DNA of 64,000 nt. It comes from Methanomicrobia archaeon (GTDB lineage Archaea; Methanobacteriota_B; Thermococci; Methanofastidiosales; NM3). Shown piece by piece: positions 1 through 64,000 of this stretch. The position numbers were made by a program, and so were the translations under genes. Below the pieces are notes generated by a model. That model saw only the letters and a program-made list of their open reading frames with translations, did not search any database and was not told the DNA's origin. Numbering within the stretch: the stretch's first letter is position 1; every line of letters starts with the position of its first letter. The DNA is taken from contig JAUVXU010000004.1 of the NCBI GenBank assembly GCA_030603445.1, positions 62,001 through 126,000 on the forward strand. Reading direction: 5' to 3'.

Positions 1-1697
1 ACATATGTGTTGGTTCAAGGGAGGAAATGGAAGAGCGGACGATAAACGACGCCAAGGTACCTGAGCTTCACCGCCCATATGTGGATGAGGTGATCATGGC
101 CTGTCCAGAATGCGGCAAAGATATGCACCGCGTAAAGGACATAGTCGATGTCTGGTTTGACTCCTCGATTGCATCCTGGGCCTCGCTCCACTATCCCCAT
201 GACAAAAAGCTTTTTGAAAAAATATGGCCTGCAGAATATATTGTGGAAGGAAACGATCAGGTGACCAAGTGGTTCTATGCACAGCAGGCGGCATCTGTGA
301 TAACGTTTGGGGAAGTTCCATACAAACGCGTTCAGATGCATGGATTTGTCTATGATGCATGCGGGGACGCAATGCACAAGTCCACAGGAAACGCAATAGC
401 GCCAGAAGATGCAGTTGAGAGGGAAGGCAGGGACATATTCAGATTCTTCTCGCTCTGGCACCAGCAGCCTTCTGACGACCTTAAATTTTCATGGGAGGAT
501 ATTTCCAGCGTGCGCAGGATGGCAACAATCCTTTGGAACGTTTACAAATTCACAACAACGTACATGGCCCTTGACAACTATGATGTCTCGACCAAGTATG
601 ATGCGATAAAAGGTGCGCTGCGCATGGAGGACAGATGGCTGATATCACGCATTAACAGCGTTAATGCCCAGGTTGGGTCTGCCATGGAGGAATACATGTT
701 CCACAAAGCGGCAAGACCGATAATGGACTTCATCGTAGAGGACCTCTCCAGGTGGTATGTACGCTTGGTCCGATCACGCACATGGAAGGAGGGAGACGAT
801 TCGGACAAGCTGGCAGCATACTTCACGCTCCACTATGCACTTGTAAAACTTTCAAAGATCGGGGCCCCGCTCATGCCCTACTTAAGCGAGGAGATATACC
901 GGAATTTTTCCAGTGAAAAGGAATCCGTGCATCTTGAGTCTTTTCCTATAGAGGATGCGACGCTTATCAACACGCAGCTTGAAGAAGAGATGGCCTATGC
1001 AAGGAAGATAGTTGATGCATGCGCCAACGCCCGCCAAAAAGGCGAGATAAAACAGCGCTGGCCTGTCTCAGAGATAATAGTTGAAAGCGATAACGTCGTT
1101 GTTGAGAAAGCGATAAACGATTTGGGGAATGTGCTAAAGGAGCAGATAAACACCAAGATAATAAAAATAGGGCACGTGAAACGCGCATTTGACGCAAAGC
1201 CAAACTACAAGAAACTTGGCCCAAAGTTCAAGGGCGATGCAAAGAACGTGGCAGATGCCATAATAGCTGCCGACCAGAACGCCATGATAAGGGACATTCA
1301 GACCGCAGGCACATCAACTGTAGGGAAGTTTACCATCGATTCTGATGACATTACTTTGGAGGAGTGCGTCCCTAGCGGATGGCAGGCTTCAGAGACGGAC
1401 TTTGGAACGGTGTTTATAAATACTGTGATAACAGATGATCTTCGCTCCGAAGCAATGGCAAGAGAGCTCATAAGAAGGATACAGGAAATGCGAAAAGAAC
1501 AAAATCTCAACGTCGAGGATATGATAACTACTCATATTGATTGCGACTTCGCAGATATGGTGCGCACGCAGATAGACCACATGGCAAACGAAACACGCTC
1601 AAGCACCATCACACTTGGAGAAGGCAACAATGGCTACTTCAAGGAGTGGAGCATCGATAAAAACATCGCAAGGATATGGATTGAAAAGAGAGCATGA
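1..1697 (+). CDS. ileS: isoleucyl-tRNA synthetase, C-terminal part (5' end outside window)
   Basis: Class I aminoacyl-tRNA synthetase that charges tRNA-Ile in the cytoplasm. The reading frame is open from base 3 and already reads a typical internal stretch (CVGSREEME), so the gene begins before the window. The visible part holds the end of the catalytic domain (DVWFDSS, then the KMSKS-loop equivalent, here AMHKSTGN), the anticodon-binding helical domain (WNVYKF, then RWYVRLVRSR) and the C-terminal region usual in long archaeal IleRS. The first Lys of KMSKS is replaced by Ala, but the second Lys is kept. It ends 7 bases before the convergent epimerase gene. Valyl- or leucyl-tRNA synthetase is less likely given the RWYVRL and KMHKS-type motifs. 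Confidence 0.93.
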   Translation, partial: ICVGSREEMEERTINDAKVPELHRPYVDEVIMACPECGKDMHRVKDIVDVWFDSSIASWASLHYPHDKKLFEKIWPAEYIVEGNDQVTKWFYAQQAASVITFGEVPYKRVQMHGFVYDACGDAMHKSTGNAIAPEDAVEREGRDIFRFFSLWHQQPSDDLKFSWEDISSVRRMATILWNVYKFTTTYMALDNYDVSTKYDAIKGALRMEDRWLISRINSVNAQVGSAMEEYMFHKAARPIMDFIVEDLSRWYVRLVRSRTWKEGDDSDKLAAYFTLHYALVKLSKIGAPLMPYLSEEIYRNFSSEKESVHLESFPIEDATLINTQLEEEMAYARKIVDACANARQKGEIKQRWPVSEIIVESDNVVVEKAINDLGNVLKEQINTKIIKIGHVKRAFDAKPNYKKLGPKFKGDAKNVADAIIAADQNAMIRDIQTAGTSTVGKFTIDSDDITLEECVPSGWQASETDFGTVFINTVITDDLRSEAMARELIRRIQEMRKEQNLNVEDMITTHIDCDFADMVRTQIDHMANETRSSTITLGEGNNGYFKEWSIDKNIARIWIEKRA

Positions 1698-1704
1698 TCT
1701 TTTT

Positions 1705-2805
1705 TCATCTTTTTCTTCTTTTATCCCCTGATTTAGAGGGAGGATTAAATATTTTCTCATCGACCGCCACCCCCAACCCAGGTTCGTAAGCTGGCTGGAT
1801 AATACCTTTTTTTATCTTTATGCCTGTTGCAGGCTGATGCTTAAGGAATATAAACGTGTCAAGGTCGGCAAACTTCACGTTGCTGCATGCAAGTGCGACA
1901 TGAAGCGATGCTGCTATTGATATGGCGGTCTCGGCCATGCAACCCATCATGCATGGTACGCCATATGCCTGTGCCATTGCGACCATCTTAATAGCAGAGG
2001 ATATTCCTCCGAACCGATTCATCTTGATGTTTGCAATATGCATTGCCTTTTTCTGCAGCACTTCAGGGAACTGATCGAAGCTATGTATAACTTCGTCTCC
2101 TGCAATGCGAAGCGGTGAGGATAATGTTACCTTGGCCATCTCATCAAGGGTCTGTACAGGCTGTTCGATAAACTCTATTCCCAGGGAATTTATATCATTG
2201 GCAAGCTTTATGGCATCAGCCGTTCCCATGGCGCCGTTGGCATCGCACCTTATCGTGATGTCGCTTCCGACCTGGTCGCGAACCCCCTGGAGCACCTCTA
2301 GACTTAAGGCAGGGTCGCTGTCCAATTTTACCTTTAGTATATCAAAACCCTTTCTGACCCAAAATGCCGCATCCTTGTACATTGCCTCAGGTTGTGCCAA
2401 ACCAATTGTCACAGATGTTGCAATCTTCGGCTTGTCATAACCCCAAAGCTCATAGAGGGGTGCATTGTATTTTTTCCCCAGTATGTCCCACAATGCAATG
2501 TTAAAAGCAGACTTTACTGAAGGATTGTGGTAGGTAAGTGATGAAAATGCGGCATCCAGATGCTCAATTCGTGCAGGATTTTTCCCAATAATCGCTTTTG
2601 AAAACAGTTCTGCGCACTGCATGGAGCTCCTATTGTCCTCGTTGGTAAGGGATGTTGGGTGGCCGCAGCCGTATCCTGTTATGTCAGTATCTGTCTTTAT
2701 GCGCACAAAAAGGCATGTGGAATTTGATACACCGCCGCTGGCCGTCTTGAATGCGGCGTCCAAAGGGACCTTGCGGTATATATAATCTACACTTTCTATC
2801 TTCAC
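1705..2805 (-). CDS. enolase-superfamily dipeptide epimerase (muconate cycloisomerase-like)
   Basis: Member of the mandelate racemase/muconate lactonizing enzyme group, 366 aa, the usual length. The N-terminal capping domain is followed by a barrel with the catalytic KxK (LKVKL), metal ligands in RCDANGAMG, FIEQPV and AGDE, and the second catalytic Lys in IKMNRFGG. This combination is typical of L-Ala-D/L-Glu-type dipeptide epimerases; the exact substrate cannot be read. The start is GTG at 2805, giving the family-like beginning MKIESV; no clear ribosome-binding site precedes it. It lies 38 bases downstream of the winged-helix membrane protein in the same direction. The C-terminus is strongly basic (KSGDKRRKR). 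o-Succinylbenzoate synthase is an alternative, but no menaquinone genes are nearby. Confidence 0.8.
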   Translation of the reverse strand: MKIESVDYIYRKVPLDAAFKTASGGVSNSTCLFVRIKTDTDITGYGCGHPTSLTNEDNRSSMQCAELFSKAIIGKNPARIEHLDAAFSSLTYHNPSVKSAFNIALWDILGKKYNAPLYELWGYDKPKIATSVTIGLAQPEAMYKDAAFWVRKGFDILKVKLDSDPALSLEVLQGVRDQVGSDITIRCDANGAMGTADAIKLANDINSLGIEFIEQPVQTLDEMAKVTLSSPLRIAGDEVIHSFDQFPEVLQKKAMHIANIKMNRFGGISSAIKMVAMAQAYGVPCMMGCMAETAISIAASLHVALACSNVKFADLDTFIFLKHQPATGIKIKKGIIQPAYEPGLGVAVDEKIFNPPSKSGDKRRKR

Positions 2806-2843
2806 ATGAGGGGATACTATGTGCAGATTTAAAACATTTTGCG

Positions 2844-3734
2844 TTACTTAAGCCTCTTTATTATGTTCTTGTTTTTATATTTCTCCCGCACTATCGCACC
2901 GCGTTCCTCCATCTCTTGGAGCATTCGGGATATCTTGGCCTTTGAAAACTCGGTACTGTCCACAATTTCCTTTTGTGTGATGGGGCCGTTTTTTATGAGT
3001 TTCCATATCTTGGCCTCATCAGTAGTAAAGCTTATGGAACCTTCTTTTGGTCTTCTGCTGTAACCAATATACAGCCCTATGGGTAAAAGCAATGCAAATG
3101 CTATAAAATAGTAGACAGGCGTCCCTTCATCCCTGCATTCCTTAATGCCAAGAATGATATAAAATCCCCTTTCAACAAAAAGGCGTTCCCATCCCACAAT
3201 AAACGAATCTCCGCTAGAGTAAATATCCGTCGGTGTCGGGACCATGGGCGCAACGATGCACATATCTTCAGGGACGATGACGCGAATGCCAAACTTTTCC
3301 ACTTCCGAGATAAAGTTAAAAGTAGGGGAGAACACGTACTTTTCACTATCTACCCTTGTTAGCACGGGAGCGATTAATTTAAGCATGACAACGTGCTCTC
3401 CCTCTTCTTCTATGACAAAAGAAAGGCGCGATACCTTGCCGATTTCTTCATAGTCATGGCTGATCAAGACGTCATCAACGGTCACGGCAACATCCGACAG
3501 ATGATAAGCGAATGAGAATGAGATGTCCCCGCTAGCAAATACATTTACTTTTGCGATGATTACCTCTTCTGCATAACCATCTGAAAGGGGATATATGGTC
3601 GAGTCATAACTATTGATGGCATAACTCTCTTCTGCACTAACAAAAGGGAATGATAAAAATAATACCATCAAAATGAAAGCTGCATAAAAGCATTTCTTAA
3701 TTGAGCCCACAGTTAATCTTTTAGATCCATTCAT
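2844..3734 (-). CDS. secreted/membrane-anchored protein with cytoplasmic winged-helix domain
   Basis: 296 aa. An N-terminal hydrophobic signal segment (about residues 13-34, ending in VSAEE) is followed by an extracytoplasmic beta-rich region of about 180 residues. A single membrane helix follows (about residues 208-226) with a basic stop-transfer sequence (YSRRPKEG), and then a C-terminal winged helix-turn-helix of MarR/TrmB style (ITQKEIVDSTEFSKAKISRMLQEMEERG). The layout suggests a one-component regulator that could pass an external signal to DNA, a design common among archaeal membrane proteins. No specific family name is recognised for the outer domain. It has its own AT-rich upstream region. 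Confidence 0.6.
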   Translation of the reverse strand: MNGSKRLTVGSIKKCFYAAFILMVLFLSFPFVSAEESYAINSYDSTIYPLSDGYAEEVIIAKVNVFASGDISFSFAYHLSDVAVTVDDVLISHDYEEIGKVSRLSFVIEEEGEHVVMLKLIAPVLTRVDSEKYVFSPTFNFISEVEKFGIRVIVPEDMCIVAPMVPTPTDIYSSGDSFIVGWERLFVERGFYIILGIKECRDEGTPVYYFIAFALLLPIGLYIGYSRRPKEGSISFTTDEAKIWKLIKNGPITQKEIVDSTEFSKAKISRMLQEMEERGAIVREKYKNKNIIKRLK

Positions 3735-4067
3735 ACACTCAACTGTTTTTATCTTTTATTTTCATCTGTTTACTATGGCACATTATTACTATCAAGTTAA
3801 ACACAAGAATCGTGATATTTGAATATTAATATACTTTTCTATTCACTGTTAGGACAGAACTAAGTTGCGATTCTTATCATAAATTCCCAAACGTTACCTT
3901 GGTAGAAGAGCATATGTTGTCATTATAAAAGACGATTAGGTGTTTTGTCCCAACATATTCAAGCCCCAAATTTTAAATTAATCTGAAAATAATTTAGTAA
4001 CTCTTAAATATACTTACCTACGTATTTAGACGAAATAGTACCGCAAGAAATGAGGTGAGAAAAGAAT
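3735..4067. other. AT-rich intergenic region (333 bases)
   Basis: No open reading frame of note. It separates the divergent winged-helix membrane protein and ASCH genes, and is AT-rich with several TATA-like stretches (for example around 4010). It carries the left copy of a 20-base direct repeat (3935-3954) whose partner lies downstream of the ASCH gene. A good ribosome-binding site (GAGGTGAG) occurs just before the ASCH start. Confidence 0.6.
3935..3954 (+). repeat. direct repeat, left copy (flanks ASCH gene)
   Basis: attaggtgttttgtcccaac. It matches 4573-4591 except for one extra G. The two copies bracket the AT-rich ASCH gene at a distance of about 640 bases. Confidence 0.6.
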
Positions 4068-4535
4068 ATGGGGTATGAATCTGTTAAAAAAATGTGGTCA
4101 GACTATCTTCTTTCACTTAGTGAAGATTCAGAAAACACTATCAAGGAATACTCTGTATGGCATTTCTGTAATGACGAAAAATCTGCGAATGAACTTGCAA
4201 AATTAGTAAAACTAGGAATTAAAAGAGCTACAACTTCTTCTTTATGGGCGCTTGAACACGATAATGAATCAATTCCACATGTTGGAGAATATAGTGTAAT
4301 CATTGATTGGAATGGTAAAGCACAATGTATTATACAAACAACTAAGGTAGATATTATCCCATTTAGTGAAGTATCATCAGAATTCGCAGAAATGGAGGGG
4401 GAGGGAGATAAGTCTTTATTTTACTGGAGAGAAGTTCACAAAAAGTTTTTTGCTGAAGAATTAGAAAGTATTGGGCTTAAATTTTCTGAAGAAATGCCTG
4501 TTGTTTGTGAGGAGTTTAAAGTAATATTTCAATAG
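4068..4535 (+). CDS. ASCH domain protein
   Basis: 155 aa ASCH-domain protein. Diagnostic features are the N-terminal helix with MWSDYL, the segment GIKRATTSSLWALE (the conserved ASCH G-x-K-x-A-T-x-S motif) and the later beta-barrel strands (HVGEYSVIIDW, IIQTTKVDIIPFSEV). ASCH domains bind RNA or nucleosides; some bacterial relatives hydrolyse N4-acetylcytidine or bind RNA. The function here is not known. Codon use is clearly more AT-rich than in the neighbours, and the gene lies alone between direct repeats, which suggests recent acquisition. The start ATG follows GAGGTGAG at good spacing. Confidence 0.8.
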   Translation: MGYESVKKMWSDYLLSLSEDSENTIKEYSVWHFCNDEKSANELAKLVKLGIKRATTSSLWALEHDNESIPHVGEYSVIIDWNGKAQCIIQTTKVDIIPFSEVSSEFAEMEGEGDKSLFYWREVHKKFFAEELESIGLKFSEEMPVVCEEFKVIFQ

Positions 4536-4572
4536 AAAATGCAGTATTATCTTGTCTAGCAGACAATATGCT

Positions 4573-4591
4573 ATTAGGTTTTTGTCCCAAC
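4573..4591 (+). repeat. direct repeat, right copy (flanks ASCH gene)
   Basis: attaggtttttgtcccaac, the partner of 3935-3954 with one base missing in the T-rich centre. It lies 37 bases after the ASCH stop codon. Confidence 0.6.
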
Positions 4592-4749
4592 GCCTTTCTA
4601 TTTAATAGGCATTAAGGCATAATTATTCTTCACAACAGTTTGCTATTATAGAATTAAAGCTAATATCGGGCTTTCTTGTAAAAGAGAAGCTGACGAAAAA
4701 TAGTGCGAATTATTCTTAAATTTTTAATAATAAAAAAAGAAAAGGGATA

Positions 4750-5970
4750 TTAAGGTTTCCCTTTTCCGTTGTTTTCCTTGTCCGTATTGCCCTTGCCCTT
4801 TCCGTTGTTTTCCTTGTCGTTACCGCCATTAGAATCATTAGTGCTAACATTGTGCAGTATTTCTTTTGCCTTGATAAGCTCATTTAGTGCGGACTCGTAA
4901 TCGCCTGCATCATAGTACTGCTGGGCGTTTGTGATAAGCCCATCTACCTGGGACAGCATATCTGCTACTTCCGGATAATCTACTAAAGTATCTCCATATG
5001 ATTCATAAGCTGCGTCACGCTTATCTGAAACTTCGGCTATCCAGTCAAGTGCCTTTTGTGCAAGATTTCCTAGCATAGTCCCAGAGGAATCTCCCTCTTC
5101 AGAACTTGAATCAAGTATCCTAATAGCGTTGTTTGCCAATGTGTTTGCAGCGTTTGAAAGACCATACGCCCTACCGTATTTTCCTTCCTCCATAGCGGCA
5201 ATAGCACGTTCGAGTTTATTAACTGCATTTGCAGATAGAACCATTACGGCCGTTGATGGGTTGTCTGTAATGCTTGCTAGAAGCGCATTAATAGATTCCT
5301 CTGCAAGAGAGATCATCTCCTGTGCACGGGCCATGACATCTACATCGACTACATCCTCTTCTTCTGGCTCGTCTTCTGGATCTTCAGGCTCTTCCTCGTC
5401 TTCGCCATCAGCGCCTAGTGCAAGCGAATACGACGTGATGCCCTCTTTTTTAAGCTTTCCTTTCGTCTCATTCGAAACTTCATTTCCGTTTATGAAAATG
5501 ATTGGGCACCCTGCCTTGAAGCTCTCGTTTAAAGCTGTGGCAATCGCATTCTCGTCTCCCCCGTTTGCTACAACAACTTTATTTTTCAATGAGTATCTAT
5601 TAATCAGCCCTTCCATTGCCATGAAGCTTGTTTCCTTGCGATCTTCGCCGCCAATTCGTACCACGTCCAAGCCTGCTAATGCGCTTTCATACTCAGAAAC
5701 CACAGCCATTGGCCCCCCCAATATAAGAACTTGTGAAGGGCATAGCTGCGCGATTGCATCAGCCACGCTGGGTACAAACTGGCCCCATTCTGTATAAAAT
5801 ATGATTACATCTTCAATCTGATTCGCTATACTTTCAGCTACAGCGGAATCTGCAAGATTATTTGAAACCAATAAAACAGTAGTTTCGGATGAATCATCAG
5901 CAAAAGCTACAGGAATAGTGCTTCCAAGTAATAATACCATAAACACCAATGAAATAATCAATTTTCTTAT
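4750..5970 (-). CDS. secreted protein with cell wall-binding repeat 2 region
   Basis: A signal peptide (RKLIISLVFMVLLLGS... cut near AFA-DD) is followed by two cell wall-binding-repeat-2-like units (LVLILGGP, then VVRIGGEDRKETSFMAMEGL, the usual RI-GGxDRxETA motif; NGGDENAIATALNESFKAGCPIIF). A highly acidic linker (about residues 190-210) and a helical domain rich in Ala and Glu follow. The C-terminal tail repeats DKENNGKGKG twice. It probably sits on the cell surface. Start: in-frame TTG 5982 and GTG 5979 lie inside a GGTGAT ribosome-binding site. The codon at the right spacing is ATA 5970, which gives an ideal signal peptide beginning (M)RKLII. If a conventional start is required, 5979 is the choice. 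Confidence 0.7.
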   Translation of the reverse strand: MRKLIISLVFMVLLLGSTIPVAFADDSSETTVLLVSNNLADSAVAESIANQIEDVIIFYTEWGQFVPSVADAIAQLCPSQVLILGGPMAVVSEYESALAGLDVVRIGGEDRKETSFMAMEGLINRYSLKNKVVVANGGDENAIATALNESFKAGCPIIFINGNEVSNETKGKLKKEGITSYSLALGADGEDEEEPEDPEDEPEEEDVVDVDVMARAQEMISLAEESINALLASITDNPSTAVMVLSANAVNKLERAIAAMEEGKYGRAYGLSNAANTLANNAIRILDSSSEEGDSSGTMLGNLAQKALDWIAEVSDKRDAAYESYGDTLVDYPEVADMLSQVDGLITNAQQYYDAGDYESALNELIKAKEILHNVSTNDSNGGNDKENNGKGKGNTDKENNGKGKP

Positions 5971-6086
5971 TTTTATCACCAAATACCAATAAATAAATTG
6001 TTGTATTTAAGATTTTTCGTTGAAACAATCATGTATTCTAAAAAAAATAAAAATTATTAATATTTAAATAATTTTACAATAGTTTT

Positions 6087-6101
6087 AACTTGTTTCAAGT
6101 T
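6087..6101. promoter_or_regulatory. inverted repeat AACTTG-TTT-CAAGTT
   Basis: Perfect 6-base arms around a 3-base centre, about 115 bases upstream of the cell wall-binding-repeat protein start. Its size suits a dimeric regulator, but no regulator can be assigned. Confidence 0.4.
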
Positions 6102-6142
6102 GTTCATACCACATAAATACTAGTTATTTTTGGATATATGGG

Positions 6143-6169
6143 CCATATTATGTTTTATTTATAATATGG
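6143..6169. repeat. inverted repeat CCATATTAT-N9-ATAATATGG
   Basis: Perfect 9-base arms with a 9-base spacer, between the histidine kinase stop (6242) and the secreted-protein promoter. It could be a transcription-stop hairpin for the kinase message or an operator for the secreted protein. Confidence 0.4.
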
Positions 6170-6241
6170 TATAATATCTGCACGTTTCTTGTTCGAAAAA
6201 GAGAATCATAAGAAATCAATGTTATTTAATGAGCAACGCCG

Positions 6242-7546
6242 CTAATCCTTTTCGATCAAGGGGGCGGTAAAATAAAAGGTTGCTCCCTTTCCCATTTCAC
6301 TTTCCACCCACAGTTTTCCATCTATCTTTTCGACCATCTTCTTGACCGTTGCCAGCCCGATCCCGGTTCCTTTTTCCTTCTTGTCGCCCAATCTCTCAAA
6401 CAACATGAATATCTTGTCAACATAGCGCATATCAATGCCTATCCCATTATCCTTTATAGAGAATAGGTATCCCGATGGTTCCTCTTCTATAGTGACCGTG
6501 ATTTGTACATCGTCGTCGTCTTTCGAAAACTTTATAGCGTTTGTCAACAGATTGCCTATAATAAGTGAAAAAACAAGTTTTGAGTTGTATATTGTAGATA
6601 TATCGCTCTCTATATTGAACTTGACATTCTTGTAAGGAAACATATCACGTGCGCGATTGTACTCCTCTGTAATCAAATTGCATATGTCGAACTCTTCCTT
6701 TCTTGTAGAGCTTTTCTGGATATTGTAGTAGGATACCAGATCATTTAACAGCCGATTCATCTTGTTAGCATTGCCTATCAGGCGTTTTATTACTTCTTTC
6801 GTATCCTCAGACAATTCAAAACCAATATCTTCCACAAGAATTTCAATTAATGCCCTAATCGATACAAGTGGCGTCTTGAGATCGTGCGTTAACGAGGAGA
6901 TATATGTTTGGAGCTCAAAGTTTTGTTCCTCAAGCTGCTTTGTCTTGTGCTCTATCTCAATTGCCAGGCGTTTGTTAAAGTCCTTTTGTTTCCCAAATAC
7001 CTGGGCATTTCGTATGGCAATGGATACTTGATTGGCAAAAAGCTCTAACATCCTTATGTCTTCGATATCAGGGGCTTTTCCATCAATGGGATTATCCACA
7101 TTGAGAATGCCCAACCATCTGTTCTTTGCGCGTATTGGGATCATGAGAAAATCATCGCCCTGCCATTTAGACAGGTCCTCATAAACACCATTTCCTATAA
7201 GCATCCTCTCTTTAATTTGCTTTGGAACGATGTCCATATGATTGGACATCTCCCGCGCATAAAAAGAATTGGATATCTTAAACTCAGGTATCTTATACCA
7301 CTGCGTCCATGCAGAAGGAGAGGACTTTAATATTTTCTCCCTGATATTGTCCGGCATGCCCCTTGCAGCCATAGGGCGCGATATCTTCGTTCCCTCGCTG
7401 CGAAGCACAATAACTGCCTGCCCCCATCCAAGATTCTTTGTAACAGCAAGGCATATTATATCCAATAGTTCGCTAATATCAAGATTAGCACGCATTTTTT
7501 CAGAGATTTCTAATATCTTAAGTAAAAGATCTTGGTAATTTCTCAC
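6242..7546 (-). CDS. GAF-domain sensor histidine kinase
   Basis: 434 aa with no membrane segment. Residues 20-185 form a GAF domain (DDFLMIPIRAKNRWLGILNVD). A coiled-coil linker (185-215) leads to the HisKA phosphoacceptor helix with His221 (SSLTHDLKTPLVS). The HATPase domain follows with N box (GNLLTNAIKFSKD), G1 (IKDNGIGIDM), F box and G2 (KEKGTGIGLATVKKM). It is a cytoplasmic sensor kinase; its ligand is unknown and no response regulator lies beside it. The start is GTG at 7546 with no clear ribosome-binding site. An AT-rich promoter region lies between it and hel308. Confidence 0.87.
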   Translation of the reverse strand: MRNYQDLLLKILEISEKMRANLDISELLDIICLAVTKNLGWGQAVIVLRSEGTKISRPMAARGMPDNIREKILKSSPSAWTQWYKIPEFKISNSFYAREMSNHMDIVPKQIKERMLIGNGVYEDLSKWQGDDFLMIPIRAKNRWLGILNVDNPIDGKAPDIEDIRMLELFANQVSIAIRNAQVFGKQKDFNKRLAIEIEHKTKQLEEQNFELQTYISSLTHDLKTPLVSIRALIEILVEDIGFELSEDTKEVIKRLIGNANKMNRLLNDLVSYYNIQKSSTRKEEFDICNLITEEYNRARDMFPYKNVKFNIESDISTIYNSKLVFSLIIGNLLTNAIKFSKDDDDVQITVTIEEEPSGYLFSIKDNGIGIDMRYVDKIFMLFERLGDKKEKGTGIGLATVKKMVEKIDGKLWVESEMGKGATFYFTAPLIEKD

Positions 7547-7672
7547 AATATTTGTTTTGTAATCTTACATATATACTTTTCTGCATAATAGTTTAGTATA
7601 TTAATACCAAAAAACAAATATATTTTAATATAATAAAATATATAAAATATTTCCGTTTATTCATCAAAATTA

Positions 7673-9772
7673 TTATATCAATGTGGAATTCCCTGTAGTG
7701 CGCAAATCATCCTTCTCTGAGACCATTATGCCAACTTCCTTTTTTATATTAACAGCGGTTTTTCTGCCCAATATTCTCTCAAGTCGGCCAAGAGGAGCTT
7801 TTCTTATGTCGCCTTTTGTACGTATATTCAAGTTATAGAGTTTTCGAGCACGCACACGCCCTATCCCTTTTATCAGTGTTAGCTCCAGAAGGTCGGGGCC
7901 AACACCATTTTTTATCCTGAACACAATTTTATACAAATCATCATGGGAGTAATTGAACGTTTTTGCGATCTCCTTGAACGCATATGATATCCACTCAGCA
8001 TTTTCGCGTATCCTTATCAAATCGCCTGGCCCAATATCATACTTTTCACATATATTGCGCTCCGGCACCTCAGATATCCAGTCCAGCAAAACTGAGGCTG
8101 TCTTCACTTCAGAAAGGAAGAACTCATACTTATCTGGTTCATACCAGGAGTCGGGGACCTCAATTAGAAAATCATCTTTCATCTCGTGCACTAAAAAGTC
8201 ATAATCCTCAAACTCCCCTTTTCTCAAATAGAACGTGGGCATGTCGGGTGTATGACAAATAGCATGAAGCATTCCGAGAATCTGCATGTTTTCTTTTAAT
8301 GCACCCTTAAGGCATATTCCTGAAAGCGGATCTATATACAGGTCATTTACCCTTTTTCCAAATAGCGTTGACCTAATTATTTCTTCACCCTCCACCAAGG
8401 CATGTTCCTGGAGAAATTCTAACGTTAAGGCAACCTTTTCCATAACAGTATCTGTGCCAAACTGATGCGAATAGAACGTCTTTTCAAAAAATGCATATAG
8501 GTCCTTGGATGTCGTTTCAGGGTTGCACAAAGAAAGAACATGTCTGCGAAGGGCGTCTTCTGAGGAAAGCTTGGAAGTTATACGCTCGGTCGGGGCGTTG
8601 ATATACGTATCAAATAGCATTGTGCACTGGGACGGGGACTTTGCCATTAGTATGGCCTCCCCATATGTATCAAAGCGCGGCCTTCCTGCACGACCCATCA
8701 TCTGCTGTATTTCAAGATTTGAAATAGGTCTATTTCCAAGATTTATATCAAATCGCCGCCAATCCCTAACGACAACCCTTCGTGCAGGGAGATTTATGCC
8801 TGCTGCAAGTGTTGGTGTGGCAACGATTACGCGTATCACGCCCTTTTTAAAAAGCTCCTCGACAAGCGCCCTATCCTCTCGAGCCATTCCCGCATGATGA
8901 AATGCAACACCGCCACTTAAACACTCCACAAGCTTATCTCCCAGCTGGGAATCAGACGCCGAATGCGCATCGCAGCTTTCGCCTTGTTTCTTATTGTAGA
9001 GTGCTATACGTCTTGCCACAGCCTGTGTGGAACGGCGCGAGTTCACAAAGACCAACACCTGCCCGTCATCGCGCATACCGTCTGCCACAAGGGACAGGGT
9101 ATCATCAACCAAAGGCTTAATGGCATGCAGAGAATTGTCATCATATGTTATGCTGTTTTCGGAAAAAACACCTTTTTTCAGCGTGACCGGACGCCAGTCC
9201 GAAACCACAAGCTCTGCACCAAGCCACTCTGCAATTTCAGAAGCATTTGATATTGTAGCAGATAGTGCCACTATCTGCTTATGCTTCATCTTTACCATCA
9301 CGACTTCAAGAGTAGGGCCGCGATTAACGGAATGAAGCAAATGGACCTCGTCTACGACAAACAAAGATACATCATCAAACATACGCATCTGATGGCGCAT
9401 AAGAGAATCAAACTTCTCCGAAGTTGTCACGACAACATCAAAATCCCTGAGCCATGTGCCGCCTGAATCATAGTCCCCTAAGGAGAGGGCCACATTCAGT
9501 CCTATCTGCTTGAGCTCCCTAAACTTCTCCTCTGCCAAAGCCTTGAGAGGAACTACATATATTGCCTTTTTACCGCGCTGTATGCAGCGAATTATCGCAA
9601 GATAAGCAAGCAGTGTCTTGCCGGATGCCGTAGGGATTGCCACCACAATATTTTTCCCCTCTAAAAAACCAGTCTTAAGCGCATCCTCCTGGGGGGGAAA
9701 GAACGAGGTATATCCCATCTTTTCAAATCGCGAAATGAATTCTTGTGATAGGCCAATATCCCTCATATCCAT
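7673..9772 (-). CDS. hel308: Hel308-type ski2 superfamily DNA helicase
   Basis: 699 aa superfamily 2 DNA helicase, 3'-5', which acts on stalled replication forks. The visible order is: Q-like FFPPQEDAL, Walker A (PTASGKT), Ib (TTSEKFDSL), DEVH box (Hel308 usually reads DEIH or DEVH), motif III SAT, motif IV (VFVNSRR), motif V (ATPTLAAGINLPAR) and motif VI (QMMGRAGRP). The winged helix and ratchet domains follow, with a C-terminal helix-hairpin-helix (LTLIKGIGRVRARKLYNLN). Length and order fit archaeal Hel308. It is divergent from enolase with only 46 bases between the start codons. Confidence 0.95.
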   Translation of the reverse strand: MDMRDIGLSQEFISRFEKMGYTSFFPPQEDALKTGFLEGKNIVVAIPTASGKTLLAYLAIIRCIQRGKKAIYVVPLKALAEEKFRELKQIGLNVALSLGDYDSGGTWLRDFDVVVTTSEKFDSLMRHQMRMFDDVSLFVVDEVHLLHSVNRGPTLEVVMVKMKHKQIVALSATISNASEIAEWLGAELVVSDWRPVTLKKGVFSENSITYDDNSLHAIKPLVDDTLSLVADGMRDDGQVLVFVNSRRSTQAVARRIALYNKKQGESCDAHSASDSQLGDKLVECLSGGVAFHHAGMAREDRALVEELFKKGVIRVIVATPTLAAGINLPARRVVVRDWRRFDINLGNRPISNLEIQQMMGRAGRPRFDTYGEAILMAKSPSQCTMLFDTYINAPTERITSKLSSEDALRRHVLSLCNPETTSKDLYAFFEKTFYSHQFGTDTVMEKVALTLEFLQEHALVEGEEIIRSTLFGKRVNDLYIDPLSGICLKGALKENMQILGMLHAICHTPDMPTFYLRKGEFEDYDFLVHEMKDDFLIEVPDSWYEPDKYEFFLSEVKTASVLLDWISEVPERNICEKYDIGPGDLIRIRENAEWISYAFKEIAKTFNYSHDDLYKIVFRIKNGVGPDLLELTLIKGIGRVRARKLYNLNIRTKGDIRKAPLGRLERILGRKTAVNIKKEVGIMVSEKDDLRTTGNSTLI

Positions 9773-9818
9773 ACATAAATTTAAATAATGAATATTAAAA
9801 ACATTTGCAGGGATTTTT
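9773..9818. promoter_or_regulatory. divergent hel308/enolase promoter
   Basis: A 46-base gap holding a TATA-like stretch (tttaaataa near 9780-9788). The space is too short for two full leaders, so at least one of the two messages is likely to have a very short or no 5' untranslated region. Confidence 0.5.
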
Positions 9819-11120
9819 ATGTTGCAATATGAATATGAGGATTACGAAATACGTGATCTCTGGGCTCGTGAGGTCCTTGACTCTAGAGGCAACCCCACCG
9901 TAGAGGTGGAAGTGGCTACAGAAGAGGGCCACGGAAAGGCCATAGTGCCCTCAGGTGCATCCACAGGAACGTATGAAGCACTAGAACTGCGCGACGGAGG
10001 GACACGCTTTAGAGGATACGGCGTACTTGACGCTGTTGCCAACGTCAATGATATACTCTCAGATGTTGTAATAGGGCTAGATGTCACGAATCAGCAGGAG
10101 ATAGACTCAAAAATTATTGCCAAAGATAACACGGACGACAAGTCACGCCTTGGTGCAAACGCCATACTAAGTGTTTCAATGGCATGTGCAGCATGTGCAG
10201 CTGACACCACAAAAACCCATCTTTACCAGTACCTTGGCGGAGGGCAAGCACACATCTTGCCAGTTCCGATGGCAAACGTGCTAAATGCCGGGAAGCATGG
10301 CGCATCAGAACTTGAGATACAGGAGTTCATGATCATGCCGACAGGCACCAAATCTTTCTCAAAGGCCGTGCGTGCAATATCTGAAACCTACCATCAATTG
10401 AAGATTATCGTTGCAAAAAAATATGGGAAAATAAGCACTTGTGTTGGCGATGAAGGAGGATACTCCCCCCCACTGACATCTGTTGAAGAACCACTTGACA
10501 TGCTAGTTGAAGCCATCAATGCATCAGGATACAAAAACACTATGAAAATAGCAATAGACGCTGCTGCAAACGAGTTTTATAACAAGGAAAAAGGAACCTA
10601 CACATTAGAAGGAAAAGATGTGTCAAAGGAAGACCTAATAGAAAGGTACATCAGCCTGACCAGGTCATACCCCCTGGTATCTATAGAAGACCCATTTGCT
10701 GAAGACGACTTCGAAAGCTTCATCACCCTCACAAAAGAAATAGGAAAAAAGGTGCAAATCGTCGGCGATGACATCTTTGTTACCAATCCGGAGAGGATAC
10801 GAAGAGGCATAAGGGATAATGCAGCAAACGCGCTGTTGCTAAAAGTAAACCAGATAGGCACTGTCACCGAAACGCTTGATGCAGCCACAATGGCAATGCG
10901 CAGTGGGTGGGGCGTCGTAGTATCCCACAGGTCAGGCGAAACTGAGGACACTTTCATTGCAGACCTTTCAGTTGCAATTAACTGCGGGCAGATAAAGACG
11001 GGTGCGCCGTGCAGGGGAGAGCGAACTGCAAAATACAATCGTCTGCTTCGTATCGAGGAGCACTTAGGGGACAAAGCACGCTATGCGGGGAAAAACTTCA
11101 GGAACCCATTAGGGGTCTGA
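9819..11120 (+). CDS. eno: enolase (phosphopyruvate hydratase)
   Basis: Interconverts 2-phosphoglycerate and phosphoenolpyruvate in glycolysis and gluconeogenesis. 433 aa, the standard length. It begins with the conserved AREVLDSRGNPTVEVEV and GASTGTYEALELRDG. The metal and catalytic sites are visible (SIEDPFAEDDFESF, VGDDIFVTNPERI, LLKVNQIGTVTET and SHRSGETEDTFIADL), and the C-terminal signature GAPCRGERTAKYNRLLRIEE is complete. A short N-terminal extension (LQYEYEDYEI) precedes the usual beginning. No metabolic partner is adjacent. Confidence 0.97.
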   Translation: MLQYEYEDYEIRDLWAREVLDSRGNPTVEVEVATEEGHGKAIVPSGASTGTYEALELRDGGTRFRGYGVLDAVANVNDILSDVVIGLDVTNQQEIDSKIIAKDNTDDKSRLGANAILSVSMACAACAADTTKTHLYQYLGGGQAHILPVPMANVLNAGKHGASELEIQEFMIMPTGTKSFSKAVRAISETYHQLKIIVAKKYGKISTCVGDEGGYSPPLTSVEEPLDMLVEAINASGYKNTMKIAIDAAANEFYNKEKGTYTLEGKDVSKEDLIERYISLTRSYPLVSIEDPFAEDDFESFITLTKEIGKKVQIVGDDIFVTNPERIRRGIRDNAANALLLKVNQIGTVTETLDAATMAMRSGWGVVVSHRSGETEDTFIADLSVAINCGQIKTGAPCRGERTAKYNRLLRIEEHLGDKARYAGKNFRNPLGV

Positions 11121-11412
11121 ATGTTTTTATTTTTTGTGCCAACATAATATTTTTAAAGTATATCCAAGAACTTTGGATGATGGATGATGATATCGACAGC
11201 GTCTGATAGATGATGAGAGATGGGCGGTCTGACATCATATACAATTAAAACTTGAAAATAAGCAATAATTAAATACAAAATAATGTCTATAATTATCATA
11301 TAATATATTATTATAGGCACATTGACATATATATAAGGAAAATATTTATAAAATGAATATTTTTCCTTATTAAATATATATCTTAATATAATTTAAAGAG
11401 AGGAGACATGAA
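11121..11412. other. AT-rich leader region between eno and lysC
   Basis: 292 bases without a gene. It contains TATA-like stretches, the palindrome at 11335-11368 and a strong ribosome-binding site (AGGAG at 11401-11405). A first ATG at 11408 runs straight into a stop (ATG AAA TGA); the true lysC ATG at 11413 overlaps that stop. Confidence 0.6.
11335..11368. promoter_or_regulatory. near-perfect palindrome in lysC promoter
   Basis: Arms aaggaaaatattt (11335-11347) and aatatttttcctt (11356-11368) are reverse complements apart from one A. It starts right after a TATA-like stretch (atatatataa, around 11327-11335) and ends 45 bases before lysC. The position over the expected transcription start fits an operator for the threonine operon. 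Confidence 0.5.
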
Positions 11413-12795
11413 ATGAACGAAAATAGGGTTGTCCTAAAATTCGGCGGGACATCAGTAGGCAACTCTGAGAATATGGGCAAGGCAATTGATAAGATACTCA
11501 AAGCCAAGACACAGTATGAAGAAGTGGTAGTGGTGCTCTCAGCAATTACTGGCGTGACAAATCTATTGATACATGCCGGAAGAAGCGCCCTATACAAAAA
11601 ACCACAAGACACCCTACTAAAACTAAAAGAAAAGCACTATGAGGCCTGTGAAATAATACCTGACACCAAAATAAAGATGCAGACCATATTAGAGATAGAT
11701 GATAAGCTCTCAGAACTTGAGAAGATACTCACAGGGATTTATTATGTAGGGGAGGTCACACCTCGCTCACTCGATTACATCGTTTCATTTGGCGAACGCC
11801 TATCAACACTCATAGTTTCTCGTGCGATTAAAGCAAGAAGCGTGAAAAGCGAACATATAGATTCTGCAGAAATCGTTATCACGGACGAAAACTTCGTGAA
11901 CGCAAATGTGGATTTTGAGAAAACACAAGAAAGGGCAAACGGAAGAATAGAACCCTTGCTAAAACAAGACATCATCCCAATTATAACTGGATTTATAGGG
12001 GCCAGCAAGAACGGGCAGCGCACAACGCTAGGAAGGGGCGGCTCAGACTATTCTGCAGCCATCTTCGCAGACGTGCTAAATGCAAAAGAGATATGGATAA
12101 TGACAGATGTCGATGGCGTCATGTCCTGTGACCCGCGCCTTGTAAAAGATGCCTACCTTCTCCATGATCTTTCCTACTTGGAAGCTATGGAACTGGCCTA
12201 CTTCGGCGCAAAGGTAATCCACCCTAAAACGCTGGAAGCGGCCATGCGCAAAAATATACCAATCTATATAAAAAACACATTCTCCAACTCAAAAGGGACC
12301 CTTGTCACATCTGCTAAAGAAGGACAAGAACGCAAGGTAAAATCAATATCCCTCCTAACGGATGCATCGATAATTGAGATAAAGGGATACGGCCTTGGAA
12401 AGACAACAAAGGTCATGAAGGAGATTTTCAGGGAAATGGAGGAGGAACAGATAAACATTATGATGGTAACACAAGGATCGTCCCAAGCAAACGTCTCATT
12501 TGTTGTACCATCAGAGGAAGTGAAGAACGTCAAGAATCTCCTAGCAAAAGAATATTATGATAGATTCAACGTCATAAACAACGTTGCGCTGGTAAGCATC
12601 GTTGGTGAAGGCATGAGCCAGACCGCCGGTATGGCTGCACGATTCTTCAATGCTGTTGCAGATAAGGGCGTGAACAATCTCATGATCTCGCAAGGCTCCT
12701 CAGAAGTCGCCATAAATGTCGCTGTGCGAGCAGAGGACATGCAAAAGGCCGTGCAGGCCATACACAGCGAGTTCTTGTCGGCGGAGAATGAATGA
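11413..12795 (+). CDS. lysC: aspartate kinase
   Basis: First step of the aspartate family pathway, ATP-dependent phosphorylation of L-aspartate. 460 aa. The amino acid kinase domain has the N-terminal KFGGTSVG, then SFGERLS, LGRGGSDYSA and MTDVDGVMSCDPR. Two C-terminal ACT domains (about residues 310-450, with IIEIKGYGLGKTT and VALVSIVGEGMSQTAGM) point to feedback control by an amino acid, most likely threonine in this operon. It is the first gene of lysC-thrB-thrC-asd-hom. Its stop overlaps the thrB start by four bases (ATGA). Spacing from AGGAG decides the start at 11413. Confidence 0.96.
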   Translation: MNENRVVLKFGGTSVGNSENMGKAIDKILKAKTQYEEVVVVLSAITGVTNLLIHAGRSALYKKPQDTLLKLKEKHYEACEIIPDTKIKMQTILEIDDKLSELEKILTGIYYVGEVTPRSLDYIVSFGERLSTLIVSRAIKARSVKSEHIDSAEIVITDENFVNANVDFEKTQERANGRIEPLLKQDIIPIITGFIGASKNGQRTTLGRGGSDYSAAIFADVLNAKEIWIMTDVDGVMSCDPRLVKDAYLLHDLSYLEAMELAYFGAKVIHPKTLEAAMRKNIPIYIKNTFSNSKGTLVTSAKEGQERKVKSISLLTDASIIEIKGYGLGKTTKVMKEIFREMEEEQINIMMVTQGSSQANVSFVVPSEEVKNVKNLLAKEYYDRFNVINNVALVSIVGEGMSQTAGMAARFFNAVADKGVNNLMISQGSSEVAINVAVRAEDMQKAVQAIHSEFLSAENE

Positions 12796-13709
12796 GCATG
12801 AACACGTATGTTAAGATAAAGAGCCCGGCAACACTGGCGAACTTCGGCCCAGGCTTCGATGTATTTGGCATCGCTCTAGAAAAACCATATGACATAGTGG
12901 AACTGGAGATCTCTAGTGGTCCTTCAACAATTACTACAAAGAACTATGATTTGCCTACAAACATACACAAAAACGTTGCATCGTATGCCGCACTAAAGCT
13001 TTTTGAAAAAAATGGGAAAAACACCAGCTTCTCCATGGCCCTTGAAAAAGGAATTCGCCCGGCAAGCGGTATGGGGAGCTCAGGCGCATCTAGTGTTGGC
13101 GGCGCATATGCGGCCGCCGCGCTTTGCGGCACTGTAAATGACAAGGACGTTATCATGGCCGCCGCAGAAGGGGAAAGGATATCATCAGGCAATGCACACG
13201 CAGACAATGTTGTCCCCTGCTATATGGGGGGTTTTACTTCGATCGTCTCCATAGACCCATTAAATGTCATTAATATCTTTCCTGAGGGCCTAAATATAGT
13301 TGCGGTGCTCCCAGACATCAAGGTAAGCACCAAGAAGGCACGAGCGATACTACCGGACAAGGTCCCGATGGCAGATGCAGTATCAAATGTGGCCATGGCA
13401 TCATGCGTTGTGCACAGCCTTATGAAAAAAGACTATAAGGCACTCGGTATAGCTCTTGAGGACCGCCTCTCAATACCATATAGGAAAACGCTAGTTACAG
13501 GATATGACGATGCACGAAAAGCTGCACTTGACAGCGGAGCCATGGCGTTCTCACTTGGCGGTTCTGGACCAGCGGTGTTCGCAATAGTTGATAATAACAA
13601 GAAAGAGGTAGCTGATGCCATTGGAGATGCGTTCGCAGACAAAGGCATAGGCTGCACAAAATATATGACCAAGATAGGGGATGGCGCCCAGATCCTGGCA
13701 TTAGAATAG
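12792..13709 (+). CDS. thrB: homoserine kinase
   Basis: GHMP-family kinase that phosphorylates L-homoserine to O-phosphohomoserine. 305 aa. GHMP motif 1 is the glycine-rich loop (GIRPASGMGSSGASSVG), preceded by the N-terminal KIKSPATLANFGPGFDVFG. The third motif, LGGSGPAVFAIVD, is near the C-terminus. It lies between lysC and thrC and is translationally coupled to both: an ATGA overlap at the 5' end and a GGTGAT site overlapping its own stop for thrC. Confidence 0.95.
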   Translation: MSMNTYVKIKSPATLANFGPGFDVFGIALEKPYDIVELEISSGPSTITTKNYDLPTNIHKNVASYAALKLFEKNGKNTSFSMALEKGIRPASGMGSSGASSVGGAYAAAALCGTVNDKDVIMAAAEGERISSGNAHADNVVPCYMGGFTSIVSIDPLNVINIFPEGLNIVAVLPDIKVSTKKARAILPDKVPMADAVSNVAMASCVVHSLMKKDYKALGIALEDRLSIPYRKTLVTGYDDARKAALDSGAMAFSLGGSGPAVFAIVDNNKKEVADAIGDAFADKGIGCTKYMTKIGDGAQILALE

Positions 13710-13718
13710 GTGATTATT

Positions 13719-14909
13719 ATGCATTACTTACGTTGTATAACTTGTGGAAAGCGCTATGAACCTGATGATATAGTGTACAACTGCTCATGCGGGTCCATCC
13801 TTGAGGCTGTAATAGACCTTAGCGAAGTTGAAAATATATTTGATGGTGTGAATCCTTCTGTATGGAAGTACAGCTCGTTTCTTCCTGTCGAAAAAAAAGC
13901 ATCGCTGCATGAGGGGGGAACCCCCCTATATGAATCAATAAATCTTAAAAAAGACATAGGTTACAAAAGATTGTTTATAAAAAATGAAGGCGAGAACCCC
14001 ACCTGCTCATTCAAAGACAGAGGAATGACAGTAGGTGTCAGCAAGGCACTGGAACTGGGGATGAAAAAAGTTGCATGCGCTTCTACAGGGAACACGTCTG
14101 CATCTCTTGCAGCCTACTCTGCCCACGCAAATCTAGAATGCTTCGTGATGATCCCGTCAGGAAAAATAGCACTCGGGAAACTTGCACAGGCAATAATTTA
14201 TGGTGCAAAGGTAATCCCCATAAACGGGAACTTCGACCAGGCACTTGAAGCTGTTATGTCTGCCTCTAAAGCGTTTGGCATCTACTTGCTAAACTCCATA
14301 AATCCCTATAGGCTTGAAGGCCAAAAAACTATAGCATTTGAGATATACGACCAGCTTGGGGAAGTGCCAGACAGGATAATACTTCCCGTAGGAAATGCAG
14401 GGAACATATCCGCCATATGGAAGGGATTCAAGGAACTAAAAGGAGCAGGGATAACGGATGCTCTCCCAAAAATGTCCGGTATCCAGGCGCAGGGATCCAT
14501 GCCTATGGTAAACATGTATATTAAAGGAGAAGAAACGCTTGTCCCAGAAAAGAATCCTGACACCTTGGCAACAGCCATTCGTATCGGAAATCCTGTCAGC
14601 TGGCAAAAAGCAATAAATGCGGTGCGTGAGTCAAAAGGCCTAATGGAGTCCGTTACCGACGAGGAGATACTTGCAGCGCAAAGAAAGCTGTCCTCACGCG
14701 AGGGCATCTTTGTCGAACCTGCATCGGCCTCATCCGTTGCAGGCCTTATGAAGTTGCATGAGAATGGAGATATTGATGAAGATGAGACTACGGTCCTCAT
14801 CACAACAGGACACGGCCTAAAGGACCCTAATGCCGTGACCGAGTCGATTAAAATAATGGATCCTATTGATTGTGATATGGATACTTTGAGAAAAATACTA
14901 GGTGAATGA
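13719..14909 (+). CDS. thrC: threonine synthase
   Basis: PLP enzyme converting O-phosphohomoserine to threonine. It starts with a zinc-ribbon-like segment (CITCGKRYEPDDIVYNCSCGS), common in archaeal threonine synthases. The PLP lysine is in NPTCSFKDRGMTVG and the phosphate loop is LPVGNAGNISA. The catalytic core is complete. GTG 13710 is also in frame but lies inside the AGGTGAT ribosome-binding site, so the ATG at 13719 is chosen. The thrB stop directly precedes that site. Confidence 0.95.
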   Translation: MHYLRCITCGKRYEPDDIVYNCSCGSILEAVIDLSEVENIFDGVNPSVWKYSSFLPVEKKASLHEGGTPLYESINLKKDIGYKRLFIKNEGENPTCSFKDRGMTVGVSKALELGMKKVACASTGNTSASLAAYSAHANLECFVMIPSGKIALGKLAQAIIYGAKVIPINGNFDQALEAVMSASKAFGIYLLNSINPYRLEGQKTIAFEIYDQLGEVPDRIILPVGNAGNISAIWKGFKELKGAGITDALPKMSGIQAQGSMPMVNMYIKGEETLVPEKNPDTLATAIRIGNPVSWQKAINAVRESKGLMESVTDEEILAAQRKLSSREGIFVEPASASSVAGLMKLHENGDIDEDETTVLITTGHGLKDPNAVTESIKIMDPIDCDMDTLRKILGE

Positions 14910-14910
14910 A

Positions 14911-15942
14911 ATGAAACTAAACGCAGCAGTCCTAGGAGCGACCGGAATGGTTGGACAGCGATTTGTGAAAATGTTGAGTGAAAGCAATTGGTTTGAAGTA
15001 GAGTGTATTAGCGCCTCAAAGAGAACAGCAGGAACACGATATAGAGACAACGCTCTTGGATTCGAATATTCGGACGATATACTTGACATGACCATTGAAG
15101 ACACCACCAAGAATATCCTAAAAGACCACGATATTGATATTGCATTCTCTGCAATTCCTGCCGACATTGCAGGCAAGGTAGAAGCGGATCTTGCAGAAAA
15201 AGTTGCTGTTGCCACAAACTCTGCAGCACACCGCATGGATGATGATGTCCCACTACTGATACCTGAAGTGAATCCGGACCATTTGGGATTAATAGATGTC
15301 CAACGAAAGAAAGGGTGGGAAGGAAGCCTTGTTACAAACCCCAACTGTTCAACTATAGTAATGGTGCTATCACTAAAACCCTTGTACGATGCCTTCGGGA
15401 TAAAAGATATAAAAGTAGCCACGATGCAGGCGGTATCTGGCGCAGGATTTACTGGCGTATCCTCCATGGGAATACTTGATAATGTCATCCCCTATATCGG
15501 AAATGAGGAACACAAGATGCAGACAGAGCCAAAAAAGCTTTTGGGAAGCCTAGAAGGCGGGAAGATCATCGATGCAAGCTTCAACGTTACTGCACTTTGT
15601 ACACGTGTGCCGGTCATAGACGGCCACACCGAATCCATATTTGTTGAATTGGAAAGCGACCCAACAGCAGATGAGTTCACCGAGGCACTGCGTACGTTCA
15701 AAGGGTTGCCACAAGAACTAAATTTGCCGTCAGCACCAAAAAATCCTATCGAGATACGCCCTGTCCCGCAACCACGGATGCACCGTGATTTGGGAAATGG
15801 TATGGCAGTGACTGCTGGGCGCATCGAGAAGGTGGCGCCTAACAAGTTCAAATATGTTGTAATGGGGCATAATACTATTAGAGGCGCTGTTGGCGCATCC
15901 ATCCTAAATGCAGAGCTTATGGCAGAGAAAAAGTACCTATAA
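14911..15942 (+). CDS. asd: aspartate-semialdehyde dehydrogenase
   Basis: Reduces aspartyl phosphate to L-aspartate semialdehyde with NADPH. It begins with the Rossmann motif (VLGATGMVGQRFV). The catalytic cysteine is in NPNCSTIV and the substrate-binding stretch is AVSGAGFTGVSS. It belongs to the archaeal/fungal type, about 343 aa. GTG 14902 lies in an AGGTGA ribosome-binding site that overlaps the thrC stop, so the ATG at 14911 is the better start. Besides threonine, its product is the substrate of the DUF39 homocysteine pathway encoded near 46-48 kb. Confidence 0.95.
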   Translation: MKLNAAVLGATGMVGQRFVKMLSESNWFEVECISASKRTAGTRYRDNALGFEYSDDILDMTIEDTTKNILKDHDIDIAFSAIPADIAGKVEADLAEKVAVATNSAAHRMDDDVPLLIPEVNPDHLGLIDVQRKKGWEGSLVTNPNCSTIVMVLSLKPLYDAFGIKDIKVATMQAVSGAGFTGVSSMGILDNVIPYIGNEEHKMQTEPKKLLGSLEGGKIIDASFNVTALCTRVPVIDGHTESIFVELESDPTADEFTEALRTFKGLPQELNLPSAPKNPIEIRPVPQPRMHRDLGNGMAVTAGRIEKVAPNKFKYVVMGHNTIRGAVGASILNAELMAEKKYL

Positions 15943-15954
15943 GGAGCAGTGAAC

Positions 15955-16992
15955 ATGAAAAAGTTACGAATCGCAGTAATAGGCCTTGGCGTGGTCGGTA
16001 CAGGCTTTCTTACTTTGCTTGACGAGAAAAAGGAAGTATTGGAAGACAAATACGACCTTACATATGATGTCGTGGCGGTCTGCGACAAAATGCGAGGCTC
16101 AATTTATAATCCGGATGGTTTGGATGTTTCCCTCATCCTTAAGGAATCTCCTATGGCTGATGGACTGGAAGGAACACGAGGCCTTTCCTCTTTTGATATA
16201 ATAAAGAAACCCGAGGTGGATGTGGTAATAGAAGCAACACCTACAAACCTCAAGACAGGAGGAGTCGGGCTTGAGCATGCCAGACGCGCGCTAAGTGCTG
16301 GCAAACACTTCATATCAACTAACAAAGCCCCGCCTGCCATAGCATACAAAGAGCTTACAGACATTGCAAAAAACAATAATGTCTACTACGGATTTGAGGG
16401 CACGATACTCTCTGGCACACCAGCAATATCCTTGGCAATACACGGCCTTCCTGCAAGCGAATTTAAGTCCATAAGGGGTGTTTTAAACGGCACTACGAAC
16501 TTCATTCTAGAGCGCATGGAAAATGATGGCATGGACTTTGATGAAGCGCTTTTGCTCGCACAGTCCAAAGGCTATGCTGAGGCAGATCCCTCAAGCGACA
16601 TTGATGGGTGGGATGTATGTGCAAAGGTCGTTATCATGGCAAACAACATGCTAGGCTCCAACATGACCCCGGATGATGTCGAGGTAAGGGGATTGCGCAA
16701 TATAGGCTTATCAGATGTTGAAGCTGCAAAGAAAAAGAAAATGAGGATCAAGATGGTAGGTTCACTCACCCGCAAGGATAATGGCGGCATCAAAGCGTGT
16801 GTTGTGCCCGAATTAGTTGACAGGAGCGACCCGCTCTATCATGTGCACGGGGTGACAAATGCTCTTGTATTTGATACAGACACAACTGACACTGTCACTG
16901 TCATGGGACCAGGAGCAGGAGGGCGCAGTGCCGGATACGCCATGCTCTACGACCTTGTTGAAATGCACCGCCACCGCAAACGCCTCTACTGA
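15955..16992 (+). CDS. hom: homoserine dehydrogenase
   Basis: Reduces L-aspartate semialdehyde to homoserine. It begins with the NAD(P)-binding GLGVVGTGFLTLL; the catalytic core includes STNKAPPA, the family signature near GVLNGTTNFIL and AEADPSSDIDGWDVCAK. About 345 aa, the short form without an ACT domain. It is the last gene of the threonine operon. The start ATG 15955 follows AAGGAG with 8-base spacing; GTG 15949 is too close to the site. A T-rich stretch follows the stop. Confidence 0.95.
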   Translation: MKKLRIAVIGLGVVGTGFLTLLDEKKEVLEDKYDLTYDVVAVCDKMRGSIYNPDGLDVSLILKESPMADGLEGTRGLSSFDIIKKPEVDVVIEATPTNLKTGGVGLEHARRALSAGKHFISTNKAPPAIAYKELTDIAKNNNVYYGFEGTILSGTPAISLAIHGLPASEFKSIRGVLNGTTNFILERMENDGMDFDEALLLAQSKGYAEADPSSDIDGWDVCAKVVIMANNMLGSNMTPDDVEVRGLRNIGLSDVEAAKKKKMRIKMVGSLTRKDNGGIKACVVPELVDRSDPLYHVHGVTNALVFDTDTTDTVTVMGPGAGGRSAGYAMLYDLVEMHRHRKRLY

Positions 16993-16998
16993 CGCTAT

Positions 16999-17028
16999 AT
17001 TTTTATTCTTCTTTTCCTTTCTTTTATT
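16999..17028 (+). terminator. T-rich tract after hom
   Basis: A pyrimidine-rich run (tttttattcttcttttccttt...) directly after the hom stop. U-rich tracts without a hairpin act as archaeal terminators. The same bases form the immediate upstream region of the next gene, so read-through is possible. Confidence 0.4.
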
Positions 17029-17667
17029 GTGAAGGCTAATTCTAGGAACAACACTTGGCAGCAGCTGGCAGGGATTTGTGGCATGTTGTCCCCGTTTGTT
17101 GCCTTTGTGGCAATATCTATTGCAATTTCAAATGCGCCGCCTTTTGTGTGGAAGGAGAACTGGCTTAGCGACCTTGGGGTCTACGAAGGAGCGTCATATT
17201 ACTTCAATACGGGGATTTTTTTTACAGGCATCCTGGGAATAGGGCTTGGCAGCGGGTTGTACCGCAAGTATATGAAATCACGAACTTCAAGAATAGGGGC
17301 CGCACTATTTATTTCTGGTTCAGTAGCATTGTGCGGAGTAGGGGTGTTTACAGAAAACGCAGGTGATATCCACTTCTACACCTCCGCCCTCTTCTTCATT
17401 CTTGTACCATTATCCATAATTATTATGGGTGTTTATGATATAGTGCACTACCATATTAAGCAAGCGTACCTAACGACTGCATGCGCCACTGGCGCCTATA
17501 TCGCGTGGCTATTGCCATGGCCTGGAACAGGTGGCGCGCTTCCAGAAGCTGCTGCCGCAATACTACTTAGTATCGTATCGTTCATATACGGCATGACACT
17601 TGCTGCACCATATTGTCCCCTTAAAAACAAACAATGCATATCTACCAAAAAACAGGAACAGGCCTAA
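17029..17667 (+). CDS. DUF998 family membrane protein
   Basis: 212 aa with about six membrane helices (residues 15-33, 55-75, 88-106, 115-135, 147-165 and 175-195). The first segment with W-x-x-L-A-G-x-x-G and the later ENWLSDLG fit the DUF998 family, for which no biochemical role is known. The start is GTG at 17029 with no ribosome-binding site; it may be translated from a nearly leaderless message. It converges with the Lrp regulator and their stop codons overlap. Confidence 0.65.
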   Translation: MKANSRNNTWQQLAGICGMLSPFVAFVAISIAISNAPPFVWKENWLSDLGVYEGASYYFNTGIFFTGILGIGLGSGLYRKYMKSRTSRIGAALFISGSVALCGVGVFTENAGDIHFYTSALFFILVPLSIIIMGVYDIVHYHIKQAYLTTACATGAYIAWLLPWPGTGGALPEAAAAILLSIVSFIYGMTLAAPYCPLKNKQCISTKKQEQA

Positions 17668-18095
17668 AGGTCCACAAGGATATTTTCCTTAAAGGTGTTT
17701 AGAACAATAGACGTGTTTGTGCGCTCAATGTACTTCATCGTATGCAGCTCCTTTACAAATCTGTTAAGATGGTCTCTGTTCTCGAATCGTCCTATGATCA
17801 CTGCGTCATAATCTCCCGTAACATCATACACCCCGACCACGTTTGGATATTCAACTATCTTTTCCTCTATAAAACGAAGCTTTCCCTTCGAGATGTTAAG
17901 GTATATTATTGCCCGAAAGTCAAAACCCACCTTCTCTACATCTACGACAGGTATGTATCCTTTGATGATTCCGTTATCTTCCATGCGCTTTATGCGATGC
18001 GATACCGTACCAACAGAAAGATGAATAATTTGTGCAATCTCCCTAAACGAAAGCCGTGCATCCTTGTTTAGGACGCGTATTATCTGCTTATCCAC
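17664..18095 (-). CDS. Lrp/AsnC family transcriptional regulator
   Basis: An N-terminal helix-turn-helix (DARLSFREIAQIIHLSVGTVSHRIKRME) is followed by an alpha-beta ligand-binding (RAM) domain (AIIYLNISKGKLRFIEEKIVEYPNVVGVYDVTGDYDAVI). Full family length, about 143-146 aa. It sits just downstream of the pyrimidine catabolism cluster on the same strand and may regulate it. The coordinate uses GTG 18095. In frame upstream, AUA at 18104 preceded by GGGG five bases before it would add the family-typical (M)DEV and may be the real start. Confidence 0.9.
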   Translation of the reverse strand: MDKQIIRVLNKDARLSFREIAQIIHLSVGTVSHRIKRMEDNGIIKGYIPVVDVEKVGFDFRAIIYLNISKGKLRFIEEKIVEYPNVVGVYDVTGDYDAVIIGRFENRDHLNRFVKELHTMKYIERTNTSIVLNTFKENILVDL

Positions 18096-18256
18096 CTCGT
18101 CTATATTTTCCCCTATAATACCATCTCCATTTATCAGTACTCAAGATCCTCATCACAGCTGTCGCTCAGTCGGGATTTTTCATCACCTGCATACATTTGA
18201 ACAAAGTGATAAAAATGTTTCCAAAAAAAAGGAATAAAAAGAAAGGATGGGAAAGC

Positions 18257-19477
18257 TTATTTTACAGGCTGACCCTGTTCACGGGTCCATCGCTGCGATT
18301 CACCACGCACCACCATATCTATGGCGCCAACAGGGCATACAACAGCGCAGAGTGCGCATCCAAGGCACTCCTCGTCATCAATGTCGTTTATCTTCGGGAC
18401 CTTTATTGCCCCTCCGCCAGTATCGCCGCATGCCACCGTGCACCTATTGCAGTGAAGGCATTTTCCAACGTCCACTTCAGGGTATAGGTGGTCCTCGACC
18501 TCGAGATCCTCATATGATGTCACCGCGTCAAGTGCGACTCCCACCATATCAGCGACGGTATCATACCCCTGCCCATCCATAAACTCAAGTGTCTTTCGCT
18601 TCCATTTCTCCACAATCCCAAAGCCATACCACATGGCTGCTGTGACATTCTGGGTCGTTGCTGCGCCAAGCATTATGTGCTCTACAGCATTTTTCCAGCT
18701 GTCAATGCCGCCTACCCCGGAAATTGGCAGCTTCACCTCTTTTGCAAGCTCGGCAACTATGCGAAGGGCTATAGGGCGTACCTGCGGGCCGCTGTTGCCT
18801 GAGACCAGTCCCCTTCCAAGAACGTTTGGCGCCACCACCTTTTGGTAGATATCAACATCTATTATCCCTGCAACAGTGTTAATGGCTGCAAGCGCATCTG
18901 CGCCCCCCTTCTTTGCGGCCTTTCCCATCTGCACTATATCTGTGACGTTTGGCGTAAGCTTTGTCATCACAGGTATTGACACCTCGTCCTTTACCGCTTT
19001 TGTCACCCCGTGGACTAGCTGCGGGTCCTGCCCTATGAACATGCCCATATGCTCCTCCGGGCATCCGTGGGGGCAGGATACGTTTAGCTCTATTATGCTT
19101 GCGCCATGCTCCTCGCACCATCTTCCAAGTGCTGCCCAATCGTCAAGATCGGGTGTTGCCATTATCGATACTATAAACGGCGCCTTGGTATCCTGCAGCA
19201 CCTTTATCTCCTTATCCCACCACTCAAGGCCATGTGTTGTTATAAGCTCGCAGTTCTGCAGACCGTAAAGTGAGTTATGGCGCCTTGCGCCCATAAGGCG
19301 CGGCCTGACATCCGGCCTGACGTTCTTGTCAAAAGACAGTGTCTTGACGACGCAAGAGCCCCATCCCTTATCAATTATCTTACGCATATGCTCCCCAGTA
19401 AGTGTCGGAGACGCAGACCCTATAAAGAACGGATTGTCAAATTCTATTCCTAAAAACTCTGTTCGTAATGATGCCAT
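18257..19477 (-). CDS. preA: dihydropyrimidine dehydrogenase subunit A-like protein (copy 2)
   Basis: Homologous to the uracil/thymine-reducing half of dihydropyrimidine dehydrogenase. The FMN-barrel (residues 1-320) has the catalytic loop NVSCPHG with Cys135, TPNVTDI, NTVAG, SGNSG and GGIDSW. The C-terminal ferredoxin domain has two Cx2Cx2Cx3C clusters (CLHCNRCTVAC; CLGCALCAVVC). The start ATG 19477 follows GTGAGG and lies 4 bases after the stop of copy 1, so the two are translationally coupled. A longer frame to 19540 is antisense-like overlap with copy 1 and was not used. Parts of the gene are almost identical in DNA to copy 1. A related FMN enzyme with another substrate cannot be excluded. 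Confidence 0.88.
   Translation of the reverse strand: MASLRTEFLGIEFDNPFFIGSASPTLTGEHMRKIIDKGWGSCVVKTLSFDKNVRPDVRPRLMGARRHNSLYGLQNCELITTHGLEWWDKEIKVLQDTKAPFIVSIMATPDLDDWAALGRWCEEHGASIIELNVSCPHGCPEEHMGMFIGQDPQLVHGVTKAVKDEVSIPVMTKLTPNVTDIVQMGKAAKKGGADALAAINTVAGIIDVDIYQKVVAPNVLGRGLVSGNSGPQVRPIALRIVAELAKEVKLPISGVGGIDSWKNAVEHIMLGAATTQNVTAAMWYGFGIVEKWKRKTLEFMDGQGYDTVADMVGVALDAVTSYEDLEVEDHLYPEVDVGKCLHCNRCTVACGDTGGGAIKVPKINDIDDEECLGCALCAVVCPVGAIDMVVRGESQRWTREQGQPVK
18276..18367. repeat. gene-conversion patch A in preA copy 2
   Basis: 92 bases that match 19510-19601 with two differences. They encode the last 4Fe-4S motif and the C-terminal tail, while flanking DNA of the two copies is clearly more diverged. 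Confidence 0.75.
18891..19162. repeat. gene-conversion patch B in preA copy 2
   Basis: 272 bases that match 20125-20396 with only about six differences. They encode the catalytic-loop region around Cys135. Sequence on both sides diverges sharply, also at third codon positions. Confidence 0.8.
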
Positions 19478-19481
19478 TTCC

Positions 19482-20711
19482 TCACACCCCCTTCTCCACT
19501 GGCGGCCCTTGTTCACGGGTCCATCGCTGCGATTCACCACGCACCACCATATCTATGGCGCCAACAGGGCATACAACGGCGCAGAGTGCGCACCCAAGGC
19601 ATTTCTCATCATCTATGTCGTTTAGATAAGGGGTTGTTATGGCGCCTCCTCCCGTGTCCCCACAGGCTATCTTGCATCTCTGGCATTGCACGCACACATC
19701 GTCGTTTACTTCAGGATACAGATGGTCCTCGACCTCAAGATCCTCATAACTGCTAAGAGACGGCAGTGCAAGGCCAATTAGCTCGTCTACCGATTCGTAG
19801 CCTTCCTCGTGCATGAACTCAAGCATACGGCGCTTCCATTCCTGGACAAATCCAAATCCCTCAAACATCGCCTCCGTTACCACCTGAACAGTGGATGCGC
19901 CAAGCATCATCATCCCGATAGCTGCCTGCCAGCTGTCAATGCCGCCTATTCCTGAAATTGGCAGCTTTACGTTTTGTGCAAGGTCTGCAACCCACTTGTA
20001 CGCAATCATACGCACAGACGCTCCGCTGTTGCCGGAGATGGTGCCATGTGTTAGCACCATTGGCGCAGGAAGCCTTTTGTATATGTCAACAGCATTTATG
20101 CCTGCAATAGTATTAATGGTGGATAGCGCATCTGCGCCCCCTTTCTTTGCAGCCTTTCCCATCTGCACTATATCTGTGACGTTTGGCGTAAGCTTTGTCA
20201 TCACAGGTATTGACACCTCGTCCTTTACCGCTTTTGTCACGTCATGGACTAGCTGCGGGTCCTGGCCTATGAACATGCCCATATGCTCCTCCGGGCATCC
20301 GTGGGGGCAGGATACGTTTAGCTCTATTATGCTTGCGCCATGCTCCTCGCACCATCTTCCAAGTGCTGCCCAATCGTCAAGATCGGGTGTTGCCATAATG
20401 GAGACCATCATCGGGGCATCAAGCCCTTTTAGCATCCTCAACTGCCCTTCCCACCAATCAAGATTGTGTGTGGTGATAAGCTCGCAGTTCTGCAGATTTA
20501 TTATATTAGAATAACGGCCAATACCATTTAGGCGCGGCCTGACATCCGGCCTGACGTTCTTGTCAAGGGACAGTGTCTTAACGACATAGGACCCCCATCC
20601 GGCATCGACTATCTTTCGCATATGTGCTCCGTCAACAGTAGGGGATGCGGAGCCTATGATTAGTGGATTATCCATCTCAAATCCCAAAAACTCAGTTCTT
20701 AAATCTGTCAT
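19482..20711 (-). CDS. preA: dihydropyrimidine dehydrogenase subunit A-like protein (copy 1)
   Basis: 409 aa with the same layout as the downstream copy: FMN barrel with Cys135 in ELNVSCPHGCPEEHMG, KLTPNVTDIVQMGKAAK, NTIAGINAVD, SGNSGASVR and GGIDSW, then two 4Fe-4S motifs (CVQCQRCKIAC; CLGCALCAVVC). In bacteria PreA needs a flavin/NADPH partner (PreT). None is present here; instead an FrhB-like F420-type flavoprotein directly precedes it (stop and start 6 bases apart). Electrons may therefore come from F420H2 or ferredoxin. The start is supported by GGTGATTAGGA. Confidence 0.9.
   Translation of the reverse strand: MTDLRTEFLGFEMDNPLIIGSASPTVDGAHMRKIVDAGWGSYVVKTLSLDKNVRPDVRPRLNGIGRYSNIINLQNCELITTHNLDWWEGQLRMLKGLDAPMMVSIMATPDLDDWAALGRWCEEHGASIIELNVSCPHGCPEEHMGMFIGQDPQLVHDVTKAVKDEVSIPVMTKLTPNVTDIVQMGKAAKKGGADALSTINTIAGINAVDIYKRLPAPMVLTHGTISGNSGASVRMIAYKWVADLAQNVKLPISGIGGIDSWQAAIGMMMLGASTVQVVTEAMFEGFGFVQEWKRRMLEFMHEEGYESVDELIGLALPSLSSYEDLEVEDHLYPEVNDDVCVQCQRCKIACGDTGGGAITTPYLNDIDDEKCLGCALCAVVCPVGAIDMVVRGESQRWTREQGPPVEKGV
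19510..19601. repeat. gene-conversion patch A in preA copy 1
   Basis: Partner of 18276-18367, two differences in 92 bases. Confidence 0.75.
20125..20396. repeat. gene-conversion patch B in preA copy 1
   Basis: Partner of 18891-19162, same length with no gaps and about six substitutions. Confidence 0.8.
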
Positions 20712-20717
20712 TCCTAA

Positions 20718-21884
20718 TCACCTAGCCGCCCTCAGTCCCATCACAGATGGCGTTACTGAATACTTTGACCCTGCTGCAGCACGCACCTGCTCTATATCGT
20801 TTGTTGTTAGTACCACGGGCTTCTGGTGTTCATCTCCCCTATTGATGGTCACGGTCTCAAAGAAACCTCGCTTGAGCCCAAACTCCAACAGGGCGGATAC
20901 AACTCCCCCATCCTGAACATTTCCCTCAACGCGTTTTGCCCTCGCAGAAAAGAACATGACATCTTTTGTGTTTGCCCACTGTTTATGAAATGCTGTTGTC
21001 CTTGGGCATACCATGTAACAATAGCCGCATGCAACATCCGGGCATCTGTTGATGCCATATGGGCGATCGTTGTCAAATTTTATATTATTATCAGGGCATA
21101 CGAGCCCGCAAGCGCCGCAGTCCACACACTGCCCTTGAAGTATCACATCCTCTTCAAGCTCTGTGAAGATGTTTTTTTCGTTGACATTGTGCATGAATTT
21201 CTCAGGTTCTTCCTCCTTGTCCCATGTGTCAAGGAAATTAATTTTAAATCCTTTTTTCTTGCGCTTTTTCCCATTCTTATATGCCTGATTCTTGTTAAAC
21301 TCATATAGCTTGCCAAGTGCATCCTTATCATGGATATCCTCTACTTCTATTACTCCTGTGACAAGCGCTTTTTTGAAAAATATCTTTCCGGGATCTGTGC
21401 GAAGGACAACTGTTGAATAACCTTCTGAAGAACCGATTCCTCCAACAGATATATCTGAAAAATCAGCCATAAGGTCGGGGCACAGCTTGCAATTTCCCCG
21501 TGCATAAGGCGCAAACTCTTTTATTTGGCATGAAAGGACATCCTCAGGCGTATGCACATATAGCCTGCCGCCTGATATGTTCACCTTCTTCACCATATCC
21601 ATAGGGACGCCCCACTTGTGTCTGATAAACTCTTCAACACTATTATAGGCGAAGTTCTCTGTACAAAATAATCCTATGACAAACTGTTTTCCTCTTGGCC
21701 AAAATGGATAATCGAAGTAAACACGTTCCTCCACCTTTGGAAGCGCCCTTAATACCTTGGTCATCTTCTCGATTTTTCGAACTGCGTTGGCTTGGCAACC
21801 CACACCGACAAAACAGTTCTTGGCCAATAGGCATCCGTTGGTGCCGGATGCATTGGCTTTAACTATCCTCATTACATCTGCCAT
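20718..21884 (-). CDS. FrhB/FdhB-like F420 flavoprotein with permuted domain order
   Basis: 388 aa. All parts of a coenzyme F420 hydrogenase/dehydrogenase beta subunit are present, but in swapped order. Residues 20-190 are the usual C-terminal half (VGCQANAVRKIE, IGLFCTENF, Cx2CxD, DISVGGIGSSEGYSTVVLRTD). Residues 253-294 hold two 4Fe-4S motifs. Residues 323-388 are the usual N-terminal half (DGGVVSALLEFGLKRGF, then AAGSKYSVTPSVMGLR), which here ends the protein. A long basic linker (KNGKKRKKKGFK) joins the halves. It lies between the aminotransferase and preA copy 1 with short gaps. Likely role: electron transfer between F420 or ferredoxin and the PreA proteins. Confidence 0.82.
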   Translation of the reverse strand: MADVMRIVKANASGTNGCLLAKNCFVGVGCQANAVRKIEKMTKVLRALPKVEERVYFDYPFWPRGKQFVIGLFCTENFAYNSVEEFIRHKWGVPMDMVKKVNISGGRLYVHTPEDVLSCQIKEFAPYARGNCKLCPDLMADFSDISVGGIGSSEGYSTVVLRTDPGKIFFKKALVTGVIEVEDIHDKDALGKLYEFNKNQAYKNGKKRKKKGFKINFLDTWDKEEEPEKFMHNVNEKNIFTELEEDVILQGQCVDCGACGLVCPDNNIKFDNDRPYGINRCPDVACGYCYMVCPRTTAFHKQWANTKDVMFFSARAKRVEGNVQDGGVVSALLEFGLKRGFFETVTINRGDEHQKPVVLTTNDIEQVRAAAGSKYSVTPSVMGLRAAR

Positions 21885-21899
21885 GCAGACCCCTTCAGC

Positions 21900-23231
21900 T
21901 TATCTGCATTCCTTATCGCTTATAACAAGGGCATTATCAATAACATCAAGGGCGTTGAGTACCTCTTCCTTGCTAACAATAAGGGGCGGGGCTAAAAGGA
22001 GTGTAGTTATCATCTGTAAGAAAAATGTGCCATTTTTGAAGCATTCCGCCTGTACCTTCGCAGGGATCGTCTGTATTGGCCTAAACTTATCGTCACGCAC
22101 CGATGAAGCCTCCTGGGTCTTGGAATCCTTTATAAGTTCTATTCCCCAGAAACATCCTTTTCCACGAACATCCCCCACAGACTTGTGGTCCTCTTTTATC
22201 TCTTCGAGGCGTTTCTTAAACACTGGTTCTAGTGATGCTGCGCGTTCCACAAGCTTCTCATCCTCATAAAGTTTTATAGACGCAATACCAGCAGCGCACG
22301 CAAGCGCATGTCCTGAGTACGTATGGCCATGAACAAATAGGTTATCTTCAAAGAAATCAGATATCTTCTCGCTCATCATTGTTGCCCCAAGGGGAACGTA
22401 TGTTCCTGAAAGGCCCTTTGCCATAGCCACGATGTCTGGTGATGCCTTCCAGTGCTCTATTCCGAACATCTTTCCAGTCCTTCCAAATCCGACCATCACC
22501 TCGTCATCTATCCACACGACCTCAAGCTCGTCGCATATCTCCCTTATGCGCTCATAGTAACCAGGGGGCGGGACAATGACGCCGTTTGACCCAACTATAG
22601 GCTCTAGCACAATAGCGGCAACTGTATTTTTCCCTTCCATGATTATCTGGTCCCTTATAGACTCTGCACATTGCAATCCACAAGAAGGATATGTCATCTT
22701 GAAAGGACAGCGGTAGCAGTATGGGTCCACTGCGTGTAAGATGCCTGGATATCCCGGTTCATTGAAAGTGTATCGTCGCGGGTCTCCAGTAAGTGAGATC
22801 GATATTCCCAAAGAACCATGATAAGACGTGTATCTAGAGATAACCTTGAACTTTCCGGTATAGTATTTGGCCGCCTTTACTGCAGCTTCTACAGCTTCTG
22901 CCCCTGCAACAGAAAAGAAGGTCTTCCTAAACTTGCCTGGTGCTATCTCTGCAAGCTTCTTTGCCAATGCGGCGCGAGGGGGACACCCCAAAGCTGGAGC
23001 CACATAGGCATAAGTGTTCAACTGATCTATTATAGCTTTGTTCACTACAGGATTTTTATGCCCATAGTTAGTAGATATAAGCTGTGAAGAAAAATCGATA
23101 TACTTTTTCCCATTGACATCAGTCAAGTATGCGCCATCTGCATCAACGATTGGAAGAACGTTCACATTACGTTGTGCAGACCAAGTCCTTACTACATATT
23201 TTTTTTCCATTTCTGCAAAATTCTCATCCAT
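21900..23231 (-). CDS. class III PLP aminotransferase (beta-alanine/omega-amino acid type)
   Basis: 443 aa fold-type I aminotransferase. PLP contacts: SVAGAEAVEAAVKAAKYYTG, YHGS, WIDDEVMVGFGRTG and the Schiff-base lysine K272 (MAKGLSG). A cysteine group (CYRCPF...CGLQC, residues 172-188) is typical of one omega-aminotransferase branch. In this cluster the likely amino donor is beta-alanine, the product of uracil breakdown, giving malonate semialdehyde; 4-aminobutyrate or 3-aminoisobutyrate are alternatives. The start ATG 23231 follows GGGAGG with 7-base spacing; the open frame to 23291 is not used. It is the first gene of the aminotransferase-FrhB-PreA-PreA transcription unit. Confidence 0.85.
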   Translation of the reverse strand: MDENFAEMEKKYVVRTWSAQRNVNVLPIVDADGAYLTDVNGKKYIDFSSQLISTNYGHKNPVVNKAIIDQLNTYAYVAPALGCPPRAALAKKLAEIAPGKFRKTFFSVAGAEAVEAAVKAAKYYTGKFKVISRYTSYHGSLGISISLTGDPRRYTFNEPGYPGILHAVDPYCYRCPFKMTYPSCGLQCAESIRDQIIMEGKNTVAAIVLEPIVGSNGVIVPPPGYYERIREICDELEVVWIDDEVMVGFGRTGKMFGIEHWKASPDIVAMAKGLSGTYVPLGATMMSEKISDFFEDNLFVHGHTYSGHALACAAGIASIKLYEDEKLVERAASLEPVFKKRLEEIKEDHKSVGDVRGKGCFWGIELIKDSKTQEASSVRDDKFRPIQTIPAKVQAECFKNGTFFLQMITTLLLAPPLIVSKEEVLNALDVIDNALVISDKECR

Positions 23232-23474
23232 ACAGAATCCTCCCAGTATTCTGTTTGTCCTATTACAAAAGAACACAAACAATGCTCCCATATAGTGATT
23301 GTCTAATCAGCACTGAATAATAGAACTAATATATTTAATTATTCGGCATATTTAATATTTTCGGTGTTATCAATTTTTAATGTTAGTATTACGTTTTTTT
23401 TAAAAAATAATCTAAAATTATGAAATATAAAGCATATCTTACCCATTTTCATACCGTAATGCTTAATACGGAGG
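23232..23474. promoter_or_regulatory. promoter region of the aminotransferase-FrhB-PreA unit
   Basis: AT-rich, with two close repeats of atatttaa followed by tcgg (around 23331-23365, read on the plus strand). TATA-like stretches suit transcription on the minus strand. No gene is present. Confidence 0.4.
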
Positions 23475-24425
23475 TTATTTATATACAATGCGAGTTCCTG
23501 TCCTACCCTCTAAAGAACCAATAATCGATCCTATTGAAGAAATAATAGCAACGTCCCCTCCTGCTTTGATAAATTCCATGGCTGCTGAGACTTTTGGCCC
23601 CATACTTCCTGGAGGGAAGTGCCCTTCTCTTGTGTACTGCTGCGCCTCGCTAAGTGTCATAACATCTATCTTTTCCTCCTTATGCGCTCCGAAATGTTTG
23701 CTAACATGCTCAACATCCGTCATTAACATTAGTATACTAGCGCCTATGTCCGTTGCAAGCAGCTTGGCAGATAGATCTTTATCAATTACCGCCTCAACGC
23801 CAATTAGTTCCCCATCCGCTTCATGCACGGGGATTCCTCCGCCCCCGGAAGCTATGACAATTACCCCGTTATCAGCAAGCAGTTTAACAGTGCTTGCTTC
23901 AACATTTCTTTTTGGTATTGGTGAAGGGACCACGCGCCGGTACCCATCTTTTACGGACTGCGCAACATATTTTATAGGCCATCCTTTGAGTACAGAGAGT
24001 TTCTGGGCCTCCTTTTGGGTATAGAAGGGTCCGACAGGCTTTATAGGGTGCTTAAATGCCTCATCAGAGATGTCCACCACAACTTGATTAACAATCGCCA
24101 CCACTGGGACAAAAAGCCCCTCGCAGGCTAATCTGTTATGGAGGGCCTGTTGAATCATGTACCCCACCTGTCCTTGCGTCATTGCACCAAGCACATCTAA
24201 GGGCTGTTGAGGCACGTGGTCCTTTGCCTCCTCTTGTTGGATTAAGAGAGAACCCACCTGCGGGCCATTTCCATGTGTTAATACGATGCGATGCCCTGCC
24301 TTGACTAATTGCACTAGCTGTTCAGATATAAGAGATATATTAGAGAGCTGTTCCTTGAGAGTTCCTTTCTGATCAGCTCGTTTTATCGCATTTCCGCCCA
24401 ATGCAACAACGATAGTGCTGACCAT
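23475..24425 (-). CDS. arcC: carbamate kinase
   Basis: 316 aa, the standard length. It catalyses carbamoyl phosphate + ADP to carbamate + ATP, reversibly. Conserved parts: VALGGNAI at the N-terminus, THGNGPQVG, PSPIP, ASGGGGIPV, the ADP-site segment LMLMTDVEHV, and FPPGSMGPKVSAA. The start is supported by GGTGA four bases before the ATG. It lies 33 bases downstream of the ureidopropionase gene, so the two form one unit. No arginine deiminase or ornithine transcarbamylase is nearby, so it is probably linked to carbamoyl groups or carbamate released from pyrimidines. Confidence 0.95.
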   Translation of the reverse strand: MVSTIVVALGGNAIKRADQKGTLKEQLSNISLISEQLVQLVKAGHRIVLTHGNGPQVGSLLIQQEEAKDHVPQQPLDVLGAMTQGQVGYMIQQALHNRLACEGLFVPVVAIVNQVVVDISDEAFKHPIKPVGPFYTQKEAQKLSVLKGWPIKYVAQSVKDGYRRVVPSPIPKRNVEASTVKLLADNGVIVIASGGGGIPVHEADGELIGVEAVIDKDLSAKLLATDIGASILMLMTDVEHVSKHFGAHKEEKIDVMTLSEAQQYTREGHFPPGSMGPKVSAAMEFIKAGGDVAIISSIGSIIGSLEGRTGTRIVYK

Positions 24426-24458
24426 AAAATCACCGATATCCTAAAAGAAAAATGAAAG

Positions 24459-25307
24459 CTACGGCAGCAGCTTGCACATATCCGTGTATGTCTCTGGCCG
24501 CCTGTCCCTGAAGAACTGCCAGTCGTTTCGAACATCGCGTATCATGTCAATATCAATATCTGCGATCACGACCTCATCCTTGTCCTCCGAACCTTGTGAT
24601 AGTAGTTGCCCTCTTGGATCGCACACATAAGTGCTTCCAAAGAATCTGCCAAACTTCCAAGGTTTCTCTATCCCGACCCTATTTATTGCAATTGTGAAGA
24701 ACTGATTAGCCACACAATGTGCGCGCTGTTCCAACTCCCATAAATATTGTGACTTGCCAGCCACTGTTGCCGACGGGTTGTAAGTTATCTCTGCTCCTGC
24801 AAGACCCAAGAGGCGCGCTGATTCGGGGAAATGGCGGTCATAGCAGGTGTATATCCCGACTCGACCATACTTGGTCGGGAATACAGGATATCCCAAGTTT
24901 CCTGGCTTAAAGTAGAACTTCTCCCAAAAACCTGGTTTTGTATGTGGAATATGTATCTTCCTAAACTTTCCCAGATACGTTCCATCTGCATCATACACAG
25001 CTGTCGTGTTGTAGTAGACTCCTTCCATTGCCTCCTCATAGACAGGTATGACGGTGACCATATCATACTGTTTGCCAATCTCTGCTATATTGTCTGTTGT
25101 TGGTCCCGGTACAGGTTCAGCGAGATCATACCACTTCGGCTCCTGTTCTGCGCAGAAGTAAGGGCCGTTAAAGAGTTCCTGAAGCCCTATTATCTGTACG
25201 CCTTTATCTCCTGCCTCATCAAGCAGCTTCTCATGTTTCTTGACCATGCCCTCGATTGTTCCAGGGTATGAGCATTGAATTCCTCCCACTTTCACAATTC
25301 TTGTCAA
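24459..25307 (-). CDS. nitrilase-family amidohydrolase, beta-ureidopropionase type
   Basis: 282 aa with the catalytic triad Glu44 (GLQELF), Lys117 (FRKIHIPH) and Cys155 (YTCYDRHFPES). The long insert GPYFCAEQEPKWYDLAE and the motif CYDRHFPE resemble N-carbamoyl-beta-alanine amidohydrolases, which release beta-alanine, CO2 and ammonia. N-carbamoylputrescine amidase is the main alternative. The neighbouring PreA genes and omega-aminotransferase favour the pyrimidine role. No dihydropyrimidinase gene, needed between PreA and this step, is visible in the window. The start is TTG at 25307, five bases after GGTGG. Confidence 0.85.
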   Translation of the reverse strand: MTRIVKVGGIQCSYPGTIEGMVKKHEKLLDEAGDKGVQIIGLQELFNGPYFCAEQEPKWYDLAEPVPGPTTDNIAEIGKQYDMVTVIPVYEEAMEGVYYNTTAVYDADGTYLGKFRKIHIPHTKPGFWEKFYFKPGNLGYPVFPTKYGRVGIYTCYDRHFPESARLLGLAGAEITYNPSATVAGKSQYLWELEQRAHCVANQFFTIAINRVGIEKPWKFGRFFGSTYVCDPRGQLLSQGSEDKDEVVIADIDIDMIRDVRNDWQFFRDRRPETYTDMCKLLP

Positions 25308-25609
25308 TCAATCCACCCCATAAAAAGCAAAAAATATATGTTGTAAAATATATATAATTGTTTCGGTAATTTATAAACGATATGAATAATTTTTATATAA
25401 AATTAGAATGTTTTAATAATTTTTATATAAAATTGTAGTATATATATAGGTATTAAACAAATATTTGCATATATTCTTCTAATTCATCCTTAAAAAAGAG
25501 AAATCATCATATTCTATTTTTATAATCAATATATAAAATATATAGAATATTGTGCTAGACGTATACTATATAGATTAAGTATTTATATGGATGTGCTAAC
25601 GTTCGTTGC
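25308..25609. other. divergent intergenic region, very AT-rich (302 bases)
   Basis: It separates the ureidopropionase (minus) and the phosphate transporter (plus). It contains the 20-base direct repeats at 25385-25434. A TATA-like box (agtatttatatgg, about 25578-25590) lies near 25 bases before the PiT ATG, which predicts a leaderless PiT message. Confidence 0.6.
25385..25434 (+). repeat. two perfect 20-base direct repeats
   Basis: aataatttttatataaaatt at 25385-25404 and again at 25415-25434, a 30-base period (about three helical turns). The repeats lie about 180 bases upstream of the PiT start and about 80-130 bases upstream of the ureidopropionase start. Tandem operator sites are a reasonable reading. 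Confidence 0.6.
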
Positions 25610-26878
25610 ATGCTTGATTGGATTATTGCATTAAGCATTGCTGAAAAGGCGATAATTGCTCTTGCCCTGGCTTCAGGATTCTACATGGCTTGGACAATTG
25701 GTGCAAACGACGTGGCAAATTCTATGGGCACATCTGTAGGAAGCGGTGCGCTTACTTTGAAGAGAGCCGTGATTGTAGCAGGCATTTTCGAGTTCTTAGG
25801 GGCGGTCCTTGTAGGGCGTCATGTATCGGCAACCATCAAGTCAGGAATAATAACCCCCGGGCTAATAAACGATCCAAAAGTGTATATGCTTGCGATGCTA
25901 TCATGCCTAATAGCAGCTGCCTTTTGGGTGTTTGTTGCAACATACTACTCCCTTCCAATCTCCACCACCCATTCAATAGTTGGGGCTGTGATAGGGGTTG
26001 GGCTGTTAATATCATACCAAATGGTAAATTTTTCCATTGTCAACAGCATTGTGCTCTCATGGGTTTTCTCGCCTTTGTTAGGGGCGCTCTTAGCATTTAT
26101 ATTTTTCAAACTTATCGTTCGCTCAATCTTCTCTAAGAAGGAACCACTTCACGCACTGCGAAACGTTGGTCCAGTGCTTGTATTCTTCAACATTTTTATC
26201 ATATGCCTGTCAGTCTTGTATAAGGGGCTTGCAAAAATTGGGCTTTCTTTTGGGGCCCTCCAGGCTATAGAACTTTCTGCTGTGATTGCCATTACCGTTG
26301 CAATGGCATCTGCATACATATTCCTTAATATGGATTACAGAAAGCCGCGAAGCGACTCCGAGAAATACAGGCAAGTAGAAAGAATATTTGGATATTTGCA
26401 AATAATGACAGCATGTTCTGTTGCATTTGCGCACGGGGCAAACGATGTTGCAAACGCCATAGGTCCATTAGCGGCCATAATGCACACGATGGAGGCAGGA
26501 ACTATAGATGCAACTTCTGGCATACCGCTCTACATCCTGTTTATAGGGGGTGCAGGGATTGTTATTGGGATCTCGACATGGGGCTACAAGGTCATCGACA
26601 CTGTCGGTAAGAAAATAACTGAGATAACGCCTTCAAGGGGTTTTTGTGCTGAGCTTAGTACATGCATAACAGTGCTCTTATGCTCAAAGATAGGCCTTCC
26701 GATATCAACAACGCAAGTATTGATAGGATCCGTAATAGGGGTAGGATTCGCCAGAGGTATATCAGCCATAGATTTTAGCATTATTAGAAAGATAATAACC
26801 TCATGGCTTCTGACGCTTCCCATATCTGCATTAAGCAGTATGCTTATATATATCGTATTGAAAGGAATAATACTATGA
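25610..26878 (+). CDS. pit: inorganic phosphate transporter, PiT family
   Basis: 422 aa with about 10-11 membrane helices. The two inverted PiT signatures are visible: the N-terminal AWTIGANDVANSMGTSVGSGAL with LPISTTHSIVGAVIGVG, and the C-terminal AHGANDVANAIGPLAAI with LPISTTQVLIGSVIGVG. It carries phosphate (or sulfate-type anion) with H+ or Na+. The DUF47 gene starts three bases after its stop and is the usual partner. The ATG has no ribosome-binding site, but a TATA box about 25 bases upstream suggests a leaderless transcript. Confidence 0.95.
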   Translation: MLDWIIALSIAEKAIIALALASGFYMAWTIGANDVANSMGTSVGSGALTLKRAVIVAGIFEFLGAVLVGRHVSATIKSGIITPGLINDPKVYMLAMLSCLIAAAFWVFVATYYSLPISTTHSIVGAVIGVGLLISYQMVNFSIVNSIVLSWVFSPLLGALLAFIFFKLIVRSIFSKKEPLHALRNVGPVLVFFNIFIICLSVLYKGLAKIGLSFGALQAIELSAVIAITVAMASAYIFLNMDYRKPRSDSEKYRQVERIFGYLQIMTACSVAFAHGANDVANAIGPLAAIMHTMEAGTIDATSGIPLYILFIGGAGIVIGISTWGYKVIDTVGKKITEITPSRGFCAELSTCITVLLCSKIGLPISTTQVLIGSVIGVGFARGISAIDFSIIRKIITSWLLTLPISALSSMLIYIVLKGIIL

Positions 26879-26881
26879 GGG

Positions 26882-27583
26882 ATGTGGATGGTAAGATGGA
26901 AAGACAGGATTAGGGTGCCCTTGCTAGGTGCCCTTCGGAGCGACCCGTTCGAAAAGTTGAACGAGCACGCAAAGATGGTGAAAGTATGCACAGAATCTCT
27001 GAAGCACGCCATGAAGGCCTACTTTGAAGGGGATTTTGATACGTTTGATAAGTACAGGCTTAAGGTTATAAAAGACGAGGAGAAGGCCGATATCATCAAG
27101 AGAAACATACGAAATCACCTGCCTAAAAGCATACATATGTCTGTTGACAAGAGAAATTTCCTCCTTCTTTTGACACAGCAGGATAATATACTCGATTATG
27201 AAGAGGATCTGGTACAATGGTTGCATATGCGAATCAAGACGTATAATAATGATATCAGTGCCGACTTCATGCATCTCACCGACAAGGTGATAGAAACAAT
27301 TGGTTATTTCGAGAAAGCCATCTTCAATCTTCCTGATGTCCTAGAGTCGTCTTTTGCAGATGACGAGAGAAATGAGACAAAAAAATACATAAAGAAAGTG
27401 AGCTTAGGGGAGCATGAATCTGATGTCCTTGAACAAGCCTTGTCCAAGAAGATATTCTCTTTGGAAGATCAGCTGACGCCAATAGACATCTACCACTTAT
27501 TACGGGCTGTACAGATACTTGGAGAAATATCAAATCACGCAGAAAACGCCTCGGACAGGATAAGAAACCTGCTTGCAAGGTGA
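26882..27583 (+). CDS. DUF47 (PhoU-like) protein, PiT accessory
   Basis: 233 aa, all-helical, TIGR00153/DUF47 type. The DUF47 hallmark of paired acidic helices is visible (FDKYRLKVIKDEEKADIIKRNIRNHL; DNILDYEEDLVQW; SLGEHESDVLEQALSKKIF; ISNHAENASDRIRNLLAR). Such proteins lie beside PiT transporters and are thought to control them. The gene is coupled to the transporter through a GAGGG site in the 3-base gap. Its stop codon lies inside the AAGGTGAT ribosome-binding site of the next gene. Confidence 0.9.
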   Translation: MWMVRWKDRIRVPLLGALRSDPFEKLNEHAKMVKVCTESLKHAMKAYFEGDFDTFDKYRLKVIKDEEKADIIKRNIRNHLPKSIHMSVDKRNFLLLLTQQDNILDYEEDLVQWLHMRIKTYNNDISADFMHLTDKVIETIGYFEKAIFNLPDVLESSFADDERNETKKYIKKVSLGEHESDVLEQALSKKIFSLEDQLTPIDIYHLLRAVQILGEISNHAENASDRIRNLLAR

Positions 27584-27587
27584 TGCT

Positions 27588-28472
27588 ATTCTAAGTATTA
27601 TTGTTCACGGCGGGGCCTGGAACATGCCAAAAAAACTTGAGGCCGCGCATCTAAAAGGCGTCTGTGAGGCATGCAAGGCGGGCCGTGATGCATTGCTTGA
27701 TGGCAATGGGAGTGTTAATGCAATAGCTGATGCCCTTGTCATATTAGAAGATGACGAGACGTTTGATGCAGGCGTCGGTTCCTTCCTAAACAGTGTGGGC
27801 GATGTAGAGCTAGATGCGGGGATTATGACTGGAGACAGCGGAGACTTTGCCTGCTGTGGTGCAGTATCACGCCTGCGCAACCCGATTCTTGCATGCAAGA
27901 AGCTGCTTGAGATTGCCCCAAACAGGTTGCTCGTCTGTGAGGGAATGCACAAGTTTGCCGAAGAGAACGGTTTTGAGTTAATAGACAACGATGAATTGAA
28001 AATCTCAAGAGAGATAGAGCGCTACAAGAACAAGTCCGCCCCTGTTGAAAAATATTTCTTGCCGTCAGACACTGTTGGTGCGGTGGCACTAGATGAATAT
28101 GGGCAAATCGCGGCTGCAAACACCACAGGAGGAACTCCTGGAAAACTTCCCGGTCGCGTCGGCGACTCCCCCATCGTTGGTTGTGGCATCTACGCAGGCC
28201 CGAACGCAGGCATTGCTGCTACAGGATATGGGGAACCAATAATCAAGACCGTGCTTTGCAAGTGCGTTTATGATGAATATTCTAAGTGCAAAGACATCGA
28301 CCTTGCAACAAATCACGGCATTGGCATTCTCTCTTTATACGGGTGGGGCGGGGTAATTGCCCTAGACAAAGAAGGAAACAGCGCCGCGCGCCACAACACC
28401 ACAAAAATGCCGTTTGCAAGATGGGATGAGAAAAATAATAAAATTGAAAAAAAGATAAGCAACCCCCTTTAA
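27588..28472 (+). CDS. isoaspartyl peptidase / L-asparaginase type 2 (Ntn hydrolase)
   Basis: About 294 aa Ntn-hydrolase made as a precursor that cuts itself before the threonine of the DTVGAVALD motif. Other marks: N-terminal IIVHGGAW, FDAGVGSFLN, ANTTGGTPGKLPGRVGDSPIVGCG, and ATGYGE. It removes isoaspartyl damage or hydrolyses asparagine. Start: AUU at 27588 lies right after AAGGTGAT and gives (M)LSIIVHGGAW, the normal family N-terminus. The only conventional in-frame choice, TTG 27573, lies upstream of that site and would add five residues. It is third in the PiT operon. Its stop lies in a strong hairpin. Confidence 0.88.
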   Translation: MLSIIVHGGAWNMPKKLEAAHLKGVCEACKAGRDALLDGNGSVNAIADALVILEDDETFDAGVGSFLNSVGDVELDAGIMTGDSGDFACCGAVSRLRNPILACKKLLEIAPNRLLVCEGMHKFAEENGFELIDNDELKISREIERYKNKSAPVEKYFLPSDTVGAVALDEYGQIAAANTTGGTPGKLPGRVGDSPIVGCGIYAGPNAGIAATGYGEPIIKTVLCKCVYDEYSKCKDIDLATNHGIGILSLYGWGGVIALDKEGNSAARHNTTKMPFARWDEKNNKIEKKISNPL

Positions 28473-28483
28473 AGAGGGGGAGC
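28466..28483. terminator. hairpin CCCCCT-N6-AGGGGG between convergent genes
   Basis: A six-base GC-rich stem overlapping the isoaspartyl peptidase stop codon, between convergent transcription units. Only a weak T-run follows on either strand. Confidence 0.5.
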
Positions 28484-28524
28484 ATTTATTGCCAGAAGCG
28501 ACAAGCGCCCCTTTGTATCATTCT

Positions 28525-30351
28525 TTAGTCCTGCATCTGTTCATAGGCATAGCCTATGCCAAGCTGCTCCAAACGCTCTTTAGTTGGAACGCCGTCCTTG
28601 CCCCATCCGCGAAGCTCGTAATACATGTCAAGCATCTTGTCAAGCTCTTCTTGCGGGCAGTACATGCCTTTTAGCGGTCCGTCTGGTATGGGTTCGTTCA
28701 TGAATCTCCATGGAAGCTTGTCATCCTTTCTCCTTATGCCCTCACGGCAGTTGAAGCAGCGCTCCATGGTGTAGATACGATCGGATATCTCTGTTAGTTC
28801 TTCTAAAGTGATGTTCCATCCTACTACATCGTTCACCCATCTGACATAGTTGTCGGTAAGTACGAGACCAGCTGATTTCTCACAAAGGTGGCATATGACC
28901 GCCGCATCCCCGAATGTCGTCCAGTTTGCAGTATCAAATGCAAGTGCAGGCTTATCAGAGATGTCCTCGCGCTTCTCGCGTGGTATACCATACTCTATTG
29001 AAGGGCGTGCATCGTGGTGGCTTCCTCCCCTATTGGACACGGAGTAACCTATGCTCATCGTCTTTAGTCCCCTGCCGGAGTGCCCCGCTGGCTCAAGGCC
29101 CTTTATGTTGATTGCAATCTTGTAAGCCTCGCCTCCAAGCCGATTTGCCATCTCCCTTGTCCCAAGGCCGATGAATGCGCCAATGCCCTCTGCGTTTCCA
29201 GTAAGCTCCACTGCCTTAAGGAGGGTCTCCCTATTGCCCCAGCTAAAGTCAAGACCTGAAAGGTCCATATCCTTTAAGAGCCCTTTCTCCTGCGCCTCCA
29301 TCATGAAGGAAACAGAAAGGCCAAATGATATGGTGTCTATACCGTATTCATCGCATTTAGCATCGGCAATGATGAGTGTGTCTAGGTCATTTATACCACA
29401 CATGCTGCCCATAGCATACAGGGATTCATACTCAGGCCCTTCTGATATTGAAGGATCTGATTTTGCAGCATCTATCTTCGTACAGGCCAAACGGCAGGCA
29501 AAACATGCGTCGTTACGCTTCCAGTGCTCTGCCTTGAGCTTCTCGCCGGATATATCCTCGGCATGCTCGAACTGTTCCTGCTTGTAGTTGTACGTGCCTA
29601 AACAACCCTGTTTATTTATGATGTTCACAAGGATCGGGGTCCCGAAGTCTGTTAGGCCTTTTCCCTTCGTCTCATACTCGGGGATCAATTCATTGTAATG
29701 CTTGAACATGTTGTCAAGATTTGCCACCTCAACATCTTTTGTCCCGCGCACTGTTATGGCCTTAAGCTTCTTAGCGCCAAAAACCGCTCCGATTCCGCCG
29801 CGTCCGCATGCCCTGACATCATGAATAACACATGCATAACGCGCCATGTTCTCTCCTGCTGGCCCAATGCACAGAGTTGAGAAGTCGCTTGATGTTATCT
29901 CCTCTATCTTCTTTTGTACCTTCTTAGTGTCAAGCCCAGAAAGCTCGCTTGCATCTCGTATCTCCACTGTATCGTTATCTATTAAGACATATTTGAGAGA
30001 ATCTGCCTGTCCGGTCACTATTATGCTATCGTACCCTGCGTACTTTAGCTTGGCTGCAAAGTCGCCGCCGAACGCACCGCGCATGTAACCTCCTGTCAAA
30101 GGAGACTTCGTAACTATCGTGCCCCTTCCTGCGCCGTGTAGGAACGTGCCGGATATAGGGCCTGCGCCAACAGCAATGATATTCTCAGGACCTAGCGGAT
30201 CTACACCCTTTGGCGTCATGTCAAAGAGGTATTTTGCACCAAATCCGACGCCGCCAAGGAACTTCTTGGCAAGGTCCTCAGAGGTATTCTCCTTTTTTAT
30301 CTCGCCGGTAGTAAGATTGACAAATAGTATCTTTCCTGCATATCCTTTCAT
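28525..30351 (-). CDS. tungsten-type aldehyde:ferredoxin oxidoreductase
   Basis: 608 aa AOR family enzyme that oxidises an aldehyde to the acid and passes electrons to ferredoxin. N-terminal domain: GYAGKILFVNLTTGEI, GGVGFGAKYLFD, GAGPISGTFLHGAGRG, SPLTGGYMRGAFGGDFAAKLKYAGYD. Cluster ligands: DACFACRLACTK with the later CFNCREG. It also has GPEYESLYAMGSMCG and EPAGHSGRGLKTMSIGYSVSNRGGSHHDARPS, a segment that binds the pterin. The substrate is unknown; by proximity, malonate semialdehyde is one candidate. It starts 2 bases after the ferredoxin subunit gene, with GGAGGAT as ribosome-binding site. Confidence 0.92.
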   Translation of the reverse strand: MKGYAGKILFVNLTTGEIKKENTSEDLAKKFLGGVGFGAKYLFDMTPKGVDPLGPENIIAVGAGPISGTFLHGAGRGTIVTKSPLTGGYMRGAFGGDFAAKLKYAGYDSIIVTGQADSLKYVLIDNDTVEIRDASELSGLDTKKVQKKIEEITSSDFSTLCIGPAGENMARYACVIHDVRACGRGGIGAVFGAKKLKAITVRGTKDVEVANLDNMFKHYNELIPEYETKGKGLTDFGTPILVNIINKQGCLGTYNYKQEQFEHAEDISGEKLKAEHWKRNDACFACRLACTKIDAAKSDPSISEGPEYESLYAMGSMCGINDLDTLIIADAKCDEYGIDTISFGLSVSFMMEAQEKGLLKDMDLSGLDFSWGNRETLLKAVELTGNAEGIGAFIGLGTREMANRLGGEAYKIAINIKGLEPAGHSGRGLKTMSIGYSVSNRGGSHHDARPSIEYGIPREKREDISDKPALAFDTANWTTFGDAAVICHLCEKSAGLVLTDNYVRWVNDVVGWNITLEELTEISDRIYTMERCFNCREGIRRKDDKLPWRFMNEPIPDGPLKGMYCPQEELDKMLDMYYELRGWGKDGVPTKERLEQLGIGYAYEQMQD

Positions 30352-30353
30352 TT

Positions 30354-30755
30354 TTAATCCTCCTCCACGAACAAAGCATCAAACGGGCAGTAACGAATAC
30401 AGTTCATTTCACCGTTGCAGAAATCACACTTCAGGATATATTCAAGATCTGGGTGGGTAAACATAGCGTCATAAGGGCATGCATCCACACATACCATGCA
30501 GCCTATGCACTCCTCTTTATTGAACTTGACCTCGTTATCTTCAATGTAAAGCGCTTCAGTTGGGCAAACATCGATACATTCGGGTTCCTCACAATGTTTG
30601 CATGTAAGCTGGTTAAACTTTCCATAGAACTCGTCGCGCCATAAGCGGATTCTTGATTTGTTTGGGTTGAAGACACCTTCGTGTGTAGCCGAGCATACTA
30701 GCTCGCAGGTTTTGCAACCACTACACTTCTCGGTGTCGAAACCTATTCTTTTCAT
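30354..30755 (-). CDS. four-cluster polyferredoxin subunit (HycB/CooF type)
   Basis: 133 aa with four cysteine groups: CSGCKTCELVC, CKHCEEPECIDVCP, CIGCMVCVDACP and CDFCNGEMNCIRYCP. This matches the electron-transfer subunits that accompany AOR-type or DMSO-reductase-type enzymes. It is the first gene of a two-gene unit with the AOR and most likely collects the electrons of aldehyde oxidation. Confidence 0.9.
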   Translation of the reverse strand: MKRIGFDTEKCSGCKTCELVCSATHEGVFNPNKSRIRLWRDEFYGKFNQLTCKHCEEPECIDVCPTEALYIEDNEVKFNKEECIGCMVCVDACPYDAMFTHPDLEYILKCDFCNGEMNCIRYCPFDALFVEED

Positions 30756-30831
30756 GATAAGTCACCGGGTAAAAATAAAAATGGAAAAATTTAAAGGTTT
30801 CGATAGGTTATAATAAAACAATCGAGGTTTT

Positions 30832-31389
30832 TCACAACGACATATCGGAGAATTCGCGGTCCTTGCGTTCCTTGTTTATCTTCTCAAGGTAACGGTATAC
30901 GCCAGAGTGGGGTTTTCCCTCAAGCAGCATATCCACTGCCTTTTTGGCATCATGGACCTCTTGGAACGTGCCAAGAATGGAGATGGTCTTGCCATATACC
31001 GAGAGATGTACGCCGGTCATGGTCTCAATTATGCGCCTTGTCTTGCCTTCCTTTCCGATTATGCGGCCTCTGATACGCAGCATGCTGCTGCGAGAGTGCC
31101 CCACATATTCTGATATGTCTATTATCTCAACTATTACTCCGTCTTCTTGAAGACGCATCGCCTTTTGCGGGGAAAATCCCCTGGCTATGGCCTTTACCAT
31201 ATCGCGCGCCTTCCAGACTGCAAGGGGGTCCTTGGTATCTGAAGTATCGGATATATAAACTGCAGAGTTATCCGAATCGATCTTAAGGCAAACATGGAGT
31301 ACCTCCTCTATCATCTCCCTTGTTTCCCCTTTCTTGCCTATTACAATGCCCAATCTATCATAGGGTATCTTCATGTACTCCTCATTCAT
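30832..31389 (-). CDS. KH-domain RNA-binding protein (archaeal Pno1/Dim2 type)
   Basis: About 185 aa with two KH domains: the first with IPYDRLGIVIGKKGETREMIEE, the second with MLRIRGRIIGKEGKTRRIIETMTGVHLSVYGKTISILG. It belongs to the archaeal family related to Dim2/Pno1, which binds the 3' end of small-subunit rRNA during ribosome maturation. The chosen ATG 31389 overlaps the rio1 stop and follows AGGTGA by about six bases; the longer open frame to 31467 is antisense to coding DNA of rio1. Order aIF1A-rio1-KH is common in archaea. Confidence 0.92.
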   Translation of the reverse strand: MNEEYMKIPYDRLGIVIGKKGETREMIEEVLHVCLKIDSDNSAVYISDTSDTKDPLAVWKARDMVKAIARGFSPQKAMRLQEDGVIVEIIDISEYVGHSRSSMLRIRGRIIGKEGKTRRIIETMTGVHLSVYGKTISILGTFQEVHDAKKAVDMLLEGKPHSGVYRYLEKINKERKDREFSDMSL

Positions 31390-32155
31390 TCTTCTCACCT
31401 GTAACTTGCCCCAACAATATGTCCATATCCGGCACCTCAATGAACTTTGAGAAATACCTTTTAACATTTTCTATATCCCTTATAAGAAACTGGCGCGCCA
31501 TTGGATTTCTCATAACAGTCCCCTGGGAGTAGTCTATCGGGTGCAGCTTCTTAGGCCCAACAAGGATGTTGTACTCGCTTAGGTCCGCGTGCACAATGCC
31601 TTCCTTATACATCCCTTTCACATACGACATGACAGTGCGAAAGTCTTTCTCTGGATCGTCCGGGCCAGCGATTCGCAGCTGTGGGTATGCTATGCCCCCT
31701 TCACCAAGAAACTCCATAATAAGCACATTGTTTAGGATAATATGTGGTTTTGGGACTGGAAGGTATTCTTCAAGGCGCTTTAGATTCTTAAACTCCCTCC
31801 TCCCCCATGCAAATACAACCTGGCGGTACTGCTTTTTTATGTCACTAAATCTTGGGTCTTGAACAATGTACTGCCACATATTGCGAAACGTGGCTGCGGA
31901 AATGCGATAGATCTTTATGGCCACTTCCTTTCCATCAGGGGCGTATCCCCAAAATACATTTGCCTCCTTTCCTGTAGATACTATGCCTTGCACCGTATCA
32001 AGCTTTCCGGCCTTTATAAGGTCGTATAGCGTCATAAGAGTTGACTTGTCAAATACTCCGTCTCGCACCTTGAGCGTTTCAGTGCCTTTTCTCATCTTCT
32101 CTTGCTTGAGCCCTTTTTTGAACTCACGCTCGTAGAATTTGTCGACACTATTCAT
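31382..32155 (-). CDS. rio1: RIO1-family serine protein kinase
   Basis: 257 aa atypical kinase/ATPase needed for small-subunit maturation. Visible motifs: ATP loop STGKEANVFWG, VAIKIYRISAATFRNM, hinge LIMEFLGEGG, catalytic loop HADLSEYNILV, metal loop IDYSQG. It overlaps the aIF1A stop (ATGA) and the KH gene start, so all three are translated together. Confidence 0.95.
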   Translation of the reverse strand: MNSVDKFYEREFKKGLKQEKMRKGTETLKVRDGVFDKSTLMTLYDLIKAGKLDTVQGIVSTGKEANVFWGYAPDGKEVAIKIYRISAATFRNMWQYIVQDPRFSDIKKQYRQVVFAWGRREFKNLKRLEEYLPVPKPHIILNNVLIMEFLGEGGIAYPQLRIAGPDDPEKDFRTVMSYVKGMYKEGIVHADLSEYNILVGPKKLHPIDYSQGTVMRNPMARQFLIRDIENVKRYFSKFIEVPDMDILLGQVTGEKNE

Positions 32156-32478
32156 TTCTCGGCCTCTATGAATCCATTCTTTTTAAGATATTCAGACTCT
32201 TCCCAGCTATAGCGGTATATAACATCGAGGCGTTTGTTATCGCCAGGAATCATCTGTCTTAGCAGAACATAACTATTAACACGAAACAATACGTGGTCCC
32301 TGAACTTTCCGGGGATGCGAACAATAACATCATTTCTATTAGAGAGTGAAACTAGCAGCCTGTCGCCCCCTAACAGTTTTTCCACCCTGCCTATTATCTG
32401 CCCTTCTTTTGGCAGCATCATGCTATCTCCAACTGATAATGCTATCTTAGGGGATAATTTTGATTTTTTCCGTGCCAT
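32152..32478 (-). CDS. translation initiation factor aIF1A
   Basis: 108 aa OB-fold protein homologous to eIF1A, which works with aIF1 in start-codon selection on the small subunit. Marks: MLPKEGQIIGRVEKLLGGDRLLV, NDVIVRIPGKFRDHVLFRVNSYVLL and DVIYRYSWEESEYLKKNG. It is the first gene of the aIF1A-rio1-KH operon and divergent from pyrE. It is relevant here because several genes in the window seem to use unusual start codons. Confidence 0.94.
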   Translation of the reverse strand: MARKKSKLSPKIALSVGDSMMLPKEGQIIGRVEKLLGGDRLLVSLSNRNDVIVRIPGKFRDHVLFRVNSYVLLRQMIPGDNKRLDVIYRYSWEESEYLKKNGFIEAEK

Positions 32479-32540
32479 ATTATCTATAAGTTTGATGCAC
32501 CCACTTAAAAACGTTGCTTAGTGGCACAAAATAAGTATCT

Positions 32541-32550
32541 TTTTAAATAA
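32541..32550 (+). promoter_or_regulatory. TATA box of pyrE
   Basis: ttttaaataa about 25 bases before the in-frame ATGs at 32566 and 32572. The spacing predicts a message that begins at or next to the start codon. Confidence 0.55.
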
Positions 32551-32565
32551 AATAAAGTCTTTATA

Positions 32566-33255
32566 ATGTATATGAAGAATCTAACATCTTACCAGGAAGA
32601 TATGATACGTGTTCTAGTCGAATCACGGGCACTGTCATTTGGCGAGTTCACACTTAAGAGCGGACGCATCTCACCATATTTTTTCAATATGGGAAGAGCA
32701 ATATCCAATGGGATGTATCTTGCGACCGTGTCGCGATGCTACTGCGAGAAGCTTATAGACTGCGTAGGCAATGATTTCACTTTCATCTTTGGTCCCGCAT
32801 ACAAGGGCATCCCGCTTGCATGCGCAATAGCGCACACTCTCTGGAGGGAGTTTGAAGTGGCTGTCAGGTGGGGATATGACAGAAAGGAGGAAAAGACATA
32901 TGGTGACACCCGCGATGCCGCACTTGTAGGGAAGCTTTGCAGCAAGGACAAGGTGATCATGGTGGATGATGTCATCACCACCGGCGACACCAAGATAGAG
33001 TCATGGAAAAAGCTTCTTGCGTTAGATAGTACATTAATCCCAAAAGGCGTTCTTGTTGCCGTTGATCGTGAGGAAAAGGACAAAAATGGCAAAATGCCAG
33101 TAAAAATACTAAAAGAAGCCGGGCTGGATTTTTTCTCCATACTAAAGGCTTCTGTTATCTTCGACTATTTGCACGATGTGAAAATAGACGGAAAGATCAT
33201 CGTGAACGATGACCTATACGAACGATACCAAGACTACAGGCGCCGCTACAATTAG
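32566..33255 (+). CDS. pyrE: orotate phosphoribosyltransferase
   Basis: 229 aa. Transfers the phosphoribosyl group of PRPP to orotate in pyrimidine synthesis. The PRPP site reads VIMVDDVITTGDTKIES; the N-terminal part has FGEFTLKSGRISPYFFNMG and FGPAYKGIPLACAIA, all typical for PyrE. The second ATG (32572) may be the true start of a leaderless message; no ribosome-binding site is seen. The stop overlaps the stop of the convergent glycosyltransferase by four bases. Confidence 0.93.
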   Translation: MYMKNLTSYQEDMIRVLVESRALSFGEFTLKSGRISPYFFNMGRAISNGMYLATVSRCYCEKLIDCVGNDFTFIFGPAYKGIPLACAIAHTLWREFEVAVRWGYDRKEEKTYGDTRDAALVGKLCSKDKVIMVDDVITTGDTKIESWKKLLALDSTLIPKGVLVAVDREEKDKNGKMPVKILKEAGLDFFSILKASVIFDYLHDVKIDGKIIVNDDLYERYQDYRRRYN

Positions 33256-34727
33256 AATCTAAAGACATCAAGTATTCCGTAAAGGAAGCTTACTATGCCT
33301 TGAGTACCCCCATTGATACGGTGCTGTATCACTGATGACACCTGGCCCCTCATAGTATCGATTGGCCATGTTACCTTCCATTCCTGGGGTTCTTTAAAGA
33401 CTGCTAGGTAACCTGACATCCTGAAGTAAAACACCAAGAGACGATACATTGGGAGTAGCAGCACATACTGGAAGCTATCGCTTATTGCGCCCCGCGTGTC
33501 CTTATCCGAGATAGTGTATGCTGCTAGTGTCTGTGCTACATCAAAAATCACATAAAACACGAACAGCACTACGAAAAACAGCGCTATTACGCTTTGTGAG
33601 TATCCAAATAGCGGGAATAGCAGCAATAGGAATGTCCATATGATACGAGGGAATGCAAGCGTATGGTCTATCATTAGCATCGAAGGAAGCCCAAACCTTC
33701 CAATAGTTCCATACTTATTAGAACCTATCATGTTCTTGTGTACGCCTGCGACCTCTAGTTGCCCCCGCCTCCAGCGTACGCGCTGGGCATATAAGGCCCC
33801 AGTTTCAATGACCGGTTCCACCCATACCTTTGCATCAGGGGCGAATCCGACCCCAATGCCATGCTGATGGAGATCAAGGGAGATGTCAAAATCCTCTGAC
33901 ACTGTTAGATCGGAGTAAATGTGCGTCTTCTCCAAGGCTTCTTTTCTAAACGCACTAAAAGCGCCTGAAAGCATATACTCCGAGTTCACGGCGCTTTGGT
34001 AATGGCGGCCAAGCCTAAATGAGTTCAAGTATTCAAGGAACTGGCTCTTTGCAAGAATAGATTCAAAAAACGACATCTTCTTCTCTATAGGGTTGCCGTC
34101 CTCATCCAAGATAAGGTCTCCTTCCTCATCGCGCGCCTCTAATAAGTGCCAGTTTACCTCTATAACACCGCATGCGGCCCCTTTATCGGGATTTTCCAGC
34201 AAGTATACGACCATTTTGCGAATTGCGTTTAAGTCAAGCACGACATCTGAGTCTATTGTCATTACTATATCGCCGTGCGCGTGGCGAATTCCCGTATTTA
34301 AGGCATGCGCCTTTCCCCTATTTGACCCATTGGAAAACAGGCGAATTGAACCTTTAAACTCTGATACTGACATGAAGTCGCCGTTGATCTTTACCTTGTT
34401 GTTGCCGTTGCCCTCTATGTTTGCAAGCGTTATGTCTGATGTAAGGTCTATTGAACCATCATCAACCACGAGTATCTCCATCTTGTGCTGCGGATAGTCT
34501 TGCAGCTTTAGGGAGTTGAGGCAGCGCTCAATTATCTTCTCCTCATTATAAGCAGGGATGATAATAGACACGTTTGGCATGTCGTCGTCTGTATATTTGT
34601 CAGTTGATGTCTTGTTCTTTGAGAATATCACGGCGCCTACCCTAAGCATTGCGCCAACACCATCAAGGGCAAGAGGTATGAGGATCCATACACCCCATAT
34701 CAAAAGCGAACGTATTAGAGGTGACAT
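33252..34727 (-). CDS. membrane glycosyltransferase family 2, processive type (exosortase-linked)
   Basis: 491 aa. An N-terminal membrane helix (residues 5-34) is followed by a GT2 catalytic domain: VSIIIPAYNEEKIIERCL, VVDDGS, MTIDSDVV (DxD), VSEDFDISL and the QxxRW motif in YAQRVRWRRGQLE, as in cellulose or hyaluronan synthases. Several C-terminal helices follow (about residues 345-440). It should make and export a polysaccharide at the membrane. It starts one base after the exosortase stop, as third gene of the substrate-exosortase-glycosyltransferase operon. Gram-positive XrtG exosortases also lie next to a GT2 gene. Confidence 0.88.
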   Translation of the reverse strand: MSPLIRSLLIWGVWILIPLALDGVGAMLRVGAVIFSKNKTSTDKYTDDDMPNVSIIIPAYNEEKIIERCLNSLKLQDYPQHKMEILVVDDGSIDLTSDITLANIEGNGNNKVKINGDFMSVSEFKGSIRLFSNGSNRGKAHALNTGIRHAHGDIVMTIDSDVVLDLNAIRKMVVYLLENPDKGAACGVIEVNWHLLEARDEEGDLILDEDGNPIEKKMSFFESILAKSQFLEYLNSFRLGRHYQSAVNSEYMLSGAFSAFRKEALEKTHIYSDLTVSEDFDISLDLHQHGIGVGFAPDAKVWVEPVIETGALYAQRVRWRRGQLEVAGVHKNMIGSNKYGTIGRFGLPSMLMIDHTLAFPRIIWTFLLLLFPLFGYSQSVIALFFVVLFVFYVIFDVAQTLAAYTISDKDTRGAISDSFQYVLLLPMYRLLVFYFRMSGYLAVFKEPQEWKVTWPIDTMRGQVSSVIQHRINGGTQGIVSFLYGILDVFRF

Positions 34728-35339
34728 TTATTCTCCCCCCTTTCCTCGGGCAATTGCATCATTTACCACTTTCTTGCCCACTATGTTAATAGTTGGTTTA
34801 GTTATTATATACCAATATATGAACAGGACGAACACGAAAAACACCATTCTAGATATCACAGAATGAGCCAGGTATGTGTACTCCTCTCCATAATTATGCG
34901 TGACACCAGCAATTATGCAAAGACGAATTATGTTTGCAACATACGTCAGTGCTACACCTAGCACTGCTGAAAAGACCTTCCTCTTGGCAACAAATCCCAC
35001 ATAGAAGAATATCAGCGAGAAGATAACGGAAAGCTCCAGAAGCGCCGAGCACTCTATAGAGCATATCAGCACAGCCCATCCTGTAGGTGATGGGATAAAT
35101 AGCTGATTGCTTTGGACATATCCATCAAATCCGAACTGTTGCAATAGGAAAACGGTGTGATTTAGCTCTATGTTGGCCAGTTTCGTATCATATCCTAAAT
35201 TCATAAAAGCAAGGATGATAAAAAGTGTGAGTCCAAATGATCCTACTAGGTAGTACAAAAGCCACTGCCTCTTTGAGTGAAGATATACAGTGACCAGCCC
35301 CCAAATAATCAGTAGTACAAACAGGAACATCCAGTTCAT
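34728..35339 (-). CDS. exosortase/archaeosortase family protein (XrtG-like)
   Basis: 203 aa with about six membrane helices. The three catalytic residues of the family are in place: Cys97 in SIECSALLE, Arg139 in YVANIIRLC and His159 in AHSVISRM. The ECSAxxE setting resembles XrtG-type enzymes. It should cut the C-terminal tripartite signal of a surface protein and join it to a lipid or glycan acceptor. The gene directly upstream encodes a protein with such a signal (ATGA overlap), and the one downstream encodes a glycosyltransferase. Confidence 0.85.
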   Translation of the reverse strand: MNWMFLFVLLIIWGLVTVYLHSKRQWLLYYLVGSFGLTLFIILAFMNLGYDTKLANIELNHTVFLLQQFGFDGYVQSNQLFIPSPTGWAVLICSIECSALLELSVIFSLIFFYVGFVAKRKVFSAVLGVALTYVANIIRLCIIAGVTHNYGEEYTYLAHSVISRMVFFVFVLFIYWYIITKPTINIVGKKVVNDAIARGKGGE

Positions 35340-36484
35340 TTGCCATCACATCCTTTTAGATTCAACACGCCATTCTTTCTCATGGAGTATCCTACTATTA
35401 ACAGCAGCATGGCCAATAGCCCGATAAATCCAAGCGTGCCTAGGGAAGGGATGTAGTAAAAAGAAGCACATGACGGTCCTGCGATTATATGTGAAGGCTC
35501 GCCTGAATTGACATTTGTCTTTTGCCAGTACACACAGACCCGAAAGTCCTTTCGTAGATCGTCAGGTGTAAGGTAGAACGAGAAGTACTCGGTTGTGGTA
35601 TCTCCTGGCTTCATAGTCTGTACGCCGACATTCTTGTACCTATGGTAAGGATATCCATCGTCGGTAGGATACGTTGCAACAAAATTGTTATTCTCATCAT
35701 ACACGTACAAGAACAGGCTGGTGTTTGACTGGGTGTTTGCCGCCGCCAGGTCGACGCGCACAGTAATTCCGCCTGTATCTGTGTTGACAGATACTGAAGT
35801 GAAGATGACGTCGCTTTGTGTGCCTGTTGCAAATGAGTAAGTAGGACTTGTGTAACTGCCTGTGCTATCTGTTGCAACAACGTACCATGAATATGTCGTA
35901 TTGCTCTCCAGATAGCTCCATACCGTAGTAGCGGTTCCACTGCCGGTCACGGTATCGGTGCCAATAGGTGTGTTGCCTTCCAAGTTGTAGAAGTTCACAG
36001 TGACAGTTCCTGTACCTCCTGCAATGTCTATACTAAGTGTAGTACTAGGCCCTATTCCAGAAACTCCCGATGGCGCGGGATTTGAAAAGTCTATGCCTGG
36101 GGCACGGGTTGTGAAAGACCAGGTACCACTCGTAAGAAGAACTGTATTTGGATCGGCGTTATCTGCTACTGTGACGTACCAGGAGTAAGAGGTTGAGGGG
36201 CTTCTTCCTGGCCACTGCACGGTCGCAACGTCTACTGAATTTTGCTTTGTGGTGACTACAGCAGAACCTAATAATGTTGATTCGCCATAAAATTTTACTA
36301 GATACTCCTTATTGTTAGCTCCATCCACTTCCACCACAAGATCCGGTGTTAAGCTGACATCTGTAGCACCATTTGCCGGTGATGGGTTCAAAACCTCAAC
36401 TGTTGGTACGGCCGCTACCATCGCAATCCCAAAAGATCCAAGTAACAAACCGACTATAATTATTACAAACACTTTATACTTCAC
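35336..36484 (-). CDS. secreted Ig-like surface protein, probable dedicated exosortase substrate
   Basis: 382 aa. A signal peptide (VFVIIIVGLLLGSFGIAMVAA) is followed by two Ig-like/fibronectin-like beta domains (about residues 28-130 and 131-220, each with the repeated form SYSWYV). A third beta domain contains TTEYFSFYLTPDDLRKDFRV. The C-terminus carries a sorting-like signal: IPSLGTLG, a membrane helix (GFIGLLAMLLLIVGY) and a basic stretch (SMRKNG), then a 10-residue tail. The IPSLG motif is similar to the IPTL-CTERM form. It is translationally coupled to the exosortase gene. Function beyond surface display is unknown. Confidence 0.78.
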   Translation of the reverse strand: MKYKVFVIIIVGLLLGSFGIAMVAAVPTVEVLNPSPANGATDVSLTPDLVVEVDGANNKEYLVKFYGESTLLGSAVVTTKQNSVDVATVQWPGRSPSTSYSWYVTVADNADPNTVLLTSGTWSFTTRAPGIDFSNPAPSGVSGIGPSTTLSIDIAGGTGTVTVNFYNLEGNTPIGTDTVTGSGTATTVWSYLESNTTYSWYVVATDSTGSYTSPTYSFATGTQSDVIFTSVSVNTDTGGITVRVDLAAANTQSNTSLFLYVYDENNNFVATYPTDDGYPYHRYKNVGVQTMKPGDTTTEYFSFYLTPDDLRKDFRVCVYWQKTNVNSGEPSHIIAGPSCASFYYIPSLGTLGFIGLLAMLLLIVGYSMRKNGVLNLKGCDGK

Positions 36485-36711
36485 AGTAATCGCCCCAATG
36501 CAGGCATGTGTTTCTTGGAAGCCATATATAAAATATAAGAAACAGAGTTCTTTTAATTACTAGTAACAGTTAATAAAAAAATTTATAATATTTTGTTTAG
36601 ATTAATTAATTGATAAAAATAACGCTCTAAAATACCATTCAAATAAAGTATAACCTGTATAAAAGAAAATAATAAAAAAATAGGAACTTAAAAATAAAAA
36701 AAAGCAATATT
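36485..36711. other. AT-rich region between substrate gene and purB
   Basis: 227 bases, no gene. It holds TATA-like stretches for the minus-strand substrate operon (tatataaaatataag near 36523-36537). A long run of A/T (36655-36711) follows the purB stop and may act as its terminator. Confidence 0.5.
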
Positions 36712-38019
36712 TTATTTATTTAACACGCGCTCTACTATTCGCTTCGCCTCTCCAAGATATTTCTCTGGTTTAAGAAGGGTGTTTATCTCTTCACCAGTAA
36801 GATATTTTCCAACATCCTTATTAGAACGTACTGTCTCCACAAAGTCATCGCCATCCTGAGAAAGAGTTCGCAGCATCTCATGCGCATCCTGGCGTGAGGC
36901 GCCTTTCTTCGTAAGGGCTATCATTATTGCCTCTGCCATGTTCTTTCCCTTGCTCATTTGAAGATTCCTCTTTATGTTTTCTGGAAAGAACACAAGGTTG
37001 TCATATACGTTGATGATTGATTTTATCATCTCATCGATAAGGATGAACGATTCAGGGATGATTGCACGCTCAGGTGCCGAATTTGTAAGATCCCTCTCAT
37101 GCCACAAATTGTTGTTAAGCAGTGCAGGAATAACATTTCCATAGAGTATGCGCGCAAGACCGCACGTCTTCTCTGAATTTATTGGATTTTTCTTATGCGG
37201 CATTGTGGATGAGCCGACCTGATCTTTCTTAAACCCCTCTGCCACCTCACTTATCTCTGTTCGCTGCAGATTGCGCACCTCGGTCGCCATCTTATCCAGT
37301 AAACTTCCAAGCAGGGCAATGTTTAGGATAATTTCTGCATATATGTCACGAGGCACTACTTGATTGGTTATATCTGCCATTTTTATGCTAAGGACCTCGC
37401 CAACGCGCTCTGCCATTTTAAGCCCATCGTCATATGATGCCATTGTTCCAACTGCCCCTGCTATCTTGCCGCAGTTGCGCTTGTGGGATACCTTAAGTCT
37501 CTCCTCACTACGCTTGAGCTCATCAAGGAAAAGTGCGAACTTCATGCCATACGTTGTTGGTATTGCATGTTGTGCATGTGTCCTTCCAACGCAGACAGTT
37601 CCGATATGCTCCCTTGCCTGCCTGGCAAGGATTGTATCTAATATTTCTATATCTGCAAGCAGTATATCCAAAGCGTCACGAAACTGCAGTGCTGATGCGG
37701 TGTCATTTATATCGTTTGATGTCGCGCCAAAGTGAACGAAACGCCCCCATTTTCCACACTGCGCGGCAAGGACCTTTACCATGGCCATTATGTCATGATT
37801 TATCTTTTTCTCCTCTTCTAGGATAGCTTCCTTCTTGACTATCCCTAACTTTGCCTTGGCCGTTATCTCTTTTGCAGCCTCGATAGGGACGTGTCCAAGG
37901 TCGGCATGTGCTTGGGCAATTGCCGCTTCGACATCAAGCAGTAGCTGTATGCGGCTGTCCTCTTCAAAGACCGCTCTCATCTCCTTTGAGCCGTACCTGT
38001 AATCTATGGGGTGAATCAT
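36712..38019 (-). CDS. purB: adenylosuccinate lyase
   Basis: 435 aa fumarase/aspartase superfamily enzyme acting twice in purine synthesis. Visible: HPIDYRYGSKEMR at the N-terminus, the catalytic-histidine regions FGATSNDINDTA and GRTHAQHAIPTTYG, the signature GSSTMPHKKNPINSE, and WHERDLTNSAPERAIIPE. Complete and of normal length. It stands alone, upstream of the exosortase operon on the same strand, with AGGAGAC before the ATG. Confidence 0.96.
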   Translation of the reverse strand: MIHPIDYRYGSKEMRAVFEEDSRIQLLLDVEAAIAQAHADLGHVPIEAAKEITAKAKLGIVKKEAILEEEKKINHDIMAMVKVLAAQCGKWGRFVHFGATSNDINDTASALQFRDALDILLADIEILDTILARQAREHIGTVCVGRTHAQHAIPTTYGMKFALFLDELKRSEERLKVSHKRNCGKIAGAVGTMASYDDGLKMAERVGEVLSIKMADITNQVVPRDIYAEIILNIALLGSLLDKMATEVRNLQRTEISEVAEGFKKDQVGSSTMPHKKNPINSEKTCGLARILYGNVIPALLNNNLWHERDLTNSAPERAIIPESFILIDEMIKSIINVYDNLVFFPENIKRNLQMSKGKNMAEAIMIALTKKGASRQDAHEMLRTLSQDGDDFVETVRSNKDVGKYLTGEEINTLLKPEKYLGEAKRIVERVLNK

Positions 38020-38131
38020 CTTCTCGTCTCCTAATGAATGCTTTTCATTCGCTACGTAACTTTATATGTTTTTTTGATGATTGCCCCTTATACAAAAGTG
38101 AGCAGGCAAAAAGACCGTTAATTTTAAATAC

Positions 38132-38141
38132 CTATTTATAT
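38132..38141 (+). promoter_or_regulatory. TATA box of tRNA-Val
   Basis: A ctatttatatg stretch about 25 bases before the mature tRNA 5' end, the usual archaeal promoter distance. Confidence 0.5.
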
Positions 38142-38160
38142 GCACATAAAATGCATAAAA

Positions 38161-38235
38161 GGGCTCTTGGTCTAGCTTGGTTATGACGTCGCCTTCACAC
38201 GGCGGAGGTCCTGGGTTCGATTCCCAGAGAGCCCA
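38161..38235 (+). tRNA. tRNA-Val (anticodon CAC)
   Basis: 75 bases fold into a full cloverleaf. The acceptor stem GGGCTCT pairs with AGAGCCC. The anticodon loop TTCACAC sits in a CGCC/GGCG stem with CAC at 38196-38198. The T arm is CTGGG-TTCGATT-CCCAG. The discriminator A (38235) is followed by an encoded CCA (38236-38238) and a T-run near 38245. No intron. Confidence 0.96.
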
Positions 38236-38323
38236 CCATAACTCTTTTTATCTGGTATTATTTGTGAATATTCATTTTTTTAGAGCGGGAAGCATTGCCA
38301 CTGGCTATTATATGAAAAAGATA

Positions 38324-39733
38324 TTACTTTCCAACGCCTTTCTTCTCCATCTTTCCCCATCCCCTAGAACCAAACGCATATTCTATTGTAGCACGAAAGC
38401 GCCACCATGTCTGTAATTGGCGATAACCGATATTTTCCAAAAAAGCGGCGCAAAAAAGGTGCAGGAGATGCGACGTCTTCGGGTATTTCTTAAATGACAG
38501 CTCCTCCAGTATAACAGATGTGATAGAAAGCACCATCCCGTAAAGAACTGCAACAGTCAGAAACATGATGGCAAAAGGCAAGCTAACAATACCAAACAAT
38601 GCTGACAAAATAAACACAATGTACCCGCTAAATTCGACAAACGGCCCGAGCATCTCAAATATCACAAAGTAGGGGAATGCAAAAAATCCCACCCAGCCAT
38701 AATCGGTGTTTAGGAACATATCTTTATGTAGCATTATTGATTGTATCGTTCCCTTCTGCCAACGAACGCGTTGGCTCCTAAGCACTTTCAACGTTTCTGG
38801 TGCCTCTGTCCAGCACACCGGATCTGGGACAAATGTGATGCGTGTATTTGGGTTTTGACGCCTGAGTATCTTATGCATCCTAACCACTAGTTCCATATCC
38901 TCCCCGATACAGCCTGCCCTATATCCGCCCACCTTCAGAACAGCATCTTTTGAGAAGCACCCAAACGCGCCGGAAATAATAAGCATGGCATTAACCGCAT
39001 CAAATCCTGTCCTGCCGAACAAAAATGCCCTGAGGTACTCCACGACCTGGAACTTTCCTATAAATTTTTTTGGTGGGGCAATTTCTAGTACTCTGCCCTG
39101 TTCCACTTTGCACCCATTTGCTATACGGACAATTCCTCCTACTGCAATGACATTTTCGTCCTCTACGAAAGGCCGGACCACCTTTAAAAGACAGTCGCGC
39201 TCGAGGATGGAATCCGCATCTATGACACATATCAATGGATCCTTAGATGCGTTTATGCCTGTGTTTATGGCATCTGCCTTTCCTCCATTCTCCTTATCTA
39301 TTACCAAAAGAGACGGATGCTCTTTTGATCTGTAAAATCCCCTCACAGGCATTGTATCAATACTATCCACCATGCCATACGGGACCCGCTTCATGGAGAA
39401 GTGGGATATTAAATTATTTAAGGTATCATCTTTTGAACCGTCGTTGACGACTATTACGTGAAAATCAGGGTACTCAAGCTGTAAAAAAGCGCTGGTGCTA
39501 TTAATTATGCTATTGCCTTCATTATATGCTGGCACTATAACAGAGACAGCTTTTGTATTTCCATAACGAAACAGGTCCTTTATATCTATGTAAGAGACCT
39601 TTGCCGAATATTTTCTTATTGTCTTAAATGAAACAAAGCATAGGACAAAATAAATCGTGCCTATTGTAAGCAGATATGTAAGCGCAAAATAATTGTAGAT
39701 GTATAAAGCTCCTATTATGCTTATATTAACCAC
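38324..39733 (-). CDS. processive membrane glycosyltransferase family 2 (stressosome operon)
   Basis: About 466-469 aa. Two N-terminal helices (residues 8-38) precede a GT2 domain: VSVIVPAYNEGNSI, VVNDGSKDD, VIDADSILE (DxD), GEDMELVVRMHKI and QxxRW in RSQRVRWQKGTIQ. Three or four C-terminal helices follow (residues 330-410). It resembles poly-N-acetylglucosamine or hyaluronan synthases, so it probably makes an exopolysaccharide; the sugar is not predictable. It is the last gene of the minus-strand unit that begins with RsbR and overlaps the HEAT gene stop. GTG 39733 lies in an AGGTGG ribosome-binding site; AUA 39724, five bases after it, is the better-placed start. Confidence 0.87.
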   Translation of the reverse strand: MVNISIIGALYIYNYFALTYLLTIGTIYFVLCFVSFKTIRKYSAKVSYIDIKDLFRYGNTKAVSVIVPAYNEGNSIINSTSAFLQLEYPDFHVIVVNDGSKDDTLNNLISHFSMKRVPYGMVDSIDTMPVRGFYRSKEHPSLLVIDKENGGKADAINTGINASKDPLICVIDADSILERDCLLKVVRPFVEDENVIAVGGIVRIANGCKVEQGRVLEIAPPKKFIGKFQVVEYLRAFLFGRTGFDAVNAMLIISGAFGCFSKDAVLKVGGYRAGCIGEDMELVVRMHKILRRQNPNTRITFVPDPVCWTEAPETLKVLRSQRVRWQKGTIQSIMLHKDMFLNTDYGWVGFFAFPYFVIFEMLGPFVEFSGYIVFILSALFGIVSLPFAIMFLTVAVLYGMVLSITSVILEELSFKKYPKTSHLLHLFCAAFLENIGYRQLQTWWRFRATIEYAFGSRGWGKMEKKGVGK

Positions 39734-40802
39734 CTACCTTCATGTCTGTGAGCAGGATTCTTGTAACAGAGGCCGCCTTTTTGTTCTTTGAATGTTGTGC
39801 AATTACTGAAAGTGCCTCCCTTCCTTTCCTTGACAAGCTAAACAGCGCCTCTGCTGCACGGTAGCGCACCCACCAGTTTTCGTCGCCAAGATATACTACA
39901 AGCTCTTCCTCTACTGAATCATCACCAATCCTTCCCAAGGCCCATATTGCAAGGCTGCGAACACGCCAGTCTGCATCATTCATGCATTCCCTTAAAGATG
40001 GCATGGCGCCCAAATACTCTATTTTACCCACGGCCCTTATACAATTAATGCGGACATCATACCCTGGTGTCGCATCCAGGATGCATAATATCTCCTCGCC
40101 TGCAGGATAGTATCTGTAGTGCCCTAGCGCGTCCACGATAAGTGAGATGGAAAACGCATCTGGCTCCCCTTTCAGATACCATAACAACGGCTGGCAAGCG
40201 TCAGTGCCAAACTCGAACAATATCGATAGCAAAAGATCCCTGCTTGGTTTTTTTCTGATGCGAAACTGCCCCAGGATTATTCCAAGCGTATCTATGGCCC
40301 CGATTTTCGCTAAGCTAAGGGCGCAGTTAAAATATACCCCTTCGTCCTTATCCTCCAAGCCCCGTATTAGGTGTTCTTTCGCCTGGCGGGCCCTTACCAA
40401 CCCGATAAAGAAAGCGGACTCGCTACGGACCTGTTCGTCTCCGTGTACAAGCTGATCTATTAAACATGAAAAAAGGTCTGTATTAGTGACTAGTGCAGAT
40501 AACTTCTCAAAATCATCTCCCTTCAGCGCGAGCAGATAGCTTTTCAAAAAGTGCTGGAAGTAAGCATAACGGGCCCTTGGAACGAGAGCCATGATCTCTT
40601 GGGTGGTTTTTTCACCTTCAAGGTACTGAAAAACCATCTTCTCCCATCCCGCGTAAAGCTTAAACTGCTTTTTTTTAGAACTGTTGCTTACGAATCGCAA
40701 GAAGAAGCAGTACAGTATCAACATCCCTACAACAAACAAGAGCGCAAGTACTGCCATTGTGGTGGTCCAAAGAGCCCCTTGATTGAAGAACTTCCCTATC
40801 AT
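39726..40802 (-). CDS. HEAT-repeat protein with N-terminal membrane anchor
   Basis: 358 aa. One membrane helix near the N-terminus (residues 13-36), a linker, then about six HEAT-like helical repeats (for example DEQVRSESAFFIGLVRA, DEGVYFNCALSLAKIG, DWRVRSLAIWALGRIG, NWWVRYRAAEALFSL). Such repeats bind other proteins. Lying between the receiver protein and the glycosyltransferase, and overlapping the latter, it may connect the signal to the synthase at the membrane. That role is inferred from gene order only. Confidence 0.8.
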   Translation of the reverse strand: MIGKFFNQGALWTTTMAVLALLFVVGMLILYCFFLRFVSNSSKKKQFKLYAGWEKMVFQYLEGEKTTQEIMALVPRARYAYFQHFLKSYLLALKGDDFEKLSALVTNTDLFSCLIDQLVHGDEQVRSESAFFIGLVRARQAKEHLIRGLEDKDEGVYFNCALSLAKIGAIDTLGIILGQFRIRKKPSRDLLLSILFEFGTDACQPLLWYLKGEPDAFSISLIVDALGHYRYYPAGEEILCILDATPGYDVRINCIRAVGKIEYLGAMPSLRECMNDADWRVRSLAIWALGRIGDDSVEEELVVYLGDENWWVRYRAAEALFSLSRKGREALSVIAQHSKNKKAASVTRILLTDMKVGG

Positions 40803-40839
40803 TTTACCCCTTCTTTAGCGATTATTTGTTCTTGAAAAT

Positions 40840-41238
40840 TTACTGCAAAAACTGCCATGAGATAGCCTTATTCACTCTTGCCACCAGTTCAGAAGGGGCG
40901 AATGGTTTTGTCAAGTAGTCTGTTGCCCCATCCCCCAAGCCTTTCACGACGTCGCTCTCCTGGCCCTTGGCAGAAAGTATTATTGTGGGAATAGATACTG
41001 TTTTTGGATTTGCCCTTATATCCCTTAAAATACTGATGCCATCTCGCAAAGGCATCATTACATCTAACAAAACGATGTCTGGGATCGTCTCAATGATAGC
41101 CTCTATAACACCCTCCCCATCAGGGAAGTGGGTGACCTTAAATTCCTCCCGTTCCAGCTTGAATTTGACCAAACGAGCAATATCCAGGTCATCTTCTGCA
41201 TAGATTATCGTCTTTTGTACCTTATTACCTTTGCTCAT
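40840..41238 (-). CDS. single-domain response regulator (receiver)
   Basis: 132 aa CheY-like receiver without an output domain. Acidic pocket AEDD (residues 14-17), phosphoacceptor Asp59 in VLLDVMMP, the conserved residue near LSAK and Lys111 in YLTKPF. It is likely phosphorylated by the histidine kinase encoded just upstream (gap 56 bases), with output through protein contact, perhaps with the HEAT protein. AAGGAG supports the ATG start. Confidence 0.92.
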   Translation of the reverse strand: MSKGNKVQKTIIYAEDDLDIARLVKFKLEREEFKVTHFPDGEGVIEAIIETIPDIVLLDVMMPLRDGISILRDIRANPKTVSIPTIILSAKGQESDVVKGLGDGATDYLTKPFAPSELVARVNKAISWQFLQ

Positions 41239-41294
41239 GATATATTCTCCTTGAATTGAGTAGATTATAAACTTTTTCTTGTTTAATGATATTA

Positions 41295-42524
41295 TTATTC
41301 ATTTTTCATGTTTGGACGCCCTAGTGGCAACCTAATTGTGAATTTTGAACCTTTCTCAAATTCGCTACTAACATCTATTGTTCCGTTGTGTGCAGCGACT
41401 ATCTCTTTTACAATAGCTAAGCCAAGGCCTGTTCCCCCTGCATCCCTGACGACCTTGTTGTCTGCACGGAAAAACTTTGAAAAAAGCTTTTTCTGGTCAC
41501 TTTCGCTCATGCCAACACCAGTATCCTCCAAAGATATGATTGCGTTATCCCCTTCTGTATCAAGAATCAGATATATGGAACCTGACTCGGTGTACTTAAT
41601 AGAATTTGTAAACAGATTCCATAGAACCTGACTTATTCTATCTCCATCGACCCACGCCAGTATATCGGGCTTGATGTTCTTGTGAAAGGCAAGCCCTTTC
41701 TTCTTGATAAGCAGTTCTGTTCCCTTTGCAGTTGCCTCAACTATTTCTGAAAGTGATATATGTGTCAAATTCATAGTAAGCCTTTTTGACTCCATCTTTT
41801 GAACATCTAAGAACTCATTTATGAGTGATGCAAGTCTATCGGTGTTTCTCTTGACTATTCCTAAAAAATCACGTTGTATATCGTTTATTTCCCCTGTATC
41901 CTCATCCAGGATAATATCGATATAACCCTTAATAGACGTCAACGGCGTCCTGAGCTCATGGGAAACTGTCGAAACAAGATCGGACTTTATCTTGTCCACG
42001 CTCTTTAGCTCCTCAAGCATTATATCGATCTTTGCCTTTTCGTTTTTTAGGTCATCAAATAATGCCAACAGTTCGTCATTTTTTCTCTTAAGCTCACTTA
42101 CCATCTCTGCTCTTGATAAACGAATTAACCTTTCCCTCTCCAAGGATATGAATTCCTCGGTTGGGATGAATTTTACTGGGGGATACTTAAAAGCATTGAC
42201 ATTTAGCATATTTCCATTAGTACTAGATATGAAAATATCATCAAAAAACGCCTCTGTCCATTTTATATCCGGATCCTCTGTGCGGCCTTTAAACAAAATA
42301 TCTAGTCCAAAGCCCTTTTCCCTCTCATCAAAGCCAACTGCAACGCTTGCTGCATTGCCGTTAGAGTACATTTGGCGGCTTAATTCAGAAGTTGCTGTAG
42401 CAAGCTTTGTGGCACCGATTGTGTCAAATCCCACATCCTCTGCCAACATGCGGACCTTGTTCCTGGCCTCAACGATAGAAGAAGCCTCTTTGATAGAGAT
42501 CTCTCCAAGATGCATCTTGTTCAT
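41295..42524 (-). CDS. RsbT-like ATPase domain fused to histidine kinase
   Basis: 409 aa. Residues 10-110 resemble the RsbT/anti-sigma kinase fold (VEARNKVRMLAEDVGFDTIGATKLATATSELSR), without the later nucleotide-binding boxes. A coiled coil (130-180) precedes the HisKA helix with His189 (VSTVSHELRTPLTS). The HATPase domain follows: NLFTNSIKYTE, LEDTGVGMSE, AGGTGLGLAIVKEI. The fusion places a stressosome-type domain in front of a two-component kinase, a likely link between the Rsb genes and the receiver protein. It overlaps the RsbX-like gene by four bases. Confidence 0.88.
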   Translation of the reverse strand: MNKMHLGEISIKEASSIVEARNKVRMLAEDVGFDTIGATKLATATSELSRQMYSNGNAASVAVGFDEREKGFGLDILFKGRTEDPDIKWTEAFFDDIFISSTNGNMLNVNAFKYPPVKFIPTEEFISLERERLIRLSRAEMVSELKRKNDELLALFDDLKNEKAKIDIMLEELKSVDKIKSDLVSTVSHELRTPLTSIKGYIDIILDEDTGEINDIQRDFLGIVKRNTDRLASLINEFLDVQKMESKRLTMNLTHISLSEIVEATAKGTELLIKKKGLAFHKNIKPDILAWVDGDRISQVLWNLFTNSIKYTESGSIYLILDTEGDNAIISLEDTGVGMSESDQKKLFSKFFRADNKVVRDAGGTGLGLAIVKEIVAAHNGTIDVSSEFEKGSKFTIRLPLGRPNMKNE

Positions 42525-43066
42525 CTATATCTCACCGCCATGCAAGCCGCGTCATCGCTCTTCTTTCCAAACATGTGAATTATTTTCTTAGCCATGGTCT
42601 TGGCGTCGTCTGTTAAAATCTCCGGATAGTCTCCCAGTTCGAAATGCTCCTTTACACCATCCGTATACAGCACGACAACATCTGCGCGAGAAAACGGCCT
42701 TTCCATCGCCTTTAATGTTGGAAGAACGTACCCAACAACGCCAGGCAGTGATATAAACCTCATAGTGTCTGGGCCAAACACCCTTGCAGTTATATTGCCT
42801 ACTCCAACGTATCTTAGCTCCATTAATTGCAAATCAAGAAGACACAATCCTACAACTGCCCCTCTAGAACCTCTTATCTCCTCATGCAATCCCCTCATTA
42901 TCTTGATAATGTCTTTTTGATGGTTCTCATCCAGATACTCTTTGCATGTGATTGCGATTTCGTGTGCTTTTTTTCCATGTCCAAGCACATCGACTAGCCC
43001 CATGAACACTTTTTTGTCAAACGCCTTGATAACTCCGATGTCTCCACATTCGCTATCCTTTATCAA
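42521..43066 (-). CDS. rsbX: RsbX-like PP2C/SpoIIE-type phosphatase
   Basis: Small Mn-dependent serine phosphatase of the RsbX group. Visible: GDIGVIKAF, VDVLGHGKKAHEIA (metal ligand Asp), RGAVVGLCLLDLQLMELRYVGVGNI, LPGVVGYVLPTLKA, VVLYTDGVKEHF and KSDDAACMAVRYR. In bacteria RsbX resets RsbR and RsbS by removing phosphates. The listed start is TTG 43066. In-frame DNA before it encodes family-like residues (FYIATRP) but has no ATG, GTG or TTG; AUU at 43081 is a possible start, with a poorly spaced ribosome-binding site. It lies between the RsbT and kinase genes. Confidence 0.86.
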   Translation of the reverse strand: MIKDSECGDIGVIKAFDKKVFMGLVDVLGHGKKAHEIAITCKEYLDENHQKDIIKIMRGLHEEIRGSRGAVVGLCLLDLQLMELRYVGVGNITARVFGPDTMRFISLPGVVGYVLPTLKAMERPFSRADVVVLYTDGVKEHFELGDYPEILTDDAKTMAKKIIHMFGKKSDDAACMAVRYR

Positions 43067-43106
43067 GGGCCTTGTGGCAATATAAAAATCAGATGTACCG
43101 TTTTTC

Positions 43107-43487
43107 CTACAACCACCGCCTCACTGTAATCTTCGTGCCTTTTGTCCTGGATGGGTCCATCAAGAATTCGTGCATCAGGCGCTTTATTCCTGGCAGACCA
43201 ACGCCTAGTCCTTTGGATGTGCTATAATTCTCTTTTAGCGCAAGATTTATGTCTTTTATTCCTGGGCCGTTGTCCTCTGCAACAACTTCAATACCTTTTT
43301 TTCCCCTCTTTATAATAGGCTTTAGGATAAGTTCTCCTTCTCCCGCATAACGGACTATATTTGTTCCAAGCTCGGAAACGGCAGTTGATATCATGCACTG
43401 CTCATTTGGTTTGAATCCAATGGACTTTGCAATTATCCTTGATTCCATGATCGTTTTTGAAACATCTACTATGCTTCGTACACTAAT
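43107..43487 (-). CDS. rsbT: RsbT-like serine kinase (switch kinase)
   Basis: GHKL-type kinase that in bacteria phosphorylates RsbS and RsbR and then leaves the stressosome. Visible: VSKTIMESRIIAKSIGFKPNEQ, ISTAVSELGTNIVRYAGEGEL (N box), VVAEDNGPGI (G1) and STSKGLGVGLPGIKRLMHEF (G2). With AUU 43487 as start the protein has 126 aa, close to the 133 of Bacillus RsbT; GGAG lies six bases before it. In-frame ATGs exist only inside the rsbS tail (43580, 43565, 43550) and would add a basic, non-family extension. The AUU overlaps the rsbS stop. Confidence 0.88.
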   Translation of the reverse strand: MSVRSIVDVSKTIMESRIIAKSIGFKPNEQCMISTAVSELGTNIVRYAGEGELILKPIIKRGKKGIEVVAEDNGPGIKDINLALKENYSTSKGLGVGLPGIKRLMHEFLMDPSRTKGTKITVRRWL

Positions 43488-43953
43488 CCTCTTCTCCGCT
43501 AGCTTCTTCTCCGCTATCAGGCTCGCCCTCCTGCTCCTCTTCAAGATCATCTTCAGGCAACTCATCAAAATTCTCGACAAGCTCTGTTGCCGGAGCTACC
43601 TTCTGAATGCCGTCTTCAACTGTTGTAGATATGAGGATATCTTCAAAATCGATTCCTAGGTCTACGATGGATGCTACCACCTCCGGCCTGAACCCCGTAA
43701 TTACTGTCTTTGCACCTAACAAGGATGCCATCCTTGCAGTGTCAAAAGCAGTTTTGCACAAAAAAGAGTCCATTACTGTAACACCGGAAAAATCTATTAC
43801 AACGCCCTTCACATCTGTTGCTTCTATCCTCTTCAAAATCTCCTTTTGGATATGCAACATTGCCTCATCGTAAAGCTCAATCTGGATAGGAACTATGAGG
43901 CATCCGCTTGTGATATGCATTTCCACGTTAAACAGGGTATTTTCATCATCCAT
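43483..43953 (-). CDS. rsbS: RsbS-like STAS domain protein with acidic tail
   Basis: 156 aa. STAS domain at residues 8-115: CLIVPIQIELYDEAMLHIQKEIL, VVIDFSGVTVMDSF with Ser56 at the position of the phosphorylated serine of Bacillus RsbS, and ASLLGAKTVITGFRPEVVASIVDLGIDF. The extra C-terminal tail of about 32 residues is strongly acidic (EDDLEEEQEGEPDSGEEASGEED) and not usual for RsbS. The gene follows the RsbR-like gene by 22 bases. Confidence 0.9.
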   Translation of the reverse strand: MDDENTLFNVEMHITSGCLIVPIQIELYDEAMLHIQKEILKRIEATDVKGVVIDFSGVTVMDSFLCKTAFDTARMASLLGAKTVITGFRPEVVASIVDLGIDFEDILISTTVEDGIQKVAPATELVENFDELPEDDLEEEQEGEPDSGEEASGEED

Positions 43954-43975
43954 GAAACAATGGCTCCCTTGAATA

Positions 43976-44788
43976 TCACTTGCCTTTTCTTGATATGTCC
44001 TTGTCTTCTTTTACAGCAAGCCCCAATTCTTCAAACGAGAGCAGCAAAGCATCCTTTAAAGTCGTTGCAGTGTTTAACCCGGAAAAATCAATTCCAAGAT
44101 GCACTATTGTCTGAGCTATCTCTGATGACATGCCGGATAGTATGCAATCTGCACCTACGAGTTTGGTTGCTTTAGTTATCTTTATTATATGATTTGCCAC
44201 AGCCGTGTCTACACTTGCTACACCAGATATGTCCAGTATGCACATCTTTGACTCAGTCTCGGTGATCTTTTTTAAACAGGCTTCCATGACATTTTGTGCA
44301 CGTACTGAATCTATTATCCCGACAAGAGGCAGCATTATTATGTTTTCCCAAACTGTTATGACTGGTGTTGACATCTCTGACATTGCCTGTATTTGCGCTG
44401 ATATGGTATCTTCGTTTCTTTTTACATATTCATCAACTATGCAAAAATTTAATTCAAAGATCAGCTCGCTCATTGCTACTGCTTCTTTAATTAAAACATC
44501 GCGGTCCTGATCTAATAATCCCTCGTCAAGGATAGCGACAATAGCATGTTTTAGCTCAAAGATGCAAGATGCTGTTTGTGAAGGCGTAAACCCACCCTGA
44601 ATGTATGAGATTGCTATTTCTTTGACAGCCTCAATGAGTGGCTCATACTCCGGGTGATCAATAGTATCCAGATTCCCAACGGAAATGGCTTGTAATAGTT
44701 TCTGTAGAAGATTTGCAGCATTATCCCTAAACTCCTCCCTGTTAATATTTTCCGTAGGGATTTTCTTGTTTTCAGCCACATTCTTCAT
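43976..44788 (-). CDS. rsbR: RsbR-like stressosome protein (main frame)
   Basis: 270 aa visible in this frame. The N-terminal half is an all-helical sensor domain of the RsbR non-haem globin kind. The C-terminal STAS domain (residues 140-250) contains ISEM-like STPVITVWENIIMLPLVGIIDSVRAQ, ILDISGVASVDTAVANHI with Ser188 at the first RsbR phosphosite position, and DCILSGMSSEIAQTIVHLGIDF. The frame remains open upstream and encodes NELLDLW, matching the RsbR N-terminus (NELLQLW in Bacillus RsbRA), but has no start codon there. A likely N-terminus is encoded in another frame at 44811-44874, joined across an A8 run. Confidence 0.9.
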   Translation of the reverse strand: MKNVAENKKIPTENINREEFRDNAANLLQKLLQAISVGNLDTIDHPEYEPLIEAVKEIAISYIQGGFTPSQTASCIFELKHAIVAILDEGLLDQDRDVLIKEAVAMSELIFELNFCIVDEYVKRNEDTISAQIQAMSEMSTPVITVWENIIMLPLVGIIDSVRAQNVMEACLKKITETESKMCILDISGVASVDTAVANHIIKITKATKLVGADCILSGMSSEIAQTIVHLGIDFSGLNTATTLKDALLLSFEELGLAVKEDKDISRKGK

Positions 44789-44874
44789 CCAAAGATCCAG
44801 AAGTTCATTCTTTTTTTTGTAAGAATCCCTGGTGCAATGTGTTTTTCAGATTTTACAACATCTTTACCTTTCAT
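44786..44874 (-). other. out-of-frame N-terminus of rsbR joined by a slippery A8 run
   Basis: ATG 44874, preceded by AAGGGA, opens a short frame (MKGKDVVKSEKHIAPGIL...) that stops after the A8 run at 44811-44818. A -1 slip on A-AAA-AAA, or one A lost from the assembly, joins it to the rsbR frame and gives a protein of about 299 aa. Confidence 0.6.
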
Positions 44875-45041
44875 ATAGTTCCCTTACCTTTTTTGATTTA
44901 CTTAACTTTAATATACGAATATGTATTTTCAAATAAAAACATATGCTGGTTAAATTGATGATTAACTGAATTTTCCACCCTTTAAAACCACTTTTTTAAA
45001 CTTTAATGCCTATTTTTTGTGTCCTATTAAGAAAATACTTC

Positions 45042-45347
45042 CTAGGATGAAGCAAGAAAATTATATATCATACCATAATACTTCATGATTGCCCCCTCAT
45101 CGGGGGGTGTGTCTTTTATAGAAAAAATCTTTTGCGTATAATCTGCAGGACAGTCCGAATATGGGACAAAACTGTCTTTTGTGTATAACGCGTCATCCGA
45201 ATAATCTATAAATGGCATCTTTGGATTTCCAAGCAACTCAACAGAGGACTCTGCATCTATATCCAAAGCTTTTGCTGTCCCAATAAATACAAAATATAAG
45301 CAAAGAAACACTATTGCCATCTTAACTGTCATCCTTACTGCTGCCAT
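45042..45347 (-). CDS. small secreted protein of unknown function
   Basis: 101 aa. A signal peptide (VKMAIVFLCLYFVFIGTAKA) and a short mature part of about 75 residues rich in Asp and Tyr with a single Cys. No family recognised. It has its own AT-rich upstream region and sits between the stressosome operon and the homocysteine cluster on the same strand. Start is uncertain: ATG 45347, or a later in-frame ATG preceded by AAGG. Confidence 0.5.
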   Translation of the reverse strand: MAAVRMTVKMAIVFLCLYFVFIGTAKALDIDAESSVELLGNPKMPFIDYSDDALYTKDSFVPYSDCPADYTQKIFSIKDTPPDEGAIMKYYGMIYNFLASS

Positions 45348-45474
45348 TGCTACATGTAAATTTCTGTGTTTATAAACTTTACTTTTTATATATAGTAATG
45401 CTTATCAATACTAACCAATATTTTTAAGCAATATCTTCTATTCTTTTAAAAAAAACACCTTATATATTTAATTG

Positions 45475-46245
45475 TTATCTTGTAGAAACTAGGAAAATAA
45501 TAGAATCATCGCTTTGCCTCTTTTTTATCCTAAGATCCCCGATCATGCCGATATCGTCCCCTTTTATTATGACGGCCCCAAGAGCGCCAGGGATATTTTT
45601 TGACATCTCCAGCGCTTTTTCTATATCCTCGTCCTTTTTCACAATATTGCAAAGGGCAGTTGCCGCAGCATCGGCAAGCGAAGCAGAACGGGAGATAACT
45701 GTGACAGCGTCTGCTGCCCCATAGCTAAAGGAATGGCCCACTGTCCCGGAAGATGTGCATACCCCAAGTGGTGTTGCCTCTGGTGAGATCTCGAAAAATA
45801 CCTTATCTGAGAATGTCGACTCGCCTGCAAACGTGCCTATCGTGCGCATTGTCTCTGTCTTTAGGAATATGTCACCCCCATTCTCGACTATGACCTCATC
45901 GCTAAATGCCAGGAGATCCTTTCCGACATGCTCTGCAACTGCACCTGCAACAGCAGCCATCGGCCCAACACCTGCGGCGTGTGCTGCCCTTATCATAGAA
46001 AAAACCACAGGAGGAGGTAAATCATCCGCAACAAACGGGGAGAACGTTGTCTTAAAAGAAGGGTGCTTATTAATGTAGGATAATATGTCTTGCCTATGTT
46101 TTTTTGTTGACCCGTATGCCTGGGCCGCAAGCTGTTTTTTTGCTCTGATAAAAAGATCGCTCTCATCACAAACTATGCTAAACGACACAAGGCCCTGATT
46201 TCCTGTCTTTTTGCGATAGTTTCGCGAGTAGTCTTTTTTCTTCAC
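45475..46245 (-). CDS. UPF0280 family (ApbE-like fold) protein
   Basis: 256 aa. The family pattern is clear: AAHAAGVGPMAAVAGAVAEHVG, VENGGDIFLKT, GVCTSSGTVGHSFSYGAADAVTVI and ADAAATALCNIV. The fold is that of ApbE, which attaches flavin to proteins, but the usual role of UPF0280 is not proven. In methanogens it lies next to the DUF39 and NIL-ferredoxin genes, as here, so it probably helps the sulfur-transfer pathway. The start is GTG 46245, after AGGCGA. Confidence 0.88.
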   Translation of the reverse strand: MKKKDYSRNYRKKTGNQGLVSFSIVCDESDLFIRAKKQLAAQAYGSTKKHRQDILSYINKHPSFKTTFSPFVADDLPPPVVFSMIRAAHAAGVGPMAAVAGAVAEHVGKDLLAFSDEVIVENGGDIFLKTETMRTIGTFAGESTFSDKVFFEISPEATPLGVCTSSGTVGHSFSYGAADAVTVISRSASLADAAATALCNIVKKDEDIEKALEMSKNIPGALGAVIIKGDDIGMIGDLRIKKRQSDDSIIFLVSTR

Positions 46246-46254
46246 ACAAGTCGC

Positions 46255-46659
46255 CTAGAAGTTTATGCTTATTGCCTTTACAGGACACACCTGCGCACAA
46301 GAACCGCATGCAACACAGCGCCCGAAGTCAAAATTCAACTTGAACGTGTCACGATCCAGTGTCAACGCCTGTGTTGGGCATAGTGATATGCATGCCCCGC
46401 AGTCAACACAAAGCTCCTTATCCCATAGCACGTCGTTCTCAAGCAGGGTTACGCCCACACCCGACTTCTCTGCAAGTTCTATTCCTGCCTTGATATTTTC
46501 CTCATCTCCCTGCAGTTCAATGACCAGCTTTCCTCCTTCGCTAGGCTCTATCTTGGCCCTAAGTATGTTTATCCAGAGATCAAACTCCTTCATGAGGGTG
46601 TGTGATATGGGTTTTTCTACAATTTCTGGCGGGAACGTGAAAATAACCTTGGTCTTCAT
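46255..46659 (-). CDS. NIL-domain ferredoxin of the homocysteine pathway
   Basis: 134 aa. N-terminal NIL domain (residues 1-75, FTFPPEIVEKPISHTLMKEFDLWINILRA), then two 4Fe-4S motifs (CVDCGACISLCP; CVACGSCAQVCP). It is homologous to the Methanosarcina MA1822-type protein that provides electrons for making homocysteine from aspartate semialdehyde. The DUF39 partner is nine bases upstream and UPF0280 nine bases downstream. Confidence 0.92.
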   Translation of the reverse strand: MKTKVIFTFPPEIVEKPISHTLMKEFDLWINILRAKIEPSEGGKLVIELQGDEENIKAGIELAEKSGVGVTLLENDVLWDKELCVDCGACISLCPTQALTLDRDTFKLNFDFGRCVACGSCAQVCPVKAISINF

Positions 46660-46668
46660 AATATCATC

Positions 46669-47817
46669 TTACTCCGATGTTTTATTACTGGATTTATTTG
46701 GCAGCTGCCATGCAGGCTCTTGCAACAAGAACTTGCCTTGCGTTATATCTTTTTTAAGTTTTTCAGCTATTTCGCGCGCCTTTGCGTAGCTTGAAAGCGG
46801 GGAAGTTGGAACCTCCTTGTCGCCTATTTTTATGGAGCCGCTGCGAAGCTGTGCATAGTTTACCGTGCCTAAAACAGGCTTAGACTTATGAGTGCAACTG
46901 TAGTCTGATATCGTTGTGTAGATATCGCTATCACATACAGAGACAAAGCGCATCATGTCTTCATCCAAGATCGGTATTGGGGTGCCAATGCCCACAAACA
47001 TTGTTACGCCATATCCTGGAAAGACCGCCGCCCTTATAAAGTCCACAGACATCTGCTTCAAGTTTCCCATAACAGATATTGTGCCGCCCCCAACTATCTT
47101 GTTCCCATCAACGATTTTTGTTGTCGGATTGTGCTGGGTGCCGTGCCAGACGACATGCCCCTGCGCCCCGCCAAGAAAGATGCGCGTTCCCATGCCTATA
47201 GCCCTAAACGTCGGGTCGTTTAGAAGCGGGCTAAGCTGCCCGGATGTGCAGTAGGTAGCGTTTCCAAGCTTGGGGAGAAGCGTTCCCATGTATGTGTGTA
47301 TTCTCCTTGTAGATGTGTTTACAGCGACATTATAGTTCTGATAGCAGTTGCGCGGATTGAAAAGAAGCGCCTCATTGATGCCTTCTAACGTGATGTATGT
47401 CTCGATCTCCTTTTGAGGGTAGCAGTCTGTGCCAGATGACGTAGCGCGAAGAAATACCTCCTCCCCGCGCAGGAGCCCTTCTATGACATGCGCCCCCCCA
47501 TAGTCCTCCATGGTCTTTGAAAGGCTTGTAGCGCCCAGGTAAGTATCAACAGCAGCCAGGCCGCCGTGTGCCGGAACATCGTTTAACCATATTTTTTGCA
47601 TACGTATCGGAGGGTCTGTATGACCAAAGTTCAATATAACACCAGACGAGCACATAGGAGAAAATGTACCTGTGGTGACAACATCCACTTCTCTGGTGGC
47701 CTTTTTAACCCCCATTTCCTCGACGATTCCTATTATTTCCTCTGCTGTTGCAACAACAGCCTCGCCATTGACTATTTTCCTGTTTATTTCCCCATATGTT
47801 CTCTTGGCACTCGTGAT
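46669..47817 (-). CDS. DUF39 L-aspartate semialdehyde sulfurtransferase (homocysteine biosynthesis)
   Basis: MA1821-type enzyme that helps turn L-aspartate semialdehyde into homocysteine. Core: VDVVTTGTFSPMCSSGVILNFGHTDPPIRM, RATSSGTDCYPQKEIETY, FNPRNCYQNYNVAVN, GARI-like GMGTRIFLGGAQGHVVWHGTQHNP and VGIGTPIPILDEDMM. The family N-terminus (GEINRKI...GEAVVATAEEIIGIVEE) is encoded in frame before the first ATG (47715). Between an in-frame TGA and that ATG there is no ATG, GTG, TTG or CTG. AUC at 47817, eight bases after AGGAG, gives a protein of normal length (382 aa). Confidence 0.93.
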   Translation of the reverse strand: MTSAKRTYGEINRKIVNGEAVVATAEEIIGIVEEMGVKKATREVDVVTTGTFSPMCSSGVILNFGHTDPPIRMQKIWLNDVPAHGGLAAVDTYLGATSLSKTMEDYGGAHVIEGLLRGEEVFLRATSSGTDCYPQKEIETYITLEGINEALLFNPRNCYQNYNVAVNTSTRRIHTYMGTLLPKLGNATYCTSGQLSPLLNDPTFRAIGMGTRIFLGGAQGHVVWHGTQHNPTTKIVDGNKIVGGGTISVMGNLKQMSVDFIRAAVFPGYGVTMFVGIGTPIPILDEDMMRFVSVCDSDIYTTISDYSCTHKSKPVLGTVNYAQLRSGSIKIGDKEVPTSPLSSYAKAREIAEKLKKDITQGKFLLQEPAWQLPNKSSNKTSE

Positions 47818-48036
47818 TACAACATCTCCTCTTCAAAGGTAATGGAAGATATGATTAAAATGTTTGTTGATATTATTATTCTTTTATGAATAATACAGTA
47901 TATTAAAAATTATTATTATGGATATAATATGGAATATATTAATATTTACACACTATTAAATTAATGTTTATGGCAAAGATATGAAGAAAAAACTTATCGT
48001 GTATGATTAGGAAATGAATATCAATTATTAAAAAAT
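47818..48036. other. AT-rich region between the DUF39 and metE-like genes
   Basis: 219 bases without a gene. Several TATA-like elements for minus-strand transcription of the DUF39 operon; nothing else recognised. Confidence 0.5.
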
Positions 48037-49017
48037 TCAATATTCTACGTTCTTCTCAGACTCCAGGTCGCTATCAAGCTTGTTTGAAGCCGCACACATC
48101 ACGGCCACCTTTCTTGTTGCAATATCTCTAGAAAGTATCTTCATGCCGCAGTCAGGTACTGCAATGACATTCTCCTCGCCTATGCACCATGCTGCGTAGC
48201 GCAGCAAATTGTAGACCTCTTCTATAGACTCTACCCTCTCGTCATCTGTCCTGACGCACCCGACACCTATTTTTTTAGGGGGCACGCTGCCAATATACTG
48301 CCCAAGAACCTGCTTATTTTGGGGATAACCTGCAAAGGAAAGAGACACGCTGTCAATTCCCTTGAAGCCCATGATTATGTCAAAGACGCTTTTCTCATCA
48401 TCTGTTATAGTGTCAAAGATCTCCCTGTGGACATCACCGCACACATGCATTGAAATGTCTGATTTGATATGCTTGCACATGTATTCCAGTGAATACTTTG
48501 CAAGATGAGATGGTGAACCAACACTTAGGAACGGTTCATCTATCTGGATAGAAGATGCGCCGCAATTAAGCATGTTGTTAGCTATCTTAACAAGCGCTTT
48601 TGAAAGGTCTTTGAAAAGCTCCTTGTCATATAGGCCGTCGTACTCCTTGGTAGAAAGTGTGGAGCAGTTCACAAGCGTTGTTGGACCTGTTATTATGCCC
48701 TTTACCGGGATTTTCGACACTTCTATTGCATATTCAAGATCCTCTATGATGGTGTCGTCATAGACCGTGTCGTGCCCTATTTTGTTTATTATCTCTGCAC
48801 CCTTCCCGCAATCCTTGTTGCAAAAGTCAATCGGGCATTCCAGGCAATTAAAACCGCTGATTAGATTGGAGAAGTACTCCACCATGTAGTTTCGCGTCTG
48901 GCCATCTGAAGCTACATCTATGCCTGCTGCCACCTGGTCCTCAACAGCTATGCGTATGGCATCACGTCCATGCTCCGCATATGCAACAGGCCATGAACCT
49001 ATGACGGTCTTTAACAT
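48037..49017 (-). CDS. archaeal methionine synthase, MetE C-domain type
   Basis: About 326 aa, the size of short archaeal MetE homologues that lack the N-terminal domain and take methyl groups from a corrinoid protein rather than folate. Zinc ligands: His and Cys in MHVCGDVHREI and Cys in VPDCGMKIL. Other marks: IGSWPVA near the start, DGQTRNYMVEYF, GPTTLV, IQIDEPFLS. ATG 49017 is chosen because it gives the family start MLKTVIGSWPV. The homocysteine genes lie just downstream, so the product of one set is the substrate of the other. Confidence 0.9.
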   Translation of the reverse strand: MLKTVIGSWPVAYAEHGRDAIRIAVEDQVAAGIDVASDGQTRNYMVEYFSNLISGFNCLECPIDFCNKDCGKGAEIINKIGHDTVYDDTIIEDLEYAIEVSKIPVKGIITGPTTLVNCSTLSTKEYDGLYDKELFKDLSKALVKIANNMLNCGASSIQIDEPFLSVGSPSHLAKYSLEYMCKHIKSDISMHVCGDVHREIFDTITDDEKSVFDIIMGFKGIDSVSLSFAGYPQNKQVLGQYIGSVPPKKIGVGCVRTDDERVESIEEVYNLLRYAAWCIGEENVIAVPDCGMKILSRDIATRKVAVMCAASNKLDSDLESEKNVEY

Positions 49018-49142
49018 AAGGAAAAATCTAATCCTTTCTTTAAAAATGTATATGGGGCATTGCAACCATATCGGCCAATTGATATACTAAATAATCAGTG
49101 GTAAGTATTTTAAATTCAAGGTACTGTTATACTAATGATATT

Positions 49143-50045
49143 ATGAAGTATCTGATAGTTGGCGGAGCAGGATTTATCGGCAGCAACTTGGTAGAGCACT
49201 GTGTGAAAAGAGGCGATGAGGTGATTGTCTGCGACAATCTTCACACAGGTTCTAAAAAGAATATTCAAGAATTCGAGAACGATATAATTTTTTTGAAAAA
49301 AAATTGTGGCGATCTGACTAAAAAAGATGTCGGAACTATCGACGGGATATTTCACCTAGGAATATACTCTTCGTCACCGATGTACAAAGAAAATCCCCGC
49401 TTTGTAGGAGAAGCGGTAAACGAGTTTATCAACATGCTGCTGTTAGCAAAGGAAACAAACTCCAAGATGGTATGGTCATCCACATCCTCCATGTACAACG
49501 GCAATCCGACCCCTTGGAGGGAGGACATGCCAATCATGGTAAAAGACTATTACAGCGAGGCGCGCTATTATATGGAAAGATTGGCCACCATGCACTACAA
49601 CTGGTATGGCACAAAGACCCTGGCTATGAGATTCTTCTCTGCTTACGGCCCGCGCGAGGAGGCAAAAAAACAATATGCGAATCTTGTGTCCCAGTTCCTC
49701 TGGGCAATGAAGAAGGGCGAGTCGCCCATCCTCTACGGCGACGGGTCCCAAAGACGCGATTTCACCCACGTCTCAGACATTGTGCAAGGCCTCCAAAAAG
49801 CAATGGACTCCCCAATTGAGCACGACGTGCTTAATCTCGGAAGCGGTGTCTCATACGACCTGACAGAGCTTGTCGGCATGCTCAACAGCGAGCTTGGAAC
49901 GGACATCTCTCCAAAATATGTCAAAAACACCATCAAGGGTTATGTGCCCGAGACGCTTGCAGATACCAAAAAGGCCAAAGAATCACTTGGATTCGAAGCT
50001 AAGATCCCCTTAAAAGAAGGCATCAGAAAGATAGTACGATTATGA
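49143..50045 (+). CDS. NAD-dependent nucleotide-sugar epimerase/dehydratase
   Basis: About 300 aa extended SDR enzyme. Rossmann motif GGAGFIGSNLVEHC; acidic residue after strand 2 (CDN); SSTSSMYNG; substrate region FFSAYGPRE and RRDFTHVSDIVQGL. The expected active-site YxxxK reads YSEAR, so Lys is replaced by Arg. UDP-glucose 4-epimerase-like, with exact sugar unknown. ATG 49143 gives the normal N-terminus; the frame to 49098 is not used. It starts a three-gene nucleotide-sugar unit. Confidence 0.85.
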   Translation: MKYLIVGGAGFIGSNLVEHCVKRGDEVIVCDNLHTGSKKNIQEFENDIIFLKKNCGDLTKKDVGTIDGIFHLGIYSSSPMYKENPRFVGEAVNEFINMLLLAKETNSKMVWSSTSSMYNGNPTPWREDMPIMVKDYYSEARYYMERLATMHYNWYGTKTLAMRFFSAYGPREEAKKQYANLVSQFLWAMKKGESPILYGDGSQRRDFTHVSDIVQGLQKAMDSPIEHDVLNLGSGVSYDLTELVGMLNSELGTDISPKYVKNTIKGYVPETLADTKKAKESLGFEAKIPLKEGIRKIVRL

Positions 50046-50057
50046 ACTGGTGAGTAT

Positions 50058-51065
50058 ATGGATGATATAAAAGGAGTTATCCTTTGCGGGACATCAAAAA
50101 AAGGGCTTATTAGTATTACTGATGGAAACCCGCCCCTTTGTATAAGCCTAAAAGACAACTACACGATACTTGACAAACAGGTATTCGAGTTCAAATGCGC
50201 AGGTGTAGAAGAGATTATTATTATTGCAGGAAGCGATTGTGCCAGCTCGCTGAAAAATTATATTGGGAAGTATGAAGGCATTTCTATTACTATTGATGAG
50301 GAGAAGGACAGTGTTGGTTCTGTCGGAGCACTGCTCCGGGGGCTTAATCTGGCGGATACGGATCTAATAGTGCGAAATGCAGATGTTGTGACCGACATTA
50401 ACATGAAAAGATTCATTGCCGACTCCCAACAGTCTACATATCCTGCCACGATTTACGTTACAAAACTCCCAAGCCCATACGGCATCGTGGAGCTGCAAAA
50501 TGACAAGGTCATAGGCTTCCAGGAAAAACCAATATTGCAAGAACATATAAATGCGGGCATATACTATTTCAAGCGCGATGTGCAGATACCAAAGATCTAT
50601 GCCAAAGGAAAGATAGAAAACACCATCTTCCCGGAATTTGCCAAGAGGAGAATGCTTGGATTCTACGAAGAGGATGTCTTTTGGAGGGCAATAAAGACGG
50701 CAATAGACCTTGAGATTGTCCAAAAAGAATACCAGGACAAGACGGACAAGGCATGGGGGTATGAGAAGCTGCTGGTGCACACAGACAAATACATGACAAA
50801 AGAGCTTTTCTTAAGGGAGGGATTCCAGACCTCTTTCCACCATCATGATGAGAAGGACGAGACAATGTACATCCAAAGCGGCAGAGGTTATGTCAAGTTA
50901 GAGGATGACACGATATACTTCTCAAAAAACGACAGGGTCCGCATAAAGCCCAAGACGCCGCATTCTATTGTGGCACTCGAAAACACTGTGATATTTGAGG
51001 TGTCAACACCATTTCTTAACGACACGATACGTATAAATGACTTCTACCCGCGTGATACGGAATGA
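50058..51065 (+). CDS. nucleotidyltransferase-like domain fused to cupin
   Basis: 335 aa. Residues 1-215 resemble sugar-phosphate nucleotidyltransferases (VRNADVVTDINM, PYGIVELQNDKVIGFQEKP, NAGIYYF). The N-terminal loop that binds the nucleotide is degraded: the usual GGxGTRL...K is replaced by LCGTSKKGLISI. Residues 235-335 form a cupin (SFHHHDEKDETMYIQSGRGYVKLED) like that of mannose-6-phosphate isomerases. GGTGA lies four bases before the ATG. Regulatory or binding roles are possible if the transferase is inactive. Confidence 0.78.
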   Translation: MDDIKGVILCGTSKKGLISITDGNPPLCISLKDNYTILDKQVFEFKCAGVEEIIIIAGSDCASSLKNYIGKYEGISITIDEEKDSVGSVGALLRGLNLADTDLIVRNADVVTDINMKRFIADSQQSTYPATIYVTKLPSPYGIVELQNDKVIGFQEKPILQEHINAGIYYFKRDVQIPKIYAKGKIENTIFPEFAKRRMLGFYEEDVFWRAIKTAIDLEIVQKEYQDKTDKAWGYEKLLVHTDKYMTKELFLREGFQTSFHHHDEKDETMYIQSGRGYVKLEDDTIYFSKNDRVRIKPKTPHSIVALENTVIFEVSTPFLNDTIRINDFYPRDTE

Positions 51066-51898
51066 AAGCCTTAATACTTGCAGGAGGATATGGCAAAAGG
51101 CTGTGGCCGCTGACACGTTCCATTCCAAAGTGCCTGTTGCCAATAAACAACAAGCCCATAATCGAGTACCAGCTAGAGCTGTTACGTGACTGCAGCGAGA
51201 TTATTATTGCCACAAACTATCTTGAAGATAGGATAAGGGACTACCTAAAAGAACATGGGCATGATAACGTTCGCATAAACAGCGAGAAAGAACCGCTTGG
51301 TACTGGAGGGGCCATCCTCAATGCAAGAGATATGTTGGGGAGTGAATTCCTCGTTCTTAATGGAGATATCATATCAGACTGTGATGTTGGCAAGATGGCC
51401 GCAATAGGGAAAACACACGATGCATCTGTTATAATGGCGCACGAAAAAGACAATGTGTCCCGTTACGGGCTCCTAGAGATAGGAAAAGGATGCAGGATAG
51501 AGCGATTTATTGAAAAGTCTCCAACTACGCAAGGAGGATGGATAAACGCAGGCGTCTACTACTTTACCGATAAACTGTTCTCTAGTATTCCAAAAAAAGG
51601 ATTCGCATCTTTGGAAAAAGACGTATTTCCAATTTTAGCATCAGAAAAAATGCTTTTCGCGTACAGGTATAAAGGGGGCTGGTTTGACGTTGGTACAAGG
51701 GAGGACTTCATAAATGCGAACATCTCGCTTTCCGGAAGCAGCAACGTTTTTGGGAATAACTGCCGCATCGAGAACTCCATGATACGAAACTCTGTAATGC
51801 TTGACAACGTGCAGATAACAGACTCATTTGTCTCAGATTCCATAATCGGATCAAACAAGAATATTCAAGATGAAAAAATTATTGAAAAAATAATATAA
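51062..51898 (+). CDS. sugar-1-phosphate nucleotidyltransferase
   Basis: 278 aa. Makes an NDP-sugar from a sugar 1-phosphate. The nucleotide-binding loop is intact (LILAGGYGKRLWPLTRSIPKCLLPINNKP), followed by LNGDIISD (metal Asp), YGLLEIG, EKSP, NAGVYYF and GGWFDVGTREDFI. A short run of left-handed-helix-like repeats lies at the C-terminus (NCRIENSMIRNSVMLDNVQI). Mannose-1-phosphate or glucose-1-phosphate are likely substrates. It overlaps the preceding gene by ATGA and ends at a shared terminator. Confidence 0.9.
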   Translation: MKALILAGGYGKRLWPLTRSIPKCLLPINNKPIIEYQLELLRDCSEIIIATNYLEDRIRDYLKEHGHDNVRINSEKEPLGTGGAILNARDMLGSEFLVLNGDIISDCDVGKMAAIGKTHDASVIMAHEKDNVSRYGLLEIGKGCRIERFIEKSPTTQGGWINAGVYYFTDKLFSSIPKKGFASLEKDVFPILASEKMLFAYRYKGGWFDVGTREDFINANISLSGSSNVFGNNCRIENSMIRNSVMLDNVQITDSFVSDSIIGSNKNIQDEKIIEKII

Positions 51899-51909
51899 AA
51901 AAGAAAATA

Positions 51910-51924
51910 AAGGGAAAATCCCTT
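51910..51924. terminator. bidirectional terminator hairpin
   Basis: AAGGGA-AAA-TCCCTT between convergent units, with an A-rich run on one side and a T-run (ctttttta) on the other, so it can serve both strands. It overlaps the ilvC stop codon. Confidence 0.6.
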
Positions 51925-52954
51925 ACTTTTTTACTTTCTTGACAACTATCTCTGGGTCTTTCTTTTCTGCAAGCCAGGGGATCATGTTTCTCACTTCGCG
52001 TCCGACGCGTTCAAGAAGCTCGTTGCGTTCCTTTGCCTGGCGGGCATAGAAGTACGGCCTTCCGACCTGATTTTCCACCATCCAGTCACGGGCAAACGAT
52101 CCGCTCTGGATGTTTTCAAGCGCTGTTTTCATAGCTTCCCTGCTCTTGTCGTTAATTATCGTCTCACCTGTCTTGTAGTCGCCGTACTCGGCAGTGTCGC
52201 TGCAGTCATTTCGCATCTTCGTAAGGCCGCCCTCATAGATCAGATCTGTGATAAGCTTGAGCTCGTGGCAGCATTCAAAGTATGCTACCTCAGGCTGGTA
52301 CCCTGCATCGACAAGTGTGTTGAATGCCGATTTTATAAGTGCCGAGACCCCTCCGCAAAGAATTGTCTGTTCACCGAACAGATCAGTCTCAGTTTCTTCT
52401 TTCATTGTTGTCTCCAGCACGCCTGCACGCGTGCTGCCTATGGCCTTTGCGTAGGCAAGTGCCGTCTGCTTTGCATTGCCGCTATAGTCCTGGTGAACGG
52501 CCAGAAGCGCTGGGACGCCTTTTCCCTGCAGGTACATCTCACGAAGCATAAGCCCCGGGCTCTTTGGAGCTATCATGATCACATCCAAATACTCGGCCGG
52601 AACTATCTGATGATATGTTATGTTAAATCCATGGGAGAACATCAGTGTGTTTCCTGGTTCCATGAACTCTGCTATTTCCTCCCTGTACACCTTTCCTTGT
52701 ATCTCATCCCAGATAAGCATCTGAACAACGTCTGCCGCCTTTGCAGCTTCTTTGACCGTCATTACGTTAAAACCTTCCTTTATGGCCCTATCCCAGGATT
52801 TACTGCTTTTACGAAGCCCTATTACAACATTTATGCCGCTGTCCTTTAGGTTGAGTGCCTGGGAACGCCCCTGGCTCCCGTAACCTATTACAGCCACCTT
52901 CTTTCCTTCAAGATACTTTGAGTCAGCATCTTTGTCATGAAAAATATTTGCCAT
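51923..52954 (-). CDS. ilvC: ketol-acid reductoisomerase (class I)
   Basis: 343 aa. Second step of valine/isoleucine synthesis: NAD(P)H-dependent rearrangement of acetolactate or acetohydroxybutyrate. N-terminal VAVIGYGSQGRSQALNL; cofactor loop RKSSKSWDRA; APKSPGLMLREMY; metal ligands in ETDLFGEQTILCGG and ECCHELKLITDLIYEGG. The serines of the cofactor loop suggest NADPH. It is last in the ilvD-B-N-C order on the minus strand, about 50 bases after ilvN. Confidence 0.96.
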   Translation of the reverse strand: MANIFHDKDADSKYLEGKKVAVIGYGSQGRSQALNLKDSGINVVIGLRKSSKSWDRAIKEGFNVMTVKEAAKAADVVQMLIWDEIQGKVYREEIAEFMEPGNTLMFSHGFNITYHQIVPAEYLDVIMIAPKSPGLMLREMYLQGKGVPALLAVHQDYSGNAKQTALAYAKAIGSTRAGVLETTMKEETETDLFGEQTILCGGVSALIKSAFNTLVDAGYQPEVAYFECCHELKLITDLIYEGGLTKMRNDCSDTAEYGDYKTGETIINDKSREAMKTALENIQSGSFARDWMVENQVGRPYFYARQAKERNELLERVGREVRNMIPWLAEKKDPEIVVKKVKK

Positions 52955-53003
52955 ATTTACACCTCTTTTTGATAATGGTCCTTACATCGAATTAAACACT
53001 TTA

Positions 53004-53516
53004 TTACCTTTTTGCCTTTTTCGGCAATGATACGACTTTTAGGCCTCTTGCAAGGGTCACCTTTCCGGTTCGCACGACTTCCTTTATCCCAAACTGGGAC
53101 AAAAGGCCTATCATGGCGTCTACCTTGTCCTGCCTTCCAGTGATCTCAATTATTAAGGACTGGTCGCCAATATCTAGAATCTTTGCACGGAAAACGTCCA
53201 CAAGCTGAATCATGTCTGCCCTATGCTGCGGCGAGTCCACCTTCACCTTGATTAGCGCAAGCTCCCTTCCAACAGAATTATAAGGGTCCAGGTCTGCCAC
53301 CTTTATAGCATCTATAAGCTTGTTTAGCTGCTTTTTTATCTGCTCAAGAGCCCGGTCGTCCCCCTCAACGACTATTGTCATGCGGGAGATGCCCTTTGTC
53401 TCGGTATGGCCCACAGCAAGGCTCTCGATATTGTACCCTCTCCTGCTAAATAGCCCGGCTATCTTTGCAAGCACGCCTGGGCTGTCCGTAACGAGGATTG
53501 CTATTGTGTGCTTCAT
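53004..53516 (-). CDS. ilvN: acetolactate synthase small (regulatory) subunit
   Basis: About 170 aa. The N-terminal ACT domain (HTIAILVTDSPGVLAKIAGLFSRRGYNIESLAVG) binds valine for feedback control; the C-terminal domain (RELALIKVKVDSP...QSLIIEITG) contacts the large subunit. ATG 53516 overlaps the ilvB stop (aATGA); the open frame to 53546 lies inside ilvB and is not used. Confidence 0.95.
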   Translation of the reverse strand: MKHTIAILVTDSPGVLAKIAGLFSRRGYNIESLAVGHTETKGISRMTIVVEGDDRALEQIKKQLNKLIDAIKVADLDPYNSVGRELALIKVKVDSPQHRADMIQLVDVFRAKILDIGDQSLIIEITGRQDKVDAMIGLLSQFGIKEVVRTGKVTLARGLKVVSLPKKAKR

Positions 53517-55186
53517 TGCCCCACCCCGAACATGTTGCTTATGCATGCACCTGGCGCTACCATCGGATACACATTCTCCTCAGGAGGTATCACGCAGTCT
53601 ATCAGGCATACATTATCTGTGTTTATGGCCTTTTTTATAGCAGGAAAAAGCTCTTCTTGTTTTGTTACGCGCGCCCCTACTCCGCCATACGCCTCTATAA
53701 GCTTCACGAAGTCTGGATTTCCCTTTAAGGGCGTTGCAGCGTAGCGCTTGTCGTAGAACATCTCCTGCCACTGGCGCACCATCCCAAGATACCCGTTGTT
53801 CATGATAACTATATTGACGTCTAGGTCGTTGTAGGCAGCTGTTGCAAGCTCCTGGATGTTCATTTGGATGCTGCCATCGCCTGCTATGTCAAAGACATGC
53901 TTGTCAGGGTGTGCATACTTTACCCCCAGCGATGCAGGAAATCCATATCCCATTGTGCCAAGGCCGCCCGATGTTATAAAAGAACGCGGCTTTGTGTATG
54001 TGTAGTACTGTGCCGCCCACATCTGATTCTGCCCTACCTCTGTGACTATTATGGCCTCGCCATTTGTAGCCTTGTATATTGCCTCCATGATATGTTGTGG
54101 ATTTAACATATCAGGATTTGTTGAATGCAGAGGGAATTTTTCCTTCCATGATGCTATGGTCTTTAGCCATTGTGACGTGTCGCCTGGTGCTATCACCTTG
54201 TTTAGCTCAGTGAGGGTCTCCTTCAAATGCCCCACTATCGGCACGTCCACGCGCACGTTCTTTCCAATCTCTGCCGGATCTATGTCAATATGTATTATCT
54301 TTGCATTTGGGGCGAACTCTGCGATCTTTCCTGTCACCCTATCGCTAAACTTCGTTCCAAGAGATATCAAAAGGTCTGTTTCGCATATCGCATAGTTGGC
54401 ATATGCTGTTCCGTGCATCCCGACCATCCCAAGCGATAGGGCATGATCTTCAGGGAAGCAACCGATTCCCATAAGCGTAGTTGCAACAGGTATCTGGGCC
54501 TTTTCCACAAGTTCGCGAAGCTCCGCACAGGCGCAAGCTATCTGCATTCCGCCTCCGGCAATTATTACCGGCTTCTTCGCGCGCGCTATCTCTGTTGCGG
54601 CCATCGATATCTGTGATGCATGACCAGTATGAACCTGTTTGTAACCCACAAGCCTGATATTCTTTGGGTAGTGGAACTCCGTCTCGCTCACAAGTACGTC
54701 CTTTGGTATGTCTATTAGCACAGGACCGGGCCTTCCGGTACGAGCTATGTAAAAGGCTTCCTTTACAGTATGTGCCAGATCATTAACATCCTTTACCAAA
54801 TAATTGTGTTTAGTAATCGGGGCAGTTATTCCTGTTATGTCTGCTTCCTGGAATGCGTCTGTTCCTATGAGCTTTGTTGGCACCTGCCCTGTTATTGCCA
54901 CCATCGGGACAGAATCCATACTTGCTGTTGCTATTCCCGATACTAGATTCGTTGCTCCTGGCCCAGAAGTTGCTACGCACACACCCACTTTGCCTGTGGA
55001 ACGGGCGTATCCATCTGCGGCATGCGCCGCGCCCTGTTCATGGCGGGTCAGTATGTGCTTGATATCCTTCTCATCATACAGTGCGTCATAAAACGGCATG
55101 ATGGTTCCGCCAGGATAACCAAATAAGACCTCTACATTTTCCATCTTCAAGCACTCTATTATTATCCTTGAACCTGTTATTTTCAT
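53513..55186 (-). CDS. ilvB: acetolactate synthase large (catalytic) subunit
   Basis: About 557 aa ThDP enzyme. Catalytic Glu region FGYPGGTIMPFYDALYD, THDP-linked HEQGAAHAADGYARSTGKVGVCVATSGPGATN, FAD-type middle domain, and the ThDP/Mg motif GDGSIQMNIQELATAAYNDLDVNIVIMNN. It makes acetolactate and acetohydroxybutyrate. GGTGA just after ilvD overlaps ATG 55198; ATG 55186, five bases after that site, is the better start. Confidence 0.95.
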   Translation of the reverse strand: MKITGSRIIIECLKMENVEVLFGYPGGTIMPFYDALYDEKDIKHILTRHEQGAAHAADGYARSTGKVGVCVATSGPGATNLVSGIATASMDSVPMVAITGQVPTKLIGTDAFQEADITGITAPITKHNYLVKDVNDLAHTVKEAFYIARTGRPGPVLIDIPKDVLVSETEFHYPKNIRLVGYKQVHTGHASQISMAATEIARAKKPVIIAGGGMQIACACAELRELVEKAQIPVATTLMGIGCFPEDHALSLGMVGMHGTAYANYAICETDLLISLGTKFSDRVTGKIAEFAPNAKIIHIDIDPAEIGKNVRVDVPIVGHLKETLTELNKVIAPGDTSQWLKTIASWKEKFPLHSTNPDMLNPQHIMEAIYKATNGEAIIVTEVGQNQMWAAQYYTYTKPRSFITSGGLGTMGYGFPASLGVKYAHPDKHVFDIAGDGSIQMNIQELATAAYNDLDVNIVIMNNGYLGMVRQWQEMFYDKRYAATPLKGNPDFVKLIEAYGGVGARVTKQEELFPAIKKAINTDNVCLIDCVIPPEENVYPMVAPGACISNMFGVGQ

Positions 55187-55198
55187 TTTTTTCACCAT

Positions 55199-56869
55199 CT
55201 AAAGCGTCGACCTGTCCAGGACGGCGCCGTTATCTGCCGAGCTTACATGCGCTGCGTAGAGTTGCAGGTAACCTGTAAGTTCCTTCTTTGGGATAGTTAA
55301 TGTCTCAAGCCTTTGATTAAGCTCTTTCTCGCTAATATCTAATGATATGCTCCTTTTAGGTATATCTATTTTAATGATGTCGCCATCACGTACTACGGCA
55401 ATCGGGCCTCTTGCTGCTGCCTCAGGCGATACATGCCCGATAGATGCCCCACGTGTTGCCCCAGAAAATCGCCCATCGGTAATTAAGGCAACATCCTTGT
55501 CAAGCCCCACACCAGCAATAGCCGATGTCGGGGCAAGCATCTCGCGCATGCCCGGGCCGCCCTTTGGCCCCTCATATCTAATCACAACCACATCGCCTTT
55601 TTCTATTTTTCCCGACAAAATGGCATCGATACACTCCTCTTCCGATCCAAAGACCCTTGCAGGACCATCATGCACCATCATCGATGGATCGACAGCGGCA
55701 CGTTTTACTATTGCGCCTTTTGGCGCCAGGTTGCCTTTGAGGAAGACTATTCCGCCCACTTCACTGTATGGGTATTCAATAGATTGTATCACAGCCCTGT
55801 TGCGAACCTTTGCCTTGTTAATGGCTTCCCCGATAGGGCTTCCTGTTACTGTTATAACATCCATATTCACAAGCCCTTTTGATGAAAGCTCCTTCATGAC
55901 AGCAGGTATGCCGCCTGCCTCGTCCAGGTCCTGGATATGATATTTTCCTCCAGGGGATATACTACATATCTGCGGCACCTTGTCGCTAGCCTCATTCACA
56001 TTATCAATAGTAAGCTTGATGCCTGCCTCTGCCGCAATGGCGGTAAGATGCAGTATGCTGTTTGAAGACCCCCCAAGTGCCATTTCGACAGCTAAAGCGT
56101 TATCAACAGCTTTTTGTGTAACTATATCTCGCATCTTGATGCCTTTTTCCACCAAGTTTAAGATATGTATGCCTGCATGCTTTGCCAGATGCACCCTGCG
56201 CGCCTCAACAGCAGGGATGGTGCCGTTTCCTGACAGCGCGATTCCAAGTGCCTCGCACAGTATGTTCATAGAGTTTGCAGTAAATAATCCCGAACAGGAA
56301 CCTATCCCCGGGCATGCACAGCACTCAATGTCATAGAGCTCGTCCTTGGTAATATTTCCTGCACTAAGCTTCCCGACAGCCTCAAACACGTTGCTTAGGT
56401 CAATATCCTGCCCGTCGCAGCGCCCCGCCATCATTGGACCGCCGCTAACTACTATAGTTGGTATGTTGAGCCTGATTGCGCCCATGACCATCCCCGGGAC
56501 TATCTTGTCGCAGTTTGTTACAAGGACAAGCCCATCGAAAGGATGCGCTTTTGCCATCACCTCTATGGAGTCTGCTATAAGCTCCCTGCTAGGCAATGAG
56601 TACTTCATACCCTCATGGTTCATCGCTATGCCGTCGCATATGCCTATGGTAGGAAAGTCAAGAGGCGTGCCGCCTGCCATACGTATCCCGGCCTTGACAG
56701 CCTCGGCTATATCCTTTAGATGAACATGACCTGGTATTATCTCGTTTGCTGAATGCGCCACACCGATTATCGGGCGCTCTATCTCTTCCTCAATGAGCCC
56801 GGCCGCCCTAAAAAGCGAACGATGCGGAGCCCGTTGGAAGCCTTTTTTCATAGCATCGCTTCTCATCAT
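55199..56869 (-). CDS. ilvD: dihydroxy-acid dehydratase
   Basis: 556 aa Fe-S dehydratase, third step of branched-chain synthesis. Cluster cysteines: [12 protein letters not shown] and [20 protein letters not shown]. Metal/substrate regions: [34 protein letters not shown] and [28 protein letters not shown]. Complete. AAGGAG precedes the ATG. It is the first gene of ilvD-B-N-C, with the ilvB start directly after its stop. Confidence 0.96.
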
Positions 56870-56973
56870 TCTATCTCCTTGTATAATTTAGACAGGGTCA
56901 TGAGATAAAAGGAAAATAAAAAGAAAAAAATGAATGGGAAGAGTTCCTAGTTCTTCATGGCCCTAGAGGGGAA

Positions 56974-58554
56974 TCACAAAGAACTGACGACTTCCCCTGC
57001 AGAAATAACGTACTCCAAGCTGTCGACTATGGCCTGCCAGCTTGCTTCAACGATATTTTCAGACACGCCTACCGTGTCCCATACCTCGCGACCGTTAGTT
57101 GAGGTTATAAATACCCTCACCTTTGCGGCCGTCCCGGACGTGCCGGTAACTACCCTTACCTTGTAGTCCACCAGGCGGATATCGTCTATTTGCGGATATG
57201 CCTGCCTCAATGCGTTTCGAAGTGCAATGCTCATAGCATCCACAGGACCGCAGCCAAAAGAGCTTCCCTTGTGCTCTTCGTTATTTATCCTGATGCGGGC
57301 ACCGGCAAGGACACAGTCCTCGTCCTTTCCGTTATTGAAGATGTTCACCTCGTAGTCCATTAGTGTGAAAATAGGTTTTACAAGTCCAAGCTCGCGTCGT
57401 ATGACAAGATCGAAACTGGCTTCAGCCGCTTCGTACTCGTAACCGCGAAGCTCAAGATCTTTCATCTTCTTCGTCATCTTTATGACTTCTGGAGAACGCT
57501 TGTCTAGGTCTGGCAAGTACTTTTGCATCTTCTTCATCACAGAACCTTTTCCTGCAAGTTCTGATATAAGGATGCGCCTGGTGTTGCCCACATACTCTGA
57601 GGGTATGTGCTCCATTGCACTGTCGTTCTTGAGGAGGACATCAACATGCTGTCCTGCCTTGTGTGTGAAAGCGTCCCTGCCTACGTAGGCCGCCTTGTTG
57701 TTGTGCGGGTAGTTGGCTAGCTCCGCAACGTATCGTGATGCAGGCGTAATCATGCGCAGCTGCTCATCAGTCACGCAGTCTATGCCCATCTTAAGCTTCA
57801 GATTTGGTATTATTGAACAAAGGTTGGCATTTCCGCAACGTTCACCATATCCGTTGATAGTTCCCTGAACGTGGGTAACGCCCTCGTCCACAGCTGCTAT
57901 GCTTGACGCAACAGCCAATTCACCATCATTATGCGCATGAAGTCCAAGTGGAGTTGATGTGGTCTCGCGAACATGCCTAATAATCTCAATAATGTCCTTT
58001 GTAGTTGTGCCACCAATGGTGTCGCACAGGCATAGGTTATCGGCACGCCCTTCTTCAGCAGCATAAAGCACTTCAAGCGCATATTTCGGATCTTCCTTGT
58101 ATCCATCAAAGAAGTGCTCGCAGTCAAAAATTACCTCGTCGCTCTTACTCTTCAGGTACTCTACTGATTCCCTGACAACGTTAAGATTCTCTTCTGGTGT
58201 TGTTCTGAGCACATCCCTAACGTGCACAGTCCATCCCTTTCCGACGACAGTTGAAACCGGTGCGCCAGCCGAGAGAATTGCATGAAGATTCATGTCCTCT
58301 TCCACGTCGCCGCCTGGTCTTTTTGTGCTGCCAAAGGACGCTACTCGCGCATGTTTGAGCTTAACATCCTTAATCCTACGGAAAAATTCGGTGTCCTTTT
58401 CGTTGGAAAGCGGGAATCCTCCTTCTATATAGTCTATCCCCAGCTCGTCTAACTTCTTTGCGACCCGTATCTTATCTTCCAAGGAAAAAGATATGTCTGC
58501 CCCTTGTGTTCCATCCCGAAGGGTGGAATCGTATAGGTCTATTTTTGCGTCCAT
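56974..58554 (-). CDS. cimA: (R)-citramalate synthase
   Basis: 526 aa member of the LeuA/CimA family with the catalytic domain YDSTLRDGTQGADISFSLEDKIRVAKKLDELGIDYIEGGFP, HAHNDGELAVASSIAAVDEGVTHVQGTINGYGERCGNANL and a C-terminal regulatory domain with LDEL-type features (GCGPVDAMSIALRNALRQAYP). STLRDGTQG (rather than TTLRDGEQ) and the motif NGYGERCGN are typical of citramalate synthase, which combines pyruvate with acetyl-CoA for isoleucine. It is divergent from leuA. No threonine deaminase (ilvA) is in the window, in keeping with the citramalate route. Confidence 0.9.
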   Translation of the reverse strand: MDAKIDLYDSTLRDGTQGADISFSLEDKIRVAKKLDELGIDYIEGGFPLSNEKDTEFFRRIKDVKLKHARVASFGSTKRPGGDVEEDMNLHAILSAGAPVSTVVGKGWTVHVRDVLRTTPEENLNVVRESVEYLKSKSDEVIFDCEHFFDGYKEDPKYALEVLYAAEEGRADNLCLCDTIGGTTTKDIIEIIRHVRETTSTPLGLHAHNDGELAVASSIAAVDEGVTHVQGTINGYGERCGNANLCSIIPNLKLKMGIDCVTDEQLRMITPASRYVAELANYPHNNKAAYVGRDAFTHKAGQHVDVLLKNDSAMEHIPSEYVGNTRRILISELAGKGSVMKKMQKYLPDLDKRSPEVIKMTKKMKDLELRGYEYEAAEASFDLVIRRELGLVKPIFTLMDYEVNIFNNGKDEDCVLAGARIRINNEEHKGSSFGCGPVDAMSIALRNALRQAYPQIDDIRLVDYKVRVVTGTSGTAAKVRVFITSTNGREVWDTVGVSENIVEASWQAIVDSLEYVISAGEVVSSL

Positions 58555-58958
58555 TTTAATATCTCCACTCTAGTTTATAGTATGGGATTTTTCATATTGC
58601 GAATCTCATTCCATATAAATGTATCTATTATAAGATACTACATTGTACAAATATCCATTTAAAAATGCATCAATATAGTGAGATTAATACACAAACGTGT
58701 ATCTTTTCACCTTTTCCTTCTTATATAAAAAGTTTTGCATATGCATTGATAAATAACTAGATTATGATATTTTATAGGCGTATAATAGCTTCTTGTTAGA
58801 ATTGACATGAAAATGTAGAAAAAAATATAGAATATTTTAAAAAAGCTTGTGATGTAGCCAAAAATCGCCACCTTATAGAAGATAATTTTATATATAGAAG
58901 ATTTTGTTCATTTTATAACTACGGCCTATGTAACGGCGTAGCAAGGAGACGAAAATAA
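58555..58958. promoter_or_regulatory. cimA/leuA divergent promoter region (404 bases)
   Basis: AT-rich, no gene. A TATA box (tttatatata, 58887-58896) lies about 65 bases before leuA and predicts a start of transcription near 58916-58921. The resulting leader contains a small inverted repeat (CTACG...CGTAG, about 58919-58941) followed by AAGGAG. A 10-base palindrome TGCATATGCA sits at 58736-58745. Confidence 0.55.
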
Positions 58959-60494
58959 ATGAAAAAAAGAGTTGATGTGTTCGACACCACCCTGCGAGAC
59001 GGGGAACAGTCACCAGGAGCCACACTAACGATAGATGAGAAGTTAGCTATTGCACACCAACTCGCCTTGTTGCGCGTTGATACCATAGAAGCCGGATTCC
59101 CAATAGCATCAAACGATGATTACGAGGCTGTGAAAATAGTTTCCGAGAACGTGCAGGGCCCATACATCGCAGGGCTTTGCAGGTCTGTGGAAAAGGACAT
59201 TGCAAGGGCATGGGATGCATTAAAGCATGCCGACAAGCCGTGCATTCACACATTCATAGCAACATCGGACATACACCTGCAGTACAAGCTTAAGATAACG
59301 AGAGACCAAGCGATCGAGATGGCCAAAAAAGCAGTATCCTACGCACACGATTGCACCGAGAAGGTGGAGTTCTCGGCAGAGGATGCCTCGCGTACCGACT
59401 GGGACTATCTTTGCAAGGTCACCGAGGCGGTAATCGATGCAGGAGCATCTGTTATCAACCTTCCTGACACGGTCGGGTATGCAGAGCCAGAAGAGTACGG
59501 AAGAATGGTAAAATACGTCATCGACAACGTCCCGAACATGGATGATGCCATAATAAGCGTGCACTGCCACAACGATCTTGGGCTTGCAGTAGCAAGTTCG
59601 CTTGAGGCTGTGCGTAACGGTGCAGGCCAGATAGAATGCACCATAAACGGTCTTGGGGAAAGGGCAGGAAACGCCTCCCTAGAAGAGGTCGTGATGAACT
59701 TCAAGACACGCCAGGACTACTTCAACGTTGATACCAACATAGACACCAAGAGGATATTTAACATAAGCCAGATGGTGTCCAGGTTCACTGGAATAAACAT
59801 CCAGAGAAACAAGGCAATAGTCGGCAAGAACGCATTTGCGCATGAGGCAGGCATACACCAGCACGGTGTGCTGTCAAATCCATTATGCTATGAGATAATG
59901 AATCCTGAAAACATCGGCAAGCAGACAGAGCTTATCGTTGGGAAGCACTCTGGAAAGCACGCAATAGAAAAAAGTCTAAAAGATCTCGGATACGATTTTA
60001 GCAAGGAACAGCTAAACAGGATGGTAGAGGAGATAAAGGCTCTTGCAGACAAGCAAAAGACGGTGCTGCAAGAAGATATGATGGCCATTGCTGAAGACGT
60101 GCTAAACACGGTGGGTAGGTCCAATCAGGCTATCGTACTTAACGAGGTAACGGTCATGACAGGGAACAAGACCACGCCTACAGCTGTCATAACAGTGGAA
60201 TACAACGGTGAAAAGAAGACCGCCGCATCATACGGCGCAGGAGTGCTTGACTCCGTTGCAAATGCAATGAGAAACATCTACGACTCGCCGCTAAAGCTTC
60301 AAGAGTATGAGTTAAAGGCAATAACCGGCGGAACAGACGCACTAGCAGACGTATCCATACTGTTCACAGATAAGGACAGCAAAGAGTATCATGCCAGGGG
60401 GCTTGACGAGGACATAGTCATGGCATCTGTCAAGGCGATAGTCAACGGCATTAACCAGATAGAGCGGCAGAAGAGCAAAAAAACTATTAACTAG
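58959..60494 (+). CDS. leuA: 2-isopropylmalate synthase
   Basis: 511 aa. First step of leucine synthesis. Catalytic domain: [71 protein letters not shown]. Accessory [17 protein letters not shown] and GKHSGKHAI. The C-terminal LeuA dimer domain (about residues 385-505, [13 protein letters not shown]) binds leucine. It begins the leuA-C-D-B-ilvE operon, with AAGGAG 10 bases before the ATG. The homocitrate synthase relatives share much of this pattern, but the operon decides for leucine. Confidence 0.94.
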
Positions 60495-60550
60495 TTCTTC
60501 TCTCTTTATTTTATCTTTATTTTATAAATTCATTTTGTAGCGTGAACACC

Positions 60551-61819
60551 ATGAATAAGAACATGACAATTACCGAGAAGATCCTTGCCGCGCACAGCGG
60601 TAGGAAACACCTTGTGCCGGGGGATATAGTGGATGCCACAATAGATATCTTCATGGGACACGATGTCACGACTCCGGCAGCCATATCGATGCTTGAGGAA
60701 CGTGGCATAGAGAGTGTGTTTGACAAAGATAAGATAGTCCTGGTACCAGACCACTTCGTTCCGAACAAGGATATCAAAAGCGCTGAGCTTGCAAAACGCC
60801 TTCGCGACTTTGCCAGCAAGCATGATATCAAGAACTATTATGAGGTCGGGCGAAACGGCGTGTGCCACGCAATACTTCCTGAAAAGGGATTCGTCCTTCC
60901 TGGAACAACGATAGTATGCCCGGACTCGCATACCTGCACCCACGGGGCGCTCGGGGCGTTCTCGACAGGGATTGGAAGCACGGACGCAGCAGCCGTTCTT
61001 GCAACTGGAAAGCTCTGGTTCAAGATACCTGAGAGCATGAAGTTCATAGTTGAAGGAGACCTTCCGGAATGCGTCTACTCAAAAGATATAATCCTTGAGA
61101 TAATAAGGGACATAGGCGTTGATGGCGCACTATATCGTGCCATGGAGTTTTGCGGAAGCATTATTGATGACCTGTCAATAGAGGCCCGTATGACAATTAC
61201 CAACATGGCAATAGAAGCTGGCGGAAAGTCCGGCATAATCGCAGCAGACAAGAAGACGGACGATTACCTAAAAGGGCGCACAAATAAGCGCTACACACCA
61301 GTCTTTTCTGATGATGGCGCAAACTACGTCGAAGTCAGGGAGTATGATGTTACAACACTAGAACCCATGGTAGCTGCCCCTCACCTGCCATCAAACAGCA
61401 AGCCTGCAGGAAAGTACAAAGACGTGAAAATAGACCAGGTGGTCTTAGGGTCCTGCACGAACGGGCGCATAGAGGACCTGCGTATAGCTGCAAATATTAT
61501 GAAGGGAAATTGTGTTGCAAAAAATACGCGCATGCTAGTAATACCCGCAAGCACAGATATCTGGCGCCAGGCGATGAAGGAGGGATTATTTGATATTTTC
61601 GCTGAATCGGGAGCAGGAATATCTATTCCGACATGCGGGCCGTGCCTAGGCGGGCATATGGGCGTCCTGGCAAACGGGGAGCGCTGTGTTGCCACCACGA
61701 ACAGAAACTTCGTAGGAAGGATGGGACACCCGAAAAGCGAGGTATACCTAGCAAGCCCTGCCACCGCAGCAGCATCTGCAATCGCAGGGAAAATAGCAGA
61801 CCCAAGGGAGTATATTTAG
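60551..61819 (+). CDS. leuC: 3-isopropylmalate dehydratase large subunit
   Basis: About 422 aa aconitase-family subunit. Fe-S cysteines: [17 protein letters not shown] and [20 protein letters not shown]; also [22 protein letters not shown]. It works with LeuD. It is the shorter archaeal type, which sometimes also serves other homoaconitase reactions. GTG 60542 and ATG 60551 are both possible starts; neither has a clear ribosome-binding site. Confidence 0.93.
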
Positions 61820-61828
61820 GTGAGAGAC

Positions 61829-62338
61829 ATGAAGTTAAAGGCTAAAGCACATACCTACAACAAGGCCCATATCAACACTGATGAGATAATTCCCGCTCGA
61901 TACCTAAATACAGATGATGAAGAAGAGCTTGCAAAGCACGCCATGGAGGACATAGATGCGAACTTCGTGGATAACGTGAAAGTGGGGGACGTGATAGTTG
62001 CAGCGCAGGACTTTGGTTGCGGCTCCTCAAGAGAGCACGCTATTTGGGCGCTTCGCGGAGCAGGGATAAGGGCAGTTATAGCCGGCTCGTTTGCAAGGAT
62101 ATTTTTCAGAAACGGTATAAACAACGGCTTCATACTTATAGAATGCCAAGATGCAAGCAAGAAGGTATCAACAGGCGACGAGCTTGAGATAGACCTTGAT
62201 GGCGGAACTATCAAGAATCTGACAAAGGAGGAGGAATACTCGTTTGCGTCATTTCCTCCATTTGTGCTTGAGATGCTCTCCTGCAAGGGGTTGCTAAACA
62301 AGATAACTAAATTAGGTGATACAAATGACAAATCATAA
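61829..62338 (+). CDS. leuD: 3-isopropylmalate dehydratase small subunit
   Basis: About 169 aa swivel domain subunit: [69 protein letters not shown]. The ATG 61829 follows AGGTGA at the leuC stop; GTG 61820 lies inside that site. The C-terminus overlaps the leuB start. Confidence 0.93.
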
Positions 62339-63458
62339 GATAGCACTAATGCCCGGAGACGGGATAGGGCCTGAGATAATAGCTGAAGGAAAGAAGGTTA
62401 TCAATGCTGTTTCGGATATAGAGGGATTCAAGATAAAATGGAACAAGTTTCCCCACGGCGCCGACCACTACCTAAAGACAGGGGAGCTTCTCTCAGAAGA
62501 AGCGCTAAAGAAGCTTGAGAAAAACGAGTCCATATACTTCGGGTCAATAGGCGACCCGCGCATAAAACCAGGCGTGCTTGAGAAGGGGATACTGCTAAAG
62601 CTACGTTTCTACTTCGACCAATATGTGAATTTGCGCCCGGTAAAGCTCTTTGACGGGGTCGATACGCCGCTTGCCAACAAGACTGCAAAAGACATCGACT
62701 TTATGGTGGTAAGAGAGAACACCGAGGACTTCTACGTTGGGATAGGTGGGCGCGCAAGGGTAGGAAGAACATTTGATTCCCTCGAGGTCGCGCGAGAGCT
62801 ATACAATGTGAAGTTCGGCCTTGATATTGAGACGGACGGGGACGAGATAGCATACCAGATAGGCGTGCTGTCATCAAAAGGATGCGATCGCGTGATGAAG
62901 TACTCCTTTGATCTTGCTGTAAAGCAGGGAAGAAAGAAGGTAACAGCGGTGGATAAGGCAAATGTCCTCACAGAGATGTATGGGATGTGGCGCGAGAGAT
63001 TTGAAACAATAGCAAAAAGGTATCCTCAAATAGAGCACGATTTCAACTTTGTTGATGCCATCACGATGTGGTTTGTCAAGAATCCCGAGTGGTTTGATGT
63101 TGTTGTTGCGCCAAACATGTTTGGCGACATCATAACGGACCTTGGCGCGATGATCCAGGGCGGACTAGGCCTTGCGGCCGGCGGGAACATAAATCCCGAA
63201 GGTATTTCCATGTTCGAGCCAATCCACGGAAGCGCCCCGAAGTATACGGGAATGAACGTTGCAAACCCGCTTGCCACAGTATGGTCTGCAGCACTCCTGC
63301 TTGAAGAGATAGGTGAGCAAAAAGCATCTGAACGCGTCATGGATGCCATCTCAGAGCTTCTTGTCGAAGGAAAGGTCAGGACAAAGGACCGCGGCGGTAG
63401 CGCAAGAACATCTGATGTTGGCAATGAGCTCGTAAGACTAATAAAGGAAAAAGCGTAA
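62325..63458 (+). CDS. leuB: 3-isopropylmalate dehydrogenase
   Basis: About 377 aa beta-decarboxylating dehydrogenase. GDGIGPEI at the N-terminus, the [14 protein letters not shown] loop, [16 protein letters not shown], then [31 protein letters not shown] and [12 protein letters not shown] (NAD site). It is longer than many LeuB proteins, close to archaeal isopropylmalate/tartrate-type enzymes. The ATG 62325 follows AGGTGAT; GTG 62316 belongs to the site. It overlaps leuD by 14 bases. Confidence 0.93.
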
Positions 63459-63467
63459 CGTGTTAGC

Positions 63468-64000
63468 ATGGACATAAAAACTATAAAGACTAAGAAGAGC
63501 CGGCTTGACGAGGTCGACTTTGACAATCTTGGTTTCGGGGACTTGTTCTCCGACCACATGTTCATAATGGACTACGAAAACGGGGAATGGAAAGACCCAA
63601 GAATAGTTCCTTTCGAAAATCTTAGCGTTTCTCCTGCCATGATGACGCTGCACTATGCGCAGACCATCTTTGAGGGGCTTAAAGCTTATTATACAAAAGA
63701 CAAGAAGATCTGCGTCTTTCGGCCTAGCGCGCATGCTAGTCGCATGGTAGTCTCCGCAAAGAGGCTTTGCATCCCTAAAGTTGAGCCTGAGATGTTCTTA
63801 AAAGCGCTAACAGAGCTCTTGAAGCTAGATAGAGGGTGGGTCCCGAAGAAGAGGGAAAACTCACTATACATTCGCCCTTTCATATTCGCAACTGACGAAT
63901 ACCTTGGGGTCAGCGTTTCCAATACCTACAAGTTCATGATAATCACCTCTCCCGTATCGCTTTACTACAAGGAAGGGCTAAACCCAGTCTCGCTGATAAC
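63468..64000 (+). CDS. ilvE: branched-chain amino acid aminotransferase, N-terminal part (runs off window)
   Basis: 177 codons of a fold-type IV PLP aminotransferase, cut by the window end. Visible: [45 protein letters not shown] and [15 protein letters not shown], typical of the larger IlvE group. It performs the last step of valine, leucine and isoleucine synthesis and completes the leu operon. The start ATG is 9 bases after the leuB stop; no clear ribosome-binding site. Confidence 0.92.

Follow-up and report, generated by a model that had tools for sequence, protein, structure and literature searches.

A candidate Vibrio-type stressosome module upstream of a receiver-HEAT-glycosyltransferase cassette in an uncultured archaeon

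The eight-gene cluster at positions 38324-44874 of the window (the whole stretch of DNA analysed, 64,000 nucleotides) from an uncultured archaeon is best read as a Vibrio-type RSTX stressosome module located upstream of a widespread cassette of a receiver, a HEAT-repeat protein and a GT2 glycosyltransferase (REC-HEAT-GT2), with a soluble histidine kinase (HK) serving as coupler. The directly established features behind this reading are gene content and order, motifs, the conservation of both halves and phylogenetic placement, to which a fold is added as a prediction. It appears likely that the signal runs from the stressosome via the cytosolic HK and the receiver to the membrane HEAT protein and the polysaccharide synthase, bypassing transcription. 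All phosphotransfers and contacts of this wiring, as well as the signal and the polymer, are inferred.

In the proposed mechanism, RsbR and RsbS would form the core, and a signal perceived at the N-terminal domain of RsbR would cause RsbT to phosphorylate Ser63 of RsbS as well as RsbR. RsbT would then depart from the phosphorylated core, which would be reset by RsbX. The N-terminal domain of the kinase, a degenerate RsbT fold linked by a helix to HisKA, would on that account most likely either occupy RsbT sites on the core or bind the freed RsbT, and the helical linker would set the autophosphorylation at His189. The phosphate would pass from there to Asp59 of the receiver, which would act on the membrane-anchored HEAT protein, and the latter would gate the GT2 synthase. 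If this is true, the stressosome acts on a surface polymer without transcription in an archaeon having no sigma factor, by means of a modular receiver-HEAT-synthase unit common to many bacteria and haloarchaea, and a stress signal may directly switch on a surface coat. It would also suggest, in testable form, how a stressosome lacking RsbU can communicate with its kinase, namely through an RsbT-fold domain that the kinase carries.

Organization and authenticity of the locus

The products of the eight genes (Table 1) were assigned by profile search to RsbRD_N plus STAS (RsbR), STAS (RsbS), HATPase (RsbT), SpoIIE/PP2C (RsbX), HisKA plus HATPase (HK), Response_reg (REC), HEAT repeats and GT2. The intergenic distances from rsbR to the GT2 gene are 22 bases, an overlap, 40, -4, 56, 37 and -8 bases, which agrees with the description of eight mostly overlapping or closely spaced genes on one strand in the first-pass annotation and makes a single operon likely. 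No match to a DNA-binding family was obtained for any of the eight products, suggesting a post-translational output.

Table 1. Features of the cluster, listed in gene order
Feature	Position	Strand	Basis and remarks
RsbR-like co-antagonist (RsbRD_N sensor-type domain + STAS)	43976..44874	-	profiles, motifs
RsbS-like STAS scaffold protein, conserved Ser63	43483..43953	-	STAS 48 bits, motif
RsbT-like switch kinase, complete ATP boxes	43107..43550	-	HATPase profile, motifs; start uncertain
RsbX-like single-domain PP2C (SpoIIE) phosphatase	42521..43066	-	profile
Cytosolic histidine kinase, 409 aa	41295..42524	-	profiles, motifs, predicted model
Single-domain receiver (REC), Asp59	40840..41238	-	Response_reg profile, motifs Asp59/Lys111
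Membrane-anchored HEAT-repeat protein	39726..40802	-	profile; one N-terminal hydrophobic segment, repeats inferred cytosolic
Membrane GT2 synthase	38324..39733	-	D98, DAD172-174, GED277-279, QRVRW321-325 (processive-type motifs)

The closest stressosome modules are bacterial, as would be the case if the stretch were a bacterial contaminant or an assembly chimera, an objection already raised with the initial description. However, the genome (96% complete) shows a contamination of 0.02%, and the module shares one 127 kb contig with flanking genes of the same archaeal lineage, coding for PurB, at 77% in a genome of the same family, and a DUF39/methanogenesis-marker-16-like protein, at 70% in a genome of the same genus. 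Its GC content of 0.40-0.44 is in line with that of the surroundings. A bacterial chimera was rejected on these grounds, and a foreign origin of the assembled stretch is barely credible. Relatives do not have these flanking genes side by side, and therefore no empty site can be read. A search for plasmids with near-identical DNA gave no match, nor did the archaeal 16S model against the own genome.

The stressosome proteins and their relatives

RsbR combines an N-terminal sensor-type domain with a STAS domain of the RsbR group, though its frame is broken as sequenced: one base breaks it at a run of eight A (44811-44818), such that translation from the ATG at 44874 hits a stop codon, leaving 43976-44788 as the open frame. 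The RsbRD_N score rises from 43.8 bits (profile positions 22-103) as sequenced to 63.8 bits (4-103) when the run is read through, and the STAS domain scores 55 bits; the profile search gave no protoglobin match on RsbR, its sensor being RsbRD_N instead. The first of the two STAS sites is a Ser and the second a Thr, at positions 161/195 of the open frame or 190/224 with the break read through. The first-pass annotation had read across the break and numbered the RsbR serine 188. The phosphosite of RsbS, previously placed at Ser56, is Ser63 within an MDS-F motif of a single-STAS protein, which carries an unusual acidic C-terminal tail whose coding part overlaps rsbT. RsbT retains the claimed ATP boxes (N, G1 and G2: SELGTN, EDNGPG and GLGVGL), and its open frame extends to 43580. 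The conserved ATRP-like N terminus of RsbX sits upstream of the first start codon, leaving the 5' end of the gene uncertain (to about 43117). A profile of RsbR relatives including the window protein (A1) recovered the stressosome structures of Vibrio vulnificus (7o0i, 2.8e-69) and Listeria (7b0u, 2.2e-46). Taken with the profiles and motifs, this supports the proposed complete RsbRST-X set. A phmmer search with only the RsbT sequence gave no hit to a solved structure at 0.01.

The one-base break in RsbR, the doubtful 5' end of rsbX and the absence of the module from relatives might indicate a recently acquired and now decaying module, with a genuine frameshift and a stressosome that has ceased to function. 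This is highly improbable, as no other reading frame is broken and every catalytic motif is preserved. Moreover, the two doubtful sites, 44811-44818 in rsbR and 43101-43105 for the 5' end of rsbX, are runs of A, where sequencing or consensus errors are to be expected, and translation could restart at the ATG at 44788.

The cluster shares RsbR, RsbS, RsbT and RsbX with the SigB stressosome pathway of Bacillus subtilis, but lacks RsbU, RsbV, RsbW and a sigma factor. Sigma70_r2 had no match in the genome, and the only two STAS domains encoded there are those of RsbR and RsbS, which leaves no RsbV and bears out the view that a sigma factor is not the target. The cluster resembles the V. vulnificus RSTX system (VvRsbR-S-T-X, VvD1, VvD2; PDB 7o0i) in its R-S-T-X order, the single-domain RsbX directly after RsbT, the adjacent kinase and the missing RsbU/V/W and sigma cascade. 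It differs in having RsbRD_N rather than protoglobin on RsbR, an archaeal host, and a REC-HEAT-GT2 output instead of cyclic-di-GMP or another regulator. In a tree of R+S+T sequences, the window's module is grouped with a Planctomycete, a related Vibrio locus and Flammeovirga, and this group is split from all other modules with a support of 100. The closest R+S+T sequence (46%) belongs to the Planctomycetaceae UBA6894 module (L005; RsbR-S-T-X-HK, then REC-PP2C), which differs from the present module by a protoglobin-type reading, a hybrid kinase with its own receivers and a receiver-PP2C phosphatase output. Halobacteriota modules (e.g., L009, L069-L097) are also complete in rsbR-S-T, usually with rsbX and often with a kinase, but form a separate tree group, usually contain RsbU_N in their kinases and have no HEAT or GT2 genes close by. 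None of the 114 other genomes of the host's phylum contains the stressosome module, which together with the tree suggests that it was probably acquired from bacteria.

The rarity of archaeal stressosomes implied by the first-pass annotation did not hold, nor does uniqueness of this one: of 392 genomes sampled from another archaeal phylum, 28 have adjacent rsbR-S-T genes, often with a kinase gene after them, and stressosomes in archaea have already been stated in the literature (PMC9237108, PMC8942246), as have kinase/receiver outputs of RSTX modules for bacteria (PMC9237108). A collection scan with the single RsbT sequence returned one locus, a low yield that reflects the limit of the pattern search rather than rarity. 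One archaeal locus (L084) even extends to R-S-T-X-HK-REC. The novelty is the join of a stressosome to REC-HEAT-GT2, as each half recurs elsewhere; the full joined order was found only at this locus, and the join is thus without comparative support.

The coupling histidine kinase

The HK consists of a degenerate RsbT-fold domain (about residues 1-115), a helical linker (122-164), HisKA and HATPase_c, without a membrane segment or a PAS or GAF sensor. His189, as previously assigned, and the G1 and G2 boxes of the catalytic part are in place. Residues 1-165 have no Pfam match and hence no RsbU_N, which is matched at 1.2e-13 by the kinase of the Halobacteriota module L009. The predicted model (pLDDT 85, pTM 0.77) shows a GHKL fold of the anti-sigma/RsbT type in the coupler domain, with RsbW (6m37; Z 14.0, 105 residues, 1.9 A) and SpoIIAB as best structural matches (Z 12-14), whereas kinase catalytic domains score well below (Z about 7); the alignment behind this model comprised four sequences, and as two of these were genuine RsbTs, the prediction may be tilted toward the RsbT fold. 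The supposed fusion of an RsbT-like domain to a histidine kinase is therefore supported with respect to the predicted fold, but the RsbT half is degenerate, as its GPG and GLGxGL (G1, G2) boxes are missing. The idea of a second, functional RsbT was discarded on this ground, and the combination of an RsbW/SpoIIAB fold with missing ATP boxes suggests that this half is probably an adaptor.

The same coupler is found in the Planctomycete kinase, whose N terminus is likewise degenerate and homologous to the one described here (29% over 148 aa, 7e-13), and an intact RsbT-like N terminus is present in RST kinases of Deinococcus and proteobacteria. A contact between RsbT and the coupler may be envisaged by analogy with RsbU_N (PMC12143880). 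Alternatively, the kinase could be signalled independently of the stressosome, its degenerate domain recognizing some ligand or a different STAS protein, with rsbRSTX directed at another target. This would fit with the missing RsbU_N, with RsbT partners not being predictable from sequence, and with the failure to detect binding of RsbT to VvD1 in V. vulnificus (PMC9237108). It is nevertheless decidedly unlikely, considering the four-base overlap of rsbX and the HK gene, the lack of any other STAS protein in the genome, and the recurrence of RST-kinase pairs with RsbT-like or RsbU_N N termini in bacteria and archaea.

The REC-HEAT-GT2 output cassette

The receiver, the N-terminally anchored HEAT protein and the GT2 synthase are adjacent and in the order known from haloarchaea, Alphaproteobacteria and others, whose synthases are about 40% identical to that of the window, but whose cassettes are controlled by other kinases with no stressosome nearby. 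The earlier calls of the receiver Asp59, the HEAT-repeat membrane protein and the processive synthase proved correct: the GT2 protein possesses the D, DxD, (T/G)ED and QxxRW motifs together with membrane segments, its motifs are invariant in 29 aligned relatives, and it matches the BcsA cellulose synthase core. It shares fold and motifs with the poly-GlcNAc synthase PgaC/IcaA, its best NCBIfam match, but this identity was rejected because the score of 144 bits is far below the curated cut-off of TIGR03937 (422); moreover, no PgaD, deacetylase or PilZ partner is present. A viral scan with the GT2 sequence gave no match.

At each of the 28 GT2 loci examined, bacterial and archaeal alike, the gene immediately upstream of GT2 encodes a HEAT protein. 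The entire cassette is present, without a stressosome, in 13 of 14 haloarchaeal genomes; it also occurs in Erythrobacter, Mesorhizobium, Haloarcula, Salinirubellus and others, again without neighbouring rsb genes. The polysaccharide output, initially deduced from this one gene order, gains support from this independent conservation. Several loci also have a kinase gene immediately after GT2 and in the same orientation. The partners of single-domain receivers can be distant, so stressosome and kinase might act on the receiver while its target lies elsewhere, as another protein or a diffusible phospho-signal, with HEAT-GT2 as a merely co-expressed neighbouring unit. Such an arrangement would fit HEAT-GT2 pairs without REC in a same-genus relative (G001), Bacteroides, Planococcus, Paenibacillus and D. 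radiophilus, the first of which indicates that REC is not indispensable. We regard it as rather unlikely in view of the REC gene just upstream of HEAT-GT2 in 13 of the 14 haloarchaeal genomes and several bacteria. By a rough estimate, the probability that a REC gene would fall by chance within 700 bases on the same strand is well under 1% per locus.

It is nearly as likely as not that REC-HEAT-GT2 represents a widespread but so far undescribed class of polysaccharide synthases gated by a phosphorelay and taking varied inputs, here a stressosome via a dead RsbT-fold kinase domain, and that dead or intact RsbT-like domains may link stressosome and kinase in many RSTX modules without RsbU_N, including the Vibrio type. 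No name for the cassette was found in the literature searched, and it may be tested in culturable haloarchaea. In the GT2 tree, whose deep nodes carry supports of 43-67, the window synthase falls outside the group that the HEAT-GT2 pairs of its relatives form with a support of 98.

Composition of the gene cluster

As judged from gene calls, Pfam profiles and motifs, the eight-gene cluster recognized in the first-pass annotation is confirmed with corrections and its interpretation supported in part, its genes being tightly packed on one strand according to the measured intergenic gaps. A profile of RsbR relatives including the RsbR of the window matches the solved structures of the V. vulnificus (7o0i, 2.8e-69) and Listeria (7b0u, 2.2e-46) stressosomes. 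RsbT retains its ATP boxes and RsbX its metal-site motifs, the histidine kinase (HK) and the receiver (REC) carry His189 and Asp59, respectively, and the GT2 synthase shows D98, DAD, GED and QRVRW. The phosphosite serine of RsbS is present, but as Ser63 rather than Ser56, and the proposed fusion of an RsbT-like domain with a histidine kinase indeed exists, although its RsbT-like half lacks the G1 and G2 boxes. Reading of RsbR from the ATG at 44874, as previously assumed, meets a stop, and the frame is open only from 44788. One base is missing at the run of eight A; reading through this break raises the RsbRD_N score from 43.8 to 63.8 bits, and the match then begins at profile position 4 instead of 22. 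The 5' end of rsbX is also doubtful, with a conserved N-terminal motif lying upstream of the first possible start beside a run of five A. Both breaks occur at A runs and look like sequence errors. The acidic tail of RsbS is missing in most relatives.

Features of the window, with domains as assigned by Pfam profiles
Feature	Coordinates (strand)	Domains or remarks
Eight-gene cluster	38324-44874 (-)	RsbR to GT2 synthase
RsbR		RsbRD_N + STAS
RsbS		STAS
RsbT		HATPase
RsbX		SpoIIE/PP2C
HK		HisKA + HATPase_c
REC		receiver domain
HEAT protein		HEAT repeats
GT2 synthase		GT2
A run in rsbR	44811-44818	eight A, one base missing
C-terminal tail of RsbS	43483-43590 (-)	long, acidic; coding stretch overlaps rsbT start
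Putative secreted protein	45042-45347 (-)	101 aa, gene upstream of rsbR; matches no family
Adjoining second GT2 cluster	33252-36484 (-)	XrtG-type glycosyltransferase (TIGR03111, 274 bits, below cut-off); exosortase/archaeosortase-family protein (TIGR04178, above cut-off); secreted protein with C-terminal anchor-like segment

Host genome and origin of the module

The host genome (1.62 Mb; completeness 96%, contamination 0.02%) contains only two STAS domains, those of RsbR and RsbS, and no match to Sigma70_r2, a profile which matches 10 of 14 control genomes; thus, neither an RsbV nor a sigma factor is available for the classical route. It belongs to the same domain as comparison genome G394, whose phylum has genomes that the GT2 tree places together with named haloarchaea, and the host is therefore an archaeon. 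A chimeric contig joined to bacterial DNA, which the first-pass annotation had considered, appears unlikely from the sequence, because the module is flanked by genes of the host lineage (PurB, 77% identical in a genome of the same family, and a DUF39-type protein, 70% identical in one of the same genus) and the base composition does not change across it.

No RsbT was found in the remaining 114 genomes from this phylum (E 1e-5), including two of the same genus which are 89% and 77% complete. In a tree of RsbR-STAS, RsbS and RsbT, the window's module groups with those of a Planctomycete (L005), Vibrio and Flammeovirga, split with support 100 from all others, including the other archaeal modules. 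Within the limited sampling, this bacterial grouping and the absence from the host's relatives point to an acquisition from bacteria. The module of another archaeal genome (L072) is nested within a Deinococcus/proteobacterial group and likely represents another transfer; its kinase has 1253 aa and an RsbT-like N terminus.

Stressosomes and kinase outputs in other archaea

A stressosome in an archaeon is of an already known kind, as indicated by published reports of rsbRSTX in "even some archaeal species" (PMC9237108) and of stressosome genes in both bacteria and archaea (PMC8942246), and by adjacent rsbR, rsbS and rsbT in the 28 genomes with inspected loci from another archaeal phylum, the Halobacteriota, where 31 of 392 genomes (22 genera) contain an RsbR-type STAS protein. 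At many of these loci rsbX and a kinase follow, the latter often with RsbU_N, and one (L084) shows the order R-S-T-X-HK-REC; bacterial modules can likewise feed kinase-receiver relays (PMC9237108). Archaeal stressosomes and kinase outputs are therefore known already, contrary to the rarity of an archaeal stressosome implied in the first-pass annotation. Five archaeal loci (L009, L076, L081-L083) contain two RsbT-like genes in series before rsbX, the second of which may encode an anti-sigma-like partner or adaptor, and genome G401 harbors two paralogous modules (L095, L096), each followed by a kinase of ~1600 residues.

The N terminus of the window's HK is homologous to that of the Planctomycete kinase following rsbX (29% over 148 residues), which also lacks ATP boxes; the corresponding domain retains them in Deinococcus, Paraburkholderia and L072, and a stretch of the Vibrio kinase aligns weakly, with significance limited to the linker. 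The predicted model of this domain (pLDDT 85, pTM 0.77), based on an alignment of four rows of which two are RsbT itself and may favor this fold, resembles RsbW and SpoIIAB (Z 12-14, ~105 residues) more than kinase catalytic domains (Z ~7). Since no sensor domain of HK is matched by Pfam, the domain is likely the input, and would bind either the stressosome core or RsbT. RsbT of B. subtilis acts by ordering the RsbU linker, and the same mechanism has been proposed for kinases with RsbU_N (PMC12143880). As modelled, a kinase with its own RsbT fold would solve this task in another way.

The proposed receiver-HEAT-GT2 output unit

Relatives of the GT2 synthase (~40% identity) are carried by plasmids from several bacterial phyla and from haloarchaea, and are also present in four relatives belonging to the same order and in 14 of the 392 Halobacteriota genomes. 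At all 28 loci read, same-order relatives included, the gene directly upstream encodes a HEAT protein anchored by a hydrophobic N-terminal segment, and of the 14 haloarchaeal genomes, 13 have a receiver directly before it. The receiver also precedes HEAT, in some cases across an intervening TPR or barrel gene, in Erythrobacter, Mesorhizobium, Devosia, Haloarcula, Salinirubellus, Halosolutus and Emticicia, and the same-order relatives have HEAT-GT2 without receiver. No rsb genes were found near the HEAT-GT2 loci read, and neither HEAT nor GT2 near the other archaeal stressosome loci, so that two independent units are joined in the window; the joined arrangement did not recur among the genomes and loci searched. 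The proposed GT2 output thus gains independent support, and the recurrent cassette has apparently not been described before, as no description of the HEAT-GT2 pair was found in the open-licence papers searched, including those on haloarchaea.

Signals would pass from the RsbR/RsbS core via RsbT to the soluble kinase, the receiver, the HEAT anchor and finally GT2. We regard this chain as a whole as moderately probable, inferring contacts, transfers, signal and polymer; its basis in the sequence consists of the parts, motifs, gene order and recurrence of each half. In Halosolutus, glmS and a sugar-nucleotide gene follow GT2, which hints at an amino sugar.

The HEAT-GT2 pair is invariant across Bacillota, Bacteroidota, Deinococcota, Pseudomonadota, haloarchaea and the host's order (L028-L032, L109-L114, L129-L142, L018, L036, L037), often accompanied by a gene for a receiver, a TPR protein or a YaiO-type barrel. 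At two haloarchaeal loci (L133, L134) the GT2 frame exceeds twice the usual length (>1000 aa), which suggests either an extra fused domain or a frame extended too far because the DNA is GC-rich. A Deinococcus psychrotolerans plasmid (L107/L034) carries a stressosome-kinase-diguanylate cyclase module near the alginate acetylation genes AlgF and MBOAT, possibly another link between stressosomes and polysaccharides.
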